Assembly: GCA_903862425.1 (NCBI GenBank) | Contig: CAIOYC010000008.1 | Coordinates: 1 to 64,000, forward strand | Length of the DNA: 64,000 bases | Reading direction: 5' to 3' | Source: an uncultured Caulobacterales bacterium | GTDB taxonomy: Bacteria > Pseudomonadota > Alphaproteobacteria > Caulobacterales > Caulobacteraceae | In this document: positions 1 through 64,000 of the stretch, piece by piece | Position numbering within the stretch: position 1 is the first letter of the stretch | How the letters are laid out: each line of letters begins with the position of its first letter | Made by a program: the position numbers and the translations under genes | The notes under the pieces: generated by a model | The model's input: the letters and a program-made list of their open reading frames with translations, nothing else | Databases searched by the model: none | What the model was told of the DNA's origin: nothing

Positions 1-136
1 ATGTAGGCGCAAGGCGCGCCGCCCTCATTTTTACGCAAGGTGGGGGCGGCGGCGGACCCAACGATTTGATGAGTTGGAGCCACCGTTTCATTCGGCGAAA
101 CTTAGGGCGTCAGTCAAACACCCATCATGCTCAACA

Positions 137-173
137 AGAAAAACCGCCGCTCCGGTCTCAGGGGCGGCGGTTT
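137..173 (-). terminator. Intrinsic terminator downstream of recA
   Basis: A perfect 10-base inverted repeat (AAACCGCCGC at 141-150 and its complement at 164-173) is followed, on the minus strand, by a run of T residues (137-145). It lies about 60 bases after the recA stop codon, so it fits a Rho-independent terminator for recA. Only the minus strand has the proper T tract. Confidence 0.8.
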
Positions 174-230
174 GAGTTTGTACCGTAGCTTGGGAAACGG
201 GCCGACCGTGGTCGCCCCGTTATTGGCGGA

Positions 231-1304
231 TCAGTCGTCCTGGCCTTCGTCGGGTTCGGGCGAGCCGAGGAGTTCTTCGGACACCTTGTCGGACTTGCCG
301 CGCACGGCCTTCTCGATCTGGTCGGCCATGTCCGGGTTCTGCTTCAGGAACTCGCGCACGTTCTCCCGGCCCTGGCCGATGCGCGTGGAGTTGTAGGAGA
401 ACCAGGAGCCGGACTTCTCCACCACCCCGGCCTTGACGCCGAGGTCGATGATCTCGCCGAGCTTGGAGATGCCCTCGCCATAGACGATGTCGAACTCCAC
501 CTCGCGGAAGGGCGGGGCGACCTTGTTCTTCACCACCTTGACGCGGACATTGTTGCCGACGATCTCGTCGCGCACCTTGATCGAGCCGGTACGGCGGATG
601 TCCAGGCGCACAGAGGCGTAGAATTTCAGCGCATTGCCGCCCGTGGTGGTCTCGGGCGAGCCGTACATGACGCCGATCTTCATGCGGATCTGGTTGATGA
701 AGATGACGATGCACTTGGACTTGGAGATCGAGCCGGTGAGCTTGCGCAGGGCCTGGCTCATCAGACGCGCCTGAAGGCCGGGCAGGCTGTCGCCCATCTC
801 GCCTTCGAGTTCGGCGCGGGGGGTCAGGGCCGCGACGCTGTCCACCACGATGATGTCCACCGCGCCCGAGCGCACCAGGGTGTCGGTGATCTCCAGCGCC
901 TGCTCGCCCGCGTCGGGCTGCGACACCAGAAGATCGTCGAGATTGACGCCCAGCTTCTGGGCATAGCCCGGATCGAGGGCGTGTTCGGCGTCGACGAAGG
1001 CGGCGGTGCCGCCGGTCTTCTGCACCTCGGCCACCACGTGCAGGGCCAGGGTGGTCTTGCCGGAGCTTTCCGGGCCGAAGATCTCGATCACCCGGCCGCG
1101 CGGCAGGCCGCCGATGCCCAGCGCCATGTCGAGGCCGAGCGAGCCGGTAGAGACCGACTCGATCTGCACCACCGCGCCCTTGGAGCCGAGCTTCATCACC
1201 GAGCCCTTACCGAAGGCCCGGTCGATCTGAGACAGCGCCGCCTCTAGGGCCCGCTGCTTTTCCGCTTCATCCCGTCCCACGAGTCGCAACGCCGCCTGGT
1301 TCAT
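231..1304 (-). CDS. recA: Recombinase A
   Basis: RecA forms nucleoprotein filaments on single-stranded DNA, catalyses homologous strand exchange and triggers LexA self-cleavage in the SOS response. The 357-residue product has the normal family length. The Walker A motif GPESSGKT lies near residues 77-84 and the Walker B segment [10 protein letters not shown] near 150. The C-terminal tail is acidic (ends EPDEGQDD), as usual. The ATG start has a good GAGGAG ribosome site seven bases upstream. The gene is monocistronic: it is followed by a clear terminator and preceded by 130 bases of non-coding DNA that hold a possible LexA site. Identity is certain from motifs. Confidence 0.98.
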
Positions 1305-1359
1305 CCGAGCCTCCTCTATGGCCCGATTCCCGTAAAGGTCGCGCCGTCAAACAAAGAAT

Positions 1360-1374
1360 GTACCAACTTTGTTC
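1360..1374 (-). promoter_or_regulatory. Possible LexA (SOS) box upstream of recA
   Basis: The plus strand reads GTAC, seven bases, GTTC. The alphaproteobacterial LexA operator is the direct repeat GTTC-N7-GTTC, so this matches with one substitution. It lies 56-70 bases upstream of the recA start codon, just upstream of a TTGACG hexamer (1345-1350, minus strand) that could be the -35 element. recA is a classic SOS gene in this class, which supports the call, but the imperfect half-site keeps it tentative. Confidence 0.4.
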
Positions 1375-1435
1375 TCATCGCAACGTATTTGTTTTGTTCA
1401 CGGTAGATCGCCCGCGGAACGGTTGATCGCGGTGC

Positions 1436-3661
<2,226 letters not shown>

Positions 3662-3758
3662 GGCGCGGACCTAACCGATTTGCGCGGCCCTGTCAGCGTC
3701 GGCGGCTTGCTTCAGGGCGCGACCTGACGGTTAATGCCTCCAGCGGAGGGTGGGACGC

Positions 3759-4064
3759 ATGGGACTGCGGCGGCGCTACGACATCACGGTCCACTCTTCG
3801 GCCGGCGAGCAGCACAGCCATCTGGAGCTGGAGGAGGCGGACGGGGTGCTCAGCGGCGCGCACTGGACCGACAACTGGTCTCATCCCGTGGCCGATGCGA
3901 CCCTCGGCGAGGACGGCCTCAGCTGGACCAGCGAGGTGGACTCGCCCTTCGACGCCAAGCTGAAATTCCACGGCCAGTGCGAAGACGATGTCTGCAGCAT
4001 CATCTCCGGAGAGGTGGATGGCGGACGCCTGGGCAGGTTCCACTTCAAGGGGCGGCGGCGCTAG
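3759..4064 (+). CDS. Small uncharacterised protein (101 aa)
   Basis: I do not recognise this family. The ATG at 3759 is preferred over an in-frame GTG at 3750 because a GGAGGG ribosome site (3745-3750) sits eight bases before it. The product is soluble and acidic in its middle, with a basic C-terminal GRRR tail, alternating hydrophobic residues that suggest beta strands, and two cysteines five residues apart (C-EDDV-C). There is no signal peptide. It is transcribed divergently from purL and lies ahead of a repeat-rich spacer. Codon usage is GC-rich and matches the neighbours, so it is probably a real native gene, but its function is unknown. Confidence 0.6.
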   Translation: MGLRRRYDITVHSSAGEQHSHLELEEADGVLSGAHWTDNWSHPVADATLGEDGLSWTSEVDSPFDAKLKFHGQCEDDVCSIISGEVDGGRLGRFHFKGRRR

Positions 4065-4142
4065 GCGCGTCGACGATGGCCGCTCCGACGCCGTGATGGG
4101 TGGATAGCGGCGCCCCTTATCCCGGTGCGAAGCCCCTCTTGC

Positions 4143-4261
4143 GCTCATCCCGGCGCATGCCGGACCTCAGATCATCGGGCGCCGGCGGTTACGCGCCTGG
4201 GCGCCAAGACCTTGGATAGATGAACCATTCGATCTGCGTCCCGGCATGCGTCGGGATGAGC
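4143..4261. repeat. Inverted pair of a 31-base palindromic repeat
   Basis: Arm 4143-4173 and arm 4231-4261 are inverted copies matching at 27 of 31 positions (core CTCATCCCGGCGCATGCC). Each arm itself contains the near-palindrome GGCATGCGTCGGG/CCCGGCGCATGCC. The pair could fold into a long hairpin with a 57-base loop. It looks like a REP-type dispersed element between two genes; whether more copies exist in the genome cannot be seen here. Confidence 0.65.
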
Positions 4262-4312
4262 GGGGTTTGGTGGGCCAATACGTCGGCCCCGATCTTCTCC
4301 CCGGCAGAACTT

Positions 4313-6423
<2,111 letters not shown>

Positions 6424-6972
6424 TCAGCCCCGTTCGGGGCCGCGGCGGATGGAAAGGACGCCCGTGCGGGAGATCTCGACGAGACCGAGCGGGCGCATCA
6501 GAACCTCGAACTTGTCGATCTTGGCTGTAGCGCCGGTCAGTTCGAAGATGAAGCTCTCATGGGTGGTGTCGACCACGCGGGCGCGGAAGATGTCGGCCAC
6601 GCGCAGGGCCTCCACCCGCTCCGGACCCTGGCCGCGCACCTTGAACAGGGCCAGCTCGCGCTCCACCCCCTCGGGGTCGGCGCCCACGTCGGTGACGCTG
6701 CGCACCTGGATGATCTTCTCCAGCTGGGCGCGGATTTGCTCCAGCACGTGCGGGGCGCCGCGCGTGACCACGGTGATGCGCGAGGTGTGGGCCGCATGGT
6801 CGGTCTCGGCCACGGTCAGGCTCTCGATATTGTAGCCGCGGGCAGAGAACATGCCGACCACCCGGTGCAGCACGCCCGGCTCGTTGTCCACGATCACGGC
6901 GAAGGTGGCCCGCCGCTCCGCCTCGGGCGCGGCGGACAGGTCGTAGGCGGAGGCGTTTGGAACAGGGGTCAT
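6424..6972 (-). CDS. ilvN: Acetolactate synthase small (regulatory) subunit
   Basis: This subunit activates the catalytic subunit and confers feedback inhibition by valine. The 182-residue product has an N-terminal ACT domain (about residues 20-95, with NEPGVLHRVVGMFSARGYNI) that binds the amino acid, followed by the usual C-terminal ALS small-subunit domain. Its ATG overlaps the ilvB stop by one base (TGATG), so the two subunits are translationally coupled, which would help to keep their ratio fixed. Confidence 0.96.
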   Translation of the reverse strand: MTPVPNASAYDLSAAPEAERRATFAVIVDNEPGVLHRVVGMFSARGYNIESLTVAETDHAAHTSRITVVTRGAPHVLEQIRAQLEKIIQVRSVTDVGADPEGVERELALFKVRGQGPERVEALRVADIFRARVVDTTHESFIFELTGATAKIDKFEVLMRPLGLVEISRTGVLSIRRGPERG

Positions 6973-8768
6973 CAGACTAGCTTCCTGCCCGCTTCGTCGA
7001 TCACCGCGCCGATGTCCTGGCCGCTGTCGCCGAGGAGCATGTCGTTATGAGCCTTGCCGGAGGGGATCATGGGGAAGCAGTTCTCGTCCTTGCTGACGCG
7101 GCAGTCGAACAGCACGGGCTTGGGGCTGTCGATCATGGCCTGGATGGCGGCGTCCAGTTCGTCGGGATGGCTGGCGCGGATGCCGACCGCCCCATAGGCC
7201 TCGGCCAGCTTCACGAAGTCGGGCAGGCTGGAGGAATAGGAGTGGCTGTAGCGCTCGCCGTGCAGCAGCTGCTGCCACTGGCGCACCATGCCCATCCACT
7301 CGTTGTTGAGGATCATCACCTTCACCGGCAGGTCGTACTGCACGGCGGTGGAGAGCTCCTGGATGCACATCTGGATCGAGGCCTCGCCGGCCACGTCGAT
7401 GACGAGCGCGTCCCGGTGCGCCATCTGCACGCCGATGGCGGCGGGCAGGCCATAGCCCATGGTGCCGAGCCCGCCCGAGGTCATCCAGCGATTGGGGGCC
7501 TGGAAGGGCAGGAACTGGGCCGCCCACATCTGGTGCTGGCCGACCTCGGTGGTGATGTAGAGGTCGCGCCCCTCGGTCAGGGCCGCGAGCCGCTGCAGCG
7601 CGTGCTGCGGCTTGATCTGGTCGGAGGACTGGATGTAGCCGAAGCCGTTGCGCGCCCGCCACCCATCGATGCTCTTCCACCAGGGCTTCAGCGTCTCGGC
7701 TGGACGGCGCGCCTTGCCACGCCAGGCGTCGGTCATCGCCTGAAGCACCCGCCCGGCGTCGCCGACGATGCCGATATCGGCGCGCACGATCTTGCCGATG
7801 GAGGAGGGGTCGATGTCGATATGGATCTTCTTGGAGCCGGGGGCGAAGGCGTCGAGGCGCCCCGTCACCCGGTCGTCGAAGCGGGCGCCGACGCAGACCA
7901 TCACATCGCAGTCGTGCATGGCGTGGTTCGCCTCATAGGCGCCGTGCATGCCCACCATGCCGAGCCACTGGGGATCGGCCGCCGGGAAGGCGCCCAGGCC
8001 CATCAGGGTGGAGGTGACCGGCGCGCCGGTGAGCCGGGCGAAGTCGCGCAGGGCCTCAGAGGCGCCAGGGCCGGCATTGATCACCCCGCCCCCGGTATAG
8101 AGGATCGGACGCTGGGCGCCGGCGATCAGCTCCACCGCCTCACGGATCTTGGCTGCATCGCCCTCCAGGCGCGGGGCGTAGGCGTGGGTGAAGGTCGCCT
8201 CGGCGGGGCCGGCATAGGCCCCTTTGGCGAACTGCACGTCCTTGGGGATGTCGATCAGCACCGGGCCGGGCCGGCCCGAGGCGGCGATGCGGAAGGCCTC
8301 GTGCATCACCCGCGGCAGGTCCTCCACGTGGCGCACCAGGGTGTTGTGCTTGGTGGCGGAGCGGGTGATGCCCACCGTGTCGCACTCCTGGAAGGCGTCC
8401 GAGCCGATCAGGCCAGTGGGCACCTGGCCGGTGATGATCACCAGCGGGATGGAGTCCATCAGCGCATCGACAATCCCCGTGACCGCATTGGTGGCGCCGG
8501 GGCCGGAGGTGACCAGCACCACGCCGACCTTGCCGGTGGAGCGGGCATAGCCCTCCGCCGCATGGGTTGCGCCCTGCTCGTGGCGGACCAGCACGTGCTC
8601 CAGGCGCGGCTCATGGAAGAGGGCGTCATAGATCGGCAGAACCGCCCCGCCCGGATAGCCGAACAGCACCTCTACCCCGTTGTCCACCAGGGCGCGGACG
8701 ACGATCTGCGCGCCTGTCAGGGTCTCGGCCTCGGTGGCCGGGGTGGCGATGGTCTGGTGGAGGGTCAT
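6972..8768 (-). CDS. ilvB: Acetolactate synthase large (catalytic) subunit
   Basis: The enzyme condenses two pyruvates, or pyruvate and 2-oxobutyrate, in the first common step of branched-chain amino acid synthesis, using thiamine diphosphate and FAD. The 598-residue protein has the three standard domains. The segment FGYPGGAVLPIYD and the catalytic glutamate in RHEQGATHAAEGYAR lie near the N-terminus, and the thiamine diphosphate and Mg motif (VAGEASIQMCIQEL, then NNEWMGMVRQWQ) near residues 440-500. The motif has GE where most family members have GD, but the overall pattern is typical. It could equally be named ilvI. Expression is probably controlled by the attenuator just upstream. Confidence 0.96.
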   Translation of the reverse strand: MTLHQTIATPATEAETLTGAQIVVRALVDNGVEVLFGYPGGAVLPIYDALFHEPRLEHVLVRHEQGATHAAEGYARSTGKVGVVLVTSGPGATNAVTGIVDALMDSIPLVIITGQVPTGLIGSDAFQECDTVGITRSATKHNTLVRHVEDLPRVMHEAFRIAASGRPGPVLIDIPKDVQFAKGAYAGPAEATFTHAYAPRLEGDAAKIREAVELIAGAQRPILYTGGGVINAGPGASEALRDFARLTGAPVTSTLMGLGAFPAADPQWLGMVGMHGAYEANHAMHDCDVMVCVGARFDDRVTGRLDAFAPGSKKIHIDIDPSSIGKIVRADIGIVGDAGRVLQAMTDAWRGKARRPAETLKPWWKSIDGWRARNGFGYIQSSDQIKPQHALQRLAALTEGRDLYITTEVGQHQMWAAQFLPFQAPNRWMTSGGLGTMGYGLPAAIGVQMAHRDALVIDVAGEASIQMCIQELSTAVQYDLPVKVMILNNEWMGMVRQWQQLLHGERYSHSYSSSLPDFVKLAEAYGAVGIRASHPDELDAAIQAMIDSPKPVLFDCRVSKDENCFPMIPSGKAHNDMLLGDSGQDIGAVIDEAGRKLV

Positions 8769-8814
8769 GGGACGGACCGGGTTCAGGAGAGAAGGGGGCT
8801 AGGCTTGGAGCATT

Positions 8815-8837
8815 AAAAAAGGCCCCCGAAGGAGCCT
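8815..8837 (-). terminator. Attenuator terminator in the ilvB leader
   Basis: On the minus strand a seven-base stem (AGGCTCC/GGGGCCT, one G-T wobble) closed by the stable TTCG tetraloop is followed directly by six T residues. It sits 46 bases before the ilvB start, inside the transcript and downstream of a leader ORF, so it is placed to stop transcription before the operon. Two alternative upstream hairpins share one arm: 8842-8850 can pair with 8881-8889, and 8840-8847 can pair with 8874-8881. Confidence 0.85.
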
Positions 8838-8868
8838 GGCACGAGCGACCGCAACGGCGTGACTGGCG

Positions 8869-8913
8869 TCACCCGCTCGTGGTCGCTCGACGAATTACTA
8901 GGGCGAGGCGCAA
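8869..8913 (-). CDS. ilvBNC leader peptide (attenuation control)
   Basis: A 14-codon ORF starts at TTG 8913, seven bases after a GGAG ribosome site (8921-8924), and encodes LRLALVIRRATTSG. The string CTA GTA ATT gives Leu-Val-Ile with codons that are rare in this GC-rich genome, exactly the three branched-chain end products. The ORF ends just inside the first of two alternative hairpins and about 30 bases before the terminator stem. A longer version could start at GTG 8949. Attenuation has been reported for Caulobacter ilvBN, which supports the reading; ribosome stalling at these codons is an inference. Confidence 0.8.
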   Translation of the reverse strand: MRLALVIRRATTSG

Positions 8914-8989
8914 GAATTTGCTCCGAATTGATGGCGCAGGCTTTGCCACGGGTAGAATCTTGCGTCAACCCGCTTAGGCGCAGGCCCAA

Positions 8990-9024
8990 ACGAAAACGGC
9001 GCGGGAGCTTTCGCCCCCGCGCCG
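8990..9024 (-). terminator. Intrinsic terminator of the rpsF-rpsR-rplI operon
   Basis: GGCGCGGG at 8998-9005 pairs with CCCGCGCC at 9016-9023, and on the minus strand the stem is followed by GTTTTCGTTT. It lies 25 bases after the rplI stop, separating ribosomal transcription from the ilvB leader that begins just beyond. Confidence 0.75.
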
Positions 9025-9049
9025 CAATCTTCAACCCTGTCGCTGGGGA

Positions 9050-9637
9050 TCAGGCCGCGTAGTCGCGGTCGTCGCCCTGGCTGCCGGCGCCGCCTTCGGC
9101 CATGTCCTGGGCCTGTTCGGCGGCGAGCGAACGCTCTTCCTCGAACTGGCTGGCGATGACGTTCTCGCCGCGCGACTGACGATCCGCTTCGTCCGACGAG
9201 CGGGCGATGTTGATCTTCACGGTCACGGTGACTTCCGCATGGAGGCGGACCTTCACTTCGTGCACGCCGAGGGTCTTGATCGGCTTGTCGAGGACGACCT
9301 GGCTGCGATCCACCTTGCCGCCTTCGGCCTGGATGATCTCGGCCACGTCGCGACCGGAGACCGAGCCGTAGAGCTGACCGGTTTCGCCCGCCGAACGGAT
9401 CATCACATAGGTCGAACCGTCGAGCTTCTCGCCGGCCTTTTCGGCAGCGGCCTTGTTCTCGGCGTTGCGCGCCTCGATCTGGGCGCGCTGGGCTTCGAAC
9501 ACCTTGAGATTGGCGGCCGAGGCGCGCAGGGCCTTGGAGCGGGGCAGGAGGAAGTTGCGGGCGAACCCGTCCTTCACGGTGACGGTGTCGCCGATGGCGC
9601 CGAGGCGCTCGACGCGTTCCAGAAGAATGACTTTCAT
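9050..9637 (-). CDS. rplI: 50S ribosomal protein L9
   Basis: L9 binds 23S rRNA near the base of the L1 stalk and affects frame maintenance. The N-terminal domain begins [32 protein letters not shown], the family signature (positions 1-32), followed by the long connecting helix (residues about 42-75) and the C-terminal domain ending in [15 protein letters not shown]. At 195 residues it is about 45 longer than Escherichia coli L9 because of an acidic tail after residue 150, common in alphaproteobacteria. It is the last gene of the rpsF-rpsR-rplI operon. Confidence 0.97.
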
Positions 9638-9650
9638 GCTGGTCGCTCCC

Positions 9651-9944
9651 TTACTTCACGACATAGGGGAGGAGGGCCAGGTAACGCGCGCGCTTGATCG
9701 CCTGGGCGAGCTTGCGCTGGTTCTTCTGGCTCACCGCGGTGATGCGCGAGGGCACGATCTTGCCGCGCTCGGAGATGTAGCGCTGCAGGAGCTTCACGTC
9801 CTTGTAGTCGATCTTCGGGGCGTTGGCGCCGCCGAACGGGTCGACCTTGCGGCGACGGAAGAAGGGGCGGCGGGCGCCGCCGGCGGAAGCGGCGGGCGCC
9901 CCAGCGTTCTGGGGGGCCGCGCCGGTGTCGGTCGTATCGGTCAT
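9651..9944 (-). CDS. rpsR: 30S ribosomal protein S18
   Basis: S18 binds 16S rRNA together with S6 in the platform of the small subunit. The conserved core runs from [10 protein letters not shown] through [17 protein letters not shown] to the [17 protein letters not shown] end, which fills the last 75 residues. The first 20 residues are a low-complexity alanine/glycine-rich extension. It lies between rpsF (nine bases upstream) and rplI (13 bases downstream) in the standard order. Confidence 0.97.
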
Positions 9945-9953
9945 GGCGGGTCC

Positions 9954-10349
9954 TTAGGCCTGGAATTCTTCGTAGTCGGCGCGCGGCGGACGATCCTCGC
10001 GGTCGCCCCGTTCGGCACGTTCGCGGTCGCGACGGGCCAGGATGGGGGACAGCTCGAGATCGAGCTCCTCGACGCGGACGGTCAGGGTGCGCAGCACGTC
10101 TTCGTTGAGAGACAGCTGGCGCTCCATTTCCTTCACGGCGTCAGCCGGGGCGTCGATGGCCAGGAGGCTGTAGTGACCCTTGCGGTTCTTCTTGATCCGG
10201 TAGGTCAGGTTGCGCAGACCCCAGTATTCGATCTTGGCCACGTGGCCGCCGCGTTCCTCGAGGAGGGACTTCAGCTGATCGTTCAGGGCTTCGGCTTGTT
10301 GCGGGCTGATATCCTGCCGCGCGATGACAATGTGCTCGTAGAGCGCCAT
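9954..10349 (-). CDS. rpsF: 30S ribosomal protein S6
   Basis: S6 forms a heterodimer with S18 on the small-subunit platform. The protein begins [20 protein letters not shown], a typical S6 start, and carries the core [19 protein letters not shown]. The last 30 residues form a highly charged tail rich in R, D and E; in some bacteria the S6 tail is glutamylated, but I see no direct evidence of that here. It is the first gene of the operon and is preceded by a hairpin that may serve in autoregulation. Confidence 0.97.
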
Positions 10350-10352
10350 TCA

Positions 10353-10399
10353 GGTCCTCTTCCGGTTATGAAGACGGCGCACCCACAGGCCGGAAGACC
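10353..10399 (-). promoter_or_regulatory. Hairpin in the rpsF leader, possible S6:S18 autoregulatory element
   Basis: Directly upstream of the rpsF ATG, TCTTCCGG (minus strand 10397-10390) pairs perfectly with CCGGAAGA (10365-10358), and the stem extends past a bulge into GGACC. The loop contains a CCG triplet (GCCGTC). Many bacteria have an S6:S18-binding leader hairpin with an unpaired CCG that mimics the 16S site; position and general shape fit. The match to the formal consensus was not tested. Confidence 0.4.
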
Positions 10400-10532
10400 G
10401 ATGGGTACGATGGATCTCGGCGCGGACGACCTTGGAGACATCCCCAGTGTCGTGGCTTGCGCTCCGCGTGAGACCGCCTTCGATGAAGCCGGCGCTGGTA
10501 CAGGAAAGGGGAGGGGAAGGCAAGTGTGCTGC

Positions 10533-10673
10533 GTCCTTCGAGGCTCGCTGCGCGAGCACCTCAGGATGAGGAAATGGAGGAAGCACATAAGAATGTTTGC
10601 GCGAAGGCAAGAGCGCCCTGCTTATCCCAACCTTCCTCATCCTGAGGCGCCTGCGAAGCAGGCCTCGAAGGAC
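10533..10673. repeat. Inverted pair of 40-base repeats with internal hairpins
   Basis: This pair fills most of the 332-base spacer 10350-10681, where I see no gene. Arm 10533-10572 and arm 10634-10673 are inverted copies. The outer 12 bases (GTCCTTCGAGGC) and outer 14 bases (CCTCAGGATGAGGA) are identical, while the inner part differs. Each arm nevertheless keeps an inner hairpin: GCTCG/CGAGC in one and GCCTG/CAGGC in the other. It is a palindromic dispersed element common in alphaproteobacteria, located between the stop of tyrS and the rpsF promoter region. Confidence 0.8.
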
Positions 10674-10681
10674 GTACCAGG

Positions 10682-11959
10682 TCAGACGATCCTGACCAGC
10701 ACGATCTTCTTCTTACCGGCGGCGAGTTTGATCACCCCGCCTTCGCCGATGTCCTCGGCGGTGATCAGGCGGGTGGCGTCGGGCTCGGCCTTGTCGTTCA
10801 CACGCAGGCCTCCGCCCTGGGCCAGGCGGCGCGCTTCGGACTTGGAGGTGGCGAGACCGGCGTCGAGGGCCAGGGTGTCGAGGGGAATGCCCGGCGACAA
10901 GGCCGCAGCAGGCACGTCGATGCTCGGCAGGTCGGCGGAGACCCCGCCCTGAACGAAGGCGGCATGTGCGGCTTCCGCGGCCTTCTCCGCCTCGGCGCGG
11001 CCGTGCAGCAGGGCTGTGGCTTCGTTGGCCAGTACCTTCTTGGCATCGTTGATCTCCGCGCCCTGCAGGGCTTCCAGACGCGCGATCTCGTCCAGCGGCA
11101 GGTCAGTGAACAGCTTCAGGAAGCGGCCCACATCCGCGTCCTCGGTGTTGCGCCAGAACTGCCAGTAGTCGTAGGGCGATAGCCGGTCGGCGTTCAGCCA
11201 CACGGCGCCGGACGCGGTCTTGCCCATCTTGGCGCCCGAGGCGGTGGTGATCAGCGGGGTGGTGAGGGCGAACGCGGGCTTTTGATCCACCCGCCGGATC
11301 AGCTCGACCCCATTGAGGATGTTCCCCCACTGGTCCGACCCGCCCATCTGCAGGGTGCAACCGTAACGCCGCGACAGCTCGAGAAAATCCGTCGCCTGCA
11401 TCAGCATGTAGTTGAACTCGATGAAAGTCAGCGGCTGCTCACGCTCCAGGCGCAGCTTCACCGAGTCGAAGGTCAGCATCCGGTTGATGGTGAAGTGGAC
11501 GCCGTAGTCGCGCAGGAAGTCGATATAGCCGAGCTTGGACAGCCACTCGTCGTTGTCGACCATGATAGCGTCCGTGGGGCCGTCGCCGAAGGTGAGCAGC
11601 TTGGCGAAGGTCGTCTTCAGTGAGTCGATGTTGGACTGGATCTGCTCATGGGTGAGCAGCTGCCTCGTGGCGTCCTTGCCCGAGGGATCGCCCACCTTGG
11701 TGGTGCCCCCGCCCATGACGACGATGGGCTTGTGTCCGGCCTGCTGAAGGCGGCGGAGCAGCATGATGGAGACGAGGTTGCCCACATGGAACGAGGTGGC
11801 GGTGGCGTCGAAGCCGATATAGGCGGCGATGGGGGCGCCCCCCTCTGCGGTCTGGGCGGCGGCCACGTCCAGTTCGTCCGGGTGGCTGATCTGGTGCACA
11901 TAGCCCCGCGCCTGCAGGGTCTGCAGGAAGTCGGACTTGAAGTTGGCGGGGGTGCTCAT
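10682..11959 (-). CDS. tyrS: Tyrosyl-tRNA synthetase
   Basis: The enzyme charges tRNA-Tyr. The 425-residue product is a bacterial class Ic synthetase. The HIGH-equivalent FHVGNLVS lies near residue 56, the tRNA and substrate segment GGSDQWGN near 205, and the KMSKS-equivalent [12 protein letters not shown] near 247. An S4 RNA-binding domain forms the C-terminus ([19 protein letters not shown]). The start is the ATG at 11959, seven bases after AGGA. It has a 142-base leader with a candidate promoter, a tyrosine-rich leader ORF and a stem that can cover this ribosome site, so regulation by tyrosine charging is likely but unproven. Confidence 0.97.
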
Positions 11960-11965
11960 TGGAGG

Positions 11966-12028
11966 ATCCTGAAGGTTGGGCTTTGACGCTGCGGCCTTGG
12001 TCCAGGATGGAAGGGCCGCGGGGCGGCC
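11966..12028 (-). promoter_or_regulatory. Candidate regulatory hairpins in the tyrS leader
   Basis: Two structures can form between the leader ORF and tyrS. GGCCGC-CCC-GCGGCC (12014-12028) is a very stable hairpin but is followed by only CTTCC, so it would be a poor intrinsic terminator. ATCCTG (12003-12008) is complementary to CAGGAT (11966-11971), which contains the tyrS ribosome site. In addition, GAACGACG in the first codons of the leader ORF (12091-12098) is complementary to CGTCGTTC at 12033-12040. These are visible complementarities; which form in the cell is inference. Confidence 0.4.
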
Positions 12029-12049
12029 AGACGAACGACGTCGACCGCG

Positions 12050-12100
12050 CTAGGAATAGCGGCGGTAATAGCTCCGGCAGATGGGGCTCGCGTCGTTCAT
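12050..12100 (-). CDS. Putative tyrosine-rich leader peptide of tyrS
   Basis: A 16-codon ORF, ATG 12100 to TAG 12050, encodes MNDASPICRSYYRRYS. Three of six consecutive codons specify tyrosine (TAT TAC CGC CGC TAT), matching the amino acid handled by tyrS downstream. There is no ribosome site, but a -10 element at 12108-12113 would place the transcript start at or within a base or two of the ATG, so it could be translated as a leaderless mRNA, a common mode in Caulobacter. Chance is possible because the ORF is short; the codon content and promoter position are what argue for it. Confidence 0.55.
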   Translation of the reverse strand: MNDASPICRSYYRRYS

Positions 12101-12107
12101 GGCCGAT

Positions 12108-12136
12108 TAGCTACGGCCCAGCCGGACGAGCGTCAA
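12108..12136 (-). promoter_or_regulatory. Candidate promoter for the tyrS leader
   Basis: On the minus strand TTGACG (12136-12131) is followed by exactly 17 bases and TAGCTA (12113-12108), close to the housekeeping sigma consensus used in Caulobacterales. The -35 hexamer overlaps the stop codon of the upstream DUF4169 gene. The predicted start point coincides with the ATG of the leader ORF at 12100. Confidence 0.55.
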
Positions 12137-12330
12137 TCCTTCTTGGGCGTATCGCGGTCGAGGCGGCGCTGGTCGAGGGCGCGGCGCATCTTGGCCGCCA
12201 CGGTCTTGGCAAGGGTCTTTTCCGGCTTGCCGAGGCCGTACTTGGCGCGATTGGCCTTGGCCTTGGCGTCGGCCTCCGACCTGGCCCGGGCCTTGCGGGC
12301 CTTGTTGAGGTTGACGATCTCCCCGGTCAC
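12133..12330 (-). CDS. DUF4169 family protein (65 aa)
   Basis: The small basic protein begins MTGEIVNLNKARKARAR and continues with an alanine/lysine/arginine-rich helix and TLAKTVAAKMRRALDQRRLD, which matches the DUF4169 pattern found in alphaproteobacteria; its function is unknown. The ATG overlaps the stop of the preceding small gene by four bases (ATGA), showing a two-gene operon. The region carrying its stop codon also supplies the -35 element of the tyrS promoter. Confidence 0.75.
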   Translation of the reverse strand: MTGEIVNLNKARKARARSEADAKAKANRAKYGLGKPEKTLAKTVAAKMRRALDQRRLDRDTPKKD

Positions 12331-12536
12331 GAGGCGCCCAGCTCCATCTCCTCGGCGCCGCCCGCCATGGCTTCGAGCAGGAGGGCGTTGTCCTCGACCC
12401 AGCGGCGGCGGCGGGCGATCTCCGCGGGATCAACGGCGCCGCGCAGGGCGCGCTCCACCACGGCGTCCAGCGGGCCGAGGGCCGTGGCCTGGGCGATCAG
12501 CTCGTTCTCCAGCACCAGATGAACCTCGGTGTGCAT
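12327..12536 (-). CDS. Small CcdA-like antitoxin-type protein (69 aa)
   Basis: The ATG at 12536 is chosen because GAGGGAG lies seven bases upstream; the frame is open further but without a start signal. The product has a short N-terminal strand (TEVHLVLENELIAQATALG), then a helix and a charged C-terminus (ARRRRWVEDNALLLEAM). This resembles CcdA-type antitoxins, whose tail reads roughly RWLEEN-AIEAYN. No CcdB toxin gene follows; instead DUF4169 overlaps it. The similarity is by eye, so the family call is tentative. Confidence 0.5.
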   Translation of the reverse strand: MHTEVHLVLENELIAQATALGPLDAVVERALRGAVDPAEIARRRRWVEDNALLLEAMAGGAEEMELGAS

Positions 12537-12643
12537 GCGCGACTCCCTCAGTTCCGAAGATAGTGAATGCCGGTGGGATGGAAACCCATGTCGATGCTCA
12601 GGGTTAGAGTGTCGCGCCATTCGATGCGCCCGGAGAGACAGCC

Positions 12644-12871
12644 ATGATCGACACCGCCGCCATCAAGGAACATATGCACGTGCACTCGTCCGACGGCCAC
12701 CATGTGGGCCGGGTGGATCACGTGAAGGGCGACCAGATCGAGCTCGCCAAGCTCGACCTCGCCACCATGGGCCAGCACCATTACATCCCGCTGTCGTGGG
12801 TGGACTATGTGGACGACGACAAGGTGCACCTGTCCATCACCAAGGACGAAGCCACTGCGCGCTGGTCCTGA
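12644..12871 (+). CDS. DUF2171 family protein (75 aa)
   Basis: The protein begins MIDTAAIKEHMHVHSSDGHHVG and has the layout of DUF2171: an N-terminal HMHVHSSDG segment, a V-G-x-V-D-H beta hairpin, and the WVDYVDDDKVHLSITKDEA end, resembling a PRC-barrel-like small fold. It contains five histidines in the first 25 residues, which suggests metal or proton binding, but no function is known. It is monocistronic, divergent from the CcdA-like gene. Confidence 0.75.
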   Translation: MIDTAAIKEHMHVHSSDGHHVGRVDHVKGDQIELAKLDLATMGQHHYIPLSWVDYVDDDKVHLSITKDEATARWS

Positions 12872-12968
12872 TCGACGGTTCGGTTAGGGAGAATTCATCC
12901 GGCGTGGGGTTGGCCTCGCGCCGGATAGGCTCCATCTTGTGACGTCAAGCTGAGCGACGAGGACCCTG

Positions 12969-13361
12969 ATGAAGCTGCTGCTCAACATCCTGTGGTTCAT
13001 CTGGGGCGGCTGGATTTCAGGCCTGCTCTGGCTGCTCGGCGGCGCGATCCTGGCCGTCACCATCGTCGGCCTGCCCTGGGCCCTCGCCGCCTGGCGCATC
13101 GCCGGCTTCGCCTTCTGGCCCTACGGCAAGAAGATCGTCCACCGCAGCGAACTCGGCCGCTCCGACGCCGGCACCGGCTGCCTTGGCGTGTTCCTCAACG
13201 TGATCTGGTTCATCTTCGCCGGCTGGTACATAGCCCTCAGCCACCTTCTGGTCGCCGTGACCGAAGCGGTCAGCATCATCGGCATCCCCTTCGCCCTGAA
13301 AGACCTGCAACTCGCCCAACTGGCTCTCGCACCGGTCGGTATGGAGGTGGTGGAGGCTTAA
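12969..13361 (+). CDS. YccF domain-containing inner-membrane protein
   Basis: The 130-residue protein contains two copies of the YccF domain, a short module with LxNILWFIxGGWxxGLxWLLGG and a repeated version LNVIWFIFAGWYIALSH. Four hydrophobic segments can be seen (about 5-25, 26-48, 75-95, 96-118), separated by a basic loop (YGKKIVHRSEL). The family is common in bacterial membranes and has no firm function. The stop TAA shares four bases with the stop of the opposing ATPase gene. Confidence 0.9.
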   Translation: MKLLLNILWFIWGGWISGLLWLLGGAILAVTIVGLPWALAAWRIAGFAFWPYGKKIVHRSELGRSDAGTGCLGVFLNVIWFIFAGWYIALSHLLVAVTEAVSIIGIPFALKDLQLAQLALAPVGMEVVEA

Positions 13362-14119
13362 TTCTCCTCCAGCAACGTCTTCAGCATGTCCTCGCGCCGA
13401 TTCAGGAAGGCGCGAGTGACCTGATAATGCTCGGTATCCTCATAGGCCGTGCGCTCGAGCCCATGGGCCGAAACGCTGTAGATGTGCGCGTCGGGGTAGC
13501 CGAGGATGATCGGCGAGTGGGTGGCGATGATGAACTGCGACCCTTCCTCGATCAGGTCGTGCATCCGCACCAGGAACGACAGCTGACGGTTCGGCGACAG
13601 CGCGGCCTCGGGCTCGTCTAAGATGTAGAGACCCTGGCCGCGGAAGCGGTGCTCCATCAGCGCAAAGAAAGACTCGCCGTGCGACTGTTCGTGGAGGGAC
13701 TTTCCTCCAAAACTTTCGATGATGCGCGGCCCACCCCACGGATCCTCATCCAGCCGTTCGATCTCCGTGGCGACATTGAAATAGCTCTCGGCGCGCAGAA
13801 AATAGCCGTCCTTCGCCCGATTGACGCCGCGCACAGGGCGCACAAAGCGATGCAGCGGCGAATGGGACGGCCGGTTCGTGAAGCCGAAGTTCTTCGACCC
13901 GCCCTCGGCGTTAAAGCCCCAGGCCACTGCCAGCGCCTCGATCAGTGTGGACTTGCCCGCGCCGTTCTCGCCCACCAGGAAGGTGACCTTGGGGTGGAAG
14001 AAGAGGCTTTCGGTCCATCGCACCGCCGGCAGGTTGAACGGGTAGATGTCCGCATCCCAGCCCTCGCGACGCTCGAAGCGGGCCTCTAGCCAGAAATGGC
14101 GGGCGTCGACCGCACGCAC
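13358..14119 (-). CDS. AAA/ABC-type ATPase (predicted ATP-binding protein, COG3910-like)
   Basis: The 253-residue protein has Walker A GENGAGKST (about residues 50-58), a signature-like region, and Walker B YILDEPEAALSP (about 165-177) followed by a switch histidine in FIIATHSPII. This is the compact SMC/RecF-like ATPase type without a nuclease or TOPRIM domain, close to COG3910 proteins. The GTG start overlaps the ilvD stop by one base (TAGTG), so it is translated with ilvD. Its role is unknown; the linkage to ilvD may be only operon hitch-hiking. Confidence 0.8.
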   Translation of the reverse strand: MRAVDARHFWLEARFERREGWDADIYPFNLPAVRWTESLFFHPKVTFLVGENGAGKSTLIEALAVAWGFNAEGGSKNFGFTNRPSHSPLHRFVRPVRGVNRAKDGYFLRAESYFNVATEIERLDEDPWGGPRIIESFGGKSLHEQSHGESFFALMEHRFRGQGLYILDEPEAALSPNRQLSFLVRMHDLIEEGSQFIIATHSPIILGYPDAHIYSVSAHGLERTAYEDTEHYQVTRAFLNRREDMLKTLLEEN

Positions 14120-15960
14120 TATTCGACCTGGCTCACGTCGCGCACGGCCCCCTTGGCGGCGGAGGTCGTCATGGCGGCGTAGGCGCGCAGGGCAGGGGAT
14201 ATCTTCCGGGGGCGAGGCTTGGCCGGCTTGTAGCCGTGTGCGGCCTGGGCGGCGCGGCGGTTCTCCAGTTCGCCCACAGGTACGGCGAGGTGCATGGTTC
14301 GGGACGGGATATCGATCTCGATCCGGTCGCCGTCATGCACCAGGGCGATCAAACCGCCTTCCGCCGCCTCCGGCGAGACATGGCCGATGGACAGGCCCGA
14401 AGTGCCGCCTGAAAAGCGTCCGTCGGTGACCAGGGCGCAGGCTTTGCCGAGCCCCTTGGATTTGATGTAGCTGGTCGGATACAGCATTTCCTGCATGCCC
14501 GGCCCGCCCTTGGGCCCTTCGTAGCGGATGACCACCACGTCGCCGGCAACCACCTTGCCGGTGAGGATGGCGGAGACCGCATCGTCCTGGCTCTCATAGA
14601 CCTTGGCCGGGCCGGCGAAGACGTGGATCGCCTCGTCCACGCCCGCGGTCTTCACGATGCAGCCGTCCTCGGCCAGGTTGCCGGTGAGCACCGCCAGCCC
14701 GCCGTCCTGCGAGAAGGCGTGCTCCACATTGCGGATCACCCCGTTGTCGCGGTCCAGATCGAGATCGTCCCAGCGGCGCGACTGGCTGAACGCCACCTGC
14801 GTGGGCACCCCGCCCGGCGCGGCGCGGTAGAAGTCGCGCACCGTTTCGGAATTGGTGCGCTTGATGTCCCAGCGGTTCAGGGCCTCGGCCATGGTGGCGC
14901 TGTGCACGGTGGGCAGATCGGCGTGCAGCAGTTCGGCCCGGTCGAGCTCGCCGAGTATGGCCATGACGCCGCCCGCGCGATGCACGTCCTCCATGTGCAC
15001 GTCGGCCTTGGCGGGCGCGACCTTGGACAGGCAGGGCACCTTTCGAGAGAGCCGGTCGATGTCGGCCATGGTGAAATCCACCTCCGCCTCGTGCGCGGCG
15101 GCCAGAAGGTGCAGTACCGTGTTGGTGGAGCCGCCCATGGCGATATCCAGCGTCATGGCGTTCTCGAACGCGGCCTTGGAGGCGATGGTGCGGGGCAGGG
15201 CGGTCGCGTCGTCCTGCTCGTACCAGCGCTGGGCGAGGTCCACGACCAGCCGTCCGGCTTCGAGGAACAGCCGCTCGCGGTCGGCGTGAGTGGCCAGGGT
15301 CGAGCCGTTGCCGGGCAGGGACAGCCCCAAGGCCTCGGTCAGGCAGTTCATGGAGTTGGCGGTGAACATGCCCGAGCACGACCCACAGGTAGGGCAGGCG
15401 GCGCGTTCCATGGCGTTCACCTCGGTATCGCTGTTGGCGTCATCCGCGGCGGCGACCATGGCGTCCACCAGGTCGACGGCGCGCGTCTCGCCCTTCCACA
15501 CCACCTTGCCGGCCTCCATGGGCCCGCCGGAGACGAACACCACGGGGATGTTGAGGCGCAGGGCAGCCATCAGCATGCCGGGCGTGATCTTGTCGCAGTT
15601 GGAGATGCAGACCAGCGCGTCGGCGCAGTGGGCGTTGACCATGTACTCGACGCTGTCGGCGATCAGCTCGCGCGACGGCAGGGAGTAGAGCATCCCGTCG
15701 TGACCCATGGCGATACCGTCGTCCACGGCGATGGTGTCGAACTCCTTGGCCACCCCGCCCGACCGCTCGATCTCCCGCGCCACCAACTGGCCGAGGTCCT
15801 TCAGGTGCACGTGCCCGGGCACGAACTGGGTGAAGGAGTTGGCGATGGCGACGATGGGCTTGCCGAAGTCGCTGTCTTTCATGCCGGTGGCGCGCCACAG
15901 CCCGCGCGCGCCCGCCATGTTGCGGCCGTGGGTGGTGGTGCGGGAACGGAGGGCGGGCAT
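14119..15960 (-). CDS. ilvD: Dihydroxy-acid dehydratase
   Basis: IlvD removes water from the dihydroxy acid made by IlvC to give the 2-keto acid precursors of valine, leucine and isoleucine, using an iron-sulfur cluster. The frame is open upstream, but the start at 15960 ([20 protein letters not shown]) matches the family N-terminus; this gives 613 residues. Cluster and Mg segments are seen in [11 protein letters not shown] (near 120) and [19 protein letters not shown] (near 195). Together with ilvB, ilvN and ilvC, it completes the common pathway within 11 kb, but as a separate transcription unit. Confidence 0.97.
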
Positions 15961-16108
15961 GAGGTCACTCTTCAGCGGTAGGCGGCAGCGAAAATCTTGC
16001 GCGGGCAAAGCATATAGGACGTTTCGACGCAAATCCTCACCTTGCCCGAAGCTGACAAAGCCGGGGCTTGCATGGCGGGGCGGGCGGCTTTAGGCCCCGC
16101 ACAGGTCT

Positions 16109-16915
16109 ATGGGACGGGAAATGGCCGAGGCGCCGAAATCGCTGGACGAGGTCAGGGTACGCATCGACGCGGTCGATGACGAGCTCCTGCGCCTGCTTGA
16201 CGAGCGCGCGGGACTGGCCCGGGCGGTCGCGGAGGCCAAGCGCGCCGCCACGGTCGGACTGCCGCCGAGCTTCGGCCTGCGCCCTGCCCGCGAGACCCAG
16301 GTTATCCGCCGGCTACTGGCCCGCCCGCATCCCGGCGCCTCGCCCTCGCTGATCGTGCGGCTGTGGCGCGAGGTAATGGGCGAGAGCCTGAAGTCGCAGG
16401 GACCGTTCTCGGTCGCGGTATTCGGCGGGCGCGACCCGTCGCGGATGGCCGACCTGGCGCGGATGCGCTTCGGCGCGGCGCCCTCCCTGACCATGGTCGA
16501 TAGCCCTGAGGCGGCGATCGCGGCAGCCAAGACACTCGGCGGCGTCGGCGTTCTGCCGCTGGACGGCGTAGCGCCCTGGGCGCGGCTCCTGGCCGAGCCA
16601 TCGCTTCGCGCCTTCGCCATCCTGCCTTGCCTGTCCGTGTGGGGTGCGCCGATCGCGCTGGCCGTGGCGGCGGTGGAGGTGGAGCCTTCGGGCGCGGACC
16701 AGACCCTGTGGATCACCGACGCGGCGATGCCTGTGGACCGGATCGTCGACGCCCTCGCTCGGCTCGGCCTCGCCGCCAGTCTGCTGGCCGACGGCGGCGG
16801 CCTGCGCCTTTTCGCCTTGCCGGGCTACGTGCAGGCGAATGACGCCCGGTTGAAGGACGCCCCCGGCCGACTGACCGGCGTCATCGGCGCCGCGCCCACA
16901 CCCTTCGATCTGTGA
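16109..16915 (+). CDS. Chorismate mutase with a C-terminal domain of unknown role
   Basis: The first 95 residues form an AroQ-type chorismate mutase (LDEVRVRIDAVDDELLRLLDERAGLARAVAEAK, with the later RETQVIRRL and IVRLWREVM helices), which makes prephenate from chorismate. The remaining 170 residues do not match a catalytic prephenate dehydratase: I do not see the TRF signature or a convincing ACT domain, though the layout (periplasmic-binding-like fold, then a small alpha/beta end) could be a diverged dehydratase-like regulator. The next gene, seven bases on, uses prephenate. An alternative ATG lies 12 bases downstream. Confidence 0.85.
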   Translation: MGREMAEAPKSLDEVRVRIDAVDDELLRLLDERAGLARAVAEAKRAATVGLPPSFGLRPARETQVIRRLLARPHPGASPSLIVRLWREVMGESLKSQGPFSVAVFGGRDPSRMADLARMRFGAAPSLTMVDSPEAAIAAAKTLGGVGVLPLDGVAPWARLLAEPSLRAFAILPCLSVWGAPIALAVAAVEVEPSGADQTLWITDAAMPVDRIVDALARLGLAASLLADGGGLRLFALPGYVQANDARLKDAPGRLTGVIGAAPTPFDL

Positions 16916-16922
16916 GCGCACG

Positions 16923-17840
16923 ATGAAGTCTCCCGTCTACCAGCGCATGGCCGTGATCGGCTGCGGCCTGATCGGTTCCTCGGTGGCCCGCGCCGCCCGC
17001 GCCACCGGGGCTGTCGGCGAAGTCGTGGTCTATGACGCTGATCCGGGTGTCCGCCGACGGGCGCTGGAGTTAGGGTTCGCCGACGGCGCCGAGGACGAGG
17101 CGGCCAAGGCCGTCGCCGGGGCCGATCTCGTGATGCTGGCCACACCTGTGGGCGTGATCGGTGAGGTGGCGACCGCCCTTGCGCCGGCTCTGACTCCGGG
17201 CGCGACGATAACCGATGTCGGCTCCTGCAAGGCGGTGGTGGCGGAGGCCTTCGCCAAGCTTGGACGAGATGACATTCACGGCATTCCCGGCCACCCCGTC
17301 GCCGGCACCGAGAAGTCCGGTCCCGATGCGGGCTTCGCCGAGCTGTTCCATAACCGCTGGGTCATCCTCTGCCCGCCGCCGAACGGCGACACGGCGGCGC
17401 TCGAACGGCTGACCGCGTTCTGGACCCGCCTCGGCGCCAAGGTCGAGGCCATGGACGCCACGCACCACGATCTGGTGCTGGCCGTCACCAGCCATCTGCC
17501 GCACCTGATCGCCTACAACATCGTCGGCACCGCCGCGGACATGGAGACGGTAACCCAGGCGGAGGTCATGAAGTTTTCCGCCGGTGGGTTTCGCGACTTC
17601 ACCCGCATCGCCGCCTCGGACCCCACCATGTGGCGCGACATCTTCCTCAACAACAAGGGGGCGGTGCTGGAGATCCTGGCCCGCTTCACCGAGGACCTGG
17701 CCATGCTGTCGCGCGCCATCCGCTGGGACGAGGGCGACAAGCTGCACGACCTGTTTACACGCACCCGCGACATTCGCCGAGGGGTGATCGCCGCAGGTCA
17801 GGAAACCGCCGAACCCAATTTCGGCCGCGACAAGCGTTAG
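16923..17840 (+). CDS. tyrC: Prephenate/arogenate dehydrogenase
   Basis: The enzyme oxidatively decarboxylates prephenate (or arogenate) in tyrosine synthesis. The 305-residue protein has the NAD motif VIGCGLIGSSVARAARATG near residues 10-28, the catalytic-loop GIPGHPVAGTEKSG near 120, and the dimer helices HHDLVLAVTSHLPHLIAYNIVG near 180. It begins seven bases after the chorismate mutase stop, so the two act in sequence. In relatives a histidinol-phosphate-type aminotransferase is often between them; it is absent here. It could be named tyrA. Confidence 0.93.
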   Translation: MKSPVYQRMAVIGCGLIGSSVARAARATGAVGEVVVYDADPGVRRRALELGFADGAEDEAAKAVAGADLVMLATPVGVIGEVATALAPALTPGATITDVGSCKAVVAEAFAKLGRDDIHGIPGHPVAGTEKSGPDAGFAELFHNRWVILCPPPNGDTAALERLTAFWTRLGAKVEAMDATHHDLVLAVTSHLPHLIAYNIVGTAADMETVTQAEVMKFSAGGFRDFTRIAASDPTMWRDIFLNNKGAVLEILARFTEDLAMLSRAIRWDEGDKLHDLFTRTRDIRRGVIAAGQETAEPNFGRDKR

Positions 17841-17850
17841 GCTCTAGGCG

Positions 17851-18294
17851 CTAGCTGATCTTCGTCAACGCCGTGTGGGTGGTGGCGAAGGGCAGGCCCA
17901 GGACCATTACCCGGCCAACCATCATCACCTGGGTCGGGGTGATCTCCACAAAGCGCACCACCTGTTTGGGTTCGGGGCGCCCGCCCGGCTGGCGCGGACG
18001 GTCGAACACCATGCGCAGGTCCACGCCCAGCTGCCTACCGCGAAAGCGCGCCGCTTGGACCGCGTCATAGCCGAGGATCGAGCCCTCCTCGTCGGTGTGG
18101 ACCACCCAGCTACGACGAAACACGTCATCCTCACGCCCGATATAGGTGTAGGTCTCGTCCAGATGCAGGGCGCGATGCTCGTCCGACCACTCGCCGGTCA
18201 TCTGCACCGTGTAGCGACGCAGCACCTTGCCGGTGAAGCCCTGGACGCAGCCGAAACCGGTCAGCCGGCCCTCAAGAAAGCTCTCCGGTGTCAT
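17851..18294 (-). CDS. DUF3833-like protein (147 aa)
   Basis: The sequence has the DUF3833 layout: FLEGRLTGFGCVQGFTGKVLRRYTVQMTGEW near the start, then DETYTYIGREDDVFRRSWVV, an aspartate-rich beta region, and a C-terminal VGRVMVLGLPFATTHTAL strand pair. The fold looks like a lipocalin-type beta barrel that could hold a small hydrophobic molecule. Members are often lipoproteins, but this one has no signal peptide or lipobox from the ATG used, so it would be cytoplasmic. It converges with tyrC, ten bases apart. The role is unknown. Confidence 0.7.
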   Translation of the reverse strand: MTPESFLEGRLTGFGCVQGFTGKVLRRYTVQMTGEWSDEHRALHLDETYTYIGREDDVFRRSWVVHTDEEGSILGYDAVQAARFRGRQLGVDLRMVFDRPRQPGGRPEPKQVVRFVEITPTQVMMVGRVMVLGLPFATTHTALTKIS

Positions 18295-18348
18295 ACCCTC
18301 GCCGCGATCCTCACTGATGGCGAAAGGACGATGTTATACACAGGGCCC

Positions 18349-19323
18349 ATGAATGGAAGATGGATACGCGCGCTCCTGCTGGCGCCGCTGCTTGGCCTGA
18401 TGGGGCAGGCAGCGCCGCCGCCGACCACTGCGCCGCCGCTCGACCCGAACGAAAGCGCCGTGGTCCAGCAGCTGGAGATCGTGGTGGTCGGCCGTCGTCC
18501 CGGCCCGGCGCTTTGGACGGTCAAGCGCGGCGATGCGGAGGTGGTGGTGCTCGGCGGCCTCTCGCCCCTGCCGCATATGCTGCAGTGGGACACCCAGCGG
18601 GTCGAGCGGGCGATGGACGGGGCGAGGCTGGTCATCCTGCCGCCCACCGGCCGCGTCGGGGTGCTGGACGCACTCTATCTCGTCTTCCACGCCGGCGAAC
18701 TCAGGCTTCCCGGCGGCCAGAGTCTGTGGGAGCGGCTGACGCCCGAGCAGCGCCGGCGCTTTGACAACCTGCGTCTGCAAATCAAGGCCGACCCGAAGAA
18801 GTATGAGCGGCTGAAACCCGCCATCGCCGCTTTCGCCCTGCTCGGCGACTTCGAGAAGGCGGCGGGGCTGTCCAGCGCCAAGCCGGGCTCGACGGTCAAG
18901 GCGCTCGCGGAAGCTCATCACGTGCCGACCCGCTCATCCGGCGGCGTTCAGGTGAGCCAATTGTTCAAGACGGTGGTTCGGATGGACCCGGCGGCGGAGC
19001 AGGCCTGCACCGACGCCGCACTTGCCGAGACCGAGCGCGCCGCCAGCATGGCCCGCCCGCTGGCCGAGGCCTGGGCCAAGGGCGACCTTCGGACGGTGCG
19101 CGCGGGCGACCGGCCGACCGGAATAGACCAGTGCCTGGCGGGCAGCGGTCTGCAGGGCTTTATCGACAAGCAGATTCGCGATTCCACCGCCTCCATCGAC
19201 ACGGCGCTGAGCCAGGGCGGGAAGACCTTTGCGGTGGTGGACCTGCGCCTGCTGCTCAACGCCAACGGCGTGCTCGACCGACTGAAGGCCGAAGGCGCGG
19301 AGATTACGGTCCCGCCGCCCTGA
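18349..19323 (+). CDS. TraB/GumN family exported protein
   Basis: The 324-residue protein begins MNGRWIRALLLAPLLGLMGQAA, a signal peptide with probable cleavage after AQA-type sequence, and then carries the TraB/GumN core: WTVKRGDAEVVVLGGLSPLPHMLQW (a Tiki-like HxxP-type motif area), an alpha-helical middle and the C-terminal FAVVDLRLLLNANGVLDRLKAEG. Some members resemble metalloproteases of the Tiki type, but conserved GxxH and ExxH residues are not clear here, so activity is doubtful. An in-frame ATG at 18331 is an alternative start. Confidence 0.75.
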   Translation: MNGRWIRALLLAPLLGLMGQAAPPPTTAPPLDPNESAVVQQLEIVVVGRRPGPALWTVKRGDAEVVVLGGLSPLPHMLQWDTQRVERAMDGARLVILPPTGRVGVLDALYLVFHAGELRLPGGQSLWERLTPEQRRRFDNLRLQIKADPKKYERLKPAIAAFALLGDFEKAAGLSSAKPGSTVKALAEAHHVPTRSSGGVQVSQLFKTVVRMDPAAEQACTDAALAETERAASMARPLAEAWAKGDLRTVRAGDRPTGIDQCLAGSGLQGFIDKQIRDSTASIDTALSQGGKTFAVVDLRLLLNANGVLDRLKAEGAEITVPPP

Positions 19324-19444
19324 ATGTTGGACGGGCGGTGGCGATAATCTGTACAAACCGTAATCCCCGTCGCGTCGCCAAGCCGTAGAATCGGTGATTA
19401 GGTGCCGCCGCTCGGGTCTAGGCGATCTTGGGGTTGGGGGTCTT

Positions 19445-20980
19445 ATGCGGATCAAATTCGTCGCGTCGGTGGTATCTCTCGTCGTCTCCCTCGTCGCGCT
19501 TTCGTCACTGCCCGCACCGGCCCTCGCCCAGCGGGGTGGTCCACCCGCCGCAACGCCGCCCCCCAGCAAGGACGGCGAGCTGCTCGACCTGCCGCCGCTG
19601 CCGCCCGAGGCCAGCGCCAAACAGGTGACGCACGTGGCCGGCAAAACGCTGAACTATACCGCCAGCGTCGGCGCTCTGCCGGTGCTCGACGAGAAGGGCC
19701 GCAAGATCGCCGAGGTGGTCTACACGGCCTACATCCTCGACGGCCCGCGTGATCCGCGCCGCCCCGTGACCTTCGCCTTCAACGGTGGACCGGGGGCAGC
19801 CTCGGTCTATCTCAACCTCGGCGCCATCGGCCCCAAGCGCGTCCAGTTCGGCGCCATGGGCGACAGTCCCTCCGACGCCACCGGAATGATCGATAACCCC
19901 GGCACCTGGCTCGACTTCACCGACCTCGTCTTCATCGACCCGGTGGACACCGGTTTCTCCCACACCTTCCTGCCCGACGATCAGGCCAAGGGCCGCTTCT
20001 TCACCGTGAAGAGTGACATCGACTACCTGTCGCGCATCGTCTTCGACTGGCTGGTGAAGAACCAACGCATGGCTTCGCCCAAGTACGTGGTGGGTGAAAG
20101 CTATGGCGGGTTCCGCGCCCCGCGCATCGCCCACACCCTGCAGACCGATCTCGGCGTCGGCGTCACCGGCGTGACCATGGTTTCGCCCTTCCTCGACGCG
20201 GCCTCGTGGAGCGGCGGTGACTTTTCGCCCATGCCGTGGGTGGTGTTGCTGCCGTCCATGACCGCCTCCAACCTCGAGCGCCACGGCAAGCTGACGCCTG
20301 AGGCGATCAGCGAGGTGGAGACCTATGCCCGCACTGAATACGCCACCGCGTTGCTATCCGGCTGGCGCGATCAGGCGGTGCTCGACCGCATGGTGCAGAA
20401 GGTCGCCGACTATACCGGCCTCGACCCGGTGCTGGTGCGCCGCTGGGGTGGGCGGATCGACAGCCGCGCCTTTCTGCGCGAACTTTATCGCGACACGGGC
20501 AAGCTTGGCTCCTGGTATGATCCGAACGTCACCTCCACCGATCCTTTCCCGTGGGCGGTGAACCAGCGGGTGAACGACCCGATCCTCGACCAGATCATCG
20601 CTCCGACCACCTCGGCCATGGTCGATTTCGACACCCGCGTGCTTGGCTGGAAGGTGCAGGGTCGGTTCGAGCCACTGAGCAACAAGGTCGGACGGGCGTG
20701 GGAGCCGGGCTGGGCGCAGACCGCGGAATCGGTCTCGGACCTGCGCGGCGCGCTCGCCGTGGACCCGAAAATGAAGGTCCTGATCCTGCACGGCTATGAT
20801 GACCTGAGCTGCCCCTTCTTCGTTTCGCAACTGGCCATCGACCAGATCCCGCCGAGCGTGAAGGGCGACGCCGGCCGTCTGCAGCTGCACCTCTATCCGG
20901 GCGGTCACATGTTCTACAGCCGCCCCGACAGCCAGGCGCAGATGCGCAGGGACGTCATGACCATGTACGGCGCGCGCTGA
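19445..20980 (+). CDS. Exported serine carboxypeptidase (peptidase S10)
   Basis: The start ATG at 19445 precedes a signal peptide (MRIKFVASVVSLVVSL, cleavage near ALAQ at residue 29). The mature protein has the S10 alpha/beta-hydrolase features: FAFNGGPGAASVYLNLG oxyanion region (about 110), the nucleophile serine in GESYGG (about 218), an aspartate in LHGYDDLSCPF (about 446) and a histidine in GGHMFY (about 488). It would remove C-terminal amino acids from peptides in the periplasm or outside. It is followed 33 bases later by another exported peptidase. Confidence 0.93.
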   Translation: MRIKFVASVVSLVVSLVALSSLPAPALAQRGGPPAATPPPSKDGELLDLPPLPPEASAKQVTHVAGKTLNYTASVGALPVLDEKGRKIAEVVYTAYILDGPRDPRRPVTFAFNGGPGAASVYLNLGAIGPKRVQFGAMGDSPSDATGMIDNPGTWLDFTDLVFIDPVDTGFSHTFLPDDQAKGRFFTVKSDIDYLSRIVFDWLVKNQRMASPKYVVGESYGGFRAPRIAHTLQTDLGVGVTGVTMVSPFLDAASWSGGDFSPMPWVVLLPSMTASNLERHGKLTPEAISEVETYARTEYATALLSGWRDQAVLDRMVQKVADYTGLDPVLVRRWGGRIDSRAFLRELYRDTGKLGSWYDPNVTSTDPFPWAVNQRVNDPILDQIIAPTTSAMVDFDTRVLGWKVQGRFEPLSNKVGRAWEPGWAQTAESVSDLRGALAVDPKMKVLILHGYDDLSCPFFVSQLAIDQIPPSVKGDAGRLQLHLYPGGHMFYSRPDSQAQMRRDVMTMYGAR

Positions 20981-21013
20981 TCGCCGAGCGCCAGATAATC
21001 GAGGGGCCAATTC

Positions 21014-22636
21014 ATGCGTAAACTTCTCGCCGCGACGGCGGCCGTCTCCGCTCTTCTGATCGGTCAAGCGGCGCGCGCCGCGCCCTATGCCGGTGTCGAT
21101 CCGCAGACCCTGAACCGTATCGCCGACGCGGGCTTCAACCACGGTGAGGTGGTGCAGACCATCGAGTACCTGTCCGACCAGATCGGCGGGCGGATGACCA
21201 ACTCCCCGGCCATGCGCAAGGCCGAGGCCTGGACCCAGAAGAAGTACACCGAGTGGGGCCTGAAGAACGTCCACAAGGAGGGCTTCGAGTTCGGTCGCGG
21301 CTGGTGGATCGAAAGCGCGCACGTGCGCATGATTACCCCGCGCCCGATCGAGCTGCGCGCCATCCCTCTGGCCTGGTCTCCCGCCACCAACGGGCCGGTC
21401 ACCGGAGCCGTGGTGATCGCGCCGATCCGCACCGAAGCCGACTTCGCCAAATGGCGCGGCAAACTCAGGGGCAAGATCGTGCTGACCTCAGCCCCGACCG
21501 CCCCGAAAGATGAGAAGGATCCGCCCTTTGAACGCCTGACCGATGCGGACATCGCCAAGCTCGATACCTACCGTCAGCCTTCGTACGACCCCGCCAATCT
21601 TGAGCGCGCGGCGACGCGCGCTGCGTTCAACCTCAAACTCGACGCCTTCCTCGCCGATGAAGGCGCGGTGGCGCGGGCGACGATGTCGCGCAGCGAAGGG
21701 CGCATCGTCCATGGCGAGGGCTCAGGTTTTCGCTCGGGCCAAACGCCCAAAACACCCGCCTTCGAGCTCGGTGCGGAGGACTATCGTCGCCTGGCCCGCC
21801 TCTCCAAGTCCGGCGAGGTGACCGTCGAGGTGGACAGCAAGGTTCATTACGACGACAGCGACACCAAGGCCTACAACATCATCGCCGACATCCCTGGCGC
21901 CGATCCCAAGGCTGGCTATGTGATGGCCGGCGCCCACCTTGACAGCTGGGTGGCGGGCGACGGCGCGGCCGATAACGGGGCGGGCGCGGCGGTGGTGATG
22001 GAGGCGGCGCGCATCCTCGCCAGCCTGAACCTGCACCCAAAGCGCACCATCCGTTTCGCCCTCTGGGCCGGCGAGGAGCAGGGCCTGCTCGGTTCCTGGG
22101 CCTATGTGAACCAGCACCTGGCCACGCGCCCGTCCAACGACGCGGCGGCCAAGTACGGCCCCTATTACGGCGGCGACACCTTTCCGATCACGCCTCTGGC
22201 GGGCTTCGGCGAGATGGACGGCTACTTCAACCTCGACAACGGGTCGGGCAAGATCCGGGGCATCTTCACCGAGGGCAATTTCGCCGTCGCGCCGATCTTC
22301 AAGTCGTGGCTCGCGCCCTTCGCCAGTCTCGGAGCCTCTGCGGTAGTGGCCGAGCCGACAGGTTCGACCGACCATGTCTTCATGGTCAAGCTCGGCCTGC
22401 CCGCGTTCCAGTTCATCCAGGACCCGCTCGACTATGAGAGCCGCGTGCACCACACCGACCTCGACACTTTCGACCACCTGCGCACCGAGGACATGCGTCA
22501 GGCGGCGGTAATCCTGGCGTCCATGCTGATCGATGCCGCAGACACCGATCCGCCCCTGCCGCACAACGCGCTGCCGACGACGCCGAGCGCCACGGACCCC
22601 TTCAAGTTCGACGACCCGACGCCGCCGGGGCGGTAG
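21014..22636 (+). CDS. Exported M28 family metallopeptidase
   Basis: An aminopeptidase-type zinc enzyme with a signal peptide (MRKLLAATAAVSALLIGQAARA). A PA-like insert lies about residues 110-215. The zinc ligands are in AGAHLDSW (about 312) and DGAADNGAGA (about 322), followed by the catalytic and metal glutamates in WAGEEQGLLGSW, and the last histidine in HHTDLDTFDHL. The protein is 540 residues, normal for the bacterial secreted type. The ATG is preceded by GAGGGG. With the adjacent S10 peptidase it probably digests peptides for uptake. Confidence 0.95.
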   Translation: MRKLLAATAAVSALLIGQAARAAPYAGVDPQTLNRIADAGFNHGEVVQTIEYLSDQIGGRMTNSPAMRKAEAWTQKKYTEWGLKNVHKEGFEFGRGWWIESAHVRMITPRPIELRAIPLAWSPATNGPVTGAVVIAPIRTEADFAKWRGKLRGKIVLTSAPTAPKDEKDPPFERLTDADIAKLDTYRQPSYDPANLERAATRAAFNLKLDAFLADEGAVARATMSRSEGRIVHGEGSGFRSGQTPKTPAFELGAEDYRRLARLSKSGEVTVEVDSKVHYDDSDTKAYNIIADIPGADPKAGYVMAGAHLDSWVAGDGAADNGAGAAVVMEAARILASLNLHPKRTIRFALWAGEEQGLLGSWAYVNQHLATRPSNDAAAKYGPYYGGDTFPITPLAGFGEMDGYFNLDNGSGKIRGIFTEGNFAVAPIFKSWLAPFASLGASAVVAEPTGSTDHVFMVKLGLPAFQFIQDPLDYESRVHHTDLDTFDHLRTEDMRQAAVILASMLIDAADTDPPLPHNALPTTPSATDPFKFDDPTPPGR

Positions 22637-22640
22637 TCGC

Positions 22641-24056
22641 TCAGATCTGCAGCAGCGCCACGGTGCCCTGGCCGCCGTCGGCGCAGATGGAGACGATGGC
22701 GCGCGAGCCGGGCGCCATGGCCGCCAGTTCCTTGATCGCCTGGCTGAGGATACGAGCGCCGGTGGCGCCGAAGGGATGGCCGAGCGCCACCGAGCCGCCA
22801 TTGGGATTGAGCCGGTCGTGCGGGAAGGGGCCGAAGTTCGGCTCTAAACCCACCTTGCCCCTGAGGAAGGCTTCATCTTCCCAGGCCTTGAGGTGGAAGG
22901 CGACCTGACCGGCGAAGGCCTCGTGCAGCTCCCACAGCGCGATGTCGGCATATTTCAGCCCATGGCGGGCGAGCAGGCGCGGCACGGCATAGCCGGGCGC
23001 CATCAAGAGGCCCTCGGTGCGGAAATCCACGGCCGAGACCTCATAATCCACCAGCTGCGCCTTCGGCAGATCCGCCGGCAGCCGCGCCATGCCCGCCGCC
23101 GAACCGACCCAGAGCGACGCCGCTCCATCGGTGAGGGGCGAGGAATTGCCGGCTGTCAGTGTGCCCTTGCCGGAGGTGGTGTCGAAGACCGGCTTCAGCT
23201 TGCCGAGCTTTTCCAGCGAGGTGTCGCGGCGCGGGATCGTGTCGTGGTCCACGCCCTCCACCGGGATGATCAGGGAGTTGAAGAAGCCCTCTCCCCACCC
23301 CCTGATCGCGCCTTGATGGCTGGCGAGGGCGAGGCGATCCTGTTCCTCACGCCCGATTTGCCATTCCTTCACCGTCACCTCGGTGTGCTCGCCCATGCTC
23401 ATGCCGCTGGTGCGATTGGTGACGCTGGGAATGTAGAGTTTGGGACCGTTGAAATCGAAGGCGGTCAGATGGTCGATCTTCTGACCGATGGTTCTGGCGC
23501 GCTGGAAGCCGCGCAGCCAGTCCGACAGGCCCTGCGACAGGCCGATCTGGATGCGGCTCATGCTCTCCACCCCGCCCACCAGGGCAAGGTCGCGATCGGC
23601 GCCGATCATGCCCGCCGCTTCGAAGGTCCCGACCATGGAGGTGGAGCAGGCCATGACGGTGGAGAAGGCCGGGATGGTGGCGTCCGCCCCGGCGTCCATC
23701 AGCACCTCGCGGGCGATGTTGGACCAGGTGAGGTTAGGCGCGACCGTGCCCCAGACGAAGAAGTCCGGCTTGGCGATTGCCAACATGTGCTTCGCAACCG
23801 GCAGGGACAGGGCGATGGCGTCGAGCTTGGCGAAGGGGCCGTCGACCTTGACGAAGGGCGTGCGCACCCCCGCCGCAAGCCAGATCTCGACCTTGCCGCC
23901 GGAACTCCAGGTTACGGGTGTGGGGCTCGCCATCGGCAAGTCGGCATCGTGGGCGCCGCGGCCGGGCGAGATCGGATCGCTGGCGGGAAAGGTCTCCTCG
24001 ATGGCTTCATCGAGCATGGCGTCGGGGGAGTTCGGGTCGGGGGTCTCGGTGGTCAT
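22641..24056 (-). CDS. Thiolase (acetyl-CoA acyltransferase) with N-terminal extension
   Basis: The thiolase core starts near residue 50 (VEIWLAAGVRTPF). The nucleophilic cysteine lies in STVMACSTSMVGTFEAAGM (about 125), and the later catalytic residues are in NPNGGSVALGHPFGATGAR and CADGGQGTVALL. The first 45 residues are an extra segment with LDEAIEETFPASDPISP, resembling a conserved motif of small proteobacterial proteins. The ATG at 24056 has a strong GGAGG site, while the later in-frame ATG at 23933 has none, so the extension is likely translated. The role is probably beta-oxidation or acetoacetyl-CoA cleavage. Confidence 0.9.
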   Translation of the reverse strand: MTTETPDPNSPDAMLDEAIEETFPASDPISPGRGAHDADLPMASPTPVTWSSGGKVEIWLAAGVRTPFVKVDGPFAKLDAIALSLPVAKHMLAIAKPDFFVWGTVAPNLTWSNIAREVLMDAGADATIPAFSTVMACSTSMVGTFEAAGMIGADRDLALVGGVESMSRIQIGLSQGLSDWLRGFQRARTIGQKIDHLTAFDFNGPKLYIPSVTNRTSGMSMGEHTEVTVKEWQIGREEQDRLALASHQGAIRGWGEGFFNSLIIPVEGVDHDTIPRRDTSLEKLGKLKPVFDTTSGKGTLTAGNSSPLTDGAASLWVGSAAGMARLPADLPKAQLVDYEVSAVDFRTEGLLMAPGYAVPRLLARHGLKYADIALWELHEAFAGQVAFHLKAWEDEAFLRGKVGLEPNFGPFPHDRLNPNGGSVALGHPFGATGARILSQAIKELAAMAPGSRAIVSICADGGQGTVALLQI

Positions 24057-24124
24057 CTGCGCCTCCACTATGCCACCGATATAGTCCTGCGCCCGCAGCT
24101 TTGCAGCGGGGCTTGGCCTGCCCA

Positions 24125-26038
24125 TTAGCCTGGCGTGGTGGGGGAGGGAGCGTGATAGAGCGGCGCGGCCTCGCCCTTGTCGCGCAGGAGGGCCCCCACC
24201 GGGTCATCCGCTGCGGGAGTCGCCGGTTGCGGGGGCGCGGGCAGGGGCGAAAGGCCGGACTGCGGTTGGGTCGGCGCTATGTCAGACACCGGAGTCGTCA
24301 CGGGCTCAACGGGCGTCGGCGCGGCGGGGCCCGTCGGAATGCCGGTGGCGCCGGCGCGAGGCAGGGCGCTCGACATGAAGCCGCGCCACACCCGCGCGGC
24401 CGATCCGCCGCCGGCCAGGTGCGGCACGGGCCGGGCGTCGTCCTTGCCCACCCAGGCGCAGGCGGTGAAGTTGCCGGTGAAGCCGCAGAACCAGGCGTCC
24501 TTGCCCTCGGTGGTCGTCCCGGTCTTGCCGGCGATGTCGTAGCCCTTGATGGCCGCACCCGTGCCGGTGCCGTAGCTGACCACCGCTCGCAGCATGCGGT
24601 CCATTTCGCCGAGCGCTGGGTTGTTGATCACCTGCGCCTGCGGTTCGTCGCGGTGGCGGAACAGGGTCCGACCCGAGGCGGTGCGTACCCGCTCCACCCC
24701 ATAAGGATAGACCCGCCGCCCGCCATTGGCGAAGGCGTCATAGGCCGCCGCCATCTCGATGGGGCGTACCTCCGAGGTGCCGAGCGCCATGGCCGGGTCC
24801 GGGCTGATCGGCGTGTTGATGCCGAGGCGGCGCGCGGTGTCGGCAACCTTGTCGCGGCCCACCTCGTCGGCCAGCCGCGCGGCGACGGTGTTGATCGACT
24901 TGGCCAGCGCCGTCTCCATGGAGATGGGGCCGAGGAAGGCGTTATCGTGATTGCGCGGCGACCAGCCGTTGATCGTCACCGGCTCGTCGGTCACCGTCAC
25001 GTCGGGGGTGCGGCCCTGCTCCATGGCGGTGAGGTAGACGAACGGCTTCCATGACGAGCCGGCCTGGCGGTGGCCGTTGGTGGCGCGGTTGAAGGGGCTG
25101 GTGGAATAGTCCGAGCCGCCGACCATGGCGCGCACCCGGCCCTGACCGTCGAGGGCCACCAGCGCGGCTTCCTCGCCCTTGGTCCGGTCGGTCTGCACCA
25201 CGTTTTCGAGCGAGGCCGCTCCGTCCTGCTCCATTTTCAGGTCGAGGGTGGTCTCCACCACGAGGTCCGTACTGAAACTGCCGATATCGCGGCGCACCTG
25301 CGGGTCCAACCAATCGACGAAATACTGGGCGGGCAGGGCAGGGTCGCGATCATAGACGCGGGGCCGAGCGGCCAGTGCCCTGGCCGCCTCGCGCGGGGTG
25401 ATGGCGCCGGTCTCCACCATGGCGGCGAGCACCAGGCGCGTGCGCTCGTCCGACCGTTCCGGATTATCGACGGGGCTATAGCCGGCCGGGTTTTTCAGGA
25501 TGCCGGCCAGTGTCGCCGCCTCGCGCACGGTCAGCTTGTCGGCCGACTTGTTGAAGAAGCGGTGGGAGGCCGCCTCGATCCCATAGGCGCCGGACCCGAA
25601 ATAGACCCGCGACAGGTAGAGGGACAGGATCTGCTTCTTGGTGAATTTCTGTTCGAGCTGGACTGCATAGACCAGTTCCTGGGTCTTGCGCTCCAGGGTC
25701 TGCTCCTGGCTGAGGAACAGGTTGCGCGCCAGCTGCTGGGTGATGGTGGACGCGCCCTGGGCGGTGCGTCCCGTGGTCAGGTCCTTGACCAGGGCGCGGG
25801 CCATGCCGACCGCGTCGAAGCCGGTGTGCTCATAGAAGCGGCGGTCCTCGATGGAGACGAAGGCGGCGGGCACATAGGCGGGCAGCCGGTCCAGGTCGGC
25901 TGGCGGCGGCACATGCCCGCCCCGGATGCCGATCAGCGCGCCCGTTCGGTCCAAATAGGTGACCTGCGGATCGCGCGTGATCGGCGGCAGGCTTCCGGGC
26001 GCGGAGAACAGGGAGGCGGCCAGGACGAGAGACAGCAA
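24125..26038 (-). CDS. Class A penicillin-binding protein (transglycosylase/transpeptidase)
   Basis: The protein polymerises glycan strands and cross-links them in the periplasm. A GT51 transglycosylase domain has the catalytic glutamate in SIEDRRFYEHTGFD (about 63-75) and QGASTITQQLARNL. The transpeptidase domain has SxxK as SSWK (about 328), SxN as SIN, and KTGTT (about 484). The C-terminus is a proline-rich tail. The start is a TTG preceded by GGAG at eight bases. The N-terminal hydrophobic stretch is only about 12 residues (MLSLVLAASLFSAPG), shorter than the usual membrane anchor, so the true start may be different. Confidence 0.93.
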   Translation of the reverse strand: MLSLVLAASLFSAPGSLPPITRDPQVTYLDRTGALIGIRGGHVPPPADLDRLPAYVPAAFVSIEDRRFYEHTGFDAVGMARALVKDLTTGRTAQGASTITQQLARNLFLSQEQTLERKTQELVYAVQLEQKFTKKQILSLYLSRVYFGSGAYGIEAASHRFFNKSADKLTVREAATLAGILKNPAGYSPVDNPERSDERTRLVLAAMVETGAITPREAARALAARPRVYDRDPALPAQYFVDWLDPQVRRDIGSFSTDLVVETTLDLKMEQDGAASLENVVQTDRTKGEEAALVALDGQGRVRAMVGGSDYSTSPFNRATNGHRQAGSSWKPFVYLTAMEQGRTPDVTVTDEPVTINGWSPRNHDNAFLGPISMETALAKSINTVAARLADEVGRDKVADTARRLGINTPISPDPAMALGTSEVRPIEMAAAYDAFANGGRRVYPYGVERVRTASGRTLFRHRDEPQAQVINNPALGEMDRMLRAVVSYGTGTGAAIKGYDIAGKTGTTTEGKDAWFCGFTGNFTACAWVGKDDARPVPHLAGGGSAARVWRGFMSSALPRAGATGIPTGPAAPTPVEPVTTPVSDIAPTQPQSGLSPLPAPPQPATPAADDPVGALLRDKGEAAPLYHAPSPTTPG

Positions 26039-26202
26039 TGAAAGGGCTCCAGACGCGGGTCAGCCCCCGCCGCCCCGGCCCGTTGTCCGCTTCCTGTGCC
26101 GCGACGCAATATAATTTGCGGTAATGCTTGGGCGCATCTCGTCGCGGCCTATGTTGAGGCGTCCTTGATCCGAGGGCGCCGCGCCGCCAGATAAGCTTGA
26201 GC

Positions 26203-27180
26203 ATGACCGACCTTCCCGCGACCACCGCCCCGCCGATCATTTCCGTCAAGGGGCTGACCAAGAGCTATAAGGGCGGGTTCCAGGCGCTGAAGGGGATCGA
26301 CCTCGACATCCGCAAGGGCGAGATCTTCGCGCTCCTGGGCCCGAACGGGGCGGGCAAGACCACGCTGATCTCCATTATCTGCGGCATCGTCAACGCCTCC
26401 ACCGGCTCGGTGACGGCGGACGGGCTGGACATCGTGACCGACTATCGCGCCGCGCGGATGCGCATCGGCCTTGTGCCGCAGGAGCTGAACACGGACGCCT
26501 TCGAGACGGTGTGGGCGACGGTGAACTTCAGCCGCGGTCTCTACGGCCGCGCCCCGAACAGGGCCTATGTGGAGCAGGTGCTGAAGGACCTCAGCCTGTG
26601 GGACAAGAAGGACAGCAAGATCATGGCGCTTTCGGGCGGCATGAAGCGGCGGGTGATGATCGCCAAGGCCCTGTCGCATGAGCCGACCATCCTGTTCCTC
26701 GACGAACCCACCGCCGGGGTCGATGTGGAGCTGCGCCGCGACATGTGGGAGATGGTACGCAAGCTCCGCCAAAGCGGCGTCACCATCATCCTGACCACCC
26801 ACTATATCGAGGAGGCCGAGGAGATGGCCGACCGGGTGGGCGTGATCTCCAAGGGCGAGATCGTCCTGGTGGAGGAGAAAAACGCCCTGATGGAGAAGCT
26901 CGGCAAAAAGACCCTCACCATCGCCCTTCAGGCTCCCATCGCCGCCATCCCCGAGGCCCTCGGCGCCTATGACCTGGCCCTGTCCGCGGATGGGAGCGAG
27001 ATCACCTACAGCTTCGACGCCCGCCATGAGGGCACAGGAATCGCCGCCTTGATGCGCCAGCTTGCGAGCACGGGGCTGGACTTCAAGGACCTGCAGACCC
27101 GTCAGTCTTCCCTGGAGGACATTTTCGTCAGCCTGGTGCACCAACCGCGCGAGCCTCAGGCGGCGGAGGCCGGACAGTGA
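26203..27180 (+). CDS. ABC-2 type transporter, ATP-binding subunit
   Basis: A single nucleotide-binding domain: Walker [10 protein letters not shown] (about 50), Q-loop GLVPQELN, signature LSGGMKRR (about 145), Walker [13 protein letters not shown] and the switch histidine in [10 protein letters not shown]. The C-terminal 90 residues are a regulatory extension with the usual LEDIFVSL ending of drug/polysaccharide exporters (CcmA/NodI-like). The ATG at 26203 is preferred to the TTG six bases upstream. It shares a GTGA overlap with the permease gene. The substrate is unknown. Confidence 0.94.
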
Positions 27181-27950
27181 ACCTTCCCATCAATCTCTAC
27201 GGTATCCGCGCCATCTATGTGTTCGAGCTGTCGCGCTGGTTCCGCACGCTCGGCCAGAGCATCCTGGCCCCAGTGATCTCCACGGCGCTGTATTTTGTGG
27301 TGTTCGGATCGGCCATCGGCTCGCACATGGCCCCCATCGGCGGGGTCAGCTACGGCGCCTTCATCGTGCCGGGGCTGATGATGCTGTCCGTGCTCACCGA
27401 GAGTCTGTCGAACGCCTCGTTCGGCATCTACATGCCCAAATGGGCGGGCACGATCTATGAGCTGCTCTCCGCACCCGTATCTTGGATCGAAGCGGTGATC
27501 GGTTATGTGGGCGCGGCGGCGACGAAGTCGGTGCTGCTCGGCCTGATCATCCTGGTCACCGCGCGCCTGTTCGTGCCGTTCAACATCGCCCATCCGGTGT
27601 GGATGGCGGCCTTCCTGATCCTCACCTCGCTCACCTTCAGCCTGTTCGGCTTCATCATCGGGGTGTGGGCGGACGGGTTCGAGAAGCTGCAGATCGTGCC
27701 GACGCTGATCATCACCCCGCTGACCTTCCTCGGAGGCAGCTTCTACTCGATCAGCATGCTGCCGCCGATCTGGCAGAAGATCACCCTGTTCAACCCGGTG
27801 GTCTACCTGGTGAGCGGTTTCCGCTGGGCCTTCTACGGCACGTCCGACGTGGCCGTGGGCCTCAGCCTCGCCGCGACGCTGGGCTTCATGCTGCTGTGCT
27901 TGGGCGTGATCTTCTGGATCTTCCGGACAGGGTATCGGTTGAAGAATTGA
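27177..27950 (+). CDS. ABC-2 type transporter permease
   Basis: The 257-residue protein has six hydrophobic segments (about 22-45, 62-85, 110-135, 142-165, 175-195, 225-250) and the ABC-2 signature [19 protein letters not shown] near the end, typical of NodJ/YadH-like exporters. The GTG start overlaps the stop of the ATPase gene by four bases, so both subunits are co-translated. Two permeases plus two ATPases would form the complex. The exported compound cannot be inferred. Confidence 0.93.
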
Positions 27951-27968
27951 TCGCCCAATCGGCCTGAT

Positions 27969-28574
27969 TCACGGCCGCGCAACCTTATAGGCATCCACGG
28001 ATGACCAACGGATAGTTAGCCTTCCGCGCTCTCGATCGAGACCTGTGATGAATTCTTCTGACACGCTCAGATACCTCTTCTCGACCGTTGTCGTTAAAGA
28101 GGGCTCTAGATTTCGATCGAGTGAAAACGGTCTTTTTGAGTTGAAAGCCGCGAGCTGAGTTCGGGTCAGGCTTCTCAACTCGATCGCTTCTATTTCTTCG
28201 AGCTTGCCGCGCCATGCACCAGGATTGGGCAACTCGAGCCTTGCAACATGATAGATGGGAATAAGCCGTCCGGTAGTACGGAATTGTTCGAAAATGGCGT
28301 TTGCATGATTGAGCAGCCTAAGTCCTTCCTTTTGCGAAGCTGACGTCAAAACACTCTCGATAGCACCAAGGGCAAGGGAGCCCGCTGCGACCCAACCAGC
28401 CGAACCGATGAACCCGATGCCAGTTGAAATCGGACCAATCAGCTGTGCGCCTTGATTCGTAAGCTTGCGCCATTCGAGCACACGCTCTTCTGGGTACAAT
28501 TCGATAGCTGCGAGCTGATGGTTCTGGCCAGAAATCCAGAGGTCCAAGTAGCTATCAGCAAGGGAGTCGGTCAC
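27969..28574 (-). CDS. Orphan protein on AT-rich DNA (201 aa)
   Basis: I do not recognise this protein. It begins MTDSLADSYLDLWISGQNHQL, has a hydrophobic stretch around residues 43-70 (LIGPISTGIGFIGSAGWVAAGSLALGA, possibly one or two membrane passes or a glycine-rich pore-like segment), then a mainly hydrophilic region ending with YLSVSEEFITGLDRERGRL. GC content is near 50%, against about 68% around it, and codon use differs accordingly, indicating acquisition by transfer. It sits between an ABC transporter and an SDR gene, ending 18 bases after the permease stop in convergent orientation. Confidence 0.65.
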   Translation of the reverse strand: MTDSLADSYLDLWISGQNHQLAAIELYPEERVLEWRKLTNQGAQLIGPISTGIGFIGSAGWVAAGSLALGAIESVLTSASQKEGLRLLNHANAIFEQFRTTGRLIPIYHVARLELPNPGAWRGKLEEIEAIELRSLTRTQLAAFNSKRPFSLDRNLEPSLTTTVEKRYLSVSEEFITGLDRERGRLTIRWSSVDAYKVARP

Positions 28575-28583
28575 AAGAAAAGC

Positions 28584-29375
28584 CTAGACGTTCAACCCTG
28601 ACGCTACGATCCCACCATCCACGGTGAGCGCTGTACCCACCACATAGTCCCCCGCGCGCGAGGCGAGGAAGATGGCGGGGCCGGCCATGTCTTCCGGATC
28701 GCCGACGCGGGCGAAGGGGATGCGCTTGGAGACCTCTTCGGCCTCGTCGCGGGCGACCCGGTTCATGTCCGAGGGGAAGGCGCCGGGGCAGATCGCCGTC
28801 ATGACGATATTGTCCTTGATCAAGGTGGCCGCCAGCCGCCGCGTCAGGTGGATCAGCCCGGCCTTTGAGGCGTGGTAGCTGTAGGTCTCCTGCGGGTTGG
28901 GGCGCTGGCCGTCGATGGAGGCGATGTTGATCACCTTGGCGGGCTTGTCGAAGGTGCCCGCCGCCTTCAGCGCCCCGTGAAGGGCCTGGGTCAGGTAGAA
29001 GGGCGACTTGACGTTCAGGTTCATCACCTTGTCCCAGCCGGACTCGGGGAATTCGTCGAAGGGTGCGCCCCAGGCGGCGCCGGCATTGTTGACCAGGATG
29101 TCGAGCTTGCCGCCCTCGCGCTTGACGATCTCGTTGGCCAGGGCCTGGCAGCCCTCCACCGTGGAGACGTCGATGGGGATGGAGATGCACTCCTTGCCGG
29201 TGCTGGCGGTCAGTTCCTCGGCGGTGGCGTCGCAGGGGCCGGACTTGCGGGCGGAGATGTAGACGCGCTTGCAGCCGGCCAGCAGGAAGCCCTCGGCGAT
29301 CATCTTGCCGATCCCGCGCGAGCCGCCGGTGACCAGGGCGACACGGCCCTCCAGCGAGAACATATCCGAGCGCAT
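28584..29375 (-). CDS. Short-chain dehydrogenase/reductase
   Basis: Classical SDR of 263 residues. The cofactor motif TGGSRGIG lies near residues 16-23, the NNAG at about 95, the catalytic serine in NIASIDGQ near 149 and the YSYHASK motif (YxxxK) near 167. The C-terminal SGLNV end and the NADP-type basic residues (SARKSG) resemble RhlG-type or 3-oxoacyl-ACP reductase-like enzymes, but the substrate cannot be told. The ATG has AGAAGGAAGGG upstream. The gene starts right after an AT-rich insert. Confidence 0.9.
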   Translation of the reverse strand: MRSDMFSLEGRVALVTGGSRGIGKMIAEGFLLAGCKRVYISARKSGPCDATAEELTASTGKECISIPIDVSTVEGCQALANEIVKREGGKLDILVNNAGAAWGAPFDEFPESGWDKVMNLNVKSPFYLTQALHGALKAAGTFDKPAKVINIASIDGQRPNPQETYSYHASKAGLIHLTRRLAATLIKDNIVMTAICPGAFPSDMNRVARDEAEEVSKRIPFARVGDPEDMAGPAIFLASRAGDYVVGTALTVDGGIVASGLNV

Positions 29376-29446
29376 GCGATACCCTTCCTTCTAATTGTTG
29401 AGCGCACGCTAAAGCGGAAGCGGGACGAAGGCCAGACTCCCACATA

Positions 29447-29535
29447 CCGTCTCCCTCGGGCTTGACCCAAAGGCTGTCGGCTGTCGGCTGGCGCGGGCGT
29501 GGGGACGACCCTCGGGTCAAGCCCGAGGGATACGG
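29447..29535. repeat. Palindromic repeat with perfect 17-base inverted arms
   Basis: TCCCTCGGGCTTGACCC at 29452-29468 is perfectly complementary to 29514-29530, and the pairing continues outward with one mismatch (CCGT/ACGG). The inner end of the right arm also forms its own hairpin, CCCTCGGG-TCAAG-CCCGAGGG. Between the arms lies a tandem CTGTCGG repeat. It is an REP-like element between the SDR and M61 genes, with no T run, so not an obvious terminator. Confidence 0.75.
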
Positions 29536-29551
29536 AAGAAGAAGGGTGAGC

Positions 29552-31495
29552 TCACTTCATCGGCGCGAGGATGGCGTCCAGCGAGCCCTCGCCTGTCCCG
29601 ATCTTCTCCAGGTGCGGGTAGAGCAGGCCGCCGTGCCAGTCGATCTTCACCGTGCGATAGTGGTTGTTGATCTTCACCAGAAGTTCGATGGGCTCCTTGG
29701 AGGTCTTGGCCGCCTTCACCGCCTCCTTCAGCAGGTCGCCGCTATAGTTCAGTCCGTTGACGGCGATGAGCTGGGTATCGGCGGTAAGGCCGACCTTGAA
29801 GGCGGGCCCCTCCCACTGCACCTCGGCCAGGGCGCCCTCCTTGTTCACCGCGAAGCCGAGCGAATACATGAAGTCGGCATTGCCGCGCCGGGTCTCCACA
29901 CTCTTGGCATAGGGCGACTGCACGTCGGTATAGACGAGGTTGTAGCCGCCGCGCTTCAGGCCATCGAGCGGAGCGCCGGGGCCGTGGCCTTCCAGCCGCG
30001 TCTTCAGGAAGCGGGTCCAGTCATAGGGCTGGATGGTGTTCAGCGCGGTGACCACATCCTCGAAGGTATAGGTGTGGGTGATGAAGCTGCCGTCATCGAC
30101 GCCGAAGAACAGCCTGGCGAAGTCGGAAAGCGAGTGTTTGCCGCCGGACTTCTCACGGATCAGGGTGTCGGCATCGAGCCAGATCAGCTGGCCTTCGGAG
30201 TAATAGTCCTCCGACCGTTGCCAGCTCAGCCAGGACTGCGGGCGGCGCGAAGAGACGATGGGGTCGTTGGTGGTGTCGATCAGCGCTTTCCATTCGCGGC
30301 CGACCCGGTGGTCGTAGGTGGCGGCGGTCAGGGCGATGGCGTCCAGCGTGTCCTGTTTGCTCATCAGGCCCGAGCGGGCGGCCAGCACATAGCCCCAGTA
30401 CTGGGTCTGGCCCTCATAGACCCACAGCAGGCTATCGCGCATGGGTACGTTGAAGGTGGGGGTCCATAGGTCCGCGCCGCGACGGAACTTGCCGTCCCAG
30501 GAGTGGGTGTATTCGTGGGCCAGGAGGTCTCGTCCCGCCGACCCCTTGTCCCAATCCTTGAAGTAGCCCGGCGTCGTGCCGTCTTCCGAAGACTGGTGAT
30601 GCTCCAGCCCGTTGCCGCCCATCTTGTCGGACAAGGAAAACAGGAAATCGTAGTGGCTGTAATGGTGCGAGCCGAAGTTGAGATAGGCCTGCTTGACCAG
30701 ATTCTTGTGCGCGGTGATCTGCGCCGGCGTCATTTCCAGCTGCTCGGGCGAATCGGCGATCACGTCCAGATGAACCGGCGCGGGACCGCCGGGATCAAGA
30801 TCGACCTGCTTATAGTATTTGCCGGCGATCAGCGGGCTGTCGGCGAAGGTGTTGAAGCTGGTGGTCTTGAAGTGGACCCACTGGCTGTCTTCGTGCTCGG
30901 TCTCCAGCGCGGTGGCGTATTTCCAGCCGACGGGCAGCTTGATCGAGGTCTTGATATGGATGTCACGGGTGAAGTAGCCGGCTGGGTATAGCGCCAGCGA
31001 GATCCACTGCGCGTTCAGCATCTCCGGCGTCATCACCACGCGGCCTTCGCGAGTGGAGACGGCGGACAGGAACTGGAATTCCACCTCCAGCGACTTGGCG
31101 CCCTTGGGCGGATCGATGTGGAAGGCGGTCACCTCGACCGGGTCGCGCGTCCATTCCACCCGCTTGCCGTCGGCATGGATGATCAGGCCCGCCACCTTGT
31201 CGATAGAGCCCCCCGGCGAGTGAGCGCCTGGCAGCCACTTGGGATAGGTCAGCACCACCGGCCCAGGCCCCGCCAGCGGAACCATCTCCTTGATGGTGAA
31301 AATGCCGTGGGTGAGGTCGGTCGCATCGACAGCCACGGTGAGTACGCCGGGATAGGCGATGTCCTGCGGGGTCGGGATCGGCGGGGAGGGCGGGGCCGGC
31401 ATGGGCTGGGCGATGACGCCGCCTGGAACGGCGGCTTGGGCGTGCAAGGCCAATGAAGCGGCCAGCGCCGCCAACGAAATACCAAACCCACGCAT
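29552..31495 (-). CDS. Exported M61 family glycyl aminopeptidase
   Basis: The start at 31495 fits a GGAG site seven bases upstream and gives a signal peptide (MRGFGISLAALAASLALHAQA). The zinc motif HEYTH lies at about residues 327-331 in LLAHEYTHSWDGK, with the metal-binding downstream glutamate in VYEGQTQYWG. A PDZ domain lies near the C-terminus (about 530-620, with LGFAVNKEGALAEVQWEGPAF). The enzyme would remove N-terminal glycine or alanine from peptides in the periplasm. At 647 residues it has normal length. Confidence 0.94.
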   Translation of the reverse strand: MRGFGISLAALAASLALHAQAAVPGGVIAQPMPAPPSPPIPTPQDIAYPGVLTVAVDATDLTHGIFTIKEMVPLAGPGPVVLTYPKWLPGAHSPGGSIDKVAGLIIHADGKRVEWTRDPVEVTAFHIDPPKGAKSLEVEFQFLSAVSTREGRVVMTPEMLNAQWISLALYPAGYFTRDIHIKTSIKLPVGWKYATALETEHEDSQWVHFKTTSFNTFADSPLIAGKYYKQVDLDPGGPAPVHLDVIADSPEQLEMTPAQITAHKNLVKQAYLNFGSHHYSHYDFLFSLSDKMGGNGLEHHQSSEDGTTPGYFKDWDKGSAGRDLLAHEYTHSWDGKFRRGADLWTPTFNVPMRDSLLWVYEGQTQYWGYVLAARSGLMSKQDTLDAIALTAATYDHRVGREWKALIDTTNDPIVSSRRPQSWLSWQRSEDYYSEGQLIWLDADTLIREKSGGKHSLSDFARLFFGVDDGSFITHTYTFEDVVTALNTIQPYDWTRFLKTRLEGHGPGAPLDGLKRGGYNLVYTDVQSPYAKSVETRRGNADFMYSLGFAVNKEGALAEVQWEGPAFKVGLTADTQLIAVNGLNYSGDLLKEAVKAAKTSKEPIELLVKINNHYRTVKIDWHGGLLYPHLEKIGTGEGSLDAILAPMK

Positions 31496-31683
31496 GGTCA
31501 TCTCCGGGAGAAATTCTCCAAACCTATGCCCGCATCGACCTCCCTTTCGCAACGACGCCGACATCATCGGTCGTCCTGCGGCTGGATCATCAAAGATGTC
31601 GGGCGCTGGTCATCAGCAGTCGAACGCTCATCCGCTATCTTCACGGCGTCGGAACCAACGCGCTACAGCCCCGCTCTCAGCCC

Positions 31684-32790
31684 ATGCTCCGTCCCATCCC
31701 GCTCGCCTGCCTCGTCGTCCTTACCGGTTGCGGCCCTGCCGACCCGCCGCCCAAGCCAACGGTAGCGGTGGCCCCAGCACCAGCGCTGGCCGCTCCCAAG
31801 CCGGCTTTGCCGTCCGCCCGGGCCGCCGACCTCGATAAGGTCAACAACGCCGCGTTCGACCCCAACGCCCCACCGTCGGCGGCCAGCTCGCCCACCGCGC
31901 CGAAGGAGACGCCGGCCGATCCTATGCTGATCAAGGCCGAGGTGCTGCTCACCCGCGCGCGCTTCTCGCCCGGCGCCATCGACGGCAAGGCGGGGACCAA
32001 CCTCAAGCATGCGATCGCCGCCTTCCAGACCTCGAAGAACCTTTCGGACTCTGGGGCCTTGGACGCCGATACATGGAAAGCGCTCACCGCCGTCGGCGGC
32101 GCCCCGGCGGTAAAGACCTACATTATCACAGACGCCGATATCGCTGGCCCCTTCGCCCCGGATGTGGGCGAGGATTTCGTCAAGCTGGCGGCGCAGGAAG
32201 CCGGACCGCAATTCGCCACGCCGCTCGAGGCCCTGGCCGAGCGCTTTCACATGAGCCAGGCGCTGTTGCAGGAATTGAACCCCGGCGCGGACTTCGCCAA
32301 GGCCGGCCAGGTGCTGGTGGTGACGGACGCGGAGGCGCCGGCCTTCGCCAAGGGCGATGTGAAGTCTATCACCGTGTCCAAGGCCGACGCCCTGGTCACC
32401 GCCTACGGCGTGGACGACAAAGTGATCGCCACCTATCCCGCCACGGTTGGCTCTACAGAACGGCCCTCGCCCTCGGGCGTGCACAAGGTCAACGGTGTGG
32501 CCAACAATCCGGACTACGTCTACGACCCGAAGAAGCTGCACTGGGGTCCGCGCAGCCACGGGAAGCTCGTGGTCAAACCTGGGCCAAACAACCCGGTCGG
32601 CGTGGTGTGGATCGACCTCAACGCCCCGAGCTACGGCATCCACGGCTCGCCCGACCCGGAGAAGATCGGCAAGACCGCCAGCCACGGTTGCGTCCGCCTG
32701 ACCAACTGGGATGCGAAAGCGCTGGCGGCAGGCGTGAAGCCTGGCGTGGTCGTGACCTTCGAAGGCGATCGCGCCAGAAAGAAGAGCTAG
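31684..32790 (+). CDS. L,D-transpeptidase lipoprotein with peptidoglycan-binding domain
   Basis: A lipobox LTGC at residues 13-16 marks a lipoprotein; a proline/alanine-rich linker follows. A peptidoglycan-binding domain (LLTRARFSPGAIDGKAG, residues about 80-125) is followed by the YkuD catalytic domain, with histidine and cysteine in IHGSPDPEKIG and ASHGCVRLTNWD (about 340). It would form 3-3 cross-links or attach proteins to the cell wall. A DUF with VGEDFVKLAAQ and a LysM-like segment (FHMSQALLQELNPGAD) lies between the domains. The reading frame is open further upstream, but the lipobox supports this start. Confidence 0.93.
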   Translation: MLRPIPLACLVVLTGCGPADPPPKPTVAVAPAPALAAPKPALPSARAADLDKVNNAAFDPNAPPSAASSPTAPKETPADPMLIKAEVLLTRARFSPGAIDGKAGTNLKHAIAAFQTSKNLSDSGALDADTWKALTAVGGAPAVKTYIITDADIAGPFAPDVGEDFVKLAAQEAGPQFATPLEALAERFHMSQALLQELNPGADFAKAGQVLVVTDAEAPAFAKGDVKSITVSKADALVTAYGVDDKVIATYPATVGSTERPSPSGVHKVNGVANNPDYVYDPKKLHWGPRSHGKLVVKPGPNNPVGVVWIDLNAPSYGIHGSPDPEKIGKTASHGCVRLTNWDAKALAAGVKPGVVVTFEGDRARKKS

Positions 32791-32800
32791 GCGTTCCCGC

Positions 32801-33238
32801 CTAGGTTATCTGTGCCGCGATCTGTTCGGCCAGCACCTTGAGTTCGTCCAAGTCAGCCATCTTGCCGTGGCTGTGCCCTTTCATCGGCTGATCGGCCCAG
32901 CGCGGGATGATGTGGACGTGCAGATGAAACACGGTCTGGCCCGCTGCCGAGCCGTTGAACTGGGTGATGATCACGCCGTCGGGGTTCAGCGCCGCCACCA
33001 CGGCCCGCGCCACCCGCTGGACGTCGGCCATAACCGTGCAGAGAACGTCGGGTTCGACCTCCAGAAGGTTGCGCGCCTTGGACGTTTTGGACACCACGAG
33101 GCAATGGCCGCGCGCTTGGGGAAAAACGTCCATGAAGGCCAGCACGTCTCGGTCCTCATAGAGCTTCACCGCCGGCATCTCGCCGCGCACGATCTTGGCG
33201 AAGATGTTCTGATCGTTGTAGGGGCCGTCGAGGCTCAT
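32801..33238 (-). CDS. HIT family nucleotide hydrolase
   Basis: A 145-residue histidine-triad protein with the motif HLHVHIIPR (about residues 105-113), and the earlier IVRGEMPAVKLYEDRDVLAFMDVFPQA region typical of the HINT branch. HINT enzymes hydrolyse AMP-amino or adenosine 5'-phosphoramidate substrates. It ends ten bases from the opposing L,D-transpeptidase gene. There is no sign of a fused domain. Confidence 0.94.
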   Translation of the reverse strand: MSLDGPYNDQNIFAKIVRGEMPAVKLYEDRDVLAFMDVFPQARGHCLVVSKTSKARNLLEVEPDVLCTVMADVQRVARAVVAALNPDGVIITQFNGSAAGQTVFHLHVHIIPRWADQPMKGHSHGKMADLDELKVLAEQIAAQIT

Positions 33239-33295
33239 GACTGTGCTCCGTACTCAATGCTAAGGCTGGTACCAAGAAGGGCAGGCGAGGGGAAC

Positions 33296-33883
33296 ATGCC
33301 GAAGGTCGATAGCGAAACCCTGACCGAGCAGCAGAAGAAGTGGTTCGCCTCGGTGCGGGCCGGGTTGGAGCGCGATACCGGCAAGTCGCTCACCGCGTGG
33401 GTGGAGATCGCCAAGACCTGCCCCGTCCCCGCCGACAAGCCGCGCGCGCAACTGGCCTGGTTCAAACAGACGCACGGCCTGTTACAGAACCGCGCCTCCT
33501 ACGTCCTTAGCGAGGCCTTCCCCAAGCAGGGCGGGTGGGACGACGCCGAGACCCTTCGCGACACCCTGTGGGGCGATCCAGCCCAGCGGGCGATCTATGA
33601 AGCGGTGGCTGCGGCGGTGGCGGATTTTCCCGAACTCGTCACGGGCCAGCGCAAGGGCTATTCGGCCTGGTCCAGGGCCTATCAGTTCGCCGCTCTCCGG
33701 CCCGTTAAGGGCGGTGCGCGGCTCGGCCTCGCCATCGCGCCGGATGTCGATCCGCGACTTGCACCCGCCAAGCCGAGCGAGGGCTGGTCGGAGCGGTTGA
33801 AATCCACCCTAGTCGTCACAGAGACCGGCGAAATCGATGCGGGCGTGAAGGCGTTTCTCCAGGCCTCTTTCGAGCTCAGCTAG
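33296..33883 (+). CDS. DUF4287/DUF5655-type protein
   Basis: The start at ATG 33296 has GAGGGG five bases upstream. The 195-residue product contains an N-terminal helical region with LERDTGKSLTAWVEIA and AQLAWFKQTHGL (the DUF4287 type, residues about 10-65), and a C-terminal DUF5655-like part (AWSRAYQFAALRPVKGGARLGLAI). Both domains are found in alphaproteobacteria without a known function; the helical HTH-like part might bind nucleic acid. Its TAG stop overlaps the opposite stop by four bases (CTAG). Confidence 0.7.
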   Translation: MPKVDSETLTEQQKKWFASVRAGLERDTGKSLTAWVEIAKTCPVPADKPRAQLAWFKQTHGLLQNRASYVLSEAFPKQGGWDDAETLRDTLWGDPAQRAIYEAVAAAVADFPELVTGQRKGYSAWSRAYQFAALRPVKGGARLGLAIAPDVDPRLAPAKPSEGWSERLKSTLVVTETGEIDAGVKAFLQASFELS

Positions 33884-35043
33884 ACGTCCTTGAAAGGGCT
33901 GTACTCGGCGGCGAGATAGGCCATTTCCTGCTCCACGGCCGGCCGCTCCTGGTCGAGATAGCGACGGACCGGTTCGCGCAACGCCTTGTCGGCGATGTAG
34001 TGAGCCGAATAAACCGGAGATGGCAGGTAGCCGCGCGCCAGCTTGTGCTGGCCCTGCGCCCCGGCTTCGACCCGCTTCAGGTCGCGCAGTATGGCCTGTT
34101 CGATGGCTTGATAGTAGCAGAGCTCGAAGTGCAGGAAGGGCACATCCTCCAGGCAGCCCCAGTTGCGGCCATAGAGTGTGTCGTCGCCCATCAGGTTCAG
34201 CGCGCCGGCGATCCACCGCCCCTCGCGCCGGGCCATCACCAGAAGAATCCGGTTCGCCATCCGCTCGCCCATGAGGGAGAAGAACTGTCGGTTCAGGTAG
34301 GGTCGGCCCCACTTGCGGCCACCCGTATCCATGTAGAACGAGTAAAAGGCGTCCCAGTGTTCCTCGGTGAGATCGGAGCCCGAAAGGGCCGCGATCTCAA
34401 GCCCTTGCTGGGCGTCCCTGCGCTCGCGTCTGATGGTCTTGCGGCGACCTGAGGAGAGGGCGGCGAGGAAGTCGTCGAACGTCGCGTAGCCCGTGTTCTC
34501 CCAGTGGAATTGCTGGTCCTCGCGCAGCAAAAGGCCCTGCTCGCCCATGAATTTCCATTCTGGTTCAAGCGGAAAGGTGACGTGTAGGGACGAGGCGCCG
34601 AGGCGGTCGCACAGCGTCACCGCCCCTCCGACCAGGGTTCTCGACGCCTCGTCGAACGCAACATCCTCACGCGCGATGAGCCGTGGGCCGGTTACGGGAG
34701 AGAAGGGCGCAGCGCACTGGAGCTTGGGATAGTAGCGTCCACCGGCCCGCTCGTAGGCGTCGGCCCAGGCGTGGTCGAACACGTACTCGCCCTGGCTATG
34801 GGACTTCAGATAGAGCGGCATGACAGCGGCGGTACGGCCGTCCGCATCCTCGACACTGAGGTGCTGAGGCGCCCAGCCGGTGCGAGGCGACACGCAACCG
34901 GATTCCTCGAGCGCGGACAGGAAGTCATAGGATGTGAAGGGATTGTGGCCGTAACCCGCCGCGCCGTTGCAGGTGTCCCAGGCCTCCTTGCCGATATCGG
35001 CTATGTCGGTATGGACCCGGACCTGCGGCTTCAGGATGGTCAC
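33880..35043 (-). CDS. DUF482 (COG3146) acetyltransferase-like protein
   Basis: The 387-residue protein has the COG3146 layout, with a GNAT-like fold used in FemAB-type aminoacyl or acyl transfer: NPFTSYDFLSALEESG at the start, WADAYERAGGRYYPKLQCAAPFSPVTG in the middle, and the C-terminal GCLEDVPFLHFELCYYQAIEQAI plus AGAQGQHKLARGYLPSPVYSAH. It could act in envelope synthesis, but this is not established. The GTG start overlaps the GDPD stop (GTGA), as the third gene of a ridA operon. Confidence 0.85.
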   Translation of the reverse strand: MTILKPQVRVHTDIADIGKEAWDTCNGAAGYGHNPFTSYDFLSALEESGCVSPRTGWAPQHLSVEDADGRTAAVMPLYLKSHSQGEYVFDHAWADAYERAGGRYYPKLQCAAPFSPVTGPRLIAREDVAFDEASRTLVGGAVTLCDRLGASSLHVTFPLEPEWKFMGEQGLLLREDQQFHWENTGYATFDDFLAALSSGRRKTIRRERRDAQQGLEIAALSGSDLTEEHWDAFYSFYMDTGGRKWGRPYLNRQFFSLMGERMANRILLVMARREGRWIAGALNLMGDDTLYGRNWGCLEDVPFLHFELCYYQAIEQAILRDLKRVEAGAQGQHKLARGYLPSPVYSAHYIADKALREPVRRYLDQERPAVEQEMAYLAAEYSPFKDV

Positions 35044-35807
35044 GGACGGAAGCCTTCGAAGATCAGGTTGTCGTAGTGCGGGGCGAACATCGCCGCCTGC
35101 TCCGATGAACGTAGGGTCCAGGCGACGATGGGAAATCCCGCCTCGCGAGCCGATACGGCTGATTCGGTGGCCAGCATATCGACTGAGAGGGCCAGGAAAT
35201 GCGGCCGAGCGATCGCAATATGTTCAAGGGCCTGCAGCGACCGCCGCTTCTCGGCCGGCAGGCGCATTCCGGCCGCATCTTCATAAAGATAGGAGTCGAG
35301 GCCGCGCAGCACCTCTGGCCGGTGGTCGGCCCACCAGGCATGTGAGCGGGCGTTGAAGCCGATGATCGCCACCGGACCGCGATAGTCGTCCAGCAGCGCT
35401 GCGACCGCCTCGTCCAATGGACCTTCCTCGCCAGGGCGAGACTTGATCTCCACATGGATCAGGGCGCGGCCGTCCACTCGGTCGAACACCTGGCGCAGAG
35501 TCGGGATCGGCTCGCGGGAATCCTTCAATCGGAGTGTCGCAAGTTCGGTAGCCGCGAGATCGGCGAGACGGCCCTGGCGCAGCGTCATCCGCTCCAGCCC
35601 ATCGTCATGGAACACCATGACCTCGCCGTCCGCCGAAAGGCGAACATCGAGCTCGATACCGTAGCCGGCGTCCAACGCCGCCTCAAAAGCCGCCAGAGAG
35701 TTTTCCGGCGCACCCTTGGGGCTCCACAGGCCGCGGTGCGCCACAGGTGGATCGAGCAATAGGTCATAAGCCTCTAGGGCGGAAGGCGAAACCGGTTCCG
35801 GCTTCAC
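35040..35807 (-). CDS. Glycerophosphodiester phosphodiesterase
   Basis: A TIM-barrel GDPD enzyme of 255 residues. Catalytic residues are in AHRGLWSPKGAPENSLAAF (histidine and arginine near 24, glutamate near 35), GIELDVRLSADGEVMVFHDD (about 50-68) and the HVEIKSR segment near 117. It would hydrolyse deacylated phospholipids such as glycerophosphocholine to glycerol 3-phosphate and an alcohol; without a signal peptide it acts inside the cell. GTGA overlaps join it to ridA upstream and to the DUF482 gene downstream. Confidence 0.94.
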   Translation of the reverse strand: MKPEPVSPSALEAYDLLLDPPVAHRGLWSPKGAPENSLAAFEAALDAGYGIELDVRLSADGEVMVFHDDGLERMTLRQGRLADLAATELATLRLKDSREPIPTLRQVFDRVDGRALIHVEIKSRPGEEGPLDEAVAALLDDYRGPVAIIGFNARSHAWWADHRPEVLRGLDSYLYEDAAGMRLPAEKRRSLQALEHIAIARPHFLALSVDMLATESAVSAREAGFPIVAWTLRSSEQAAMFAPHYDNLIFEGFRP

Positions 35808-36265
35808 GCGATCTCCACCACCGCATCGACCTCGACGCTGAAGTTGAGCGGCAAGCGATAGACGCCAACAGCGGAGCGGGCATGGCGGCCCTTGTCACCG
35901 AAGGCCTCGACCATCAGGTCTGAACAGCCGTTCACCACCTGGGGAATGTCGAAAAAGGATGGGCCGGCCTGAACGAAGCCGCCGAGCTTGACCACGCGAG
36001 CGATGCGGGAAAGGTCGCCGTCGCAGGCGGCCTTCATCTGGGCGATCAGGTTCACGCCGCACAGGCGCGCGGCCTTCACCGCCGTGTCGAAGTCCACATC
36101 CTCCCCGACCACGCCGGTGATTCCGCCGGCCGCATCGCGCGACACCTGCCCGGAAATGTGAACGAGGTTGCCGGAGCGCACGAAGGGCACATAGTTAGCC
36201 ACAGGCGCGGCCGCTGGAGGCAGGGTGACACCAAGGGCGGCGAGGCGGGTCTCGATATCGGACAT
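35804..36265 (-). CDS. RidA/YjgF family protein
   Basis: Members deaminate reactive enamine and imine intermediates, protecting pyridoxal enzymes. The start at ATG 36265 (MSDIETRLAALGVTLPP) is supported by GGAG eight bases before it; the frame is open further but unsupported. The core includes PFVRSGNLVHISGQV and the C-terminal ARSAVGVYRLPLNFSVEVDAVVEI, with the invariant arginine in RSAVGV. At 153 residues it belongs to the longer RidA-like subgroup that often clusters with other enzymes. It leads the overlapping ridA-gdpd-DUF482 operon. Confidence 0.9.
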   Translation of the reverse strand: MSDIETRLAALGVTLPPAAAPVANYVPFVRSGNLVHISGQVSRDAAGGITGVVGEDVDFDTAVKAARLCGVNLIAQMKAACDGDLSRIARVVKLGGFVQAGPSFFDIPQVVNGCSDLMVEAFGDKGRHARSAVGVYRLPLNFSVEVDAVVEIA

Positions 36266-36441
36266 GGGAGCTCCGGGAGGTCTGCCCCGCAAATAGGCCG
36301 CCTGCGCCCGGGGCTCAACCGTTCCGCTGCAAAGCCAGGCGCACACGGAAGTTTTATCGAACCCAAGCCCAGAAATTCTCGTTGGGGGTTAGCACGGCGA
36401 CGCTTCATGGGTGAGGCGAGAATAGGACGCGACTGCCCTTG

Positions 36442-37323
36442 GTGAGCCTAGCCCCCGACGCCCGCCTGACCGGCAGCGCGCCTGCGCGCCGGTGGACGAG
36501 GTCATTTCGGCGTCGCACCGCCGTGCCCGGCTTCGGCCTGACCATGGGCATCACCCTGACAGTCCTATGTCTTGTGGTTCTGATCCCGCTGTCGTCGGTG
36601 GCGATCAAGGCGGCGGGGATGGGGTGGAGCGACTTCGCCCAGGCCGCCTTCTCGCGCCGGGCCATCAACGCGTACAAGCTGAGCTTCGGCGCCTCCTTGA
36701 TCGGGGCGGTGATAAACGGGGTGTTCGGCGCCCTGACCGCCTGGGCGCTGGTGCGCTACAAGTTCCCCGGCCGGATGCTGCTGAACGGCCTGGTCGACCT
36801 GCCCTTCGCCCTGCCCACCGCCGTGGCCGGTATCGCCCTGGCCGCCCTCTATGCTCCCAATGGCCTGATCGGCGGCGTGCTGGCCAAGGTGGGGGTCAAG
36901 GCGGCCTACAACTATACCGGGGTGGTCATCGCCCTGACCTTCATCGGACTGCCCTTCGTGGTCCGCACTTTGGAGCCGGTGCTGCGCGAATTGTCGGCCG
37001 ATGTGGAAGAGGCCTCGGCCACTCTCGGCGCGACGGGGCTGCAGACGGTGGTGCGGGTGATCGCGCCGGCGCTGCTGCCCGCCTGGCTGACCGGCTTCGC
37101 CCTGGCCTTCGCGCGGGGTGTGGGGGAGTACGGTTCGGTGATCTTCATCGCCGGCAATATGCCGTTCAAGACGGAGATCGCTCCGCTGCTTATCACCATG
37201 CAGCTGGAGCAGTTCGACTACGCCTCCGCCTCGGCCATCGCCGTCGTCATGCTGTTGGCGTCCTTCGCGCTCCTCCTCCTGATCAACGCCATCCAGGCGT
37301 GGTCGCGCCGGCATGAGGGCTGA
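36442..37323 (+). CDS. cysT: Sulfate/thiosulfate ABC transporter permease CysT
   Basis: The 293-residue protein has six membrane segments (about 37-62, 78-105, 110-135, 147-170, 220-245, 262-285) and the EAA loop EEASATLGATGLQTVVRVI. The start is a GTG (36442) or the adjacent TTG (36439); there is no clear ribosome site, and a basic N-terminus RRRTAVPGFG precedes the first segment. CysT and CysW form the pore for sulfate entry. The expected periplasmic binding protein is not encoded upstream. Confidence 0.92.
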   Translation: MSLAPDARLTGSAPARRWTRSFRRRTAVPGFGLTMGITLTVLCLVVLIPLSSVAIKAAGMGWSDFAQAAFSRRAINAYKLSFGASLIGAVINGVFGALTAWALVRYKFPGRMLLNGLVDLPFALPTAVAGIALAALYAPNGLIGGVLAKVGVKAAYNYTGVVIALTFIGLPFVVRTLEPVLRELSADVEEASATLGATGLQTVVRVIAPALLPAWLTGFALAFARGVGEYGSVIFIAGNMPFKTEIAPLLITMQLEQFDYASASAIAVVMLLASFALLLLINAIQAWSRRHEG

Positions 37324-37326
37324 GCC

Positions 37327-38181
37327 GTGGTGGATGCGACCCTTTCCGCCCCGCGCGTCGGCCGTGATCCGGCCTGGGTAAAGGGCCTGATCCTGACCCT
37401 TGTGGTCGGCTTCATCGTGCTGTTCCTCGTCGCGCCCCTGGCCATGGTGTTCGCCGGCGCGTTGTCCAAAGGTGCGGCGCCCTTCCTGATGGCGCTCGGC
37501 CAGCCGGACTCGCTCTCGGCCATCAGGCTGACCTTGATCGTCGCCGCCATTGCCGTGCCGTTCAATGCGGTGTTCGGCATCAGCGCCGCCTGGGCCATCG
37601 CCAAGCACCGGTTTCCTGGCAAGGCGTTCCTGATCACCCTGATCGACCTGCCTTTTTCCGTCTCGCCGGTGGTGGCGGGGCTGATTTATGTGCTGGTATT
37701 TGGCTTGCAGGGCTGGTTCGGCAACTGGCTGAGCGATCACGACATCAAGATCGTGTTCGCGGTGCCCGGCATCATCCTGGCGACCATCTTCGTCACCTTC
37801 CCCTTCGTGGCGCGCGAGCTGATCCCGCTGATGCAGGCGCAGGGCACGGACGAGGAGGAGGCCGCCGCTACTCTCGGCGCGGGCGGGCTGCAGACCTTTT
37901 GGCGCGTGACCACGCCCAATATCCGCTGGGGCCTGCTCTACGGCGTCCTGCTCAGCAATGCGCGGGCGATGGGCGAGTTCGGAGCCGTGTCGGTGGTGTC
38001 GGGCCATATCCGCGGCCTGACCAACACCATGCCTCTGCATGTGGAGATCCTGTACAACGAGTACGATTTCGTCGGTGCATTCTCGGTGGCGGCCTTGCTC
38101 TGCCTGCTGGCTATCGTCACCCTGGTGCTGAAGGCCGTGCTCGAAACCCTGGAGCCGGAGGCGTCGCGCCATGGCCTTTGA
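37327..38181 (+). CDS. cysW: Sulfate/thiosulfate ABC transporter permease CysW
   Basis: Second permease subunit, 284 residues, six membrane segments and the EAA loop EEEAAATLGAGGLQTFWRVTTPNI at about 175-200. The GTG start lies three bases after the cysT stop. It pairs with CysT and the CysA ATPase; its last eleven bases overlap the start of cysA, which suggests translational coupling. Confidence 0.93.
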   Translation: MVDATLSAPRVGRDPAWVKGLILTLVVGFIVLFLVAPLAMVFAGALSKGAAPFLMALGQPDSLSAIRLTLIVAAIAVPFNAVFGISAAWAIAKHRFPGKAFLITLIDLPFSVSPVVAGLIYVLVFGLQGWFGNWLSDHDIKIVFAVPGIILATIFVTFPFVARELIPLMQAQGTDEEEAAATLGAGGLQTFWRVTTPNIRWGLLYGVLLSNARAMGEFGAVSVVSGHIRGLTNTMPLHVEILYNEYDFVGAFSVAALLCLLAIVTLVLKAVLETLEPEASRHGL

Positions 38182-39274
38182 TCGACCTGAACCTTCGGAG
38201 ACCGCATTGACCCCTGTGGCCGATCCGACCACCGCGCCAGCCGCCGCCATCCGGCTCGACCGTGTGTCCAAGCTGTTCGGCCGGTTCGCCGCGTTGAAAG
38301 GCGTGGAGTTGGAGGTCCGCCCGGGCGAACTTCTCGCCGTGCTGGGACCCTCCGGTTCGGGCAAGACCACCCTGTTGCGTCTCGTGGCCGGGCTGGAATT
38401 CCCGGACGAAGGCCGGATCCTGTTCGGCGACGACGATGTCACCCTGACCAAGGCGTCGGATCGCCGGGTAGGGTTTGTGTTCCAGCAGTACGCCCTGTTC
38501 AAGCACATGACGGTGGCCAAAAATGTCGCCTTCGGCCTCGATGTGCGGCGTAAGGACAAGCCGAGCCGCAAGGATCGCGATGCGCGTGTGGCCGAGTTGC
38601 TGAAGCTGGTGGAGCTCGGCGATCTCGGCAAGCGCTTTCCCCTGCAGCTGTCCGGCGGCCAGCGCCAGCGGGTGGCCCTGGCGCGGGCGCTGGCCGTATC
38701 GCCGCGGGTGCTTTTGCTCGACGAGCCGTTCGGCGCGCTCGACGCCACGGTGCGCAAGTCGCTGCGTCGGGAGCTGCGCCGCATCCACGACGCCACGCAG
38801 GTCACCACCGTCTTCATCACCCACGACCAGGAGGAGGCGCTGGAGCTTTCCGATCGGGTCGTGGTGCTGAACGAAGGGCGGATCGAACAGATCGGCACGC
38901 CGGATGAAATCCTGAACGCCCCCGCCACCGCCTTCGTCGCCGGCTTCGTCGGCCAGTCGAACGCGTTCCATGGCGAGGTCAGGGCCGAAGTATTTAGGGC
39001 CGAGGGGATGACCCTGCCCGCGCCGGGCTTGGCCGATGGTCCGGCTGAGGCCTTCGTCCGAGCCGATCAATGGGCGCTGAGCTCGGGCAAAGGGCTGGAG
39101 GTTAAGGTGCTGCGCGTTCCGCCGAGCGCCGGCCTCCTTCGTGTCGAAGTGGAAGACCCGCACGGCCGCCCGCTCGAAGCGGCGCTGTTGCGCGCCGAGG
39201 GCGTCGCCAAGCCGGCGGTGGGTGATAAGATCCGGTTGAGGGCGACTGGCGGACGCGTCTTTCCGTCGCCCTGA
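38171..39274 (+). CDS. cysA: Sulfate/thiosulfate ABC transporter ATP-binding protein
   Basis: The 367-residue ATPase powers sulfate import. Walker A GPSGSGKTT (about 58), Q-loop GFVFQQYALF, signature LSGGQRQR (about 160), Walker B LLLDEPFGALD, and the switch histidine in FITHDQEEAL are all present, followed by a C-terminal TOBE-like domain from about 265. An N-terminal extension of about 20 residues rich in P, T and E precedes the domain. The ATG has a GGAGG site within the end of cysW. Confidence 0.95.
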   Translation: MAFDRPEPSETALTPVADPTTAPAAAIRLDRVSKLFGRFAALKGVELEVRPGELLAVLGPSGSGKTTLLRLVAGLEFPDEGRILFGDDDVTLTKASDRRVGFVFQQYALFKHMTVAKNVAFGLDVRRKDKPSRKDRDARVAELLKLVELGDLGKRFPLQLSGGQRQRVALARALAVSPRVLLLDEPFGALDATVRKSLRRELRRIHDATQVTTVFITHDQEEALELSDRVVVLNEGRIEQIGTPDEILNAPATAFVAGFVGQSNAFHGEVRAEVFRAEGMTLPAPGLADGPAEAFVRADQWALSSGKGLEVKVLRVPPSAGLLRVEVEDPHGRPLEAALLRAEGVAKPAVGDKIRLRATGGRVFPSP

Positions 39275-39405
39275 GCCCGGCCAAGCCTGAAATACGGCTT
39301 GCGAACCACCCATAACGGTGACAGCCACGGACGACGCCGCTAGACCGGCGTAGGGGTGAGTGGCCGCGCCGTTCATCGGCGTCAGTGTTTGAATAGGACT
39401 TTCGC

Positions 39406-41205
39406 TTGGGACGACCAGGCCTCGCCTTGGCGATCGCCGCCGCTTTTCTGATCTGCGCGCCCGTGATTTCCAAGGGTGGGGCGCAGGCGGCGACCCAGCG
39501 CCGGGCGGTGGTCGAGGGGGTGGAGGATCGCGCCCTGCGCAACGCCATCGAGCTTGCGATCGGCGATGAGAAAAGTCAGCCGGCCAATCGTATCGACGCG
39601 CGCCGCCGCGCCCGCCAAGCCGCCGACAGCGCCACTAAACTTCTACGCTCGGAGGGCTATTACGACTCCGAAGTGAGGTCTGACATCGGCGAGGGCGACC
39701 GGCCACAGGCCGTGGTGAAGATCGAGGTGGGACCACGCACGGTGCTGGCTTCGCCTCAGATCCAGTGGATCGGGGCGCCGCCCGCTCAGGCCCAGCAGGC
39801 CGACATCGTCAAGACCATGGTGTTGAAGACCGGCGCGCCAGCGCGCGCCGCCGACGTTCTGGCGGCGGAGGGGCGGCTGGTCTCCGCCACGCAGGAGCAG
39901 GGCTATGCCGACGCCAAGACCGCCGACCGAGAGGTCTCGGTCGAACACCTCGACAAGACCATGCACGTGGTCTTCAAGATCGCCGCCGGGCCGCTGGTCA
40001 AGCTCGACGGGCTGAAGATCGAGAGCAAGGGTCGCACCAAGCGCGCCTGGTTGTTGAAGCTGGTGCCGTGGAAGGCCAACGACGTCTACAAGCCCGCCCG
40101 CGTCGCAGAGTTGGAACGGCGGTTGCTGGAAACCCAGGTGTACGAGTCGGTGACCGTTGCGCTGGCGCCTGAGCCAAATGCCGACGGACTGCGCCCGGTG
40201 GTGGTGAGCCTCGCTGACCGCTCGCGCCACACCATCGAGTTCGGGGCCGGCTATTCCACATCAGAGGGGCCGGATGTGGAGCTGAAGCTGCTGAGCTACA
40301 ATATCTTCGGTCGCGGCGACACGGTGACCTATGAGGCGCGCTATGCCGATACCGCCAATACCAACGATCTCGGCTCCAAGCTTGGCGTCCAGCTGTCGCT
40401 GCCGCATTTCATGCAGCCGGGGCGGACCCTCACCGTCGAGCCCTCGCTGTTCCAGAATGTCACCAACGCCTATACCGCCACGGGCGGCGGGATCAGCGGC
40501 GACCTGACCCAACGCTATGGCAAGACCTCCTTCGTCACCGGCGGCGCGTCGGTCACCCAGAGCCGGGTGGACGACAAGGAGACCGGCAGCATCAACATCC
40601 TGACGCTCAAGCTGCTCGGCGCCTTCGCGCTCGACCGCTCGGACAATCCGCTCGATCCGCACACCGGCTACAAGATCGACGCGCGGGTCGAGCCAACCCA
40701 GATCGAGGGCGACGAGCAGCTCTTCTATGTGAAGATGCAGGCCCAGGCGTCCTGGTATCTGCCGCTCGACAAGCTGGACAACAACATCCTCGCCTTCCGC
40801 GGCCGGATCGGCTCCATCGTCGGCGGCAAGATCCCGAGCGTGCCGGCGTCCGACCGATTCTATGCCGGCGGCGGCGGCTCGGTGCGCGGCTATGTCTACC
40901 AGACGGTGGGGCCGCACTATGCGGACAATACACCCGTTGGCGGCCTGTCGCTCGTGGAGGGCTCGGTTGAGCTGCGCCATCGATTCAACGATACCTTCGG
41001 GGGCGTGCTATTCTTCGATACCGGCTCAGTAGGGGGCCAGATTCAGCCGGACTTCCGCCATACGGACGCGGCGCTGGGCCTTGGCCTGCGCTACAATCTC
41101 GGCTTCGCCCCGATCCGGGCCGACATCGGCTTTCCGCTGCAGAACGCCAATGGGGCGGGGCAGGCGCCGTTCCAGATCTACATCTCCATCGGGCAAAGCT
41201 TTTGA
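39406..41205 (+). CDS. tamA: Outer-membrane translocation/assembly factor TamA
   Basis: TamA is a BamA-like outer-membrane protein that works with inner-membrane TamB to insert certain outer-membrane proteins. A TTG start follows AGGA by seven bases; a signal peptide is present (MGRPGLALAIAAAFLICAPVIS). POTRA-like repeats fill residues about 30-250 (including VLASPQIQWIGAPPAQ and LVKLDGLKIESKG), and the last 350 residues form the 16-strand barrel, ending in the aromatic PFQIYISIGQSF. The RGY motif (VRGYVYQ) is in the lid loop. The TamB gene begins within the stop codon. Confidence 0.93.
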   Translation: MGRPGLALAIAAAFLICAPVISKGGAQAATQRRAVVEGVEDRALRNAIELAIGDEKSQPANRIDARRRARQAADSATKLLRSEGYYDSEVRSDIGEGDRPQAVVKIEVGPRTVLASPQIQWIGAPPAQAQQADIVKTMVLKTGAPARAADVLAAEGRLVSATQEQGYADAKTADREVSVEHLDKTMHVVFKIAAGPLVKLDGLKIESKGRTKRAWLLKLVPWKANDVYKPARVAELERRLLETQVYESVTVALAPEPNADGLRPVVVSLADRSRHTIEFGAGYSTSEGPDVELKLLSYNIFGRGDTVTYEARYADTANTNDLGSKLGVQLSLPHFMQPGRTLTVEPSLFQNVTNAYTATGGGISGDLTQRYGKTSFVTGGASVTQSRVDDKETGSINILTLKLLGAFALDRSDNPLDPHTGYKIDARVEPTQIEGDEQLFYVKMQAQASWYLPLDKLDNNILAFRGRIGSIVGGKIPSVPASDRFYAGGGGSVRGYVYQTVGPHYADNTPVGGLSLVEGSVELRHRFNDTFGGVLFFDTGSVGGQIQPDFRHTDAALGLGLRYNLGFAPIRADIGFPLQNANGAGQAPFQIYISIGQSF

Positions 41206-44200
41206 GCGAGTCCGACAGCCCATCCGTCGAGACGGCGCCGCCTGGGCCGAGCCCGAAGCGCAGGTCACGCTGGGGCTGGTGGACCCTGGGCGTCGTCGGC
41301 GGCCTGATCGCGACCCTGCTCATCGCCGCGGTTGTGGTGCGTTATGGCGCGGCGACGGAGCCCGGGCGGGCGCTGATCGTCCGCCTGGTCAACGGGTTGA
41401 AGCTCGGTCCCGTCGGGCACCTGAAGATCGCCGGGCTGAAGGGCGACGTGTTCGAAGCTTTCAGTGTCGAGGACTTGGAAGTCGTCGACGCCAAGGGAAG
41501 TTGGGTCGTTGCGCACCGGGTGCGAATGATCTGGTCGCCGGCCGAGCTGATGGGTCGGCGCGTCCATATCGGGCGGCTATGGGCGGACGACCTGCATGTA
41601 TACCGCGCGCCGGAGATGACGAAGGAGCCCGCGGGTCCCGCCGCAAAGCCGCCGGTCAGCGTGGTGCTCGACGACCTGCGCCTGAAACTGGAGACGGACC
41701 CTGCGATCAGCGTCCAGCACGGCCTGTGGGACGTGCGCGCCAGGCTGATCCTGCGCCGGAGCGGCGAGGCCAGGGCCAGCATCGCCGCGCACAGCCTGCT
41801 GCACAAGGGCGACGGGCTCGACCTGCAAGCCGACATCGGTCGTCGCGACCGCATGCATCTACGCGCCGAGGCGGTGGAGGCGGCGGGCGGCGCTCTGGCT
41901 GGCGCGCTCGGCCTGCCGGCGGATCGGCGCCTGCTGGTCCACGCCAAGGGCGACGCCAACCAGATTGAGGGTCAGCTCGATGCTGAGGTCCAGTCCGGCG
42001 CCGAAAAGCCGCTAGACCTCGCGGCCCGCTGGTCCAAAGCCGGGGCCGAGGTGAACGGGCATGTGAACCTCGCCGCGTCCAAGCTCACTAGATATTTCGC
42101 CGACCGGCTGGGGCCCGAGGCGAGCATCACCGCCAGCGTGAAGCCCGACCACGGCGACATCTATACGGCGACGGGCCGACTGACGGCGCGCGACGGGAAC
42201 ATCGCCATTGACGGGCCAGTGAATTGGAGGACGCGGCGGGCGGAGGGCGCGCACGTGTCCGCGCATCTGCCGGACCTGTCGCGCTGGCTTGAAATCCCCA
42301 AGATCGGCCCGGCGAGTCTCGATGGCCAGGTTACCGGCGGGCTCGACGACTTCATGCTGAAGGGGAAGGTCGCGGCCGAGCGGTTCGAGCAAAGCGGGGT
42401 TACGGTCGCGCGCCTGGAAGGTCCCGCCAGCATCGGTCTTTCCAAGGGGGAGTGGCGCATCCAGGCCGATGTGCAGGGCTCGGGCGCGAAGGGCGCCGCG
42501 CCCATCGGCCCGTTGATCGGACCGACCCCCCACGCTGCTGTCGACCTTTCGCTACTGAAGGACGGCCGGTTCCTGATCCGCTCCGCCGACCTCAAGGGTT
42601 CCGGGGTGCAGGTGAGCGCGACGGGTGGGCAGGGGCTGCTCGGTGATCTCACCTTCAAGGGCGATATGCGGGTGAGCAACCTGGCGCCGATCCATCCCGG
42701 CGCGCACGGCGCGGTGAGCGCCAGCTGGAACGCCTCGGCGGGTAAGAATTCGTCCACCTGGGCGCTAACGCTGGACGCCAAAGGAACCGGCTTCGCCACG
42801 GGCCTGCCGGAGCTCGACCGGTATCTGGGCGCCCAACCCCGCTTCACTGCCAAGGGCTCGGCCGGACCCAAGGGGATCGTGTTCGATCGGGCGGAACTGA
42901 ACGGCGCCGCGTTGCAGGCTACCGGCAAAGGTGCGTTGGGCGACAAGGAAAGCATCGATTTCGATATCGACTGGAGCGCAAAGGGACCCTTTGCCGCCGG
43001 TCCAGTGGAGGTCGCCGGGTTGGCCAAGGGCACGGGCAAGATCACCGGCACGCTCTCCAACCCCCGCGCGGATCTCATGGCCGAACTGGCCTCGGTGGAC
43101 TTTGGCCGGCTGATCATCACTCCCGCCAAGCTGTCCCTGACCCTGCTGAAGGGGCCGGATGGACTCGACGGCTCAGGCGCGCTGGAAGGGCTGACCAAGG
43201 ACTATGGCCGCGCCAGTCTGAAGACCGGCTTCCGCTTTGTCGGGCCGGGGATCGAACTGCACGATCTGGCGGCCGATGCGGGCGGGGTAAAGCTTTCCGG
43301 CGCCCTGGCCTTGCGCGATGGTGCGGCGTCCACCGCCGATCTGACCCTCAGCGCTGGAGCGGGGGCCTTTCTCAGCGCCGGCCGTCTGGACGGGACGCTC
43401 AAGCTGGTAGACCAGACCGGCGGCGTCCAGGCGCGCCTGGACCTGACCGGCAAGGGGTTGGCCTCGCCCGACCTGCCCACCACGATCCGGAATCTGAAGC
43501 TCACGGCAGCCGGACCACTTGCGAAGCTTCCGTTTCAGGCCAGCCTCGACAGCCTCGATCCCATCGCCTGGTCGTTCAAGGGCGATGGAGTCTATGCGGG
43601 GGGCAAGGAGACGGTGGTTACCCTTTCCGGCGGCGGCAAGCTGCGTAAGGCGGCCTACAGCACCCGGTCGCCCGCCGAAGTCCGATTCGGGCCCGATGGT
43701 AACGGAGCCAGGCTGCACCTCGCCATCGGCGGCGGGCGCGCCGATATCGACGCACGGCTCACCTCGGGCGAGGCCCAGGCCAAGGCGGAGCTGGCCAATG
43801 TGAGCCTCGGCGCCGTCCTGGAAGACTTCACCGGCGCGGTCTCCGGCACGCTGGCGCTGCAGGGAAAGGGGCCACGCCTCGAAGGATCGCTCGACGGGAC
43901 TGTGACCGACGCCCGTTCCAAGGATGAACCGGCCAAGGAAGCCCTCACCGGCCATGTCAAGGCAAGCCTGTCCGGATCACGTATCCACTTCGCCGCCAAC
44001 GCCGCCAATCCGGAAGGATTGAAATCCAATTTGGAGGTAGACCTTCCAGCAGAAGCTTCCGCCGCGCCGTTCCGGATCGCCATCGACCGCACCAAACCCC
44101 TCAACGGAACCTTCAACGCGGAGGGGGAGATTCATCCCCTGTGGGATTTGATCGCGGGCGGCGAGCGCACCCTTTCGGGCCAGGTCTCGGCCCACGCCAC

Positions 44201-45374
44201 CTTTGGCGGGACCATCGCCGATCCGGCCGCCACCGGCGAAGCTTCCCTGGCCAAGGGTCAGTTCCGCGACATCGCGACCGGGCTGGCGCTGAACAATCTC
44301 ACCGTCGCGACGGAGTTCAACCACACCCTGGTGACGGTCAGCCAGTTCAGCGGCGCGGACTCACGCGGCGGGACACTGACCGGGCAAGGTCGCGTCAGCC
44401 TTGAGCGGGCAGGTGGTTCTACTTTCACCCTCAACGCCAAGCGTTTCCAGCTGATCGACAATGAAGTAGGGCGCGCCTCGGCCTCCGGCGCCGTGACGGT
44501 GACGCGCGATGCGGACGGTAAGGCGCGGCTCTCCGGAGCCCTCACGATCGACCGTGCCGATTTCACCGTGAACACCCCCGTGCCCACCGGCGTGGTGCCC
44601 CTGGACGTGGTCGAGCTGCATCAGAAGGAGGTCGAGGGCATCGAGCGTGCGGGCAAGCCCGGCCCCGAGCCGGTCTTCGCCCTTGATGTGTCGCTTAAGG
44701 CGCCCCGCGGCATCGTCCTCAAGGGGAAGGGACTGGAAGCGGAGCTCTCGCTAGACGCGCATGTCGGTGGGTTCATCAGTCGTCCAGAGCTCACCGGCAA
44801 CGCGCGGATCGTGCGCGGCTTCTACGACTTCGCTGGTCAGCGGTTCGAGCTGGACGACCGCGGGGTTGTGCGTCTCGGCACGACCCCTGAGCAGATCCGC
44901 CTCGACCTCACCGCTACCCGCGATGACCCCACATTGACGGCGGTGGTGAGAGTGAAGGGCACGGCCGCCAAGCCGGAAATTACCCTGACTTCAAGCCCGG
45001 TCTTGCCTCAGGACGAGGTGCTCTCGCGCATGTTGTTCGGCGTCTCCGCCGCCCAGCTTTCGCCCGGTCAGGCGGCGCAGCTGGCCTCGTCGCTGGCGGC
45101 CCTGCAGGGCGGGGGTGGTTTCGACCTGATCGGCAACCTGCGCCAGTTTGCAGGCCTCGACCGTCTGGCCCTCGGCGGCACGCAGGCCTCCGGCACCACC
45201 GTGTCGGGCGGTAAGTACCTGACCGATAATGTCTATCTGGAGCTCACCGGCGGCGGCCGCACGGGACCCTCGGCGCAGGTGGAATGGCGGGTTCGGCGTG
45301 ACCTGTCGCTGGTCTCCCAGGTGGGCACGCAGGGCGATGCGCGCCTGTCGATCCGCTTCCGCAAGGACTACTAG
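41202..45374 (+). CDS. tamB: Translocation and assembly module protein TamB
   Basis: A 1390-residue protein with an N-terminal signal-anchor (about residues 24-46: WGWWTLGVVGGLIATLLIAAVVV) and a long repetitive beta-helical body reaching the outer membrane, ending with the DUF490 domain (the last 300 residues, with QRFELDDRGVVRLG and LSLVSQVGTQGDARLSIRFRKDY). TamB-type proteins may also carry phospholipids between membranes. A TTG start overlaps the tamA stop by four bases (TTGA), so both are translated together. Confidence 0.94.
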   Translation: MSESDSPSVETAPPGPSPKRRSRWGWWTLGVVGGLIATLLIAAVVVRYGAATEPGRALIVRLVNGLKLGPVGHLKIAGLKGDVFEAFSVEDLEVVDAKGSWVVAHRVRMIWSPAELMGRRVHIGRLWADDLHVYRAPEMTKEPAGPAAKPPVSVVLDDLRLKLETDPAISVQHGLWDVRARLILRRSGEARASIAAHSLLHKGDGLDLQADIGRRDRMHLRAEAVEAAGGALAGALGLPADRRLLVHAKGDANQIEGQLDAEVQSGAEKPLDLAARWSKAGAEVNGHVNLAASKLTRYFADRLGPEASITASVKPDHGDIYTATGRLTARDGNIAIDGPVNWRTRRAEGAHVSAHLPDLSRWLEIPKIGPASLDGQVTGGLDDFMLKGKVAAERFEQSGVTVARLEGPASIGLSKGEWRIQADVQGSGAKGAAPIGPLIGPTPHAAVDLSLLKDGRFLIRSADLKGSGVQVSATGGQGLLGDLTFKGDMRVSNLAPIHPGAHGAVSASWNASAGKNSSTWALTLDAKGTGFATGLPELDRYLGAQPRFTAKGSAGPKGIVFDRAELNGAALQATGKGALGDKESIDFDIDWSAKGPFAAGPVEVAGLAKGTGKITGTLSNPRADLMAELASVDFGRLIITPAKLSLTLLKGPDGLDGSGALEGLTKDYGRASLKTGFRFVGPGIELHDLAADAGGVKLSGALALRDGAASTADLTLSAGAGAFLSAGRLDGTLKLVDQTGGVQARLDLTGKGLASPDLPTTIRNLKLTAAGPLAKLPFQASLDSLDPIAWSFKGDGVYAGGKETVVTLSGGGKLRKAAYSTRSPAEVRFGPDGNGARLHLAIGGGRADIDARLTSGEAQAKAELANVSLGAVLEDFTGAVSGTLALQGKGPRLEGSLDGTVTDARSKDEPAKEALTGHVKASLSGSRIHFAANAANPEGLKSNLEVDLPAEASAAPFRIAIDRTKPLNGTFNAEGEIHPLWDLIAGGERTLSGQVSAHATFGGTIADPAATGEASLAKGQFRDIATGLALNNLTVATEFNHTLVTVSQFSGADSRGGTLTGQGRVSLERAGGSTFTLNAKRFQLIDNEVGRASASGAVTVTRDADGKARLSGALTIDRADFTVNTPVPTGVVPLDVVELHQKEVEGIERAGKPGPEPVFALDVSLKAPRGIVLKGKGLEAELSLDAHVGGFISRPELTGNARIVRGFYDFAGQRFELDDRGVVRLGTTPEQIRLDLTATRDDPTLTAVVRVKGTAAKPEITLTSSPVLPQDEVLSRMLFGVSAAQLSPGQAAQLASSLAALQGGGGFDLIGNLRQFAGLDRLALGGTQASGTTVSGGKYLTDNVYLELTGGGRTGPSAQVEWRVRRDLSLVSQVGTQGDARLSIRFRKDY

Positions 45375-45383
45375 CGAAAAGGT

Positions 45384-46253
45384 CTAGGCGGCTTTGCGAC
45401 CGCCGCGGTGCGCATAGTGCTGGTCGCCGTGGTGGAACACCCCATCCGTCGGCAGCACCCCTTCGATGGGAATGTCCTTCAGCGACGGCAGGCGGGCGTA
45501 AAGGCCGCCGAAGTCCTTCATCGCCGCCTCGAGCAGGGACTCGATGGACTCGATGACGAAATAGACCTGCTGGAAATCGTCGATGCGATAGGGCGTTCGC
45601 ATCACCCGCTCCAGATCGAAGCCCAGCCGGTTGGGCGAAGCATCGTCCAAGGCGAACACGGTCTCGCTCTTGGAAGATACGATCCCGGCGCCATAGATGC
45701 GCAGGCCTTCAGCCGAACGCATCAGGCCGAACTCCACCGTATACCAATAGAGCCGCGCCAGATTGTGCAGTTGGCCAAGGCCCATGGCGCGGCGCCCGCC
45801 CTCGCCATAGGCCTGCATGAAGTCTGCGAAGGTGGGATCGGTCAGCATCGGCACGTGGCCGAAGACGTCATGGAAGACGTCGGGCTCTTCCAGATAGTCT
45901 AGCTGGTCGGGCTTCCTGATGAAGTTGCCGGCCGGGAAGCGGCGGTTGGCCAGGTGCTCGAAGAAGACGTCGTCGGGCACCAGGCCCGGCACCGCCACAA
46001 CGCTCCAGCCGGTAAGCGCGCGGAGCTTTTCCGACATCCGCTCGAAGTCGGGAATGCCGTCGCCGTGCAGATCGAGCGCGTCCAGGCCCTTCAGGAACTG
46101 GTCGCAGGCGCGTCCGGGCAGGACTTTGGACTGGCGCTCATAGAGGGTCAGCCACACGCCGTGATCCTCGGCGGTGTAGTTTTCCCATCCCTGAGAGATG
46201 GTCCAGTCGGCGGCCGCGCCGGGGGGAGGGGAAGCGTTACGATCAGCACTCAT
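45384..46253 (-). CDS. phhA: Phenylalanine 4-monooxygenase
   Basis: This enzyme hydroxylates phenylalanine to tyrosine with pterin and iron. The two histidine ligands are in DVFHDVFGHVPML (about 125-138) and the glutamate is in YTVEFGLMRS (about 178). The 289-residue protein is the bacterial single-domain form. The ATG at 46253 is preferred over a TTG at 46280. It gives a second, phenylalanine-based source of tyrosine, or an entry into its degradation; further degradation genes are not in this window. Confidence 0.95.
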   Translation of the reverse strand: MSADRNASPPPGAAADWTISQGWENYTAEDHGVWLTLYERQSKVLPGRACDQFLKGLDALDLHGDGIPDFERMSEKLRALTGWSVVAVPGLVPDDVFFEHLANRRFPAGNFIRKPDQLDYLEEPDVFHDVFGHVPMLTDPTFADFMQAYGEGGRRAMGLGQLHNLARLYWYTVEFGLMRSAEGLRIYGAGIVSSKSETVFALDDASPNRLGFDLERVMRTPYRIDDFQQVYFVIESIESLLEAAMKDFGGLYARLPSLKDIPIEGVLPTDGVFHHGDQHYAHRGGRKAA

Positions 46254-46330
46254 GGGCTCAATAGGCTCCCCGAGTTGCAAAAATTCCGTTGAGCGATTGC
46301 ATTTTCATGTGGAATGTCCGCCAGCGTCGC

Positions 46331-46660
46331 TCAATGACCTACCTGCGAGCGCAGATGGTAGTGTCCGTCGTTGAACTCGTCGAACAGCACAGCCGTCTGC
46401 GGATGGCCCACCGGCTCGCCGGTTTCGTCGGGCACAAGGTTCTGTTCGGACACGTAGGCGACGTAGGCCGAGGACTCGTTCTCGGCCAGCAGGTGGTAGA
46501 ACGGCTGGTCCTTCCGGGGACGGATCTCCTCCGGGATCGAATTCCACCATTCCTCGGTATTGGCGAACACCGGATCGACATCGAAGATCACGCCGCGGAA
46601 CGGGAAGATCCGATGCTTGACCACCTGGCCGATGCTGAACTTGGCGACACGAGACTCCAT
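46331..46660 (-). CDS. hspQ: Heat shock protein HspQ
   Basis: Of 109 residues, it carries the HspQ family core: KFSIGQVVKHRIFPFRGVIFDVDPVF near the start, PEEIRPRKDQPFYHLLAEN in the middle and the C-terminal VSEQNLVPDETGEPVGHP. HspQ modulates Lon proteolysis and slows the replication initiator in Escherichia coli. The ATG at 46660 is used; a TTG nine bases upstream is possible. It lies between phhA and a divergent ppx and is probably transcribed on its own. Confidence 0.93.
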   Translation of the reverse strand: MESRVAKFSIGQVVKHRIFPFRGVIFDVDPVFANTEEWWNSIPEEIRPRKDQPFYHLLAENESSAYVAYVSEQNLVPDETGEPVGHPQTAVLFDEFNDGHYHLRSQVGH

Positions 46661-46802
46661 GGCGCTCAATATAGCGGTTAATCACTGACCGTCACATGAA
46701 CGGAGGCGAAAGCCTAGCCTGGATGCCGGCTTAGATGCACGTCAGGGTTCGCAATCGGTGAGGCGCCTGTTAAGTTGTCGTTTTGCTGGTGAGCGTCGTT
46801 TG

Positions 46803-47927
46803 ATGACCGAGGGGACAAATGGGAGAGGGCCGCGGCGGCCATCCAATCCCCCCGGTCCGCGTGCGGCGCGCGACGGGGAGGGTGAGGCGCCCTGCTACGC
46901 CGCCCTTGATCTTGGCACCAACAATTGTCGTTTGCTCATCGCGACGCCCACCCGCGAAGGGTTCCGCGTCGTCGAATCGTTTTCCCGTATCGTTCGATTA
47001 GGCGACGGACTGTCGCGAACGGGACGACTGGATGAGGCGGCTATGGAGCGCGCGCTTTCGGCCCTGGCCATTTGCAGCGACAAGATCCGCCGCCGGCGTC
47101 CAGTGCAGGTTCGCGCCGTGGCGACCCAGGCCTGCCGCATCGCTGACAACGGCGGCGAATTCGTCTCCCGCGTGGCCGCCAGGACGGGCATCCGACTTTC
47201 GGTGATCGCCGCGCAGGAAGAGGCCAAGCTCTCCGTCGCCGGCTGCATGAACCTGCTCGACCGCAATACCGAGGCCGCGCTGGTGGTCGATGTCGGGGGC
47301 GGCTCGACCGAACTGTCCTGGGTGGACCTGAAGGCTTCGCGGGCGGACGGAGCGTCCATCGGCGCCTGGGTGTCGATCCCGGCGGGCGTGGTCACCCTGG
47401 CCGAGCGTTTCCCCGAGGGTGATACACCGAGCGCAGTTTGGTTTCAGTCCATGGTCGACCACATCAAGGCGCAGATCGAGGCCTATGCCGATGCCGAGCG
47501 CTTTCGGCCCCTGTTCGCCGAGGGTAAGGCGCACCTGATTGGCACGTCCGGCGCCATCACCAGCCTGGCGGGCCTTCACCTTGGTCTTCGCCGTTATGAG
47601 CGCTCGCGGGTGGACGGCCTGTGGCTCACGGCCGATGACTGTGACGCGGCCGCCGACCGGTTGATCGCCATGGGGCCGGAAGGGCGGGCGTCCGAGCCCT
47701 GCATCGGGCCTGATCGGGCCGACCTCGTGCTCGCCGGCGCAGCTATCCTGCGCGCCGTGCAGGATAGCTGGCCCTGTCCGCGCGTGCGGGTGGCCGACCG
47801 GGGCCTGCGCGAAGGTATTTTGTTGTCGATGATGGCCGAAAGCGCCGGGGGGCAGCGCCGTCGTCGCCGGCGCCGGCCGCGCTCCACCGCTGACGCTCAG
47901 CCCGTCACGGCGGCGCCTGCCGAATGA
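46803..47927 (+). CDS. ppx: Exopolyphosphatase/pppGpp phosphatase family protein
   Basis: An actin-like Ppx/GppA enzyme of 374 residues. The phosphate-1 motif LDLGTNNCRLLIATP (about 34-50) and the phosphate-2 VVDVGGGSTELSW (about 163-175) are clear. It degrades polyphosphate or converts pppGpp to ppGpp. A proline/arginine-rich N-terminal segment precedes the domain, and the C-terminus ends in an arginine-rich tail ([11 protein letters not shown]) of unknown role. The rlmE ATG overlaps its stop codon by four bases (ATGA). Confidence 0.92.
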   Translation: MTEGTNGRGPRRPSNPPGPRAARDGEGEAPCYAALDLGTNNCRLLIATPTREGFRVVESFSRIVRLGDGLSRTGRLDEAAMERALSALAICSDKIRRRRPVQVRAVATQACRIADNGGEFVSRVAARTGIRLSVIAAQEEAKLSVAGCMNLLDRNTEAALVVDVGGGSTELSWVDLKASRADGASIGAWVSIPAGVVTLAERFPEGDTPSAVWFQSMVDHIKAQIEAYADAERFRPLFAEGKAHLIGTSGAITSLAGLHLGLRRYERSRVDGLWLTADDCDAAADRLIAMGPEGRASEPCIGPDRADLVLAGAAILRAVQDSWPCPRVRVADRGLREGILLSMMAESAGGQRRRRRRRPRSTADAQPVTAAPAE

Positions 47928-48637
47928 GCGGTTCCGACGATCCCAACGAACGCCGACGCCTCGTGCGGCCGCCCACCGGCGGCACGACGGAAGGGCGCGG
48001 CTTCGGCGCTCGGCTGAAGACGGCCGAAAATCGTAGCCTGTCTTCGCAGCAGTGGCTCAACCGGCAGCTCAACGATCCGTTCGTGAAGGCGGCTCACGCC
48101 AAAGGCTATCGCTCGCGCGCGGCGTTCAAGCTGACCGAGATCGATGACCGCTTCCACCTCATCAAGCGCGGCTCGCGGGTGATCGACCTCGGTTGCGCGC
48201 CTGGCGGCTGGCTGCAGGTTGCGGTGGAGCGCGGCGCCGGGGCCGTGGCGGGCGTGGACCTGCTGCGCGTCGAGCCCGTGCCGCCGGCCCACATCCTCGC
48301 CGCCGACTTCACCCACCGCGACATCGGCCCGATGCTGGTGGACCTCATCGGTGGGCCGCCGGACGTGGTGCTGTCCGACATGGCGCCCAACACCTCGGGG
48401 CACAGGCAGACCGATCACCTGCGCATCGTCGGCCTGATCGAGGCGGGGGCGGACTTCGCCATCAGGAACCTGAAGCCCGGCGGGGCCTTCGTGGCCAAGG
48501 CCTTCCAGGGCGGCGAGACGGCGGAGGTGATCCGCGAGCTCAAGGCGGCGTTTGCCGACGTGAAGCACGTCAAACCCAAGGCCAGCCGCGCCGATAGCGC
48601 CGAAGTCTATCTCGTCTGCACCGGCCTTCGGGGATAA
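47924..48637 (+). CDS. rlmE: 23S rRNA 2'-O-ribose methyltransferase E (FtsJ/RrmJ)
   Basis: RlmE methylates U2552 in the A loop of 23S rRNA. The SAM motif VIDLGCAPGGWLQ lies near residues 84-96, and the catalytic K-D-K-E set has the aspartate in LSDMAPNTSG (about 148), a lysine in NLKPGGAFVAKAF (about 188) and the glutamate in SAEVYLV. The N-terminus carries an extra basic segment with RLVRPPTGGT. Heat-shock genes and ppx are common neighbours. Translational coupling to ppx is shown by the ATGA overlap. Confidence 0.95.
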   Translation: MSGSDDPNERRRLVRPPTGGTTEGRGFGARLKTAENRSLSSQQWLNRQLNDPFVKAAHAKGYRSRAAFKLTEIDDRFHLIKRGSRVIDLGCAPGGWLQVAVERGAGAVAGVDLLRVEPVPPAHILAADFTHRDIGPMLVDLIGGPPDVVLSDMAPNTSGHRQTDHLRIVGLIEAGADFAIRNLKPGGAFVAKAFQGGETAEVIRELKAAFADVKHVKPKASRADSAEVYLVCTGLRG

Positions 48638-48738
48638 GGCCAACTTCATCTCGCCAATAGATAGTCAGGCGCTTTCGATTTGATCAGTTTTTGCTATCTA
48701 TGCTAGCAATCACGCTTTTCGTGATTTCGGAGGTGACC

Positions 48739-49228
48739 TTGGCTCTTAGCCCTGAAGAGAAAACCCAGCGGAAGGCTAAATGGGATCGCCGCTATATACG
48801 TCTCGCCCGACACATAAGCGACTGGTCTAAAGATCCAAAAGCAAAGGTTGGCGCGGTGATTACTGACGCGCGGATCGGGCGTATCGTGTCCGTGGGTTTT
48901 AATGGCTTTCCGCAAGGAGTTGAGGATGATCCGGACAAGCTCGGAGCAAAAAGAAGAAAAACTGCTTCGAATTCTTCATGCAGAACAGAATGCACTTCTG
49001 AGAGCAGGTCGGGATGCTGAAGGCGCAAATGTTTACGTCTTTGGAAAACCCGTCTGCAATGTCTGCGCCGCAATGCTTATTCAGGCGAGGGTTGATCGGA
49101 TCGTTGCGCGACTGCCACATCCAACTTCAGATGAAGAATGGGAAAGCAAAGGCAGGATCGGGCTAGAAATGATCCAGGAATCCGGTGTCAAATTCACTCA
49201 AATTGAGGTGGATTGGCTTGTCGACTAA
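48739..49228 (+). pseudogene. Frameshifted deoxycytidylate deaminase on AT-rich DNA
   Basis: The first part, from a TTG at 48739 after a strong GGAGGTGA site, reads KWDRRYIRLARHISDWSKDPKAKVGAVI to DPDKLGA; the second part, in the +1 frame, reads EEKLLRILHAEQNALLRAGRD with the zinc motifs HAEQNA and PVCNVC. Together they form a complete dCMP deaminase of about 160 residues. The two frames meet at the A-rich stretch 48948-48961, where one extra base would explain the break. GC content is low (near 48%), unlike its neighbours. It is either a recent pseudogene, a sequencing error, or (less likely) a programmed frameshift. The stop overlaps the hemB stop. Confidence 0.8.
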
Positions 49229-50241
49229 CCCAGCATCTCCGCCACGCGGGGGGCGAAATAGGTAAGGGTCCCGGAGGCGCCGGCGCGCTTGAAGGCTTGC
49301 AGGCTTTCCAGGATGGCGCGGTCCTCGGCGATCCAGCCGTTGGCGGCGGCGGCCATGATCATGGCGTACTCGCCCGAGACCTGGAAGGCGAAGGTGGGCA
49401 GGGCGAAGGCCTCGTGCACCCGTCGCACGATGTCAAGATAGGGCATGCCCGGCTTGACCATGACCATGTCGGCGCCCTCGGCGATGTCCATCGCTACCTC
49501 GCGCAGGGCTTCGTCCGTATTGCCGGCGTCCATCTGATAGGTCATCTTGTCCGTCGGATTGGCGTCGGGACCCGAGCCCAGCACGCCCGAGCCGATGGCC
49601 TCGCGGTAGGGCCCGTAGAAGGCCGAGGCGTACTTGGCGGCGTAGGACATGATCATCACGTCCTGATGCCCGTCCCGCTCCAGCGCCGTGCGCAAGGCGG
49701 CGATGCGACCGTCCATCATGTCGGACGGGGCGAGGATATCGCAGCCCGCGGCGGCCTGGACGAGCGCCTGCTCCACCAGCCGCTCCACGGTGGGGTCGTT
49801 GGCGATCTTGCCGCCCTGGATCAGGCCGTCATGGCCGTGGTCGGTGAAGGGGTCTAGGGCGACGTCGCAGAGGATGCCGACCTCCGGCGCCGCATCCTTC
49901 ATCGCCCGCACGGCGCGGGAGACCAGCCCGTCCGGATCGGCGGCGGAGGAGCCGAGCGCGTCCTTCTTGGCGCCGTCGATATAGGGAAAGACGGCAATGG
50001 CGGGGATGCCAAGCCTTGCGGCGCGCTTGGCGGCCTCGGCGGCCTTTTTCACCGACAGACGCGGCGCGCCGGGCATGGAGGCGACGGCGATCTCATCCTC
50101 AGGCCCGTCATGCACCACCATCGACCAGATCAGGTCGCCGGGGGTCAGCACCGTTTCGCGCACCAGCCTCCGGATCCACTCCGCCTGGCGCAGCCGGCGC
50201 AGGCGCAGGGCGGGATAGGCGGCGAGGGGGGCTTTGCTCAT
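49225..50241 (-). CDS. hemB: Porphobilinogen synthase (delta-aminolevulinate dehydratase)
   Basis: HemB joins two 5-aminolevulinate molecules into porphobilinogen. The start MSKAPLAAYPALRLRRLRQ (50241) gives 338 residues. The active-site lysines are in SYAAKYASAFYGPYRE (about 208) and MVKPGMPYLD (about 260), and the DHGHDG sequence near 137 contains metal-binding residues. It has no zinc cysteine triad, as in Mg-dependent alphaproteobacterial enzymes. hemA, the previous enzyme, is 5 kb away. Confidence 0.95.
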   Translation of the reverse strand: MSKAPLAAYPALRLRRLRQAEWIRRLVRETVLTPGDLIWSMVVHDGPEDEIAVASMPGAPRLSVKKAAEAAKRAARLGIPAIAVFPYIDGAKKDALGSSAADPDGLVSRAVRAMKDAAPEVGILCDVALDPFTDHGHDGLIQGGKIANDPTVERLVEQALVQAAAGCDILAPSDMMDGRIAALRTALERDGHQDVMIMSYAAKYASAFYGPYREAIGSGVLGSGPDANPTDKMTYQMDAGNTDEALREVAMDIAEGADMVMVKPGMPYLDIVRRVHEAFALPTFAFQVSGEYAMIMAAAANGWIAEDRAILESLQAFKRAGASGTLTYFAPRVAEMLG

Positions 50242-50281
50242 GGGCCTGCAGTCCTTGGTTCCGGACTCTGCCGGGGAGGGG

Positions 50282-50776
50282 TCAGGCGTTCCTATGCCGG
50301 ATCGGACGCCCGGCCAAAAGCTTGATGAAGCCATAGACGGACGAGATCAGGATATAGGTCAGCCCTCCGACCAGAAAGGCTGCACCCGCCCAGAACAGCC
50401 AGCCGCCATAGCCCGCCAGATCGCCGCCAAGTCCGACCGTGCTGATCGGGAGGCCGAGGCCGGGGAAGGTTTCGCGCAGGAAGTGATAGCCCGCGCCGAT
50501 GGCGAAGCTGCCCGCCCCGATCATCAGGGCGATGCCGAGCACGAGGCAGACCACCGTGGTCCAGAAGATGCGCACCTGGAACCGGTAATGGCTGCGGGTC
50601 AGCGAATGCGGATCGTCGCGGTGCGCAAAGGCCAAGCCCATGCCCACCAGCGCCGGGGCGCCGAGCATGAAGGGCGAGACGAAGAGCAGGCCATAGGCCG
50701 TCAGCGCCACGCCCCGGTCGAAGGTGGCCATGAACGGATCGTTCGGCTCGGCGTCGATCGGCTCCCGGTAGGTCAT
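50282..50776 (-). CDS. Small membrane protein (DUF4870-like)
   Basis: The protein from ATG 50776 has about 164 residues and three hydrophobic segments (about 22-48, 72-100, 125-150). The pattern RGVALTAYGLLFVSPFMLGAPALVGMGLAFAHRDD followed by SHYRFQVRIFWTTVV is the core of the DUF4870 family, in which a short cytoplasmic H-x-R-x-Q-x-R segment joins membrane segments. No function is known. An ATG at 50788 is an alternative. It is transcribed 40 bases upstream of hemB in the same direction. Confidence 0.7.
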   Translation of the reverse strand: MTYREPIDAEPNDPFMATFDRGVALTAYGLLFVSPFMLGAPALVGMGLAFAHRDDPHSLTRSHYRFQVRIFWTTVVCLVLGIALMIGAGSFAIGAGYHFLRETFPGLGLPISTVGLGGDLAGYGGWLFWAGAAFLVGGLTYILISSVYGFIKLLAGRPIRHRNA

Positions 50777-50886
50777 CCTGGTCCCCATGAGGTCGATTCC
50801 ATGACAGGGCTGCGACCAATTGACAGAGTGGGCGCGCCAGCGCAGTCCATCAAGCCCGTTCGCCTGCGGAGTCTGGAGTTTCAACG

Positions 50887-52026
50887 TTGGATTTCACCCT
50901 TTCCGACGATCAGCGCGCCATTCAGGACATGGCGCGAGCCTTTGCCACGGCGGAACTGGCTCCCCACTCCGCCCGCTGGGACGAGGACAAGCATTTCCCG
51001 GTCGCCGAGATGCGCCACGCCGCAAGCCTCGGATTCGGCGGCATATATGTGCAGGAGGATGTGGGAGGATCGGGCCTGAAGCGGCTCGATGCGGCGTTGA
51101 TCTTCGAGGAGCTGGCGCGGGGCGATGTGGCCACCGCCGCCTTCATCTCCATCCACAACATGGCCAGCTGGATCATCGACCGGTTCGGCTCCGACGATCT
51201 TCGGCGTAAATACCTGCCGCGCCTGACCACCATGGAGCTGATCGCGTCCTACTGCCTGACCGAGCCGGGCTCGGGCTCGGATGCGGCGGCGCTGAAGAAC
51301 ACGGCGGTGCGCGACGGCGATCACTATGTGCTGAACGGCTCGAAGGCCTTCATCTCCGGCGCGGGGGTCTCGGACCTCTATGTGGTGATGGTGCGTACGG
51401 GGCAGGACGGGCCCAAGGGTATCTCGACCCTGGTGGTGGAAAAGGGGACGCCGGGCCTGTCGTTCGGAGCCAACGAGAAGAAGATGGGCTGGAACGCCCA
51501 GCCCACCGCCATGGTCAATTTCGACGACTGCCGCGTGCCGATGGAGAACCGGGTGGGGCAGGAGGGCGAGGGGTTCCGCTTCGCCATGATGGGGCTCGAC
51601 GGCGGACGGTTGAACATCGCCGCCTGCTCCCTGGGCGGCGCCGGCCTCGCCCTGGATACGGCGATTGAATACGCGAAAAGCCGCAAGCAGTTCGGGCATT
51701 CGCTCAGCCAGTTCCAGGCGCTGCAGTTCAAGCTGGCCGACATGGCGACGGAGCTGGAGGCCGCGCGGCTGATGGTGCGCAACGCCGCTGACGCCCTCGA
51801 TAAGCGCGATCCGGCCGCCACCAAGCTCTGCGCCATGGCCAAGCGGTTCGCCACCGACACGGGGTTCGAGGTCGCCAACCAGGCCCTCCAGATCCACGGC
51901 GGCTACGGCTACCTCAAGGACTACCCCCTGGAACGCATCGTCCGCGACGTGCGCGTGCACCAGATCCTGGAGGGAACGAACGAAGTCATGCGCGTGATCG
52001 CCGCGCGGGAGATGCTACGGCAATGA
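50887..52026 (+). CDS. Acyl-CoA dehydrogenase (isobutyryl-CoA dehydrogenase-like)
   Basis: The 379-residue flavoenzyme has the FAD signature [21 protein letters not shown] (about 120) and the C-terminal [33 protein letters not shown] with the catalytic glutamate near 362. The start is a TTG, eight bases after GGAG. It overlaps the following HIBCH gene by four bases and shares the cluster with mmsB, so the isobutyryl-CoA (valine) branch is its likely substrate; 2-methylbutyryl-CoA or short straight chains are possible alternatives. Confidence 0.93.
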
Positions 52027-53069
52027 CCGACGAGGTTCTCATCCGCATCGAGGGCGCTGTCGGGCGGATCACACTCAATCGCCCGAAGGCGCTGCATGCG
52101 TTGAATACGGCCATGTGCGAGGCGATGATCGCCGCGCTGCTGTCGTGGCGCGACGACCCGGCCGTGACATTGATCATGGTTGATCATCATGGTGAACGCG
52201 GCTTCTGCGCCGGGGGCGATATCCGCATGCTGGCCGACAGCGGCGCGCGGGACGGGGTGGAGGCGCGCGCCTTCTTCCACACTGAGTACCAGCTGAACGC
52301 CCTGATGGAGGCCTATCCCAAGCCCATCGCCGCGGTGATGGACGGCGTCGTCATGGGCGGCGGAGTGGGAATAAGCCTGCCCTGCACCTATCGGATCGCC
52401 ACGGAGCGAACCAGTTTCGCCATGCCGGAGACCGGGATCGGGCTGTTCCCGGATGTGGGTGGCGGCTGGTGGCTGCCGCGGCTGCCTGGCGAGACGGGCA
52501 TGTGGCTGGCTCTCACCGGTGCGCGGATCAAGGCGGCGGACTGCCTGCTGCTCGGCATCGCCACCGATTATGTTGAATCAACCCATAGCCAAGCTTTGAA
52601 GGCAGCGATCCTTGCCGATCCCGCAGCTGTCGAAACACTGCTCGCCGAGTACGAGGCTGACCCCGGCGAGCCGTCGCTGGCTGCCCACCAGGATATCGTG
52701 GACTCCGCCTTCGCCGCCCCCTCCGTGGAGGCGATCCTGCAGGCCCTGCGCGAGGACGGCTCGGCCTGGGCCATCGGCCAGCACGACGCGCTGCTGACCA
52801 AGTCGCCCCAGACCTTGAAGGTCGCCTATCGGCAGCTGCGCATTGGGCGCGAACTGAAGACCTTCGCCGACAACATGGCGATGGAGTACCGGATCGGCGC
52901 ACGGGTGGTGCAGAGACCGGACTTCATCGAGGGCGTCCGCGCCGTGATCATCGACAAGGACAACCAGCCGAAGTGGTCTCCGGCCAATCTGGAGGGCGTT
53001 TCGGATGCCCTGCTCGACGGGATTTTCGCGCCCCTGCCGCCCGGCGAGGAATGGTCGCCGCTGCCATGA
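52023..53069 (+). CDS. 3-hydroxyisobutyryl-CoA hydrolase
   Basis: A crotonase-fold hydrolase of 348 residues, longer than simple enoyl-CoA hydratases as expected for this enzyme. The oxyanion region [17 protein letters not shown] is near 60, and the signature [22 protein letters not shown] lies near residues 138-160. It cleaves 3-hydroxyisobutyryl-CoA to the free acid, which mmsB then oxidises. The ATG overlaps the dehydrogenase stop (ATGA). The gene encoding the enoyl-CoA hydratase step is not present here. Confidence 0.93.
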
Positions 53070-53132
53070 GCACCTTGACGGTGGGGCGAGCGCAGCCCCC
53101 TATGCAGCGCAAGAATTAGGGAGGCCATCGCC

Positions 53133-53906
53133 ATGAAACTTCATTTCGCCGCCATGCTCGCGGCGTCCGCGCTCGTCGTCACGCCTGCCCTGGCGCAGAT
53201 GTCCGTCCCCGCCGCCGTCGCCGACGCCACCCGTCCGGCCAAGGACGTGGAGAAGGACGCCAGCCGCAAGCCGGCCGACATGGTCGCCTTCGCCAAGGTC
53301 AAGCCGGGCGATGTGGTCATGGATGTGTGGACTGGCTCCGGCTACTGGGCGCGGCTGTTTTCCGACGTGGTCGGGCCCAAGGGCAAGGTCTATGCCTATG
53401 TTCCGGCGGAGACGCTGAGCTTTGCCAAGAACGGTCTGGACACGGCCAAGGCGATCACGACCGAGCCGAGCCACGCCAATGTGGAGGGAATGTCCGATCC
53501 GCTGTCCTCGCAACCGCCGGCCCAGTTCCAGAACATGCTGGACGTGGTCTGGGTGTTCGAGAACTACCACGACTTCCACGACCCGTTCATGAAGCAGCCC
53601 GACGGCAAGCTGGTCGATGTGGACGCCTACAACAAAGCGGTGTTCGCCCTGCTGAAGCCGGGTGGCTATTACGTCATTGTCGATCACGCGGCGCCGGCGG
53701 GTTCGGGCCTCGCCCACACCAACGACACCCACCGCATCGACCCGGTCACCTTGCGGGCCGAGGTTGAGAAGGCCGGCTTCAAATTCGACGCCGCGTCCAA
53801 GGTGCTGGCCAACCCGGCCGACCCCAAGGACAAAGGTGTGTTCGATCCCTCCATCCGCGGCAAGACCGACCGCTTCGCCTATCGCTTCGTGAAACCGAAG
53901 GCGTAA
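53133..53906 (+). CDS. Exported methyltransferase-like protein
   Basis: A class I SAM-methyltransferase fold with a clear signal peptide (MKLHFAAMLAASALVVTPALAQ). The glycine-rich SAM motif is VVMDVWTGSGYWARLFSDVVG near residue 66, with a reduced glycine pattern; the later motif is LKPGGYYVIVDHAAPAGSG near 180. SAM is cytoplasmic, so an exported enzyme is odd; the protein may act by another means, bind a different ligand or be a diverged relative. It sits between HIBCH and mmsB in the same direction; a functional link to valine breakdown is only suggested. Confidence 0.75.
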   Translation: MKLHFAAMLAASALVVTPALAQMSVPAAVADATRPAKDVEKDASRKPADMVAFAKVKPGDVVMDVWTGSGYWARLFSDVVGPKGKVYAYVPAETLSFAKNGLDTAKAITTEPSHANVEGMSDPLSSQPPAQFQNMLDVVWVFENYHDFHDPFMKQPDGKLVDVDAYNKAVFALLKPGGYYVIVDHAAPAGSGLAHTNDTHRIDPVTLRAEVEKAGFKFDAASKVLANPADPKDKGVFDPSIRGKTDRFAYRFVKPKA

Positions 53907-53990
53907 AGGCCGATCCGCATCAACAAAGGTCGTCATGGTGCGAGCCGATCCGCTAGGATCGCGTCTCGAACTATGTAGCCCCTACCTGCG

Positions 53991-54032
53991 TCCTTCGAGA
54001 CGACCGCTGGCGCGGCCTCCACTGGATGACGT
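53991..54032. repeat. Diverged copy of the CCTTCGAG palindromic repeat
   Basis: GTCCTTCGAGACGACCGC at 53991-54008 followed by GCGCGGCCTCCACTGGATGACG resembles the 40-base repeat found at 10533-10673, with the outer ends conserved but the centre changed. It lies in the 156-base spacer upstream of mmsB. The similarity is by eye and modest. Confidence 0.45.
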
Positions 54033-54062
54033 GCGTGGTGGCTGCTCCCACGGAGTTAGGTC

Positions 54063-54959
54063 ATGTCGCGTATCGGTTTCATCGGGCTCGGGCACATGGG
54101 CAGCGGCATGGCCACGAACCAGGCCAAGGCCCAGCACGTGGTCAAGGCCTTCGACCTGTCGGCCGAGGCGCTGCAACGGGCGGAGGCCAACGGCTGCCAT
54201 CCGGTCGCCAGCGCCGCCGACGCGGTGAAGGACGCTGAGATCGTCATCACCATGCTGCCGGCGGGGAGCCACGTGCGCAGCGTCTACGAGACCGAAGTGC
54301 TACCGAACGCGCCCAGGGGCGCCCTGCTCATCGACTGCTCCACCATCGACGTCGACAGCGCCCGTGCGGTGGCGGGCAAGGCGGCCGAAGCCGGCTTCAC
54401 CTTCGCCGACGCGCCCGTCTCCGGCGGCATCATGGCGGCGGAGGCGGGCACGCTGACCTTCATGGTGGGCTGTGCGGACGACCAGTACGAGGCGGTGAGG
54501 GCCGCGCTCGGTCCCATGGCCAAGGCGGTGGTGCACGCAGGCGCGGCGGGGGCGGGGCAGGCGGCCAAGATCTGCAACAACATGGTGCTGGGCGTCACTA
54601 TGCTCGGCGTGTGCGAGGCCTTCGCCCTCGGCGAACGTCTCGGTCTGGATCCGGAGCGCTTCTTCGAGATCGCATCCCGGTCTTCCGGCTCCTCCTGGTC
54701 GATCAACACCTATTGCCCCTGGCCAGGGGTGGGGCCGAAGACGCCGGCGGACAACAATTACGAAGGTGGGTTCCTGACCGCGTTGATGCTCAAAGACCTG
54801 AAGCTGGCCCAGGAAGCGGCGGCGCGTTCGGGGGCGGCCACGCCCATGGGCGCACAGGCCGAGGCGCTCTATGCCCTGTTCGATCGCATGGGATATGGCG
54901 GCAAGGACTTTTCCGCCGTGCTGCAGTGGATGAGGGGACAGCCCCAAGTTCTTAATTGA
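54063..54959 (+). CDS. mmsB: 3-hydroxyisobutyrate dehydrogenase
   Basis: The NAD-dependent enzyme oxidises 3-hydroxyisobutyrate to methylmalonate semialdehyde in valine catabolism. The 298-residue product has the N-terminal signature [41 protein letters not shown] near 117, the catalytic lysine in [14 protein letters not shown] near 172, and the C-terminal [10 protein letters not shown] helix. The ATG is preceded by GGAG. It ends the valine-degradation group that begins at 50887. Confidence 0.94.
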
Positions 54960-55023
54960 TAACGTTTCTCAACTTCGGCATGCCCCATTTACGGATCAGG
55001 GATCGGGTGTAAAACCGCGCCCT

Positions 55024-56256
55024 ATGGACCCGTTTGACTACTCTTCGGCCTTCCGTACCGCGCTCGACCGGGTGCATCAGGAAGGCCGGTATCGCGTCTT
55101 CGCCGATCTGAAGCGCCATCGCGGCGACTTTCCGCGCGCCACCTGGACGCGGGACGACGGGTCCGAACACCAGGTTATCGTCTGGTGCTCCAACGATTAT
55201 CTCGGCCAGGGTCAGAACCCGGTCGTCATGCAGGCCATGCACGACGCCATCGACAAGGTGGGCTCCGGTTCGGGCGGCACGCGCAATATCTCCGGCACCA
55301 CGCACTACCATGTGCAGCTGGAACGCACGCTCGCCGAGCTGCATCGCAAGCCGGCGGCGCTCCTATTCACCTCGGGCTACGTGGCCAATGAGGGCGCGCT
55401 GGCGACCTTGGCCAAGGTGCTGCCGCGCCTGATCACCTTCTCCGACGAGCTCAACCACGCCTCCATGATCGCGGGTATCCGCAATGGCGGCGGCGAGCGG
55501 CACGTATTCCGCCACAACGACCTCGACCATCTCGAAGGCCTGCTGGCCGCCGCGCCCCTCGGCGCCCCCAAGCTGATTGCCTTCGAGAGCGTCTATTCGA
55601 TGGACGGCGACATCTCCGACATCGCCGGCACGATCGCTCTGGCCAAGAAGTATGGCGCGCTGACCTATCTGGACGAAGTGCATGCGGTGGGCCTGTATGG
55701 ACCACGCGGCGCCGGCGTGGCCGAACGCGACGGCGTCATGGCGGAGATCGACATCGTCGAAGGCACCCTCGGCAAGGGGTTCGGCGTCATGGGCGGCTAT
55801 ATCGCGGCCGAGGCGGACCTGGTGGACGCCGTGCGCAGCTATGCCTCGGGTTTCATCTTCTCCACCTCGCTGCCGCCGGCCTTGGCCGCTGGGGCGGAGG
55901 CGTCGATACGCTACCTTATGCAGCACGACGATCTGCGCCAGGCCCATCAGGAACGCGCCGCGACCTTGAAGCGCCGGTTTCGCGAGATCGGCCTGCCGGT
56001 CATGCCGTCGGTCAGCCATATCGTACCGGTGATGGTCGGCCATGCTGGCCACTGCAAGATGATCTCCGACATCCTGCTCGAAGAACACGGCGTCTATGTG
56101 CAGCCGATCAACTACCCCACCGTGCCGCGCGGCACCGAGCGCCTACGCTTTACGCCCACGCCCTTCCATACCGACAGGATGATGGACGATCTGGTGCGGG
56201 CCATGGACAAGCTCTTCGCTCACTGCGAGATCGCCCGCGTGAGCGACGCGGCCTAG
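55024..56256 (+). CDS. hemA: 5-aminolevulinate synthase
   Basis: A pyridoxal-phosphate enzyme that condenses glycine and succinyl-CoA, the alphaproteobacterial route into heme. The start [29 protein letters not shown] is typical; the PLP lysine lies in [15 protein letters not shown] (about 245), with [15 protein letters not shown] near 88 and [12 protein letters not shown] near 220. The 410 residues are a normal length. There is no clear ribosome site. Its TAG stop shares four bases (CTAG) with the opposite mucR stop. Confidence 0.96.
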
Positions 56257-56696
56257 CGCGTCGCCTTTCGGACGCCTTTGCCTAAGCCGATCTGCTTGGC
56301 GAAGTCCGAGCGACGGGCGGCGTAGGCGGGCGCCACCATCGGGTAGTCGGCGGGCAGTCCCCAGCGGCGGCGGTAGTCTTCCGGGCTGAGGTCGTAGCGC
56401 GAGCGCAGATAGCGCTTCAGCATGGTGAGCTGCTTACCGTCCTCCAGGCAGACGATGTAGTCATGCTGGACGGATTTGGAGATCGGCACGGCGGGCTTGG
56501 GCCGTTCGGTGGGCTTGGCCGGTTCCGGCGCCGCAGCTTTGCCCAGAGTCGAGACCGTGGCGTGCACGCTGCGAATCAGATCGGGGATTGACGTCGCCGA
56601 CACCGAATTATTGGCCACATAGGCGGCGACGATCTCCGCGGCGAGCCGCAGAGCGTCCGCGTTGCTGTCGGCGGTGTCGGAGAATGGGGTCGGCAT
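56253..56696 (-). CDS. mucR: MucR/Ros-type zinc-finger transcriptional regulator
   Basis: The 147-residue protein is a MucR-type regulator found in alphaproteobacteria. The start at ATG 56696 ([33 protein letters not shown]) gives the family N-terminal domain; the DNA-binding part carries [43 protein letters not shown], with the zinc-finger cysteine and histidines reduced, as in several MucR relatives. It may regulate envelope and cell-cycle genes, and possibly itself. It is transcribed divergently from glyA. Confidence 0.92.
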
Positions 56697-56740
56697 GGTT
56701 TGGACGGCTCCTGTGCATCTGGGGGTCAACCGCCCGCTCT

Positions 56741-56760
56741 CCCTTGCGAAACAAGGGTTT
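56741..56760 (+). other. Small hairpin in the mucR-glyA spacer
   Basis: CCCTTG at 56741-56746 pairs with CAAGGG at 56752-56757, followed by TTT. It lies in the 197-base intergenic region between mucR and glyA, where I see no gene. The hairpin looks like a short terminator in the plus direction, or a minor regulatory element; the T run is too short for confidence. Confidence 0.3.
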
Positions 56761-56893
56761 GCGGCAGACAGGCCCGGCTGTGCTTGGTCAACGTGGCGCT
56801 TGGGATGGGGTTCCGGCGCGCTGCTGGCCACAACGGATTGATCCGGACGCCCCATGGGGCCACAACACCGCCGCCGAAACGGAGCCGCCCGCC

Positions 56894-58201
<1,308 letters not shown>

Positions 58202-58243
58202 TCCTGGTCGGTTAGACCCCCATCCCTTGTGGAGTAACGCGCG

Positions 58244-58714
58244 TTGAAGTGCCCGTTCTGCGGCCATGCCGAAAGCCAGGTGAAGGACAGCCGTCCGTCG
58301 GAAGACGGCGCGGCCATCCGGCGTCGGCGCTCCTGCCCTGAATGCGGCGGCCGTTTCACCACCTTTGAGCGGGTGCAACTGCGCGAACTGATTGTGATGA
58401 AGCGCTCGGGCCGACGCGCGCCCTTCGACCGCGACAAGCTCGCCCGCTCAATCAGTTTCGCCCTCAACAAGCGTCCCATCGAGCCTGAGCGGGTGGAGCG
58501 TATGATCTCCGGCATTGTGCGCCAGCTCGAAAGCCTGGGCGAGACCGAAATTCAGTCCACCGTTGTGGGCGAGATGGTGATGAAGGCGTTGAAGTCGCTG
58601 GACGAGGTGGCCTATGTGCGCTTCGCCTCGGTCTATCGCGACTTCAAGGAGTCGTCCGACTTCGCCCGCTTCCTCGGCCAGGAAGGCCTGAATGAGGAAG
58701 GGCTCGACGCATGA
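58244..58714 (+). CDS. nrdR: Transcriptional repressor NrdR
   Basis: NrdR controls ribonucleotide reductase genes in response to (d)ATP. The zinc ribbon is [18 protein letters not shown] with the pair [22 protein letters not shown] (residues about 3-50), followed by an ATP-cone domain ([29 protein letters not shown]). It is 156 residues, as expected. The start is a TTG, preceded by GGAG. It often neighbours glyA, and it overlaps nusB by four bases. Confidence 0.96.
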
Positions 58715-59178
58715 GCACGCCTGTTAATGTCGAGCACCGCTCCACCGCCCGCCTCGCCGCCGTTCAGGCGCTCTATCAGATGGAGCTGTCGGGCGTCGGC
58801 GCCGATGCGGTGGTGGCGGAGTTCGTGGATCACCGTTTCGAGCGCGTGATCGATCCCGACGCGGAGGGCGCCCAAGGCGTTCTGCCGGCCGCCGACGAGG
58901 CTTTTTTCGCCGAGATCGTAAGGGGCGTGGTGGCCGAGCAGGCAGAGATCGACCGCGCCATCGTCAAACGCCTCGCCTCGGGCTGGAAGCTGGAGCGGCT
59001 GGACGCCACCGTGCGCGCCGCCCTGCGCGCTGGGGCCTGGGAACTGTCGCATCGCCCGGACGTGCCGACCGAGGTGGTGATCGACCAGTATGTGGAGCTT
59101 TCCAAAGGCTTCACCGACGAGGGCGGCTTCATCAACGCCGCCCTGGATCGCATCGCGCGAGACGTGCGGGCCGTCTGA
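58711..59178 (+). CDS. nusB: Transcription antitermination factor NusB
   Basis: NusB joins NusE (S10) at boxA in rRNA and other antitermination complexes. The 155-residue helical protein has the family motif [19 protein letters not shown] near the N-terminus and the conserved [36 protein letters not shown] at the end. The ATG overlaps the nrdR stop by four bases (ATGA), so it is co-translated with nrdR. Confidence 0.96.
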
Positions 59179-59202
59179 TCCTGTGCTCCGGGAGGGGCGA
59201 GC

Positions 59203-60174
59203 ATGGACGAATTCGACAGCATCGCGCGCCTGTTTCGGCCGCTGGCGACCTCGCCCGAGGCGCTCGGGTTGATGGACGACGCGGCGGTGCTGGCGGCGCG
59301 GCCGGGCTACGACCTGGTGGTCACGGCCGACGCCATTGTCGAGGGCATTCACTTCCTGCCGGACGATCCGGCGGACCTCGTAGCGCGCAAGCTGTTGCGG
59401 GTGAACCTGTCCGACCTGGCGGCCAAGGCGGCGGAACCCTACGGTTATATGCTCACCGTCGCTTGGTCTCCAGCCTGGGACGAGGCGCGGCGCAGCGCCT
59501 TTGCGCGGGGGCTGGGCGAGGATCAGGCGGCTTACCGGCTGAAGCTGTTCGGCGGCGATACCGTCTCCACCCCCGGCCCGATGAGCGCCAGCGTGACCAT
59601 GTTCGGTTGGGTGGAGAGCGGGCGCATGGTCAAGCGGTCCGGCGCGCGGGCAGGGGACCTTCTGCTGGTGTCGGGGACGATCGGCGACGGCTATCTTGGC
59701 CTGAAGGCGGCGCGCGGAGAATTTGCCGGCCCCGACGCGGCCTTGCTGGCGGACCGCTACCGCCTGCCTCAACCGAGGCTAGCCTTGCGCAACGCGCTGA
59801 AAGCTTACGCCACGGCGGCGGCAGATGTGTCTGATGGTCTGTTGGCGGACGCGCTTCACATCTGTCGCGCCAATGGTCTTGGACTCGAGGTTGAACTGGG
59901 AGATTTGCCGGTTTCCGTTGCGGCAGCGAACTGGCTGGCCGTACAGGGCGACCGCACCGACGCGCTGATGGACCTGGCCACGGGTGGAGACGACTATGAA
60001 GTCGTCTGCACCGTACATCCGGATTGCGTATCCGATTTCATCGGCTTTGCTCATGAACATGGGGTCGAGATGATGCCTGTCGGGAGGGTCACCGCACACC
60101 GGAACATAAGCGTCTCTCACTGGGGTGAGGCGGCTTGCATCGAGATTGATCGACTGGGTTGGCGACACGGGTGA
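59203..60174 (+). CDS. thiL: Thiamine-monophosphate kinase
   Basis: ThiL makes thiamine diphosphate from the monophosphate, the last step of coenzyme synthesis. The 323-residue protein begins MDEFDSIARLFRPLA; ATP and metal residues are in LMDDAAVLAARPGYDLVVTADAIVEGIHF (about 22-55), KLFGGDTVSTPGPMSASVTMFG near 115 and the DVSDGLLADA segment near 208. A GGAGGGG site precedes the ATG. The thiamine diphosphate it supplies is the cofactor of IlvB elsewhere in the window. Confidence 0.96.
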   Translation: MDEFDSIARLFRPLATSPEALGLMDDAAVLAARPGYDLVVTADAIVEGIHFLPDDPADLVARKLLRVNLSDLAAKAAEPYGYMLTVAWSPAWDEARRSAFARGLGEDQAAYRLKLFGGDTVSTPGPMSASVTMFGWVESGRMVKRSGARAGDLLLVSGTIGDGYLGLKAARGEFAGPDAALLADRYRLPQPRLALRNALKAYATAAADVSDGLLADALHICRANGLGLEVELGDLPVSVAAANWLAVQGDRTDALMDLATGGDDYEVVCTVHPDCVSDFIGFAHEHGVEMMPVGRVTAHRNISVSHWGEAACIEIDRLGWRHG

Positions 60175-60193
60175 GTCGGTGTTGGATGGGGTC

Positions 60194-60661
60194 ATGCGCG
60201 CATTCCTCGCTGGCCTGATCTGCCTCGCCCTCGCCACCCCGGTCCTAGCGGCTGAGGCGAAGAAGGACGGCAAGGACAAGAAATCTGACGGCAACTACGT
60301 CAACATCTCACCTGTCGCCCTGCCGATCCTCGAGGGCGGGCAGATCATCAACTACGTCTTCGTGACGGTGAAGCTGAACCTGAAGCCCTCCGCCAACGTC
60401 TCGGCCCTTCGCGACAGGGAACCGTATTTCCGTGACGCGCTGGTACACACCGCCTGGCGCCAACCTTTCAACGATCCCACGAGCTACGCCAAGATCGACG
60501 TCGGCGCGCTCAAGAGCCGCATGATGACCGAGGCGACCCGTATCGCCGGGGCCGGCTCCATCGCATCCGTGGAACTGGTCGGCGAGCCCCAGCCTAAGCG
60601 CGTCAGCGGTCTGCCCCGCCCCAGGGGCTCAGCCCCTGTCGAACGCGCCCCGATCCCCTAG
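60194..60661 (+). CDS. Exported FliL-like protein
   Basis: The start at ATG 60194 gives a signal peptide ([22 protein letters not shown]). The mature part has [45 protein letters not shown] and an end that resembles the FliL periplasmic domain ([26 protein letters not shown]), which forms a stomatin-like fold around flagellar stators. The similarity is distant. The last 20 codons contain a palindromic CAGGGGCT/AGCCCCTG sequence. Relation to flagella is a guess; no flagellar genes lie nearby. Confidence 0.55.
60622..60638. repeat. Perfect eight-base palindrome at the end of the FliL-like gene
   Basis: CAGGGGCT, one base, AGCCCCTG, within the last codons of the FliL-like gene (translated [10 protein letters not shown]). 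Similar palindromes with GGGCTCAGCCCC are scattered elements in many alphaproteobacterial genomes. It may form a hairpin in the mRNA end, but no T run follows, so a terminator role is doubtful. Confidence 0.5.
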
Positions 60662-60845
60662 GTCTGACCGCCCGGCCTGGGAACAGTTTCCAACGCCGGT
60701 TGACTCCGCCGAGCCATTTGGCAGTCTGACGCCTCTCCATAAGAGGGCGATCAACGTCCTCGTCGATGGCGGGGAAGCGTGCGGGGTCTGGGAGGACCTG
60801 CTGTCGCGGCCAACCGTCCCAACGAGCCATCATAGGGACAACCAC

Positions 60846-62993
60846 ATGAACTATCTCTGGCTGGTCATCGCCGCAGGGGCGCTGGCGGTAATTTATGGCG
60901 TCTGGCAGGCGGCAAGCCTGCTGCGCGCCTCGCCCGGCAATGAACGGATGCAGGAGATCGCCGCAGCGATCCAGGAAGGCGCTTCCGCCTATCTGCGCCG
61001 GCAATACATCACCATCGGCATCGTCGGCGTGGTCGTGCTGATCATTCTCGCCCTGTTGTTCCAGGACTGGAAACAGCCGGTCGGCTTCCTCATCGGCGCG
61101 GTGCTGTCGGGTCTCGCCGGCTATGCGGGCATGCTCATCTCGGTGCGCACCAATGTGCGGACGGCCCAGGCCTGTTCGGAGAGCCTGGACAAGGGTATGT
61201 CCATGGCCTTCCGCTCCGGCGCTGTGGTCGGCATGTTCGTGGCCGGGTTCGCTCTGATCGGGGTCGCCGGCTATTACGCCGTCCTGACCCTCGGCATGGG
61301 CTATGACCCCACTAGCCGCGAAGTGGTGGACGCCCTGGTGGCGCTGGGCTTCGGCGCCTCTCTGATCTCCATCTTCGCCCGTCTCGGCGGCGGCATCTTC
61401 ACCAAGGGCGCCGATGTAGGCGGCGACATGGTCGGCAAGGTCGAGGCCGGCATTCCGGAGGACGACCCGCGCAACGCCGCCACCATCGCCGACAATGTGG
61501 GCGACAATGTCGGCGACTGCGCCGGCATGGCGGCGGACCTGTTCGAGACCTATGCGGTCTCCACCGTGGCGACCATGGTGCTGGCCGCCATCTTCTTCAA
61601 AGGCGTGGTGGATGCGGCCGGAAACAGCATCGTCGGGTCGATGATGCTGCTGCCCCTGGCCATCTGCGCCGTGTGCATCGTCACCTCGATCATCGGCGCC
61701 TTCTTCGTGCGCCTGGGCAAGAGCCGCAACATCATGGGCGCCCTCTATCAGGGTCTCATCGTCACCGGTGTCCTGTCGCTGATCGCCGTCTATTTCGTCA
61801 TCAGGGCCATCGTGCCCTACGCCATCACACTCGGCAGCGGGCTGGTGATCGATCCGCTGAAGCTGTTCTTCTGCGGGGCCATCGGCCTTGTCGTGACGGC
61901 CCTGATCGTGGTGATCACCGAATACTATACCGGCACGGGCTTCCGTCCGGTGAAGTCGGTGGCCAAGGCCTCGGTGTCCGGCCACGGCACCAATGTGATC
62001 CAGGGGTTGGCCGTATCGCTGGAGTCCACTGCCGCTCCGGCCCTGGTGATCATGGCCGCCATCGTCTCCACCTACATGCTGGGCGGTTTGTTCGGCACGG
62101 CCATCGCCGTCACCACCATGCTGGGTGTGGCGGGAATGATCGTGGCGCTCGACGCCTTCGGACCGGTGACGGACAATGCCGGCGGCATCGCCGAAATGGC
62201 CGGCCTGCCCGGTTCGGTGCGCATCTCAACCGACGCGCTGGACGCGGTGGGCAACACGACCAAGGCGGTCACCAAGGGGTACGCCATCGGCTCGGCGGGC
62301 CTCGGCGCGCTGGTTCTGTTCGCGGCCTATACCCAGGACCTGCAGTACTTCACCGCCAACGCCACCTCCGGCTTCTTCGTCGGCATGGGGCAGGTGACCT
62401 TCGACCTCTCCAACCCCTTCGTGATCGTCGGCCTGCTGTTCGGCGGGGCGCTGCCCTTCCTGTTCGGCGGCATGTCGATGACGGCGGTGGGGCGCGCGGC
62501 CGAGTCGGTGGTGGCCGAGGTGCGCCGCCAGTTTCGCGAGAACCCGGGCATCATGACAGGCGAGGTCAAGCCCGAATATGGCAAGGCGGTGGACATCCTG
62601 ACCAAGGCGGCCATCCGCGAGATGATCGTACCGAGCCTGCTTCCGGTGCTATCGCCGATCGTGCTGTTCGTGGTCGTTCTGCCCCTCGCCGGCAAGGTGA
62701 ACGCTTTCGCGGCGTTGGGCGCTATGCTGATCGGGGTGATCGTCACGGGCCTGTTCGTGGCCATCTCGATGACCTCGGGCGGCGGCGCCTGGGACAATGC
62801 CAAGAAGTATATCGAGGAAGGCAATTACGGCGGCAAGGGCTCCGAAGCCCACAAGGCCGCCGTCACCGGCGATACCGTCGGCGACCCCTACAAGGATACG
62901 TCGGGGCCGGCGGTGAACCCGATGATCAAGATCACCAATATCGTCGCACTGCTACTCCTGGCGGTGCTGGCGCGCGGCGTGATCGGCGGCTGA
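60846..62993 (+). CDS. hppA: Membrane-bound proton-pumping pyrophosphatase
   Basis: The enzyme pumps protons using pyrophosphate hydrolysis. It has 715 residues and about 16 membrane segments. The substrate-binding loop [23 protein letters not shown] lies near 195 and the second [24 protein letters not shown] near 220. The motif GNTTKA (lysine near residue 473) is the mark of the potassium-independent subtype; the potassium-dependent type has alanine in that position. It stands alone, ending at a terminator before bamE. Confidence 0.96.
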
Positions 62994-63042
62994 CGGACCG
63001 GGCAGGGCGCTCACCCCGTCCCGCCTTGGCCACCAACTGAAG

Positions 63043-63070
63043 ACGCCCCGGAGAGCGATCTCCGGGGCGT
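63043..63070. terminator. Bidirectional terminator between hppA and bamE
   Basis: A perfect 12-base stem, ACGCCCCGGAGA/TCTCCGGGGCGT, with a GCGA tetraloop (a stable GNRA type) lies 50 bases after the hppA stop and 28 bases after the bamE stop. The T runs are weak on both sides (TGTCTTGTCT on the plus strand), but the stem is very stable, and the location between convergent genes fits a shared terminator. Confidence 0.75.
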
Positions 63071-63097
63071 TGTCTTGTCTGCATGAGACGAAGAGCG

Positions 63098-63598
63098 TCA
63101 GTGCGGGACGGGGCCGCCGCTGCTGCCCGGACGGCTGGCGCCCGGATCGTCGTCCTGCGGCAGCATGGTGGAGCCGCGGCCGACATTGCCAAGCAACTGT
63201 TCGAACCAGTTCAATTCGCGTCCGCGGGTCGGGGTCTCGCGTTTCTCATAGGCCAGGTCGTAGCTGTCGTGCAGGTCGAGCGCCTTGACGGCCGTGACCT
63301 TCTCGTCCTTGTCGAAGCTGATCGCCACCACCTTTCGGCTCTTCAGCTGGGGATGCATGTAGGCCAGCTTGTCGGTGGTCTGGGTTATGTAATACCAGGT
63401 GTTCTTGTCGAAGGCGCTGGTGGTCGAGGGCGAGCCGAGCTTGCTGGCCACCATGGTCCGCGTTTCGCCGATCTTCACCTCTTCGGGCTTGTTGTCGACC
63501 GCGACGAACCCGTTCATGGCGGTGACCGGCGTACAGCCCGAGACGGCGGCGGACGCAGCCAGGACAAGCACGCTGGCGAGAATGGAACGGGACAGCAT
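63098..63598 (-). CDS. bamE: Outer membrane protein assembly factor BamE
   Basis: BamE is a lipoprotein of the BAM complex that stabilises BamD and BamA. The signal peptide ends in the lipobox VSGC (cysteine at residue 22). The SmpA/OmlA domain follows: VDNKPEEVKIGETRTMVASKLGSPST and then the beta strand region with YITQTTDKLAYMHPQLKSRKVVAISFDKDEKV. A glycine/proline-rich C-terminal tail (about 30 residues) is extra to the domain. The convergent terminator follows. Confidence 0.92.
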   Translation of the reverse strand: MLSRSILASVLVLAASAAVSGCTPVTAMNGFVAVDNKPEEVKIGETRTMVASKLGSPSTTSAFDKNTWYYITQTTDKLAYMHPQLKSRKVVAISFDKDEKVTAVKALDLHDSYDLAYEKRETPTRGRELNWFEQLLGNVGRGSTMLPQDDDPGASRPGSSGGPVPH

Positions 63599-63723
63599 AC
63601 GGCGAACTCTCGTAAGTTTGGGCTTTGACCTAGCGCCAGTCGCCCCCTAGTTCAATCGGTCAGGAGGGCGCACGTGCGGCGTCCGCCAACCAAGCCCATC
63701 AGGGACCGGAAGAAGACGGCGAG

Positions 63724-64000
63724 ATGATGTTCCAGCGCTTTTTCGCCAAACGGCCGGCGGCGCTCGCCGGCCAGGCCCTCTACACCCCGCTGATCGAGCA
63801 GGCGCGTCGGCCGGACTTCTATCTGGCAGGCAAGGTTCCGGATACCACCGACGGCCGGTTCGAACTCTACACCCTGCACCTCGCCCTGCTGGTCCGGCGT
63901 CTGCGCGGCGAACGCGGTTTCATCGCCGAGGTGCGCCAAGCCCTCTTCGACACCTTCCTCGACGGGCTGGATGCGGGCCTGCGGGAGATGGGCGTGGGCG
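63724..64000 (+). CDS. Ubiquinol-cytochrome c chaperone (CBP3 type), partial
   Basis: The window ends inside this gene, so only the first 92 residues can be read. From the ATG at 63724 the protein begins MMFQRFFAKRPAALAGQALY, then TPLIEQARRPDFYLAGKVPD, with the RFELYTLHLALLVRRLRGE helix, which fits the CBP3/ubiquinol-cytochrome c chaperone family. It helps assemble cytochrome b in the bc1 complex. In Caulobacter relatives it follows bamE, divergently, and precedes a DUF177 gene and plsX, though those lie outside this window. The reading frame stays open to the last base. Confidence 0.85.
   Translation, partial: MMFQRFFAKRPAALAGQALYTPLIEQARRPDFYLAGKVPDTTDGRFELYTLHLALLVRRLRGERGFIAEVRQALFDTFLDGLDAGLREMGVG

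Follow-up and report, generated by a model that had tools for sequence, protein, structure and literature searches.

The leader peptide genes trpL and pheM of E. coli, the latter preceding a synthetase operon (pheST), have ribosome-binding sites and intrinsic terminators. In erm-type translational attenuators, a stall on the leader ORF frees a sequestered Shine-Dalgarno (SD) sequence via alternating helices. The tyrS gene of Firmicutes is adjusted to tRNA-Tyr charging by a T-box riboswitch, which binds the tRNA directly and involves no leader peptide.

For the alphaproteobacterium S. meliloti, excerpts of two reports (PMC7298713, PMC10117765) describe trpL, a 14-codon leader of trpE(G) whose attenuator RNA begins at the leader ATG and can act leaderless. 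The part of Schrader 2014 (PMC4117421) considered here lists a putative translated small leader CDS for trpS of C. crescentus, an organism in which it describes leaderless mRNAs as common (375). In the excerpted literature, we recognised no description of a tyrS leader peptide for these bacteria, and the survey of proteobacterial attenuators in Vitreschak 2004 might mention one.

The window analyzed here is a 64,000-nucleotide stretch of contig DNA from an uncultured Caulobacterales bacterium. Judged from its sequence, its tyrS gene is preceded by a conserved and probably leaderless Tyr-codon leader, the step under control being less sure. Rfam gave no match in the window at the gathering thresholds, nor any up to an E-value of 5 within positions 11900-12200, the T-box models included. 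The features of the leader ORF, its promoter, and the downstream gene are as follows.

12131-12136, minus strand: -35 hexamer TTGACG of the leader promoter; TTGAC is followed 35-38 nt later by an ORF start in 88 of 110 family regions.
12108-12113, minus strand: -10 hexamer TAGCTA, with transcription predicted to start at the ATG (12100) or no more than about 1-2 nt from it.
12050-12100, minus strand: leader peptide ORF MNDASPICRSYYRRYS, probably leaderless, with like ORFs in named relatives and in 5 of 40 sister-family genomes.
12065-12070, minus strand: codons 11 and 12 (TATTAC), the Tyr-Tyr pair proposed to act as sensor.
12056-12058, minus strand: third Tyr codon (TAT) of the leader ORF.
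10682-11959, minus strand: tyrS, tyrosyl-tRNA synthetase (425 aa), the putative regulated gene, with a TyrS match in 213 of the 219 Caulobacteraceae genomes searched.

The leader ORF spans 16 codons, from its ATG (12100-12098) to a TAG stop (12052-12050), and its Tyr codons are TAT (12070-12068), TAC (12067-12065), and TAT (12058-12056); it is a short upstream ORF rich in codons for the amino acid of the downstream gene. On the minus strand, TTGACG (12136-12131) is followed by 17 nt, TAGCTA (12113-12108), a further 7 nt, and the ATG. A 65-aa ORF lies upstream (12133-12330), and its stop overlaps the leader -35. From the end of the leader ORF, 90 nt lead to the tyrS ATG at 11959, and an AGGA sits 7 nt upstream of that ATG. 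The name tyrS comes from an earlier reading of the sequence, which it fits. The initial annotation had given coordinates for the ORF, the promoter pair, and two hairpin pairings, all of which are correct on the minus strand.

Conservation was assessed in 110 tyrS upstream regions from 17 genera (30 loci and 80 further stretches). Named relatives include Caulobacter, Phenylobacterium, Brevundimonas, and Asticcacaulis; the genus of the window, g1, has three sampled members, and the genera absent from the sample include g4, g14, g16, g18, and g20. Our results show that a Tyr-Tyr ORF upstream of tyrS exceeds chance. An ATG ORF of 9-22 codons with Tyr-Tyr at most 7 codons from its stop was present in 80 of the 110 Caulobacteraceae regions, compared with 16 for the next homodipeptide in an equal search (Arg; then Pro 8, Ala 6, Leu 6, and 0-5 for the rest) and none on the reverse strand of the same 110 regions. 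By genus, it was found in 3/3 regions of g1, 29/31 of g22, 32/35 of g7, 7/19 of g3, 3/3 of g15, 1/3 of g19, 1/2 each of g5 and g21, and the single region of each of g8, g9, and g10. No Tyr-Tyr ORF was seen in the sampled regions of g2 (2), g6 (1), g11 (2), g12 (1), g13 (1), and g17 (2), and three Asticcacaulis loci (L030, L032, and L053) had no such leader ORF.

A second search, blind to tyrosine, looked for TTGAC and a 12-22-codon ORF starting 31-45 nt later. Such a promoter-anchored ORF was present in 88 of the 110 family regions and absent in 22. Eighty of the 88 encode Tyr-Tyr, six a single Tyr, and two no Tyr; their length is 16 codons in 58 and 15 codons in 28, and all start with ATG except one GTG (G094). 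Of the 80 ORFs that hold Tyr-Tyr, 75 have the first of the two at codon 11. The codon pair is TATTAC in 71, TATTAT in 6, TACTAC in 2, and TACTAT in 1, so that the Tyr codons have changed synonymously in 9 of the 80. Conservation among relatives, with synonymous or compensating changes, had been put forward in the initial annotation as a check on the leader, and it was borne out: most sampled relatives carry the ORF, 86 of the 88 anchored ORFs keep Tyr codons, these vary synonymously, and the hairpin arms co-vary across relatives, as described below.

In G117 (L107) and G094 (L126), the promoter and a short ORF are present and the Tyr codons are gone (MFGKTSPTGHDNDRA and VTMRAHLVRRDRRSL), making these two genomes natural mutants of the proposed sensing codons. 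Loci L043 and L051 carry a Tyr-Tyr leader ORF with a GTG start at the leaderless position (VFQTLAQTRSYYRRP).

We also considered 40 upstream regions from four other Caulobacterales families, 10 from each. Five of these have TTGAC 36-38 nt ahead of a short Tyr-holding ORF, four from one family (MSSTHASGARARSYRYRTS, MSRIQLPHLFYYPLS, MSRRPTLTPLYCRSQA, and MSTSAALVQNYYRPLN) and one from another (MSHRALAAVYFYSALK); the remaining 35 have no such element. An ORF with a TTG start at L239 lacked the promoter spacing and was left out of this count. Tyr-Tyr itself was not enriched among the 40 regions (2, compared with up to 12 for other homodipeptides), and the claim for the sister families therefore rests on promoter spacing and Tyr jointly. 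The order of Tyr is rearranged in these ORFs (SYRY, YFY, and YC). That the five keep Tyr codons while order and neighbors change points to the Tyr codons, not a DNA motif, as the target of selection.

In the 88 anchored ORFs, TTGAC lies 36 nt from the start codon in 54, 35 nt in 16, 37 nt in 13, and 38 nt in 5; that is, every one fell within 35-38 nt although 31-45 nt had been allowed. This fixed spacing predicts a transcript start at the leader ATG, suggesting that the ORF is probably leaderless and lending support to the leaderless initiation proposed in the initial annotation. A strict pattern drawn from relatives, TTGACTGCCA-N11-16-TAGCTA-N4-8-ATG, had a single match in each of 29 genomes among 99 from the family, and its reversed control matched none of the 99. 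Twenty-two of the 29 matches, those with a tyrS place listed, are on the tyrS strand and no more than about 300 nt upstream of the gene. The strict pattern has no match in the window's own genome, where the -35 continues differently; a looser one gave two matches there, one being the tyrS leader and the other lying in AT-rich sequence of a different contig. A generic sigma-70 scan did not list the window leader promoter, the -10 of which, TAGCTA, is far from TATAAT.

Several further promoter-like sequences were noticed in these regions. In part of g3 and g22 (L175, L176, L179, L186, L104, L136, and L144), the -35 region is the palindrome TTGACGCCGGTCAA, or a near form of it, in place of TTGACTGCCA, and it may be a binding site that overlaps the promoter. 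GTGCTAGA or GTGCTACA, at most 65 nt from the innermost tyrS ATG, recurs upstream of the gene both with and without the leader (L146, L154, L167, L095, and others), possibly as a second, unregulated tyrS promoter. The looser form [GC][TC]GCTA precedes tyrS in 65 of 88 genomes with the leader element and 12 of 22 without it. Ten of the 22 element-free regions have GTGCTACACG about 39-47 nt ahead of an ATG without an SD, which looks like a plain promoter.

The leader RNA of the window contains the following arms.

12091-12098, minus strand: outer arm of segment 1, GAACGACG, which pairs with 12033-12040 and is part of 1:2 in the fold.
12057-12066, minus strand: inner arm of segment 1 (ACCGC 12062-12066 and GCTA 12057-12060), identified by the fold and covariation.
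12033-12048, minus strand: segment 2, immediately past the stop codon, able to pair with either segment 1 or segment 3.
12023-12028, minus strand: segment 3, GGCCGC, which forms a hairpin with segment 4 or pairs alternatively with segment 2.
12014-12019, minus strand: segment 4, GCGGCC, which pairs with segment 3 or, alternatively, segment 5.
12001-12008, minus strand: anti-SD arm, ATCCTGGA, which pairs with 11966-11973 in the fold.
11991-11996, minus strand: segment 5, GGCCGC, which complements segment 4.
11966-11973, minus strand: segment 6, TTCAGGAT, which holds the tyrS SD AGGA (11967-11970), as seen in the fold.

When free, the window leader folds into 1:2, 3:4, and a hairpin over the tyrS SD. 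In the outer part of 1:2, GAACGACG (12098-12091) is complementary to CGTCGTTC (12040-12033); in the inner part, ACCGC pairs with GCGGT (12044-12048) and GCTA with TAGC (12049-12052), across the stop codon. The alternative 2:3 pairing joins GCGGTC (12043-12048) to GGCCGC (12023-12028). The 3:4 hairpin occupies 12014-12028 with a CCC loop, and no U-tract follows it. A 4:5 helix would cross the anti-SD:SD helix, a local hairpin of -10.6 kcal/mol in which ATCCTG (12008-12003) complements CAGGAT (11971-11966) and covers the AGGA.

To compare the 1:2 helix across relatives, we computed interaction energies between each ORF and either its own post-stop stretch or one from another genome, using 63 representatives of 86 leaders thinned at 85% identity. 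Own pairing gave -11.4 kcal/mol vs -7.9 kcal/mol for swapped pairing (z -10.7, n = 63). The helix between the first ORF codons and 12033-12040 that the initial annotation had described is part of the window's fold. Only 23 of the 63 representatives had their own partner rank in the best tenth. Further thinning gave z -7.0 at 80% identity (n = 21), -4.0 at 75% (n = 9), and -4.0 at 70%, where 6 sequences are too few. An inner stem of at least five exact pairs was found in 81 of 86 leaders, compared with 51% of swapped combinations, and distinct arm types keep distinct partners: ORFs ending in CGCCTGC, CCGCTCG, CCGCGCC, or CCCGCT each meet their own complement after the stop. The outer arm has an exact 6-nt complement within post-stop nt 4-34 in 42 of 86 leaders vs 13.5% of swapped pairs. 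Exact partners are usual for the outer-arm types GTTCG (4/5), GACCG (4/4), GAACG (2/2), and GATCG (43/58) and mostly missing for GATCA (1/10) and GTCCG (0/2).

Because the register of the other helices shifts between genera, an alignment-based structure count was made for the inner 1:2 helix only. This alignment (A1) holds 52 of the 63 representatives; the 11 excluded include the single-Tyr and odd-length leaders, except L116. The inner helix has 36 cells with changes on both sides, compared with 16 in shuffles, and its share of paired cells (76.5%) and covariation score were reached by 0 of 500 shuffles. Two of the five measures, the pairs with a both-side change (4) and the further pair types (10), were not above shuffles.

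Segments 2 to 6 could be cut in 47 of the 63 representatives, 15 others having no recognised tyrS start or SD and one no SD hairpin. In own vs swapped comparisons, the 47 leaders gave z -3.3 for 2:3, -12.7 for 3:4, -4.3 for 4:5, and -7.2 for 5:6; since arms 3, 4, 5, and 6 were picked by folding, the tests of 3:4 and 5:6 are partly circular, and those of 2:3 and 4:5 are not. The non-neighbor helices 2:4, 2:5, 3:5, and 3:6 were no better than swapped (z between -1.6 and +0.9). One helix outside the chain, 4:6, reached z -3.0 in the 47 leaders, -1.8 in 21, and -1.1 in 9. These tests handle shared ancestry by thinning only. With 21 diverged leaders, z was -2.1 for 2:3, -8.2 for 3:4, -3.2 for 4:5, and -4.8 for 5:6; with 9, the values were -0.7, -5.6, -2.6, and -2.6, and with the 4 left at 70% identity, 4:5 had z -1.8 and 2:3 z -0.1. 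Swapping within genera retained 3:4 (-7.9), 4:5 (-2.8), and 5:6 (-5.6) and lost the signal of 2:3 (-0.5). Mutually exclusive helices, one of them including leader codons, are thus found in these leaders, with 2:3 the weaker. As 2:3 is statistically the weakest, the link meant to transmit the stall is the least certain.

The tyrS SD is sequestered in a leader hairpin, a feature for which the swap test of the SD arms is partly circular. Its unpaired probability was 0.17 vs 0.28 in shuffles for 48 leaders and 0.16 vs 0.27 for 75. Four of the 22 element-free regions had an accepted SD and start, and their SDs were also paired (0.14 vs 0.16 with the element, p 1.0). As only these four could be scored, we counted the co-occurrence of SD and element instead: of the 88 genomes with the element, 73 have an SD before the in-frame tyrS ATG, compared with 5 of the 22 element-free ones (Fisher p 1.7e-7, ignoring relatedness). 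The SD goes with the leader element, which links the element to SD-led translation. In g7 and g22 (e.g. L146 and L110), the apparent tyrS start is an SD-led ATG more than 20 codons earlier, and the resulting N-terminal extension of TyrS was not seen in g1 and g3 examples.

Folding with a ribosome placed at the Tyr codons was then compared with free folding. When the edge of the ribosome was set 12-18 nt beyond the first Tyr codon, only 5-6 of 48 leaders gained more than 0.2 in SD accessibility, and 0-1 showed a loss. The SD hairpin claimed in the initial annotation is present in the window; its opening on a stall did not appear there in equilibrium folding (0.30 free and 0.20-0.31 stalled). 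The mean probability of 3:4 dropped from 0.83 to 0.66-0.69 when the edge lay 12-18 nt beyond the first nucleotide of the first Tyr codon and was back at 0.87-0.88 with the edge at 24-30 nt. Among 63 leaders, it fell by more than 0.2 in 22-26 and rose in 7. In some leaders, the automated step selected 4:5 as 3:4; the window leader is one of these, and it showed no stall response.

A hairpin followed by at least 6 T in 8 nt was found in just 4 of 73 leaders (a count made with no shuffled control), and intrinsic U-tract terminators are therefore nearly absent; none was seen in the window leader. Elsewhere in the window, the same combination occurs at 8819-8837, 8995-9025, and 32786-32804, all on the minus strand. 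The strong hairpins and U-tracts at 8995-9025 and 8819-8837 are likely intrinsic terminators.

Together, these data make it highly probable that the leader is a ribosome-mediated Tyr-codon attenuator of tyrS. The ORF, its Tyr codons, and the covarying arms support the control of tyrS by stalling at Tyr codons that the initial annotation had proposed; the stalling itself and the direction of the tyrS response are what we infer. Transcription would start at the ATG of the 15-16-codon ORF, which would be translated without a ribosome-binding site. With charged tRNA-Tyr plentiful, the ribosome would pass the Tyr-Tyr codons and reach the stop, after which 1:2 would pair, 3:4 would form, and the anti-SD would hold the tyrS SD, keeping tyrS off. 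With charged tRNA-Tyr scarce, the ribosome would stall at the Tyr codons and cover the inner part of segment 1; 2:3 would then form, segment 4 would be free for 5, and the SD would be released, turning tyrS on. In such a relay each helix would exclude the next, the last one hiding the tyrS SD, and the number of alternating helices gives the right parity for induction by starvation. We consider it likely overall that the leader is a leaderless Tyr-codon attenuator in which helix alternation releases the tyrS SD. The most detailed version is tentative, with the balance slightly against it: a six-segment relay (1:2, 2:3, 3:4, 4:5, 5:6) of the leaderless Tyr-sensing ORF that controls tyrS translation, is shared across Caulobacterales families, and is often accompanied by a second, leader-free basal promoter.

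Among the alternatives, classical transcription attenuation would have a like leader peptide and helices act through 3:4 as an intrinsic terminator, as in E. coli trpL. The order of elements (leader ORF, antiterminator-like 2:3, GC-rich 3:4) suits this mechanism, as does the fall in mean 3:4 probability on a stall at the Tyr codons, and the 10 nt past the chosen hairpin are T-richer than the whole post-ORF stretch (0.24 vs 0.16). However, the rarity of a hairpin with 6 of 8 T in the leaders, set beside three such places elsewhere in the window, makes it unlikely, and at 4 of 73 the U-tract terminator reading was largely rejected. The near absence of U-tract terminators, together with a tyrS SD that is mostly paired, favors translational control by alternating helices; the output is, by a modest preference, translational rather than transcriptional. 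Few intrinsic terminators would also be compatible with Rho-dependent attenuation, in which the untranslated C-rich leader after the stop would be open to Rho unless the stalled ribosome altered access. The stretch separating the ORF from tyrS appears C-rich on visual inspection, and an excerpt of one report (PMC1262725) offers a proposed precedent in mycobacterial cys operons, with leader peptides without terminators and possible Rho sites. Rho alone would leave the helix chain down to the SD unexplained, and we regard this mechanism as rather improbable.

Two further readings concern the ORF itself. A ligand, free tyrosine for instance, could cause the peptide to arrest its own ribosome, e.g. 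at a Pro preceding the stop codon, and g7 peptides do often end in RLP or RAP, and some g22 peptides in RPLP, just before the stop. Yet the C-terminal residues vary (RLP, RPLP, RPLS, RSLS, RAP, RSY, and RRYS) and track base pairing to the sequence beyond the stop, not a peptide motif; because they follow RNA pairing, this reading was rejected as very improbable. The ORF could also be an untranslated by-product of a conserved promoter and an RNA or DNA motif, given that the promoter letters are strongly conserved as well and that TATTAC is by far the commonest form of the Tyr codons (71/80). Conservation of start codon, frame, and a length of 15-16 codons (86/88), along with Tyr codons that change synonymously or shift within the frame, leaves this explanation scarcely credible.

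Caulobacterales are a model group for the bacterial cell cycle and have many leaderless mRNAs. The tyrS leader equips a housekeeping gene of this group with a candidate tRNA-Tyr charging sensor. Should the relay hold, it would join the logic of attenuation to translation initiation without terminators and provide a natural test case for the timing of leaderless ORFs against transcription.

Compared with described systems, the tyrS leader would share its response to charging with the tyrS T-box, which differs in having no leader peptide. The stall of the erm attenuators depends on a drug and the nascent peptide, whereas that proposed for tyrS would depend on a lack of charged tRNA. With E. coli trpL and pheM, the leader has in common a short ORF with at least two regulatory codons near the stop; unlike the tyrS leader, those have ribosome-binding sites and intrinsic terminators. 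The small leader CDS of C. crescentus, as it appears in the excerpt, belongs to the same family and also lies on a synthetase mRNA, that of trpS rather than tyrS; the genome of the window has no ORF of 7-35 codons with two Trp in the 420 nt upstream of its trpS. S. meliloti trpL, so far as the excerpted reports describe it, is likewise an alphaproteobacterial leader peptide with codons for the relevant amino acid and an RNA that starts at the ATG, a start that is predicted for tyrS. It differs in sensing Trp ahead of a biosynthetic gene, where the tyrS leader holds Tyr codons ahead of a synthetase gene, and in a terminator that yields an attenuated sRNA, where the tyrS leaders rarely carry a U-tract.
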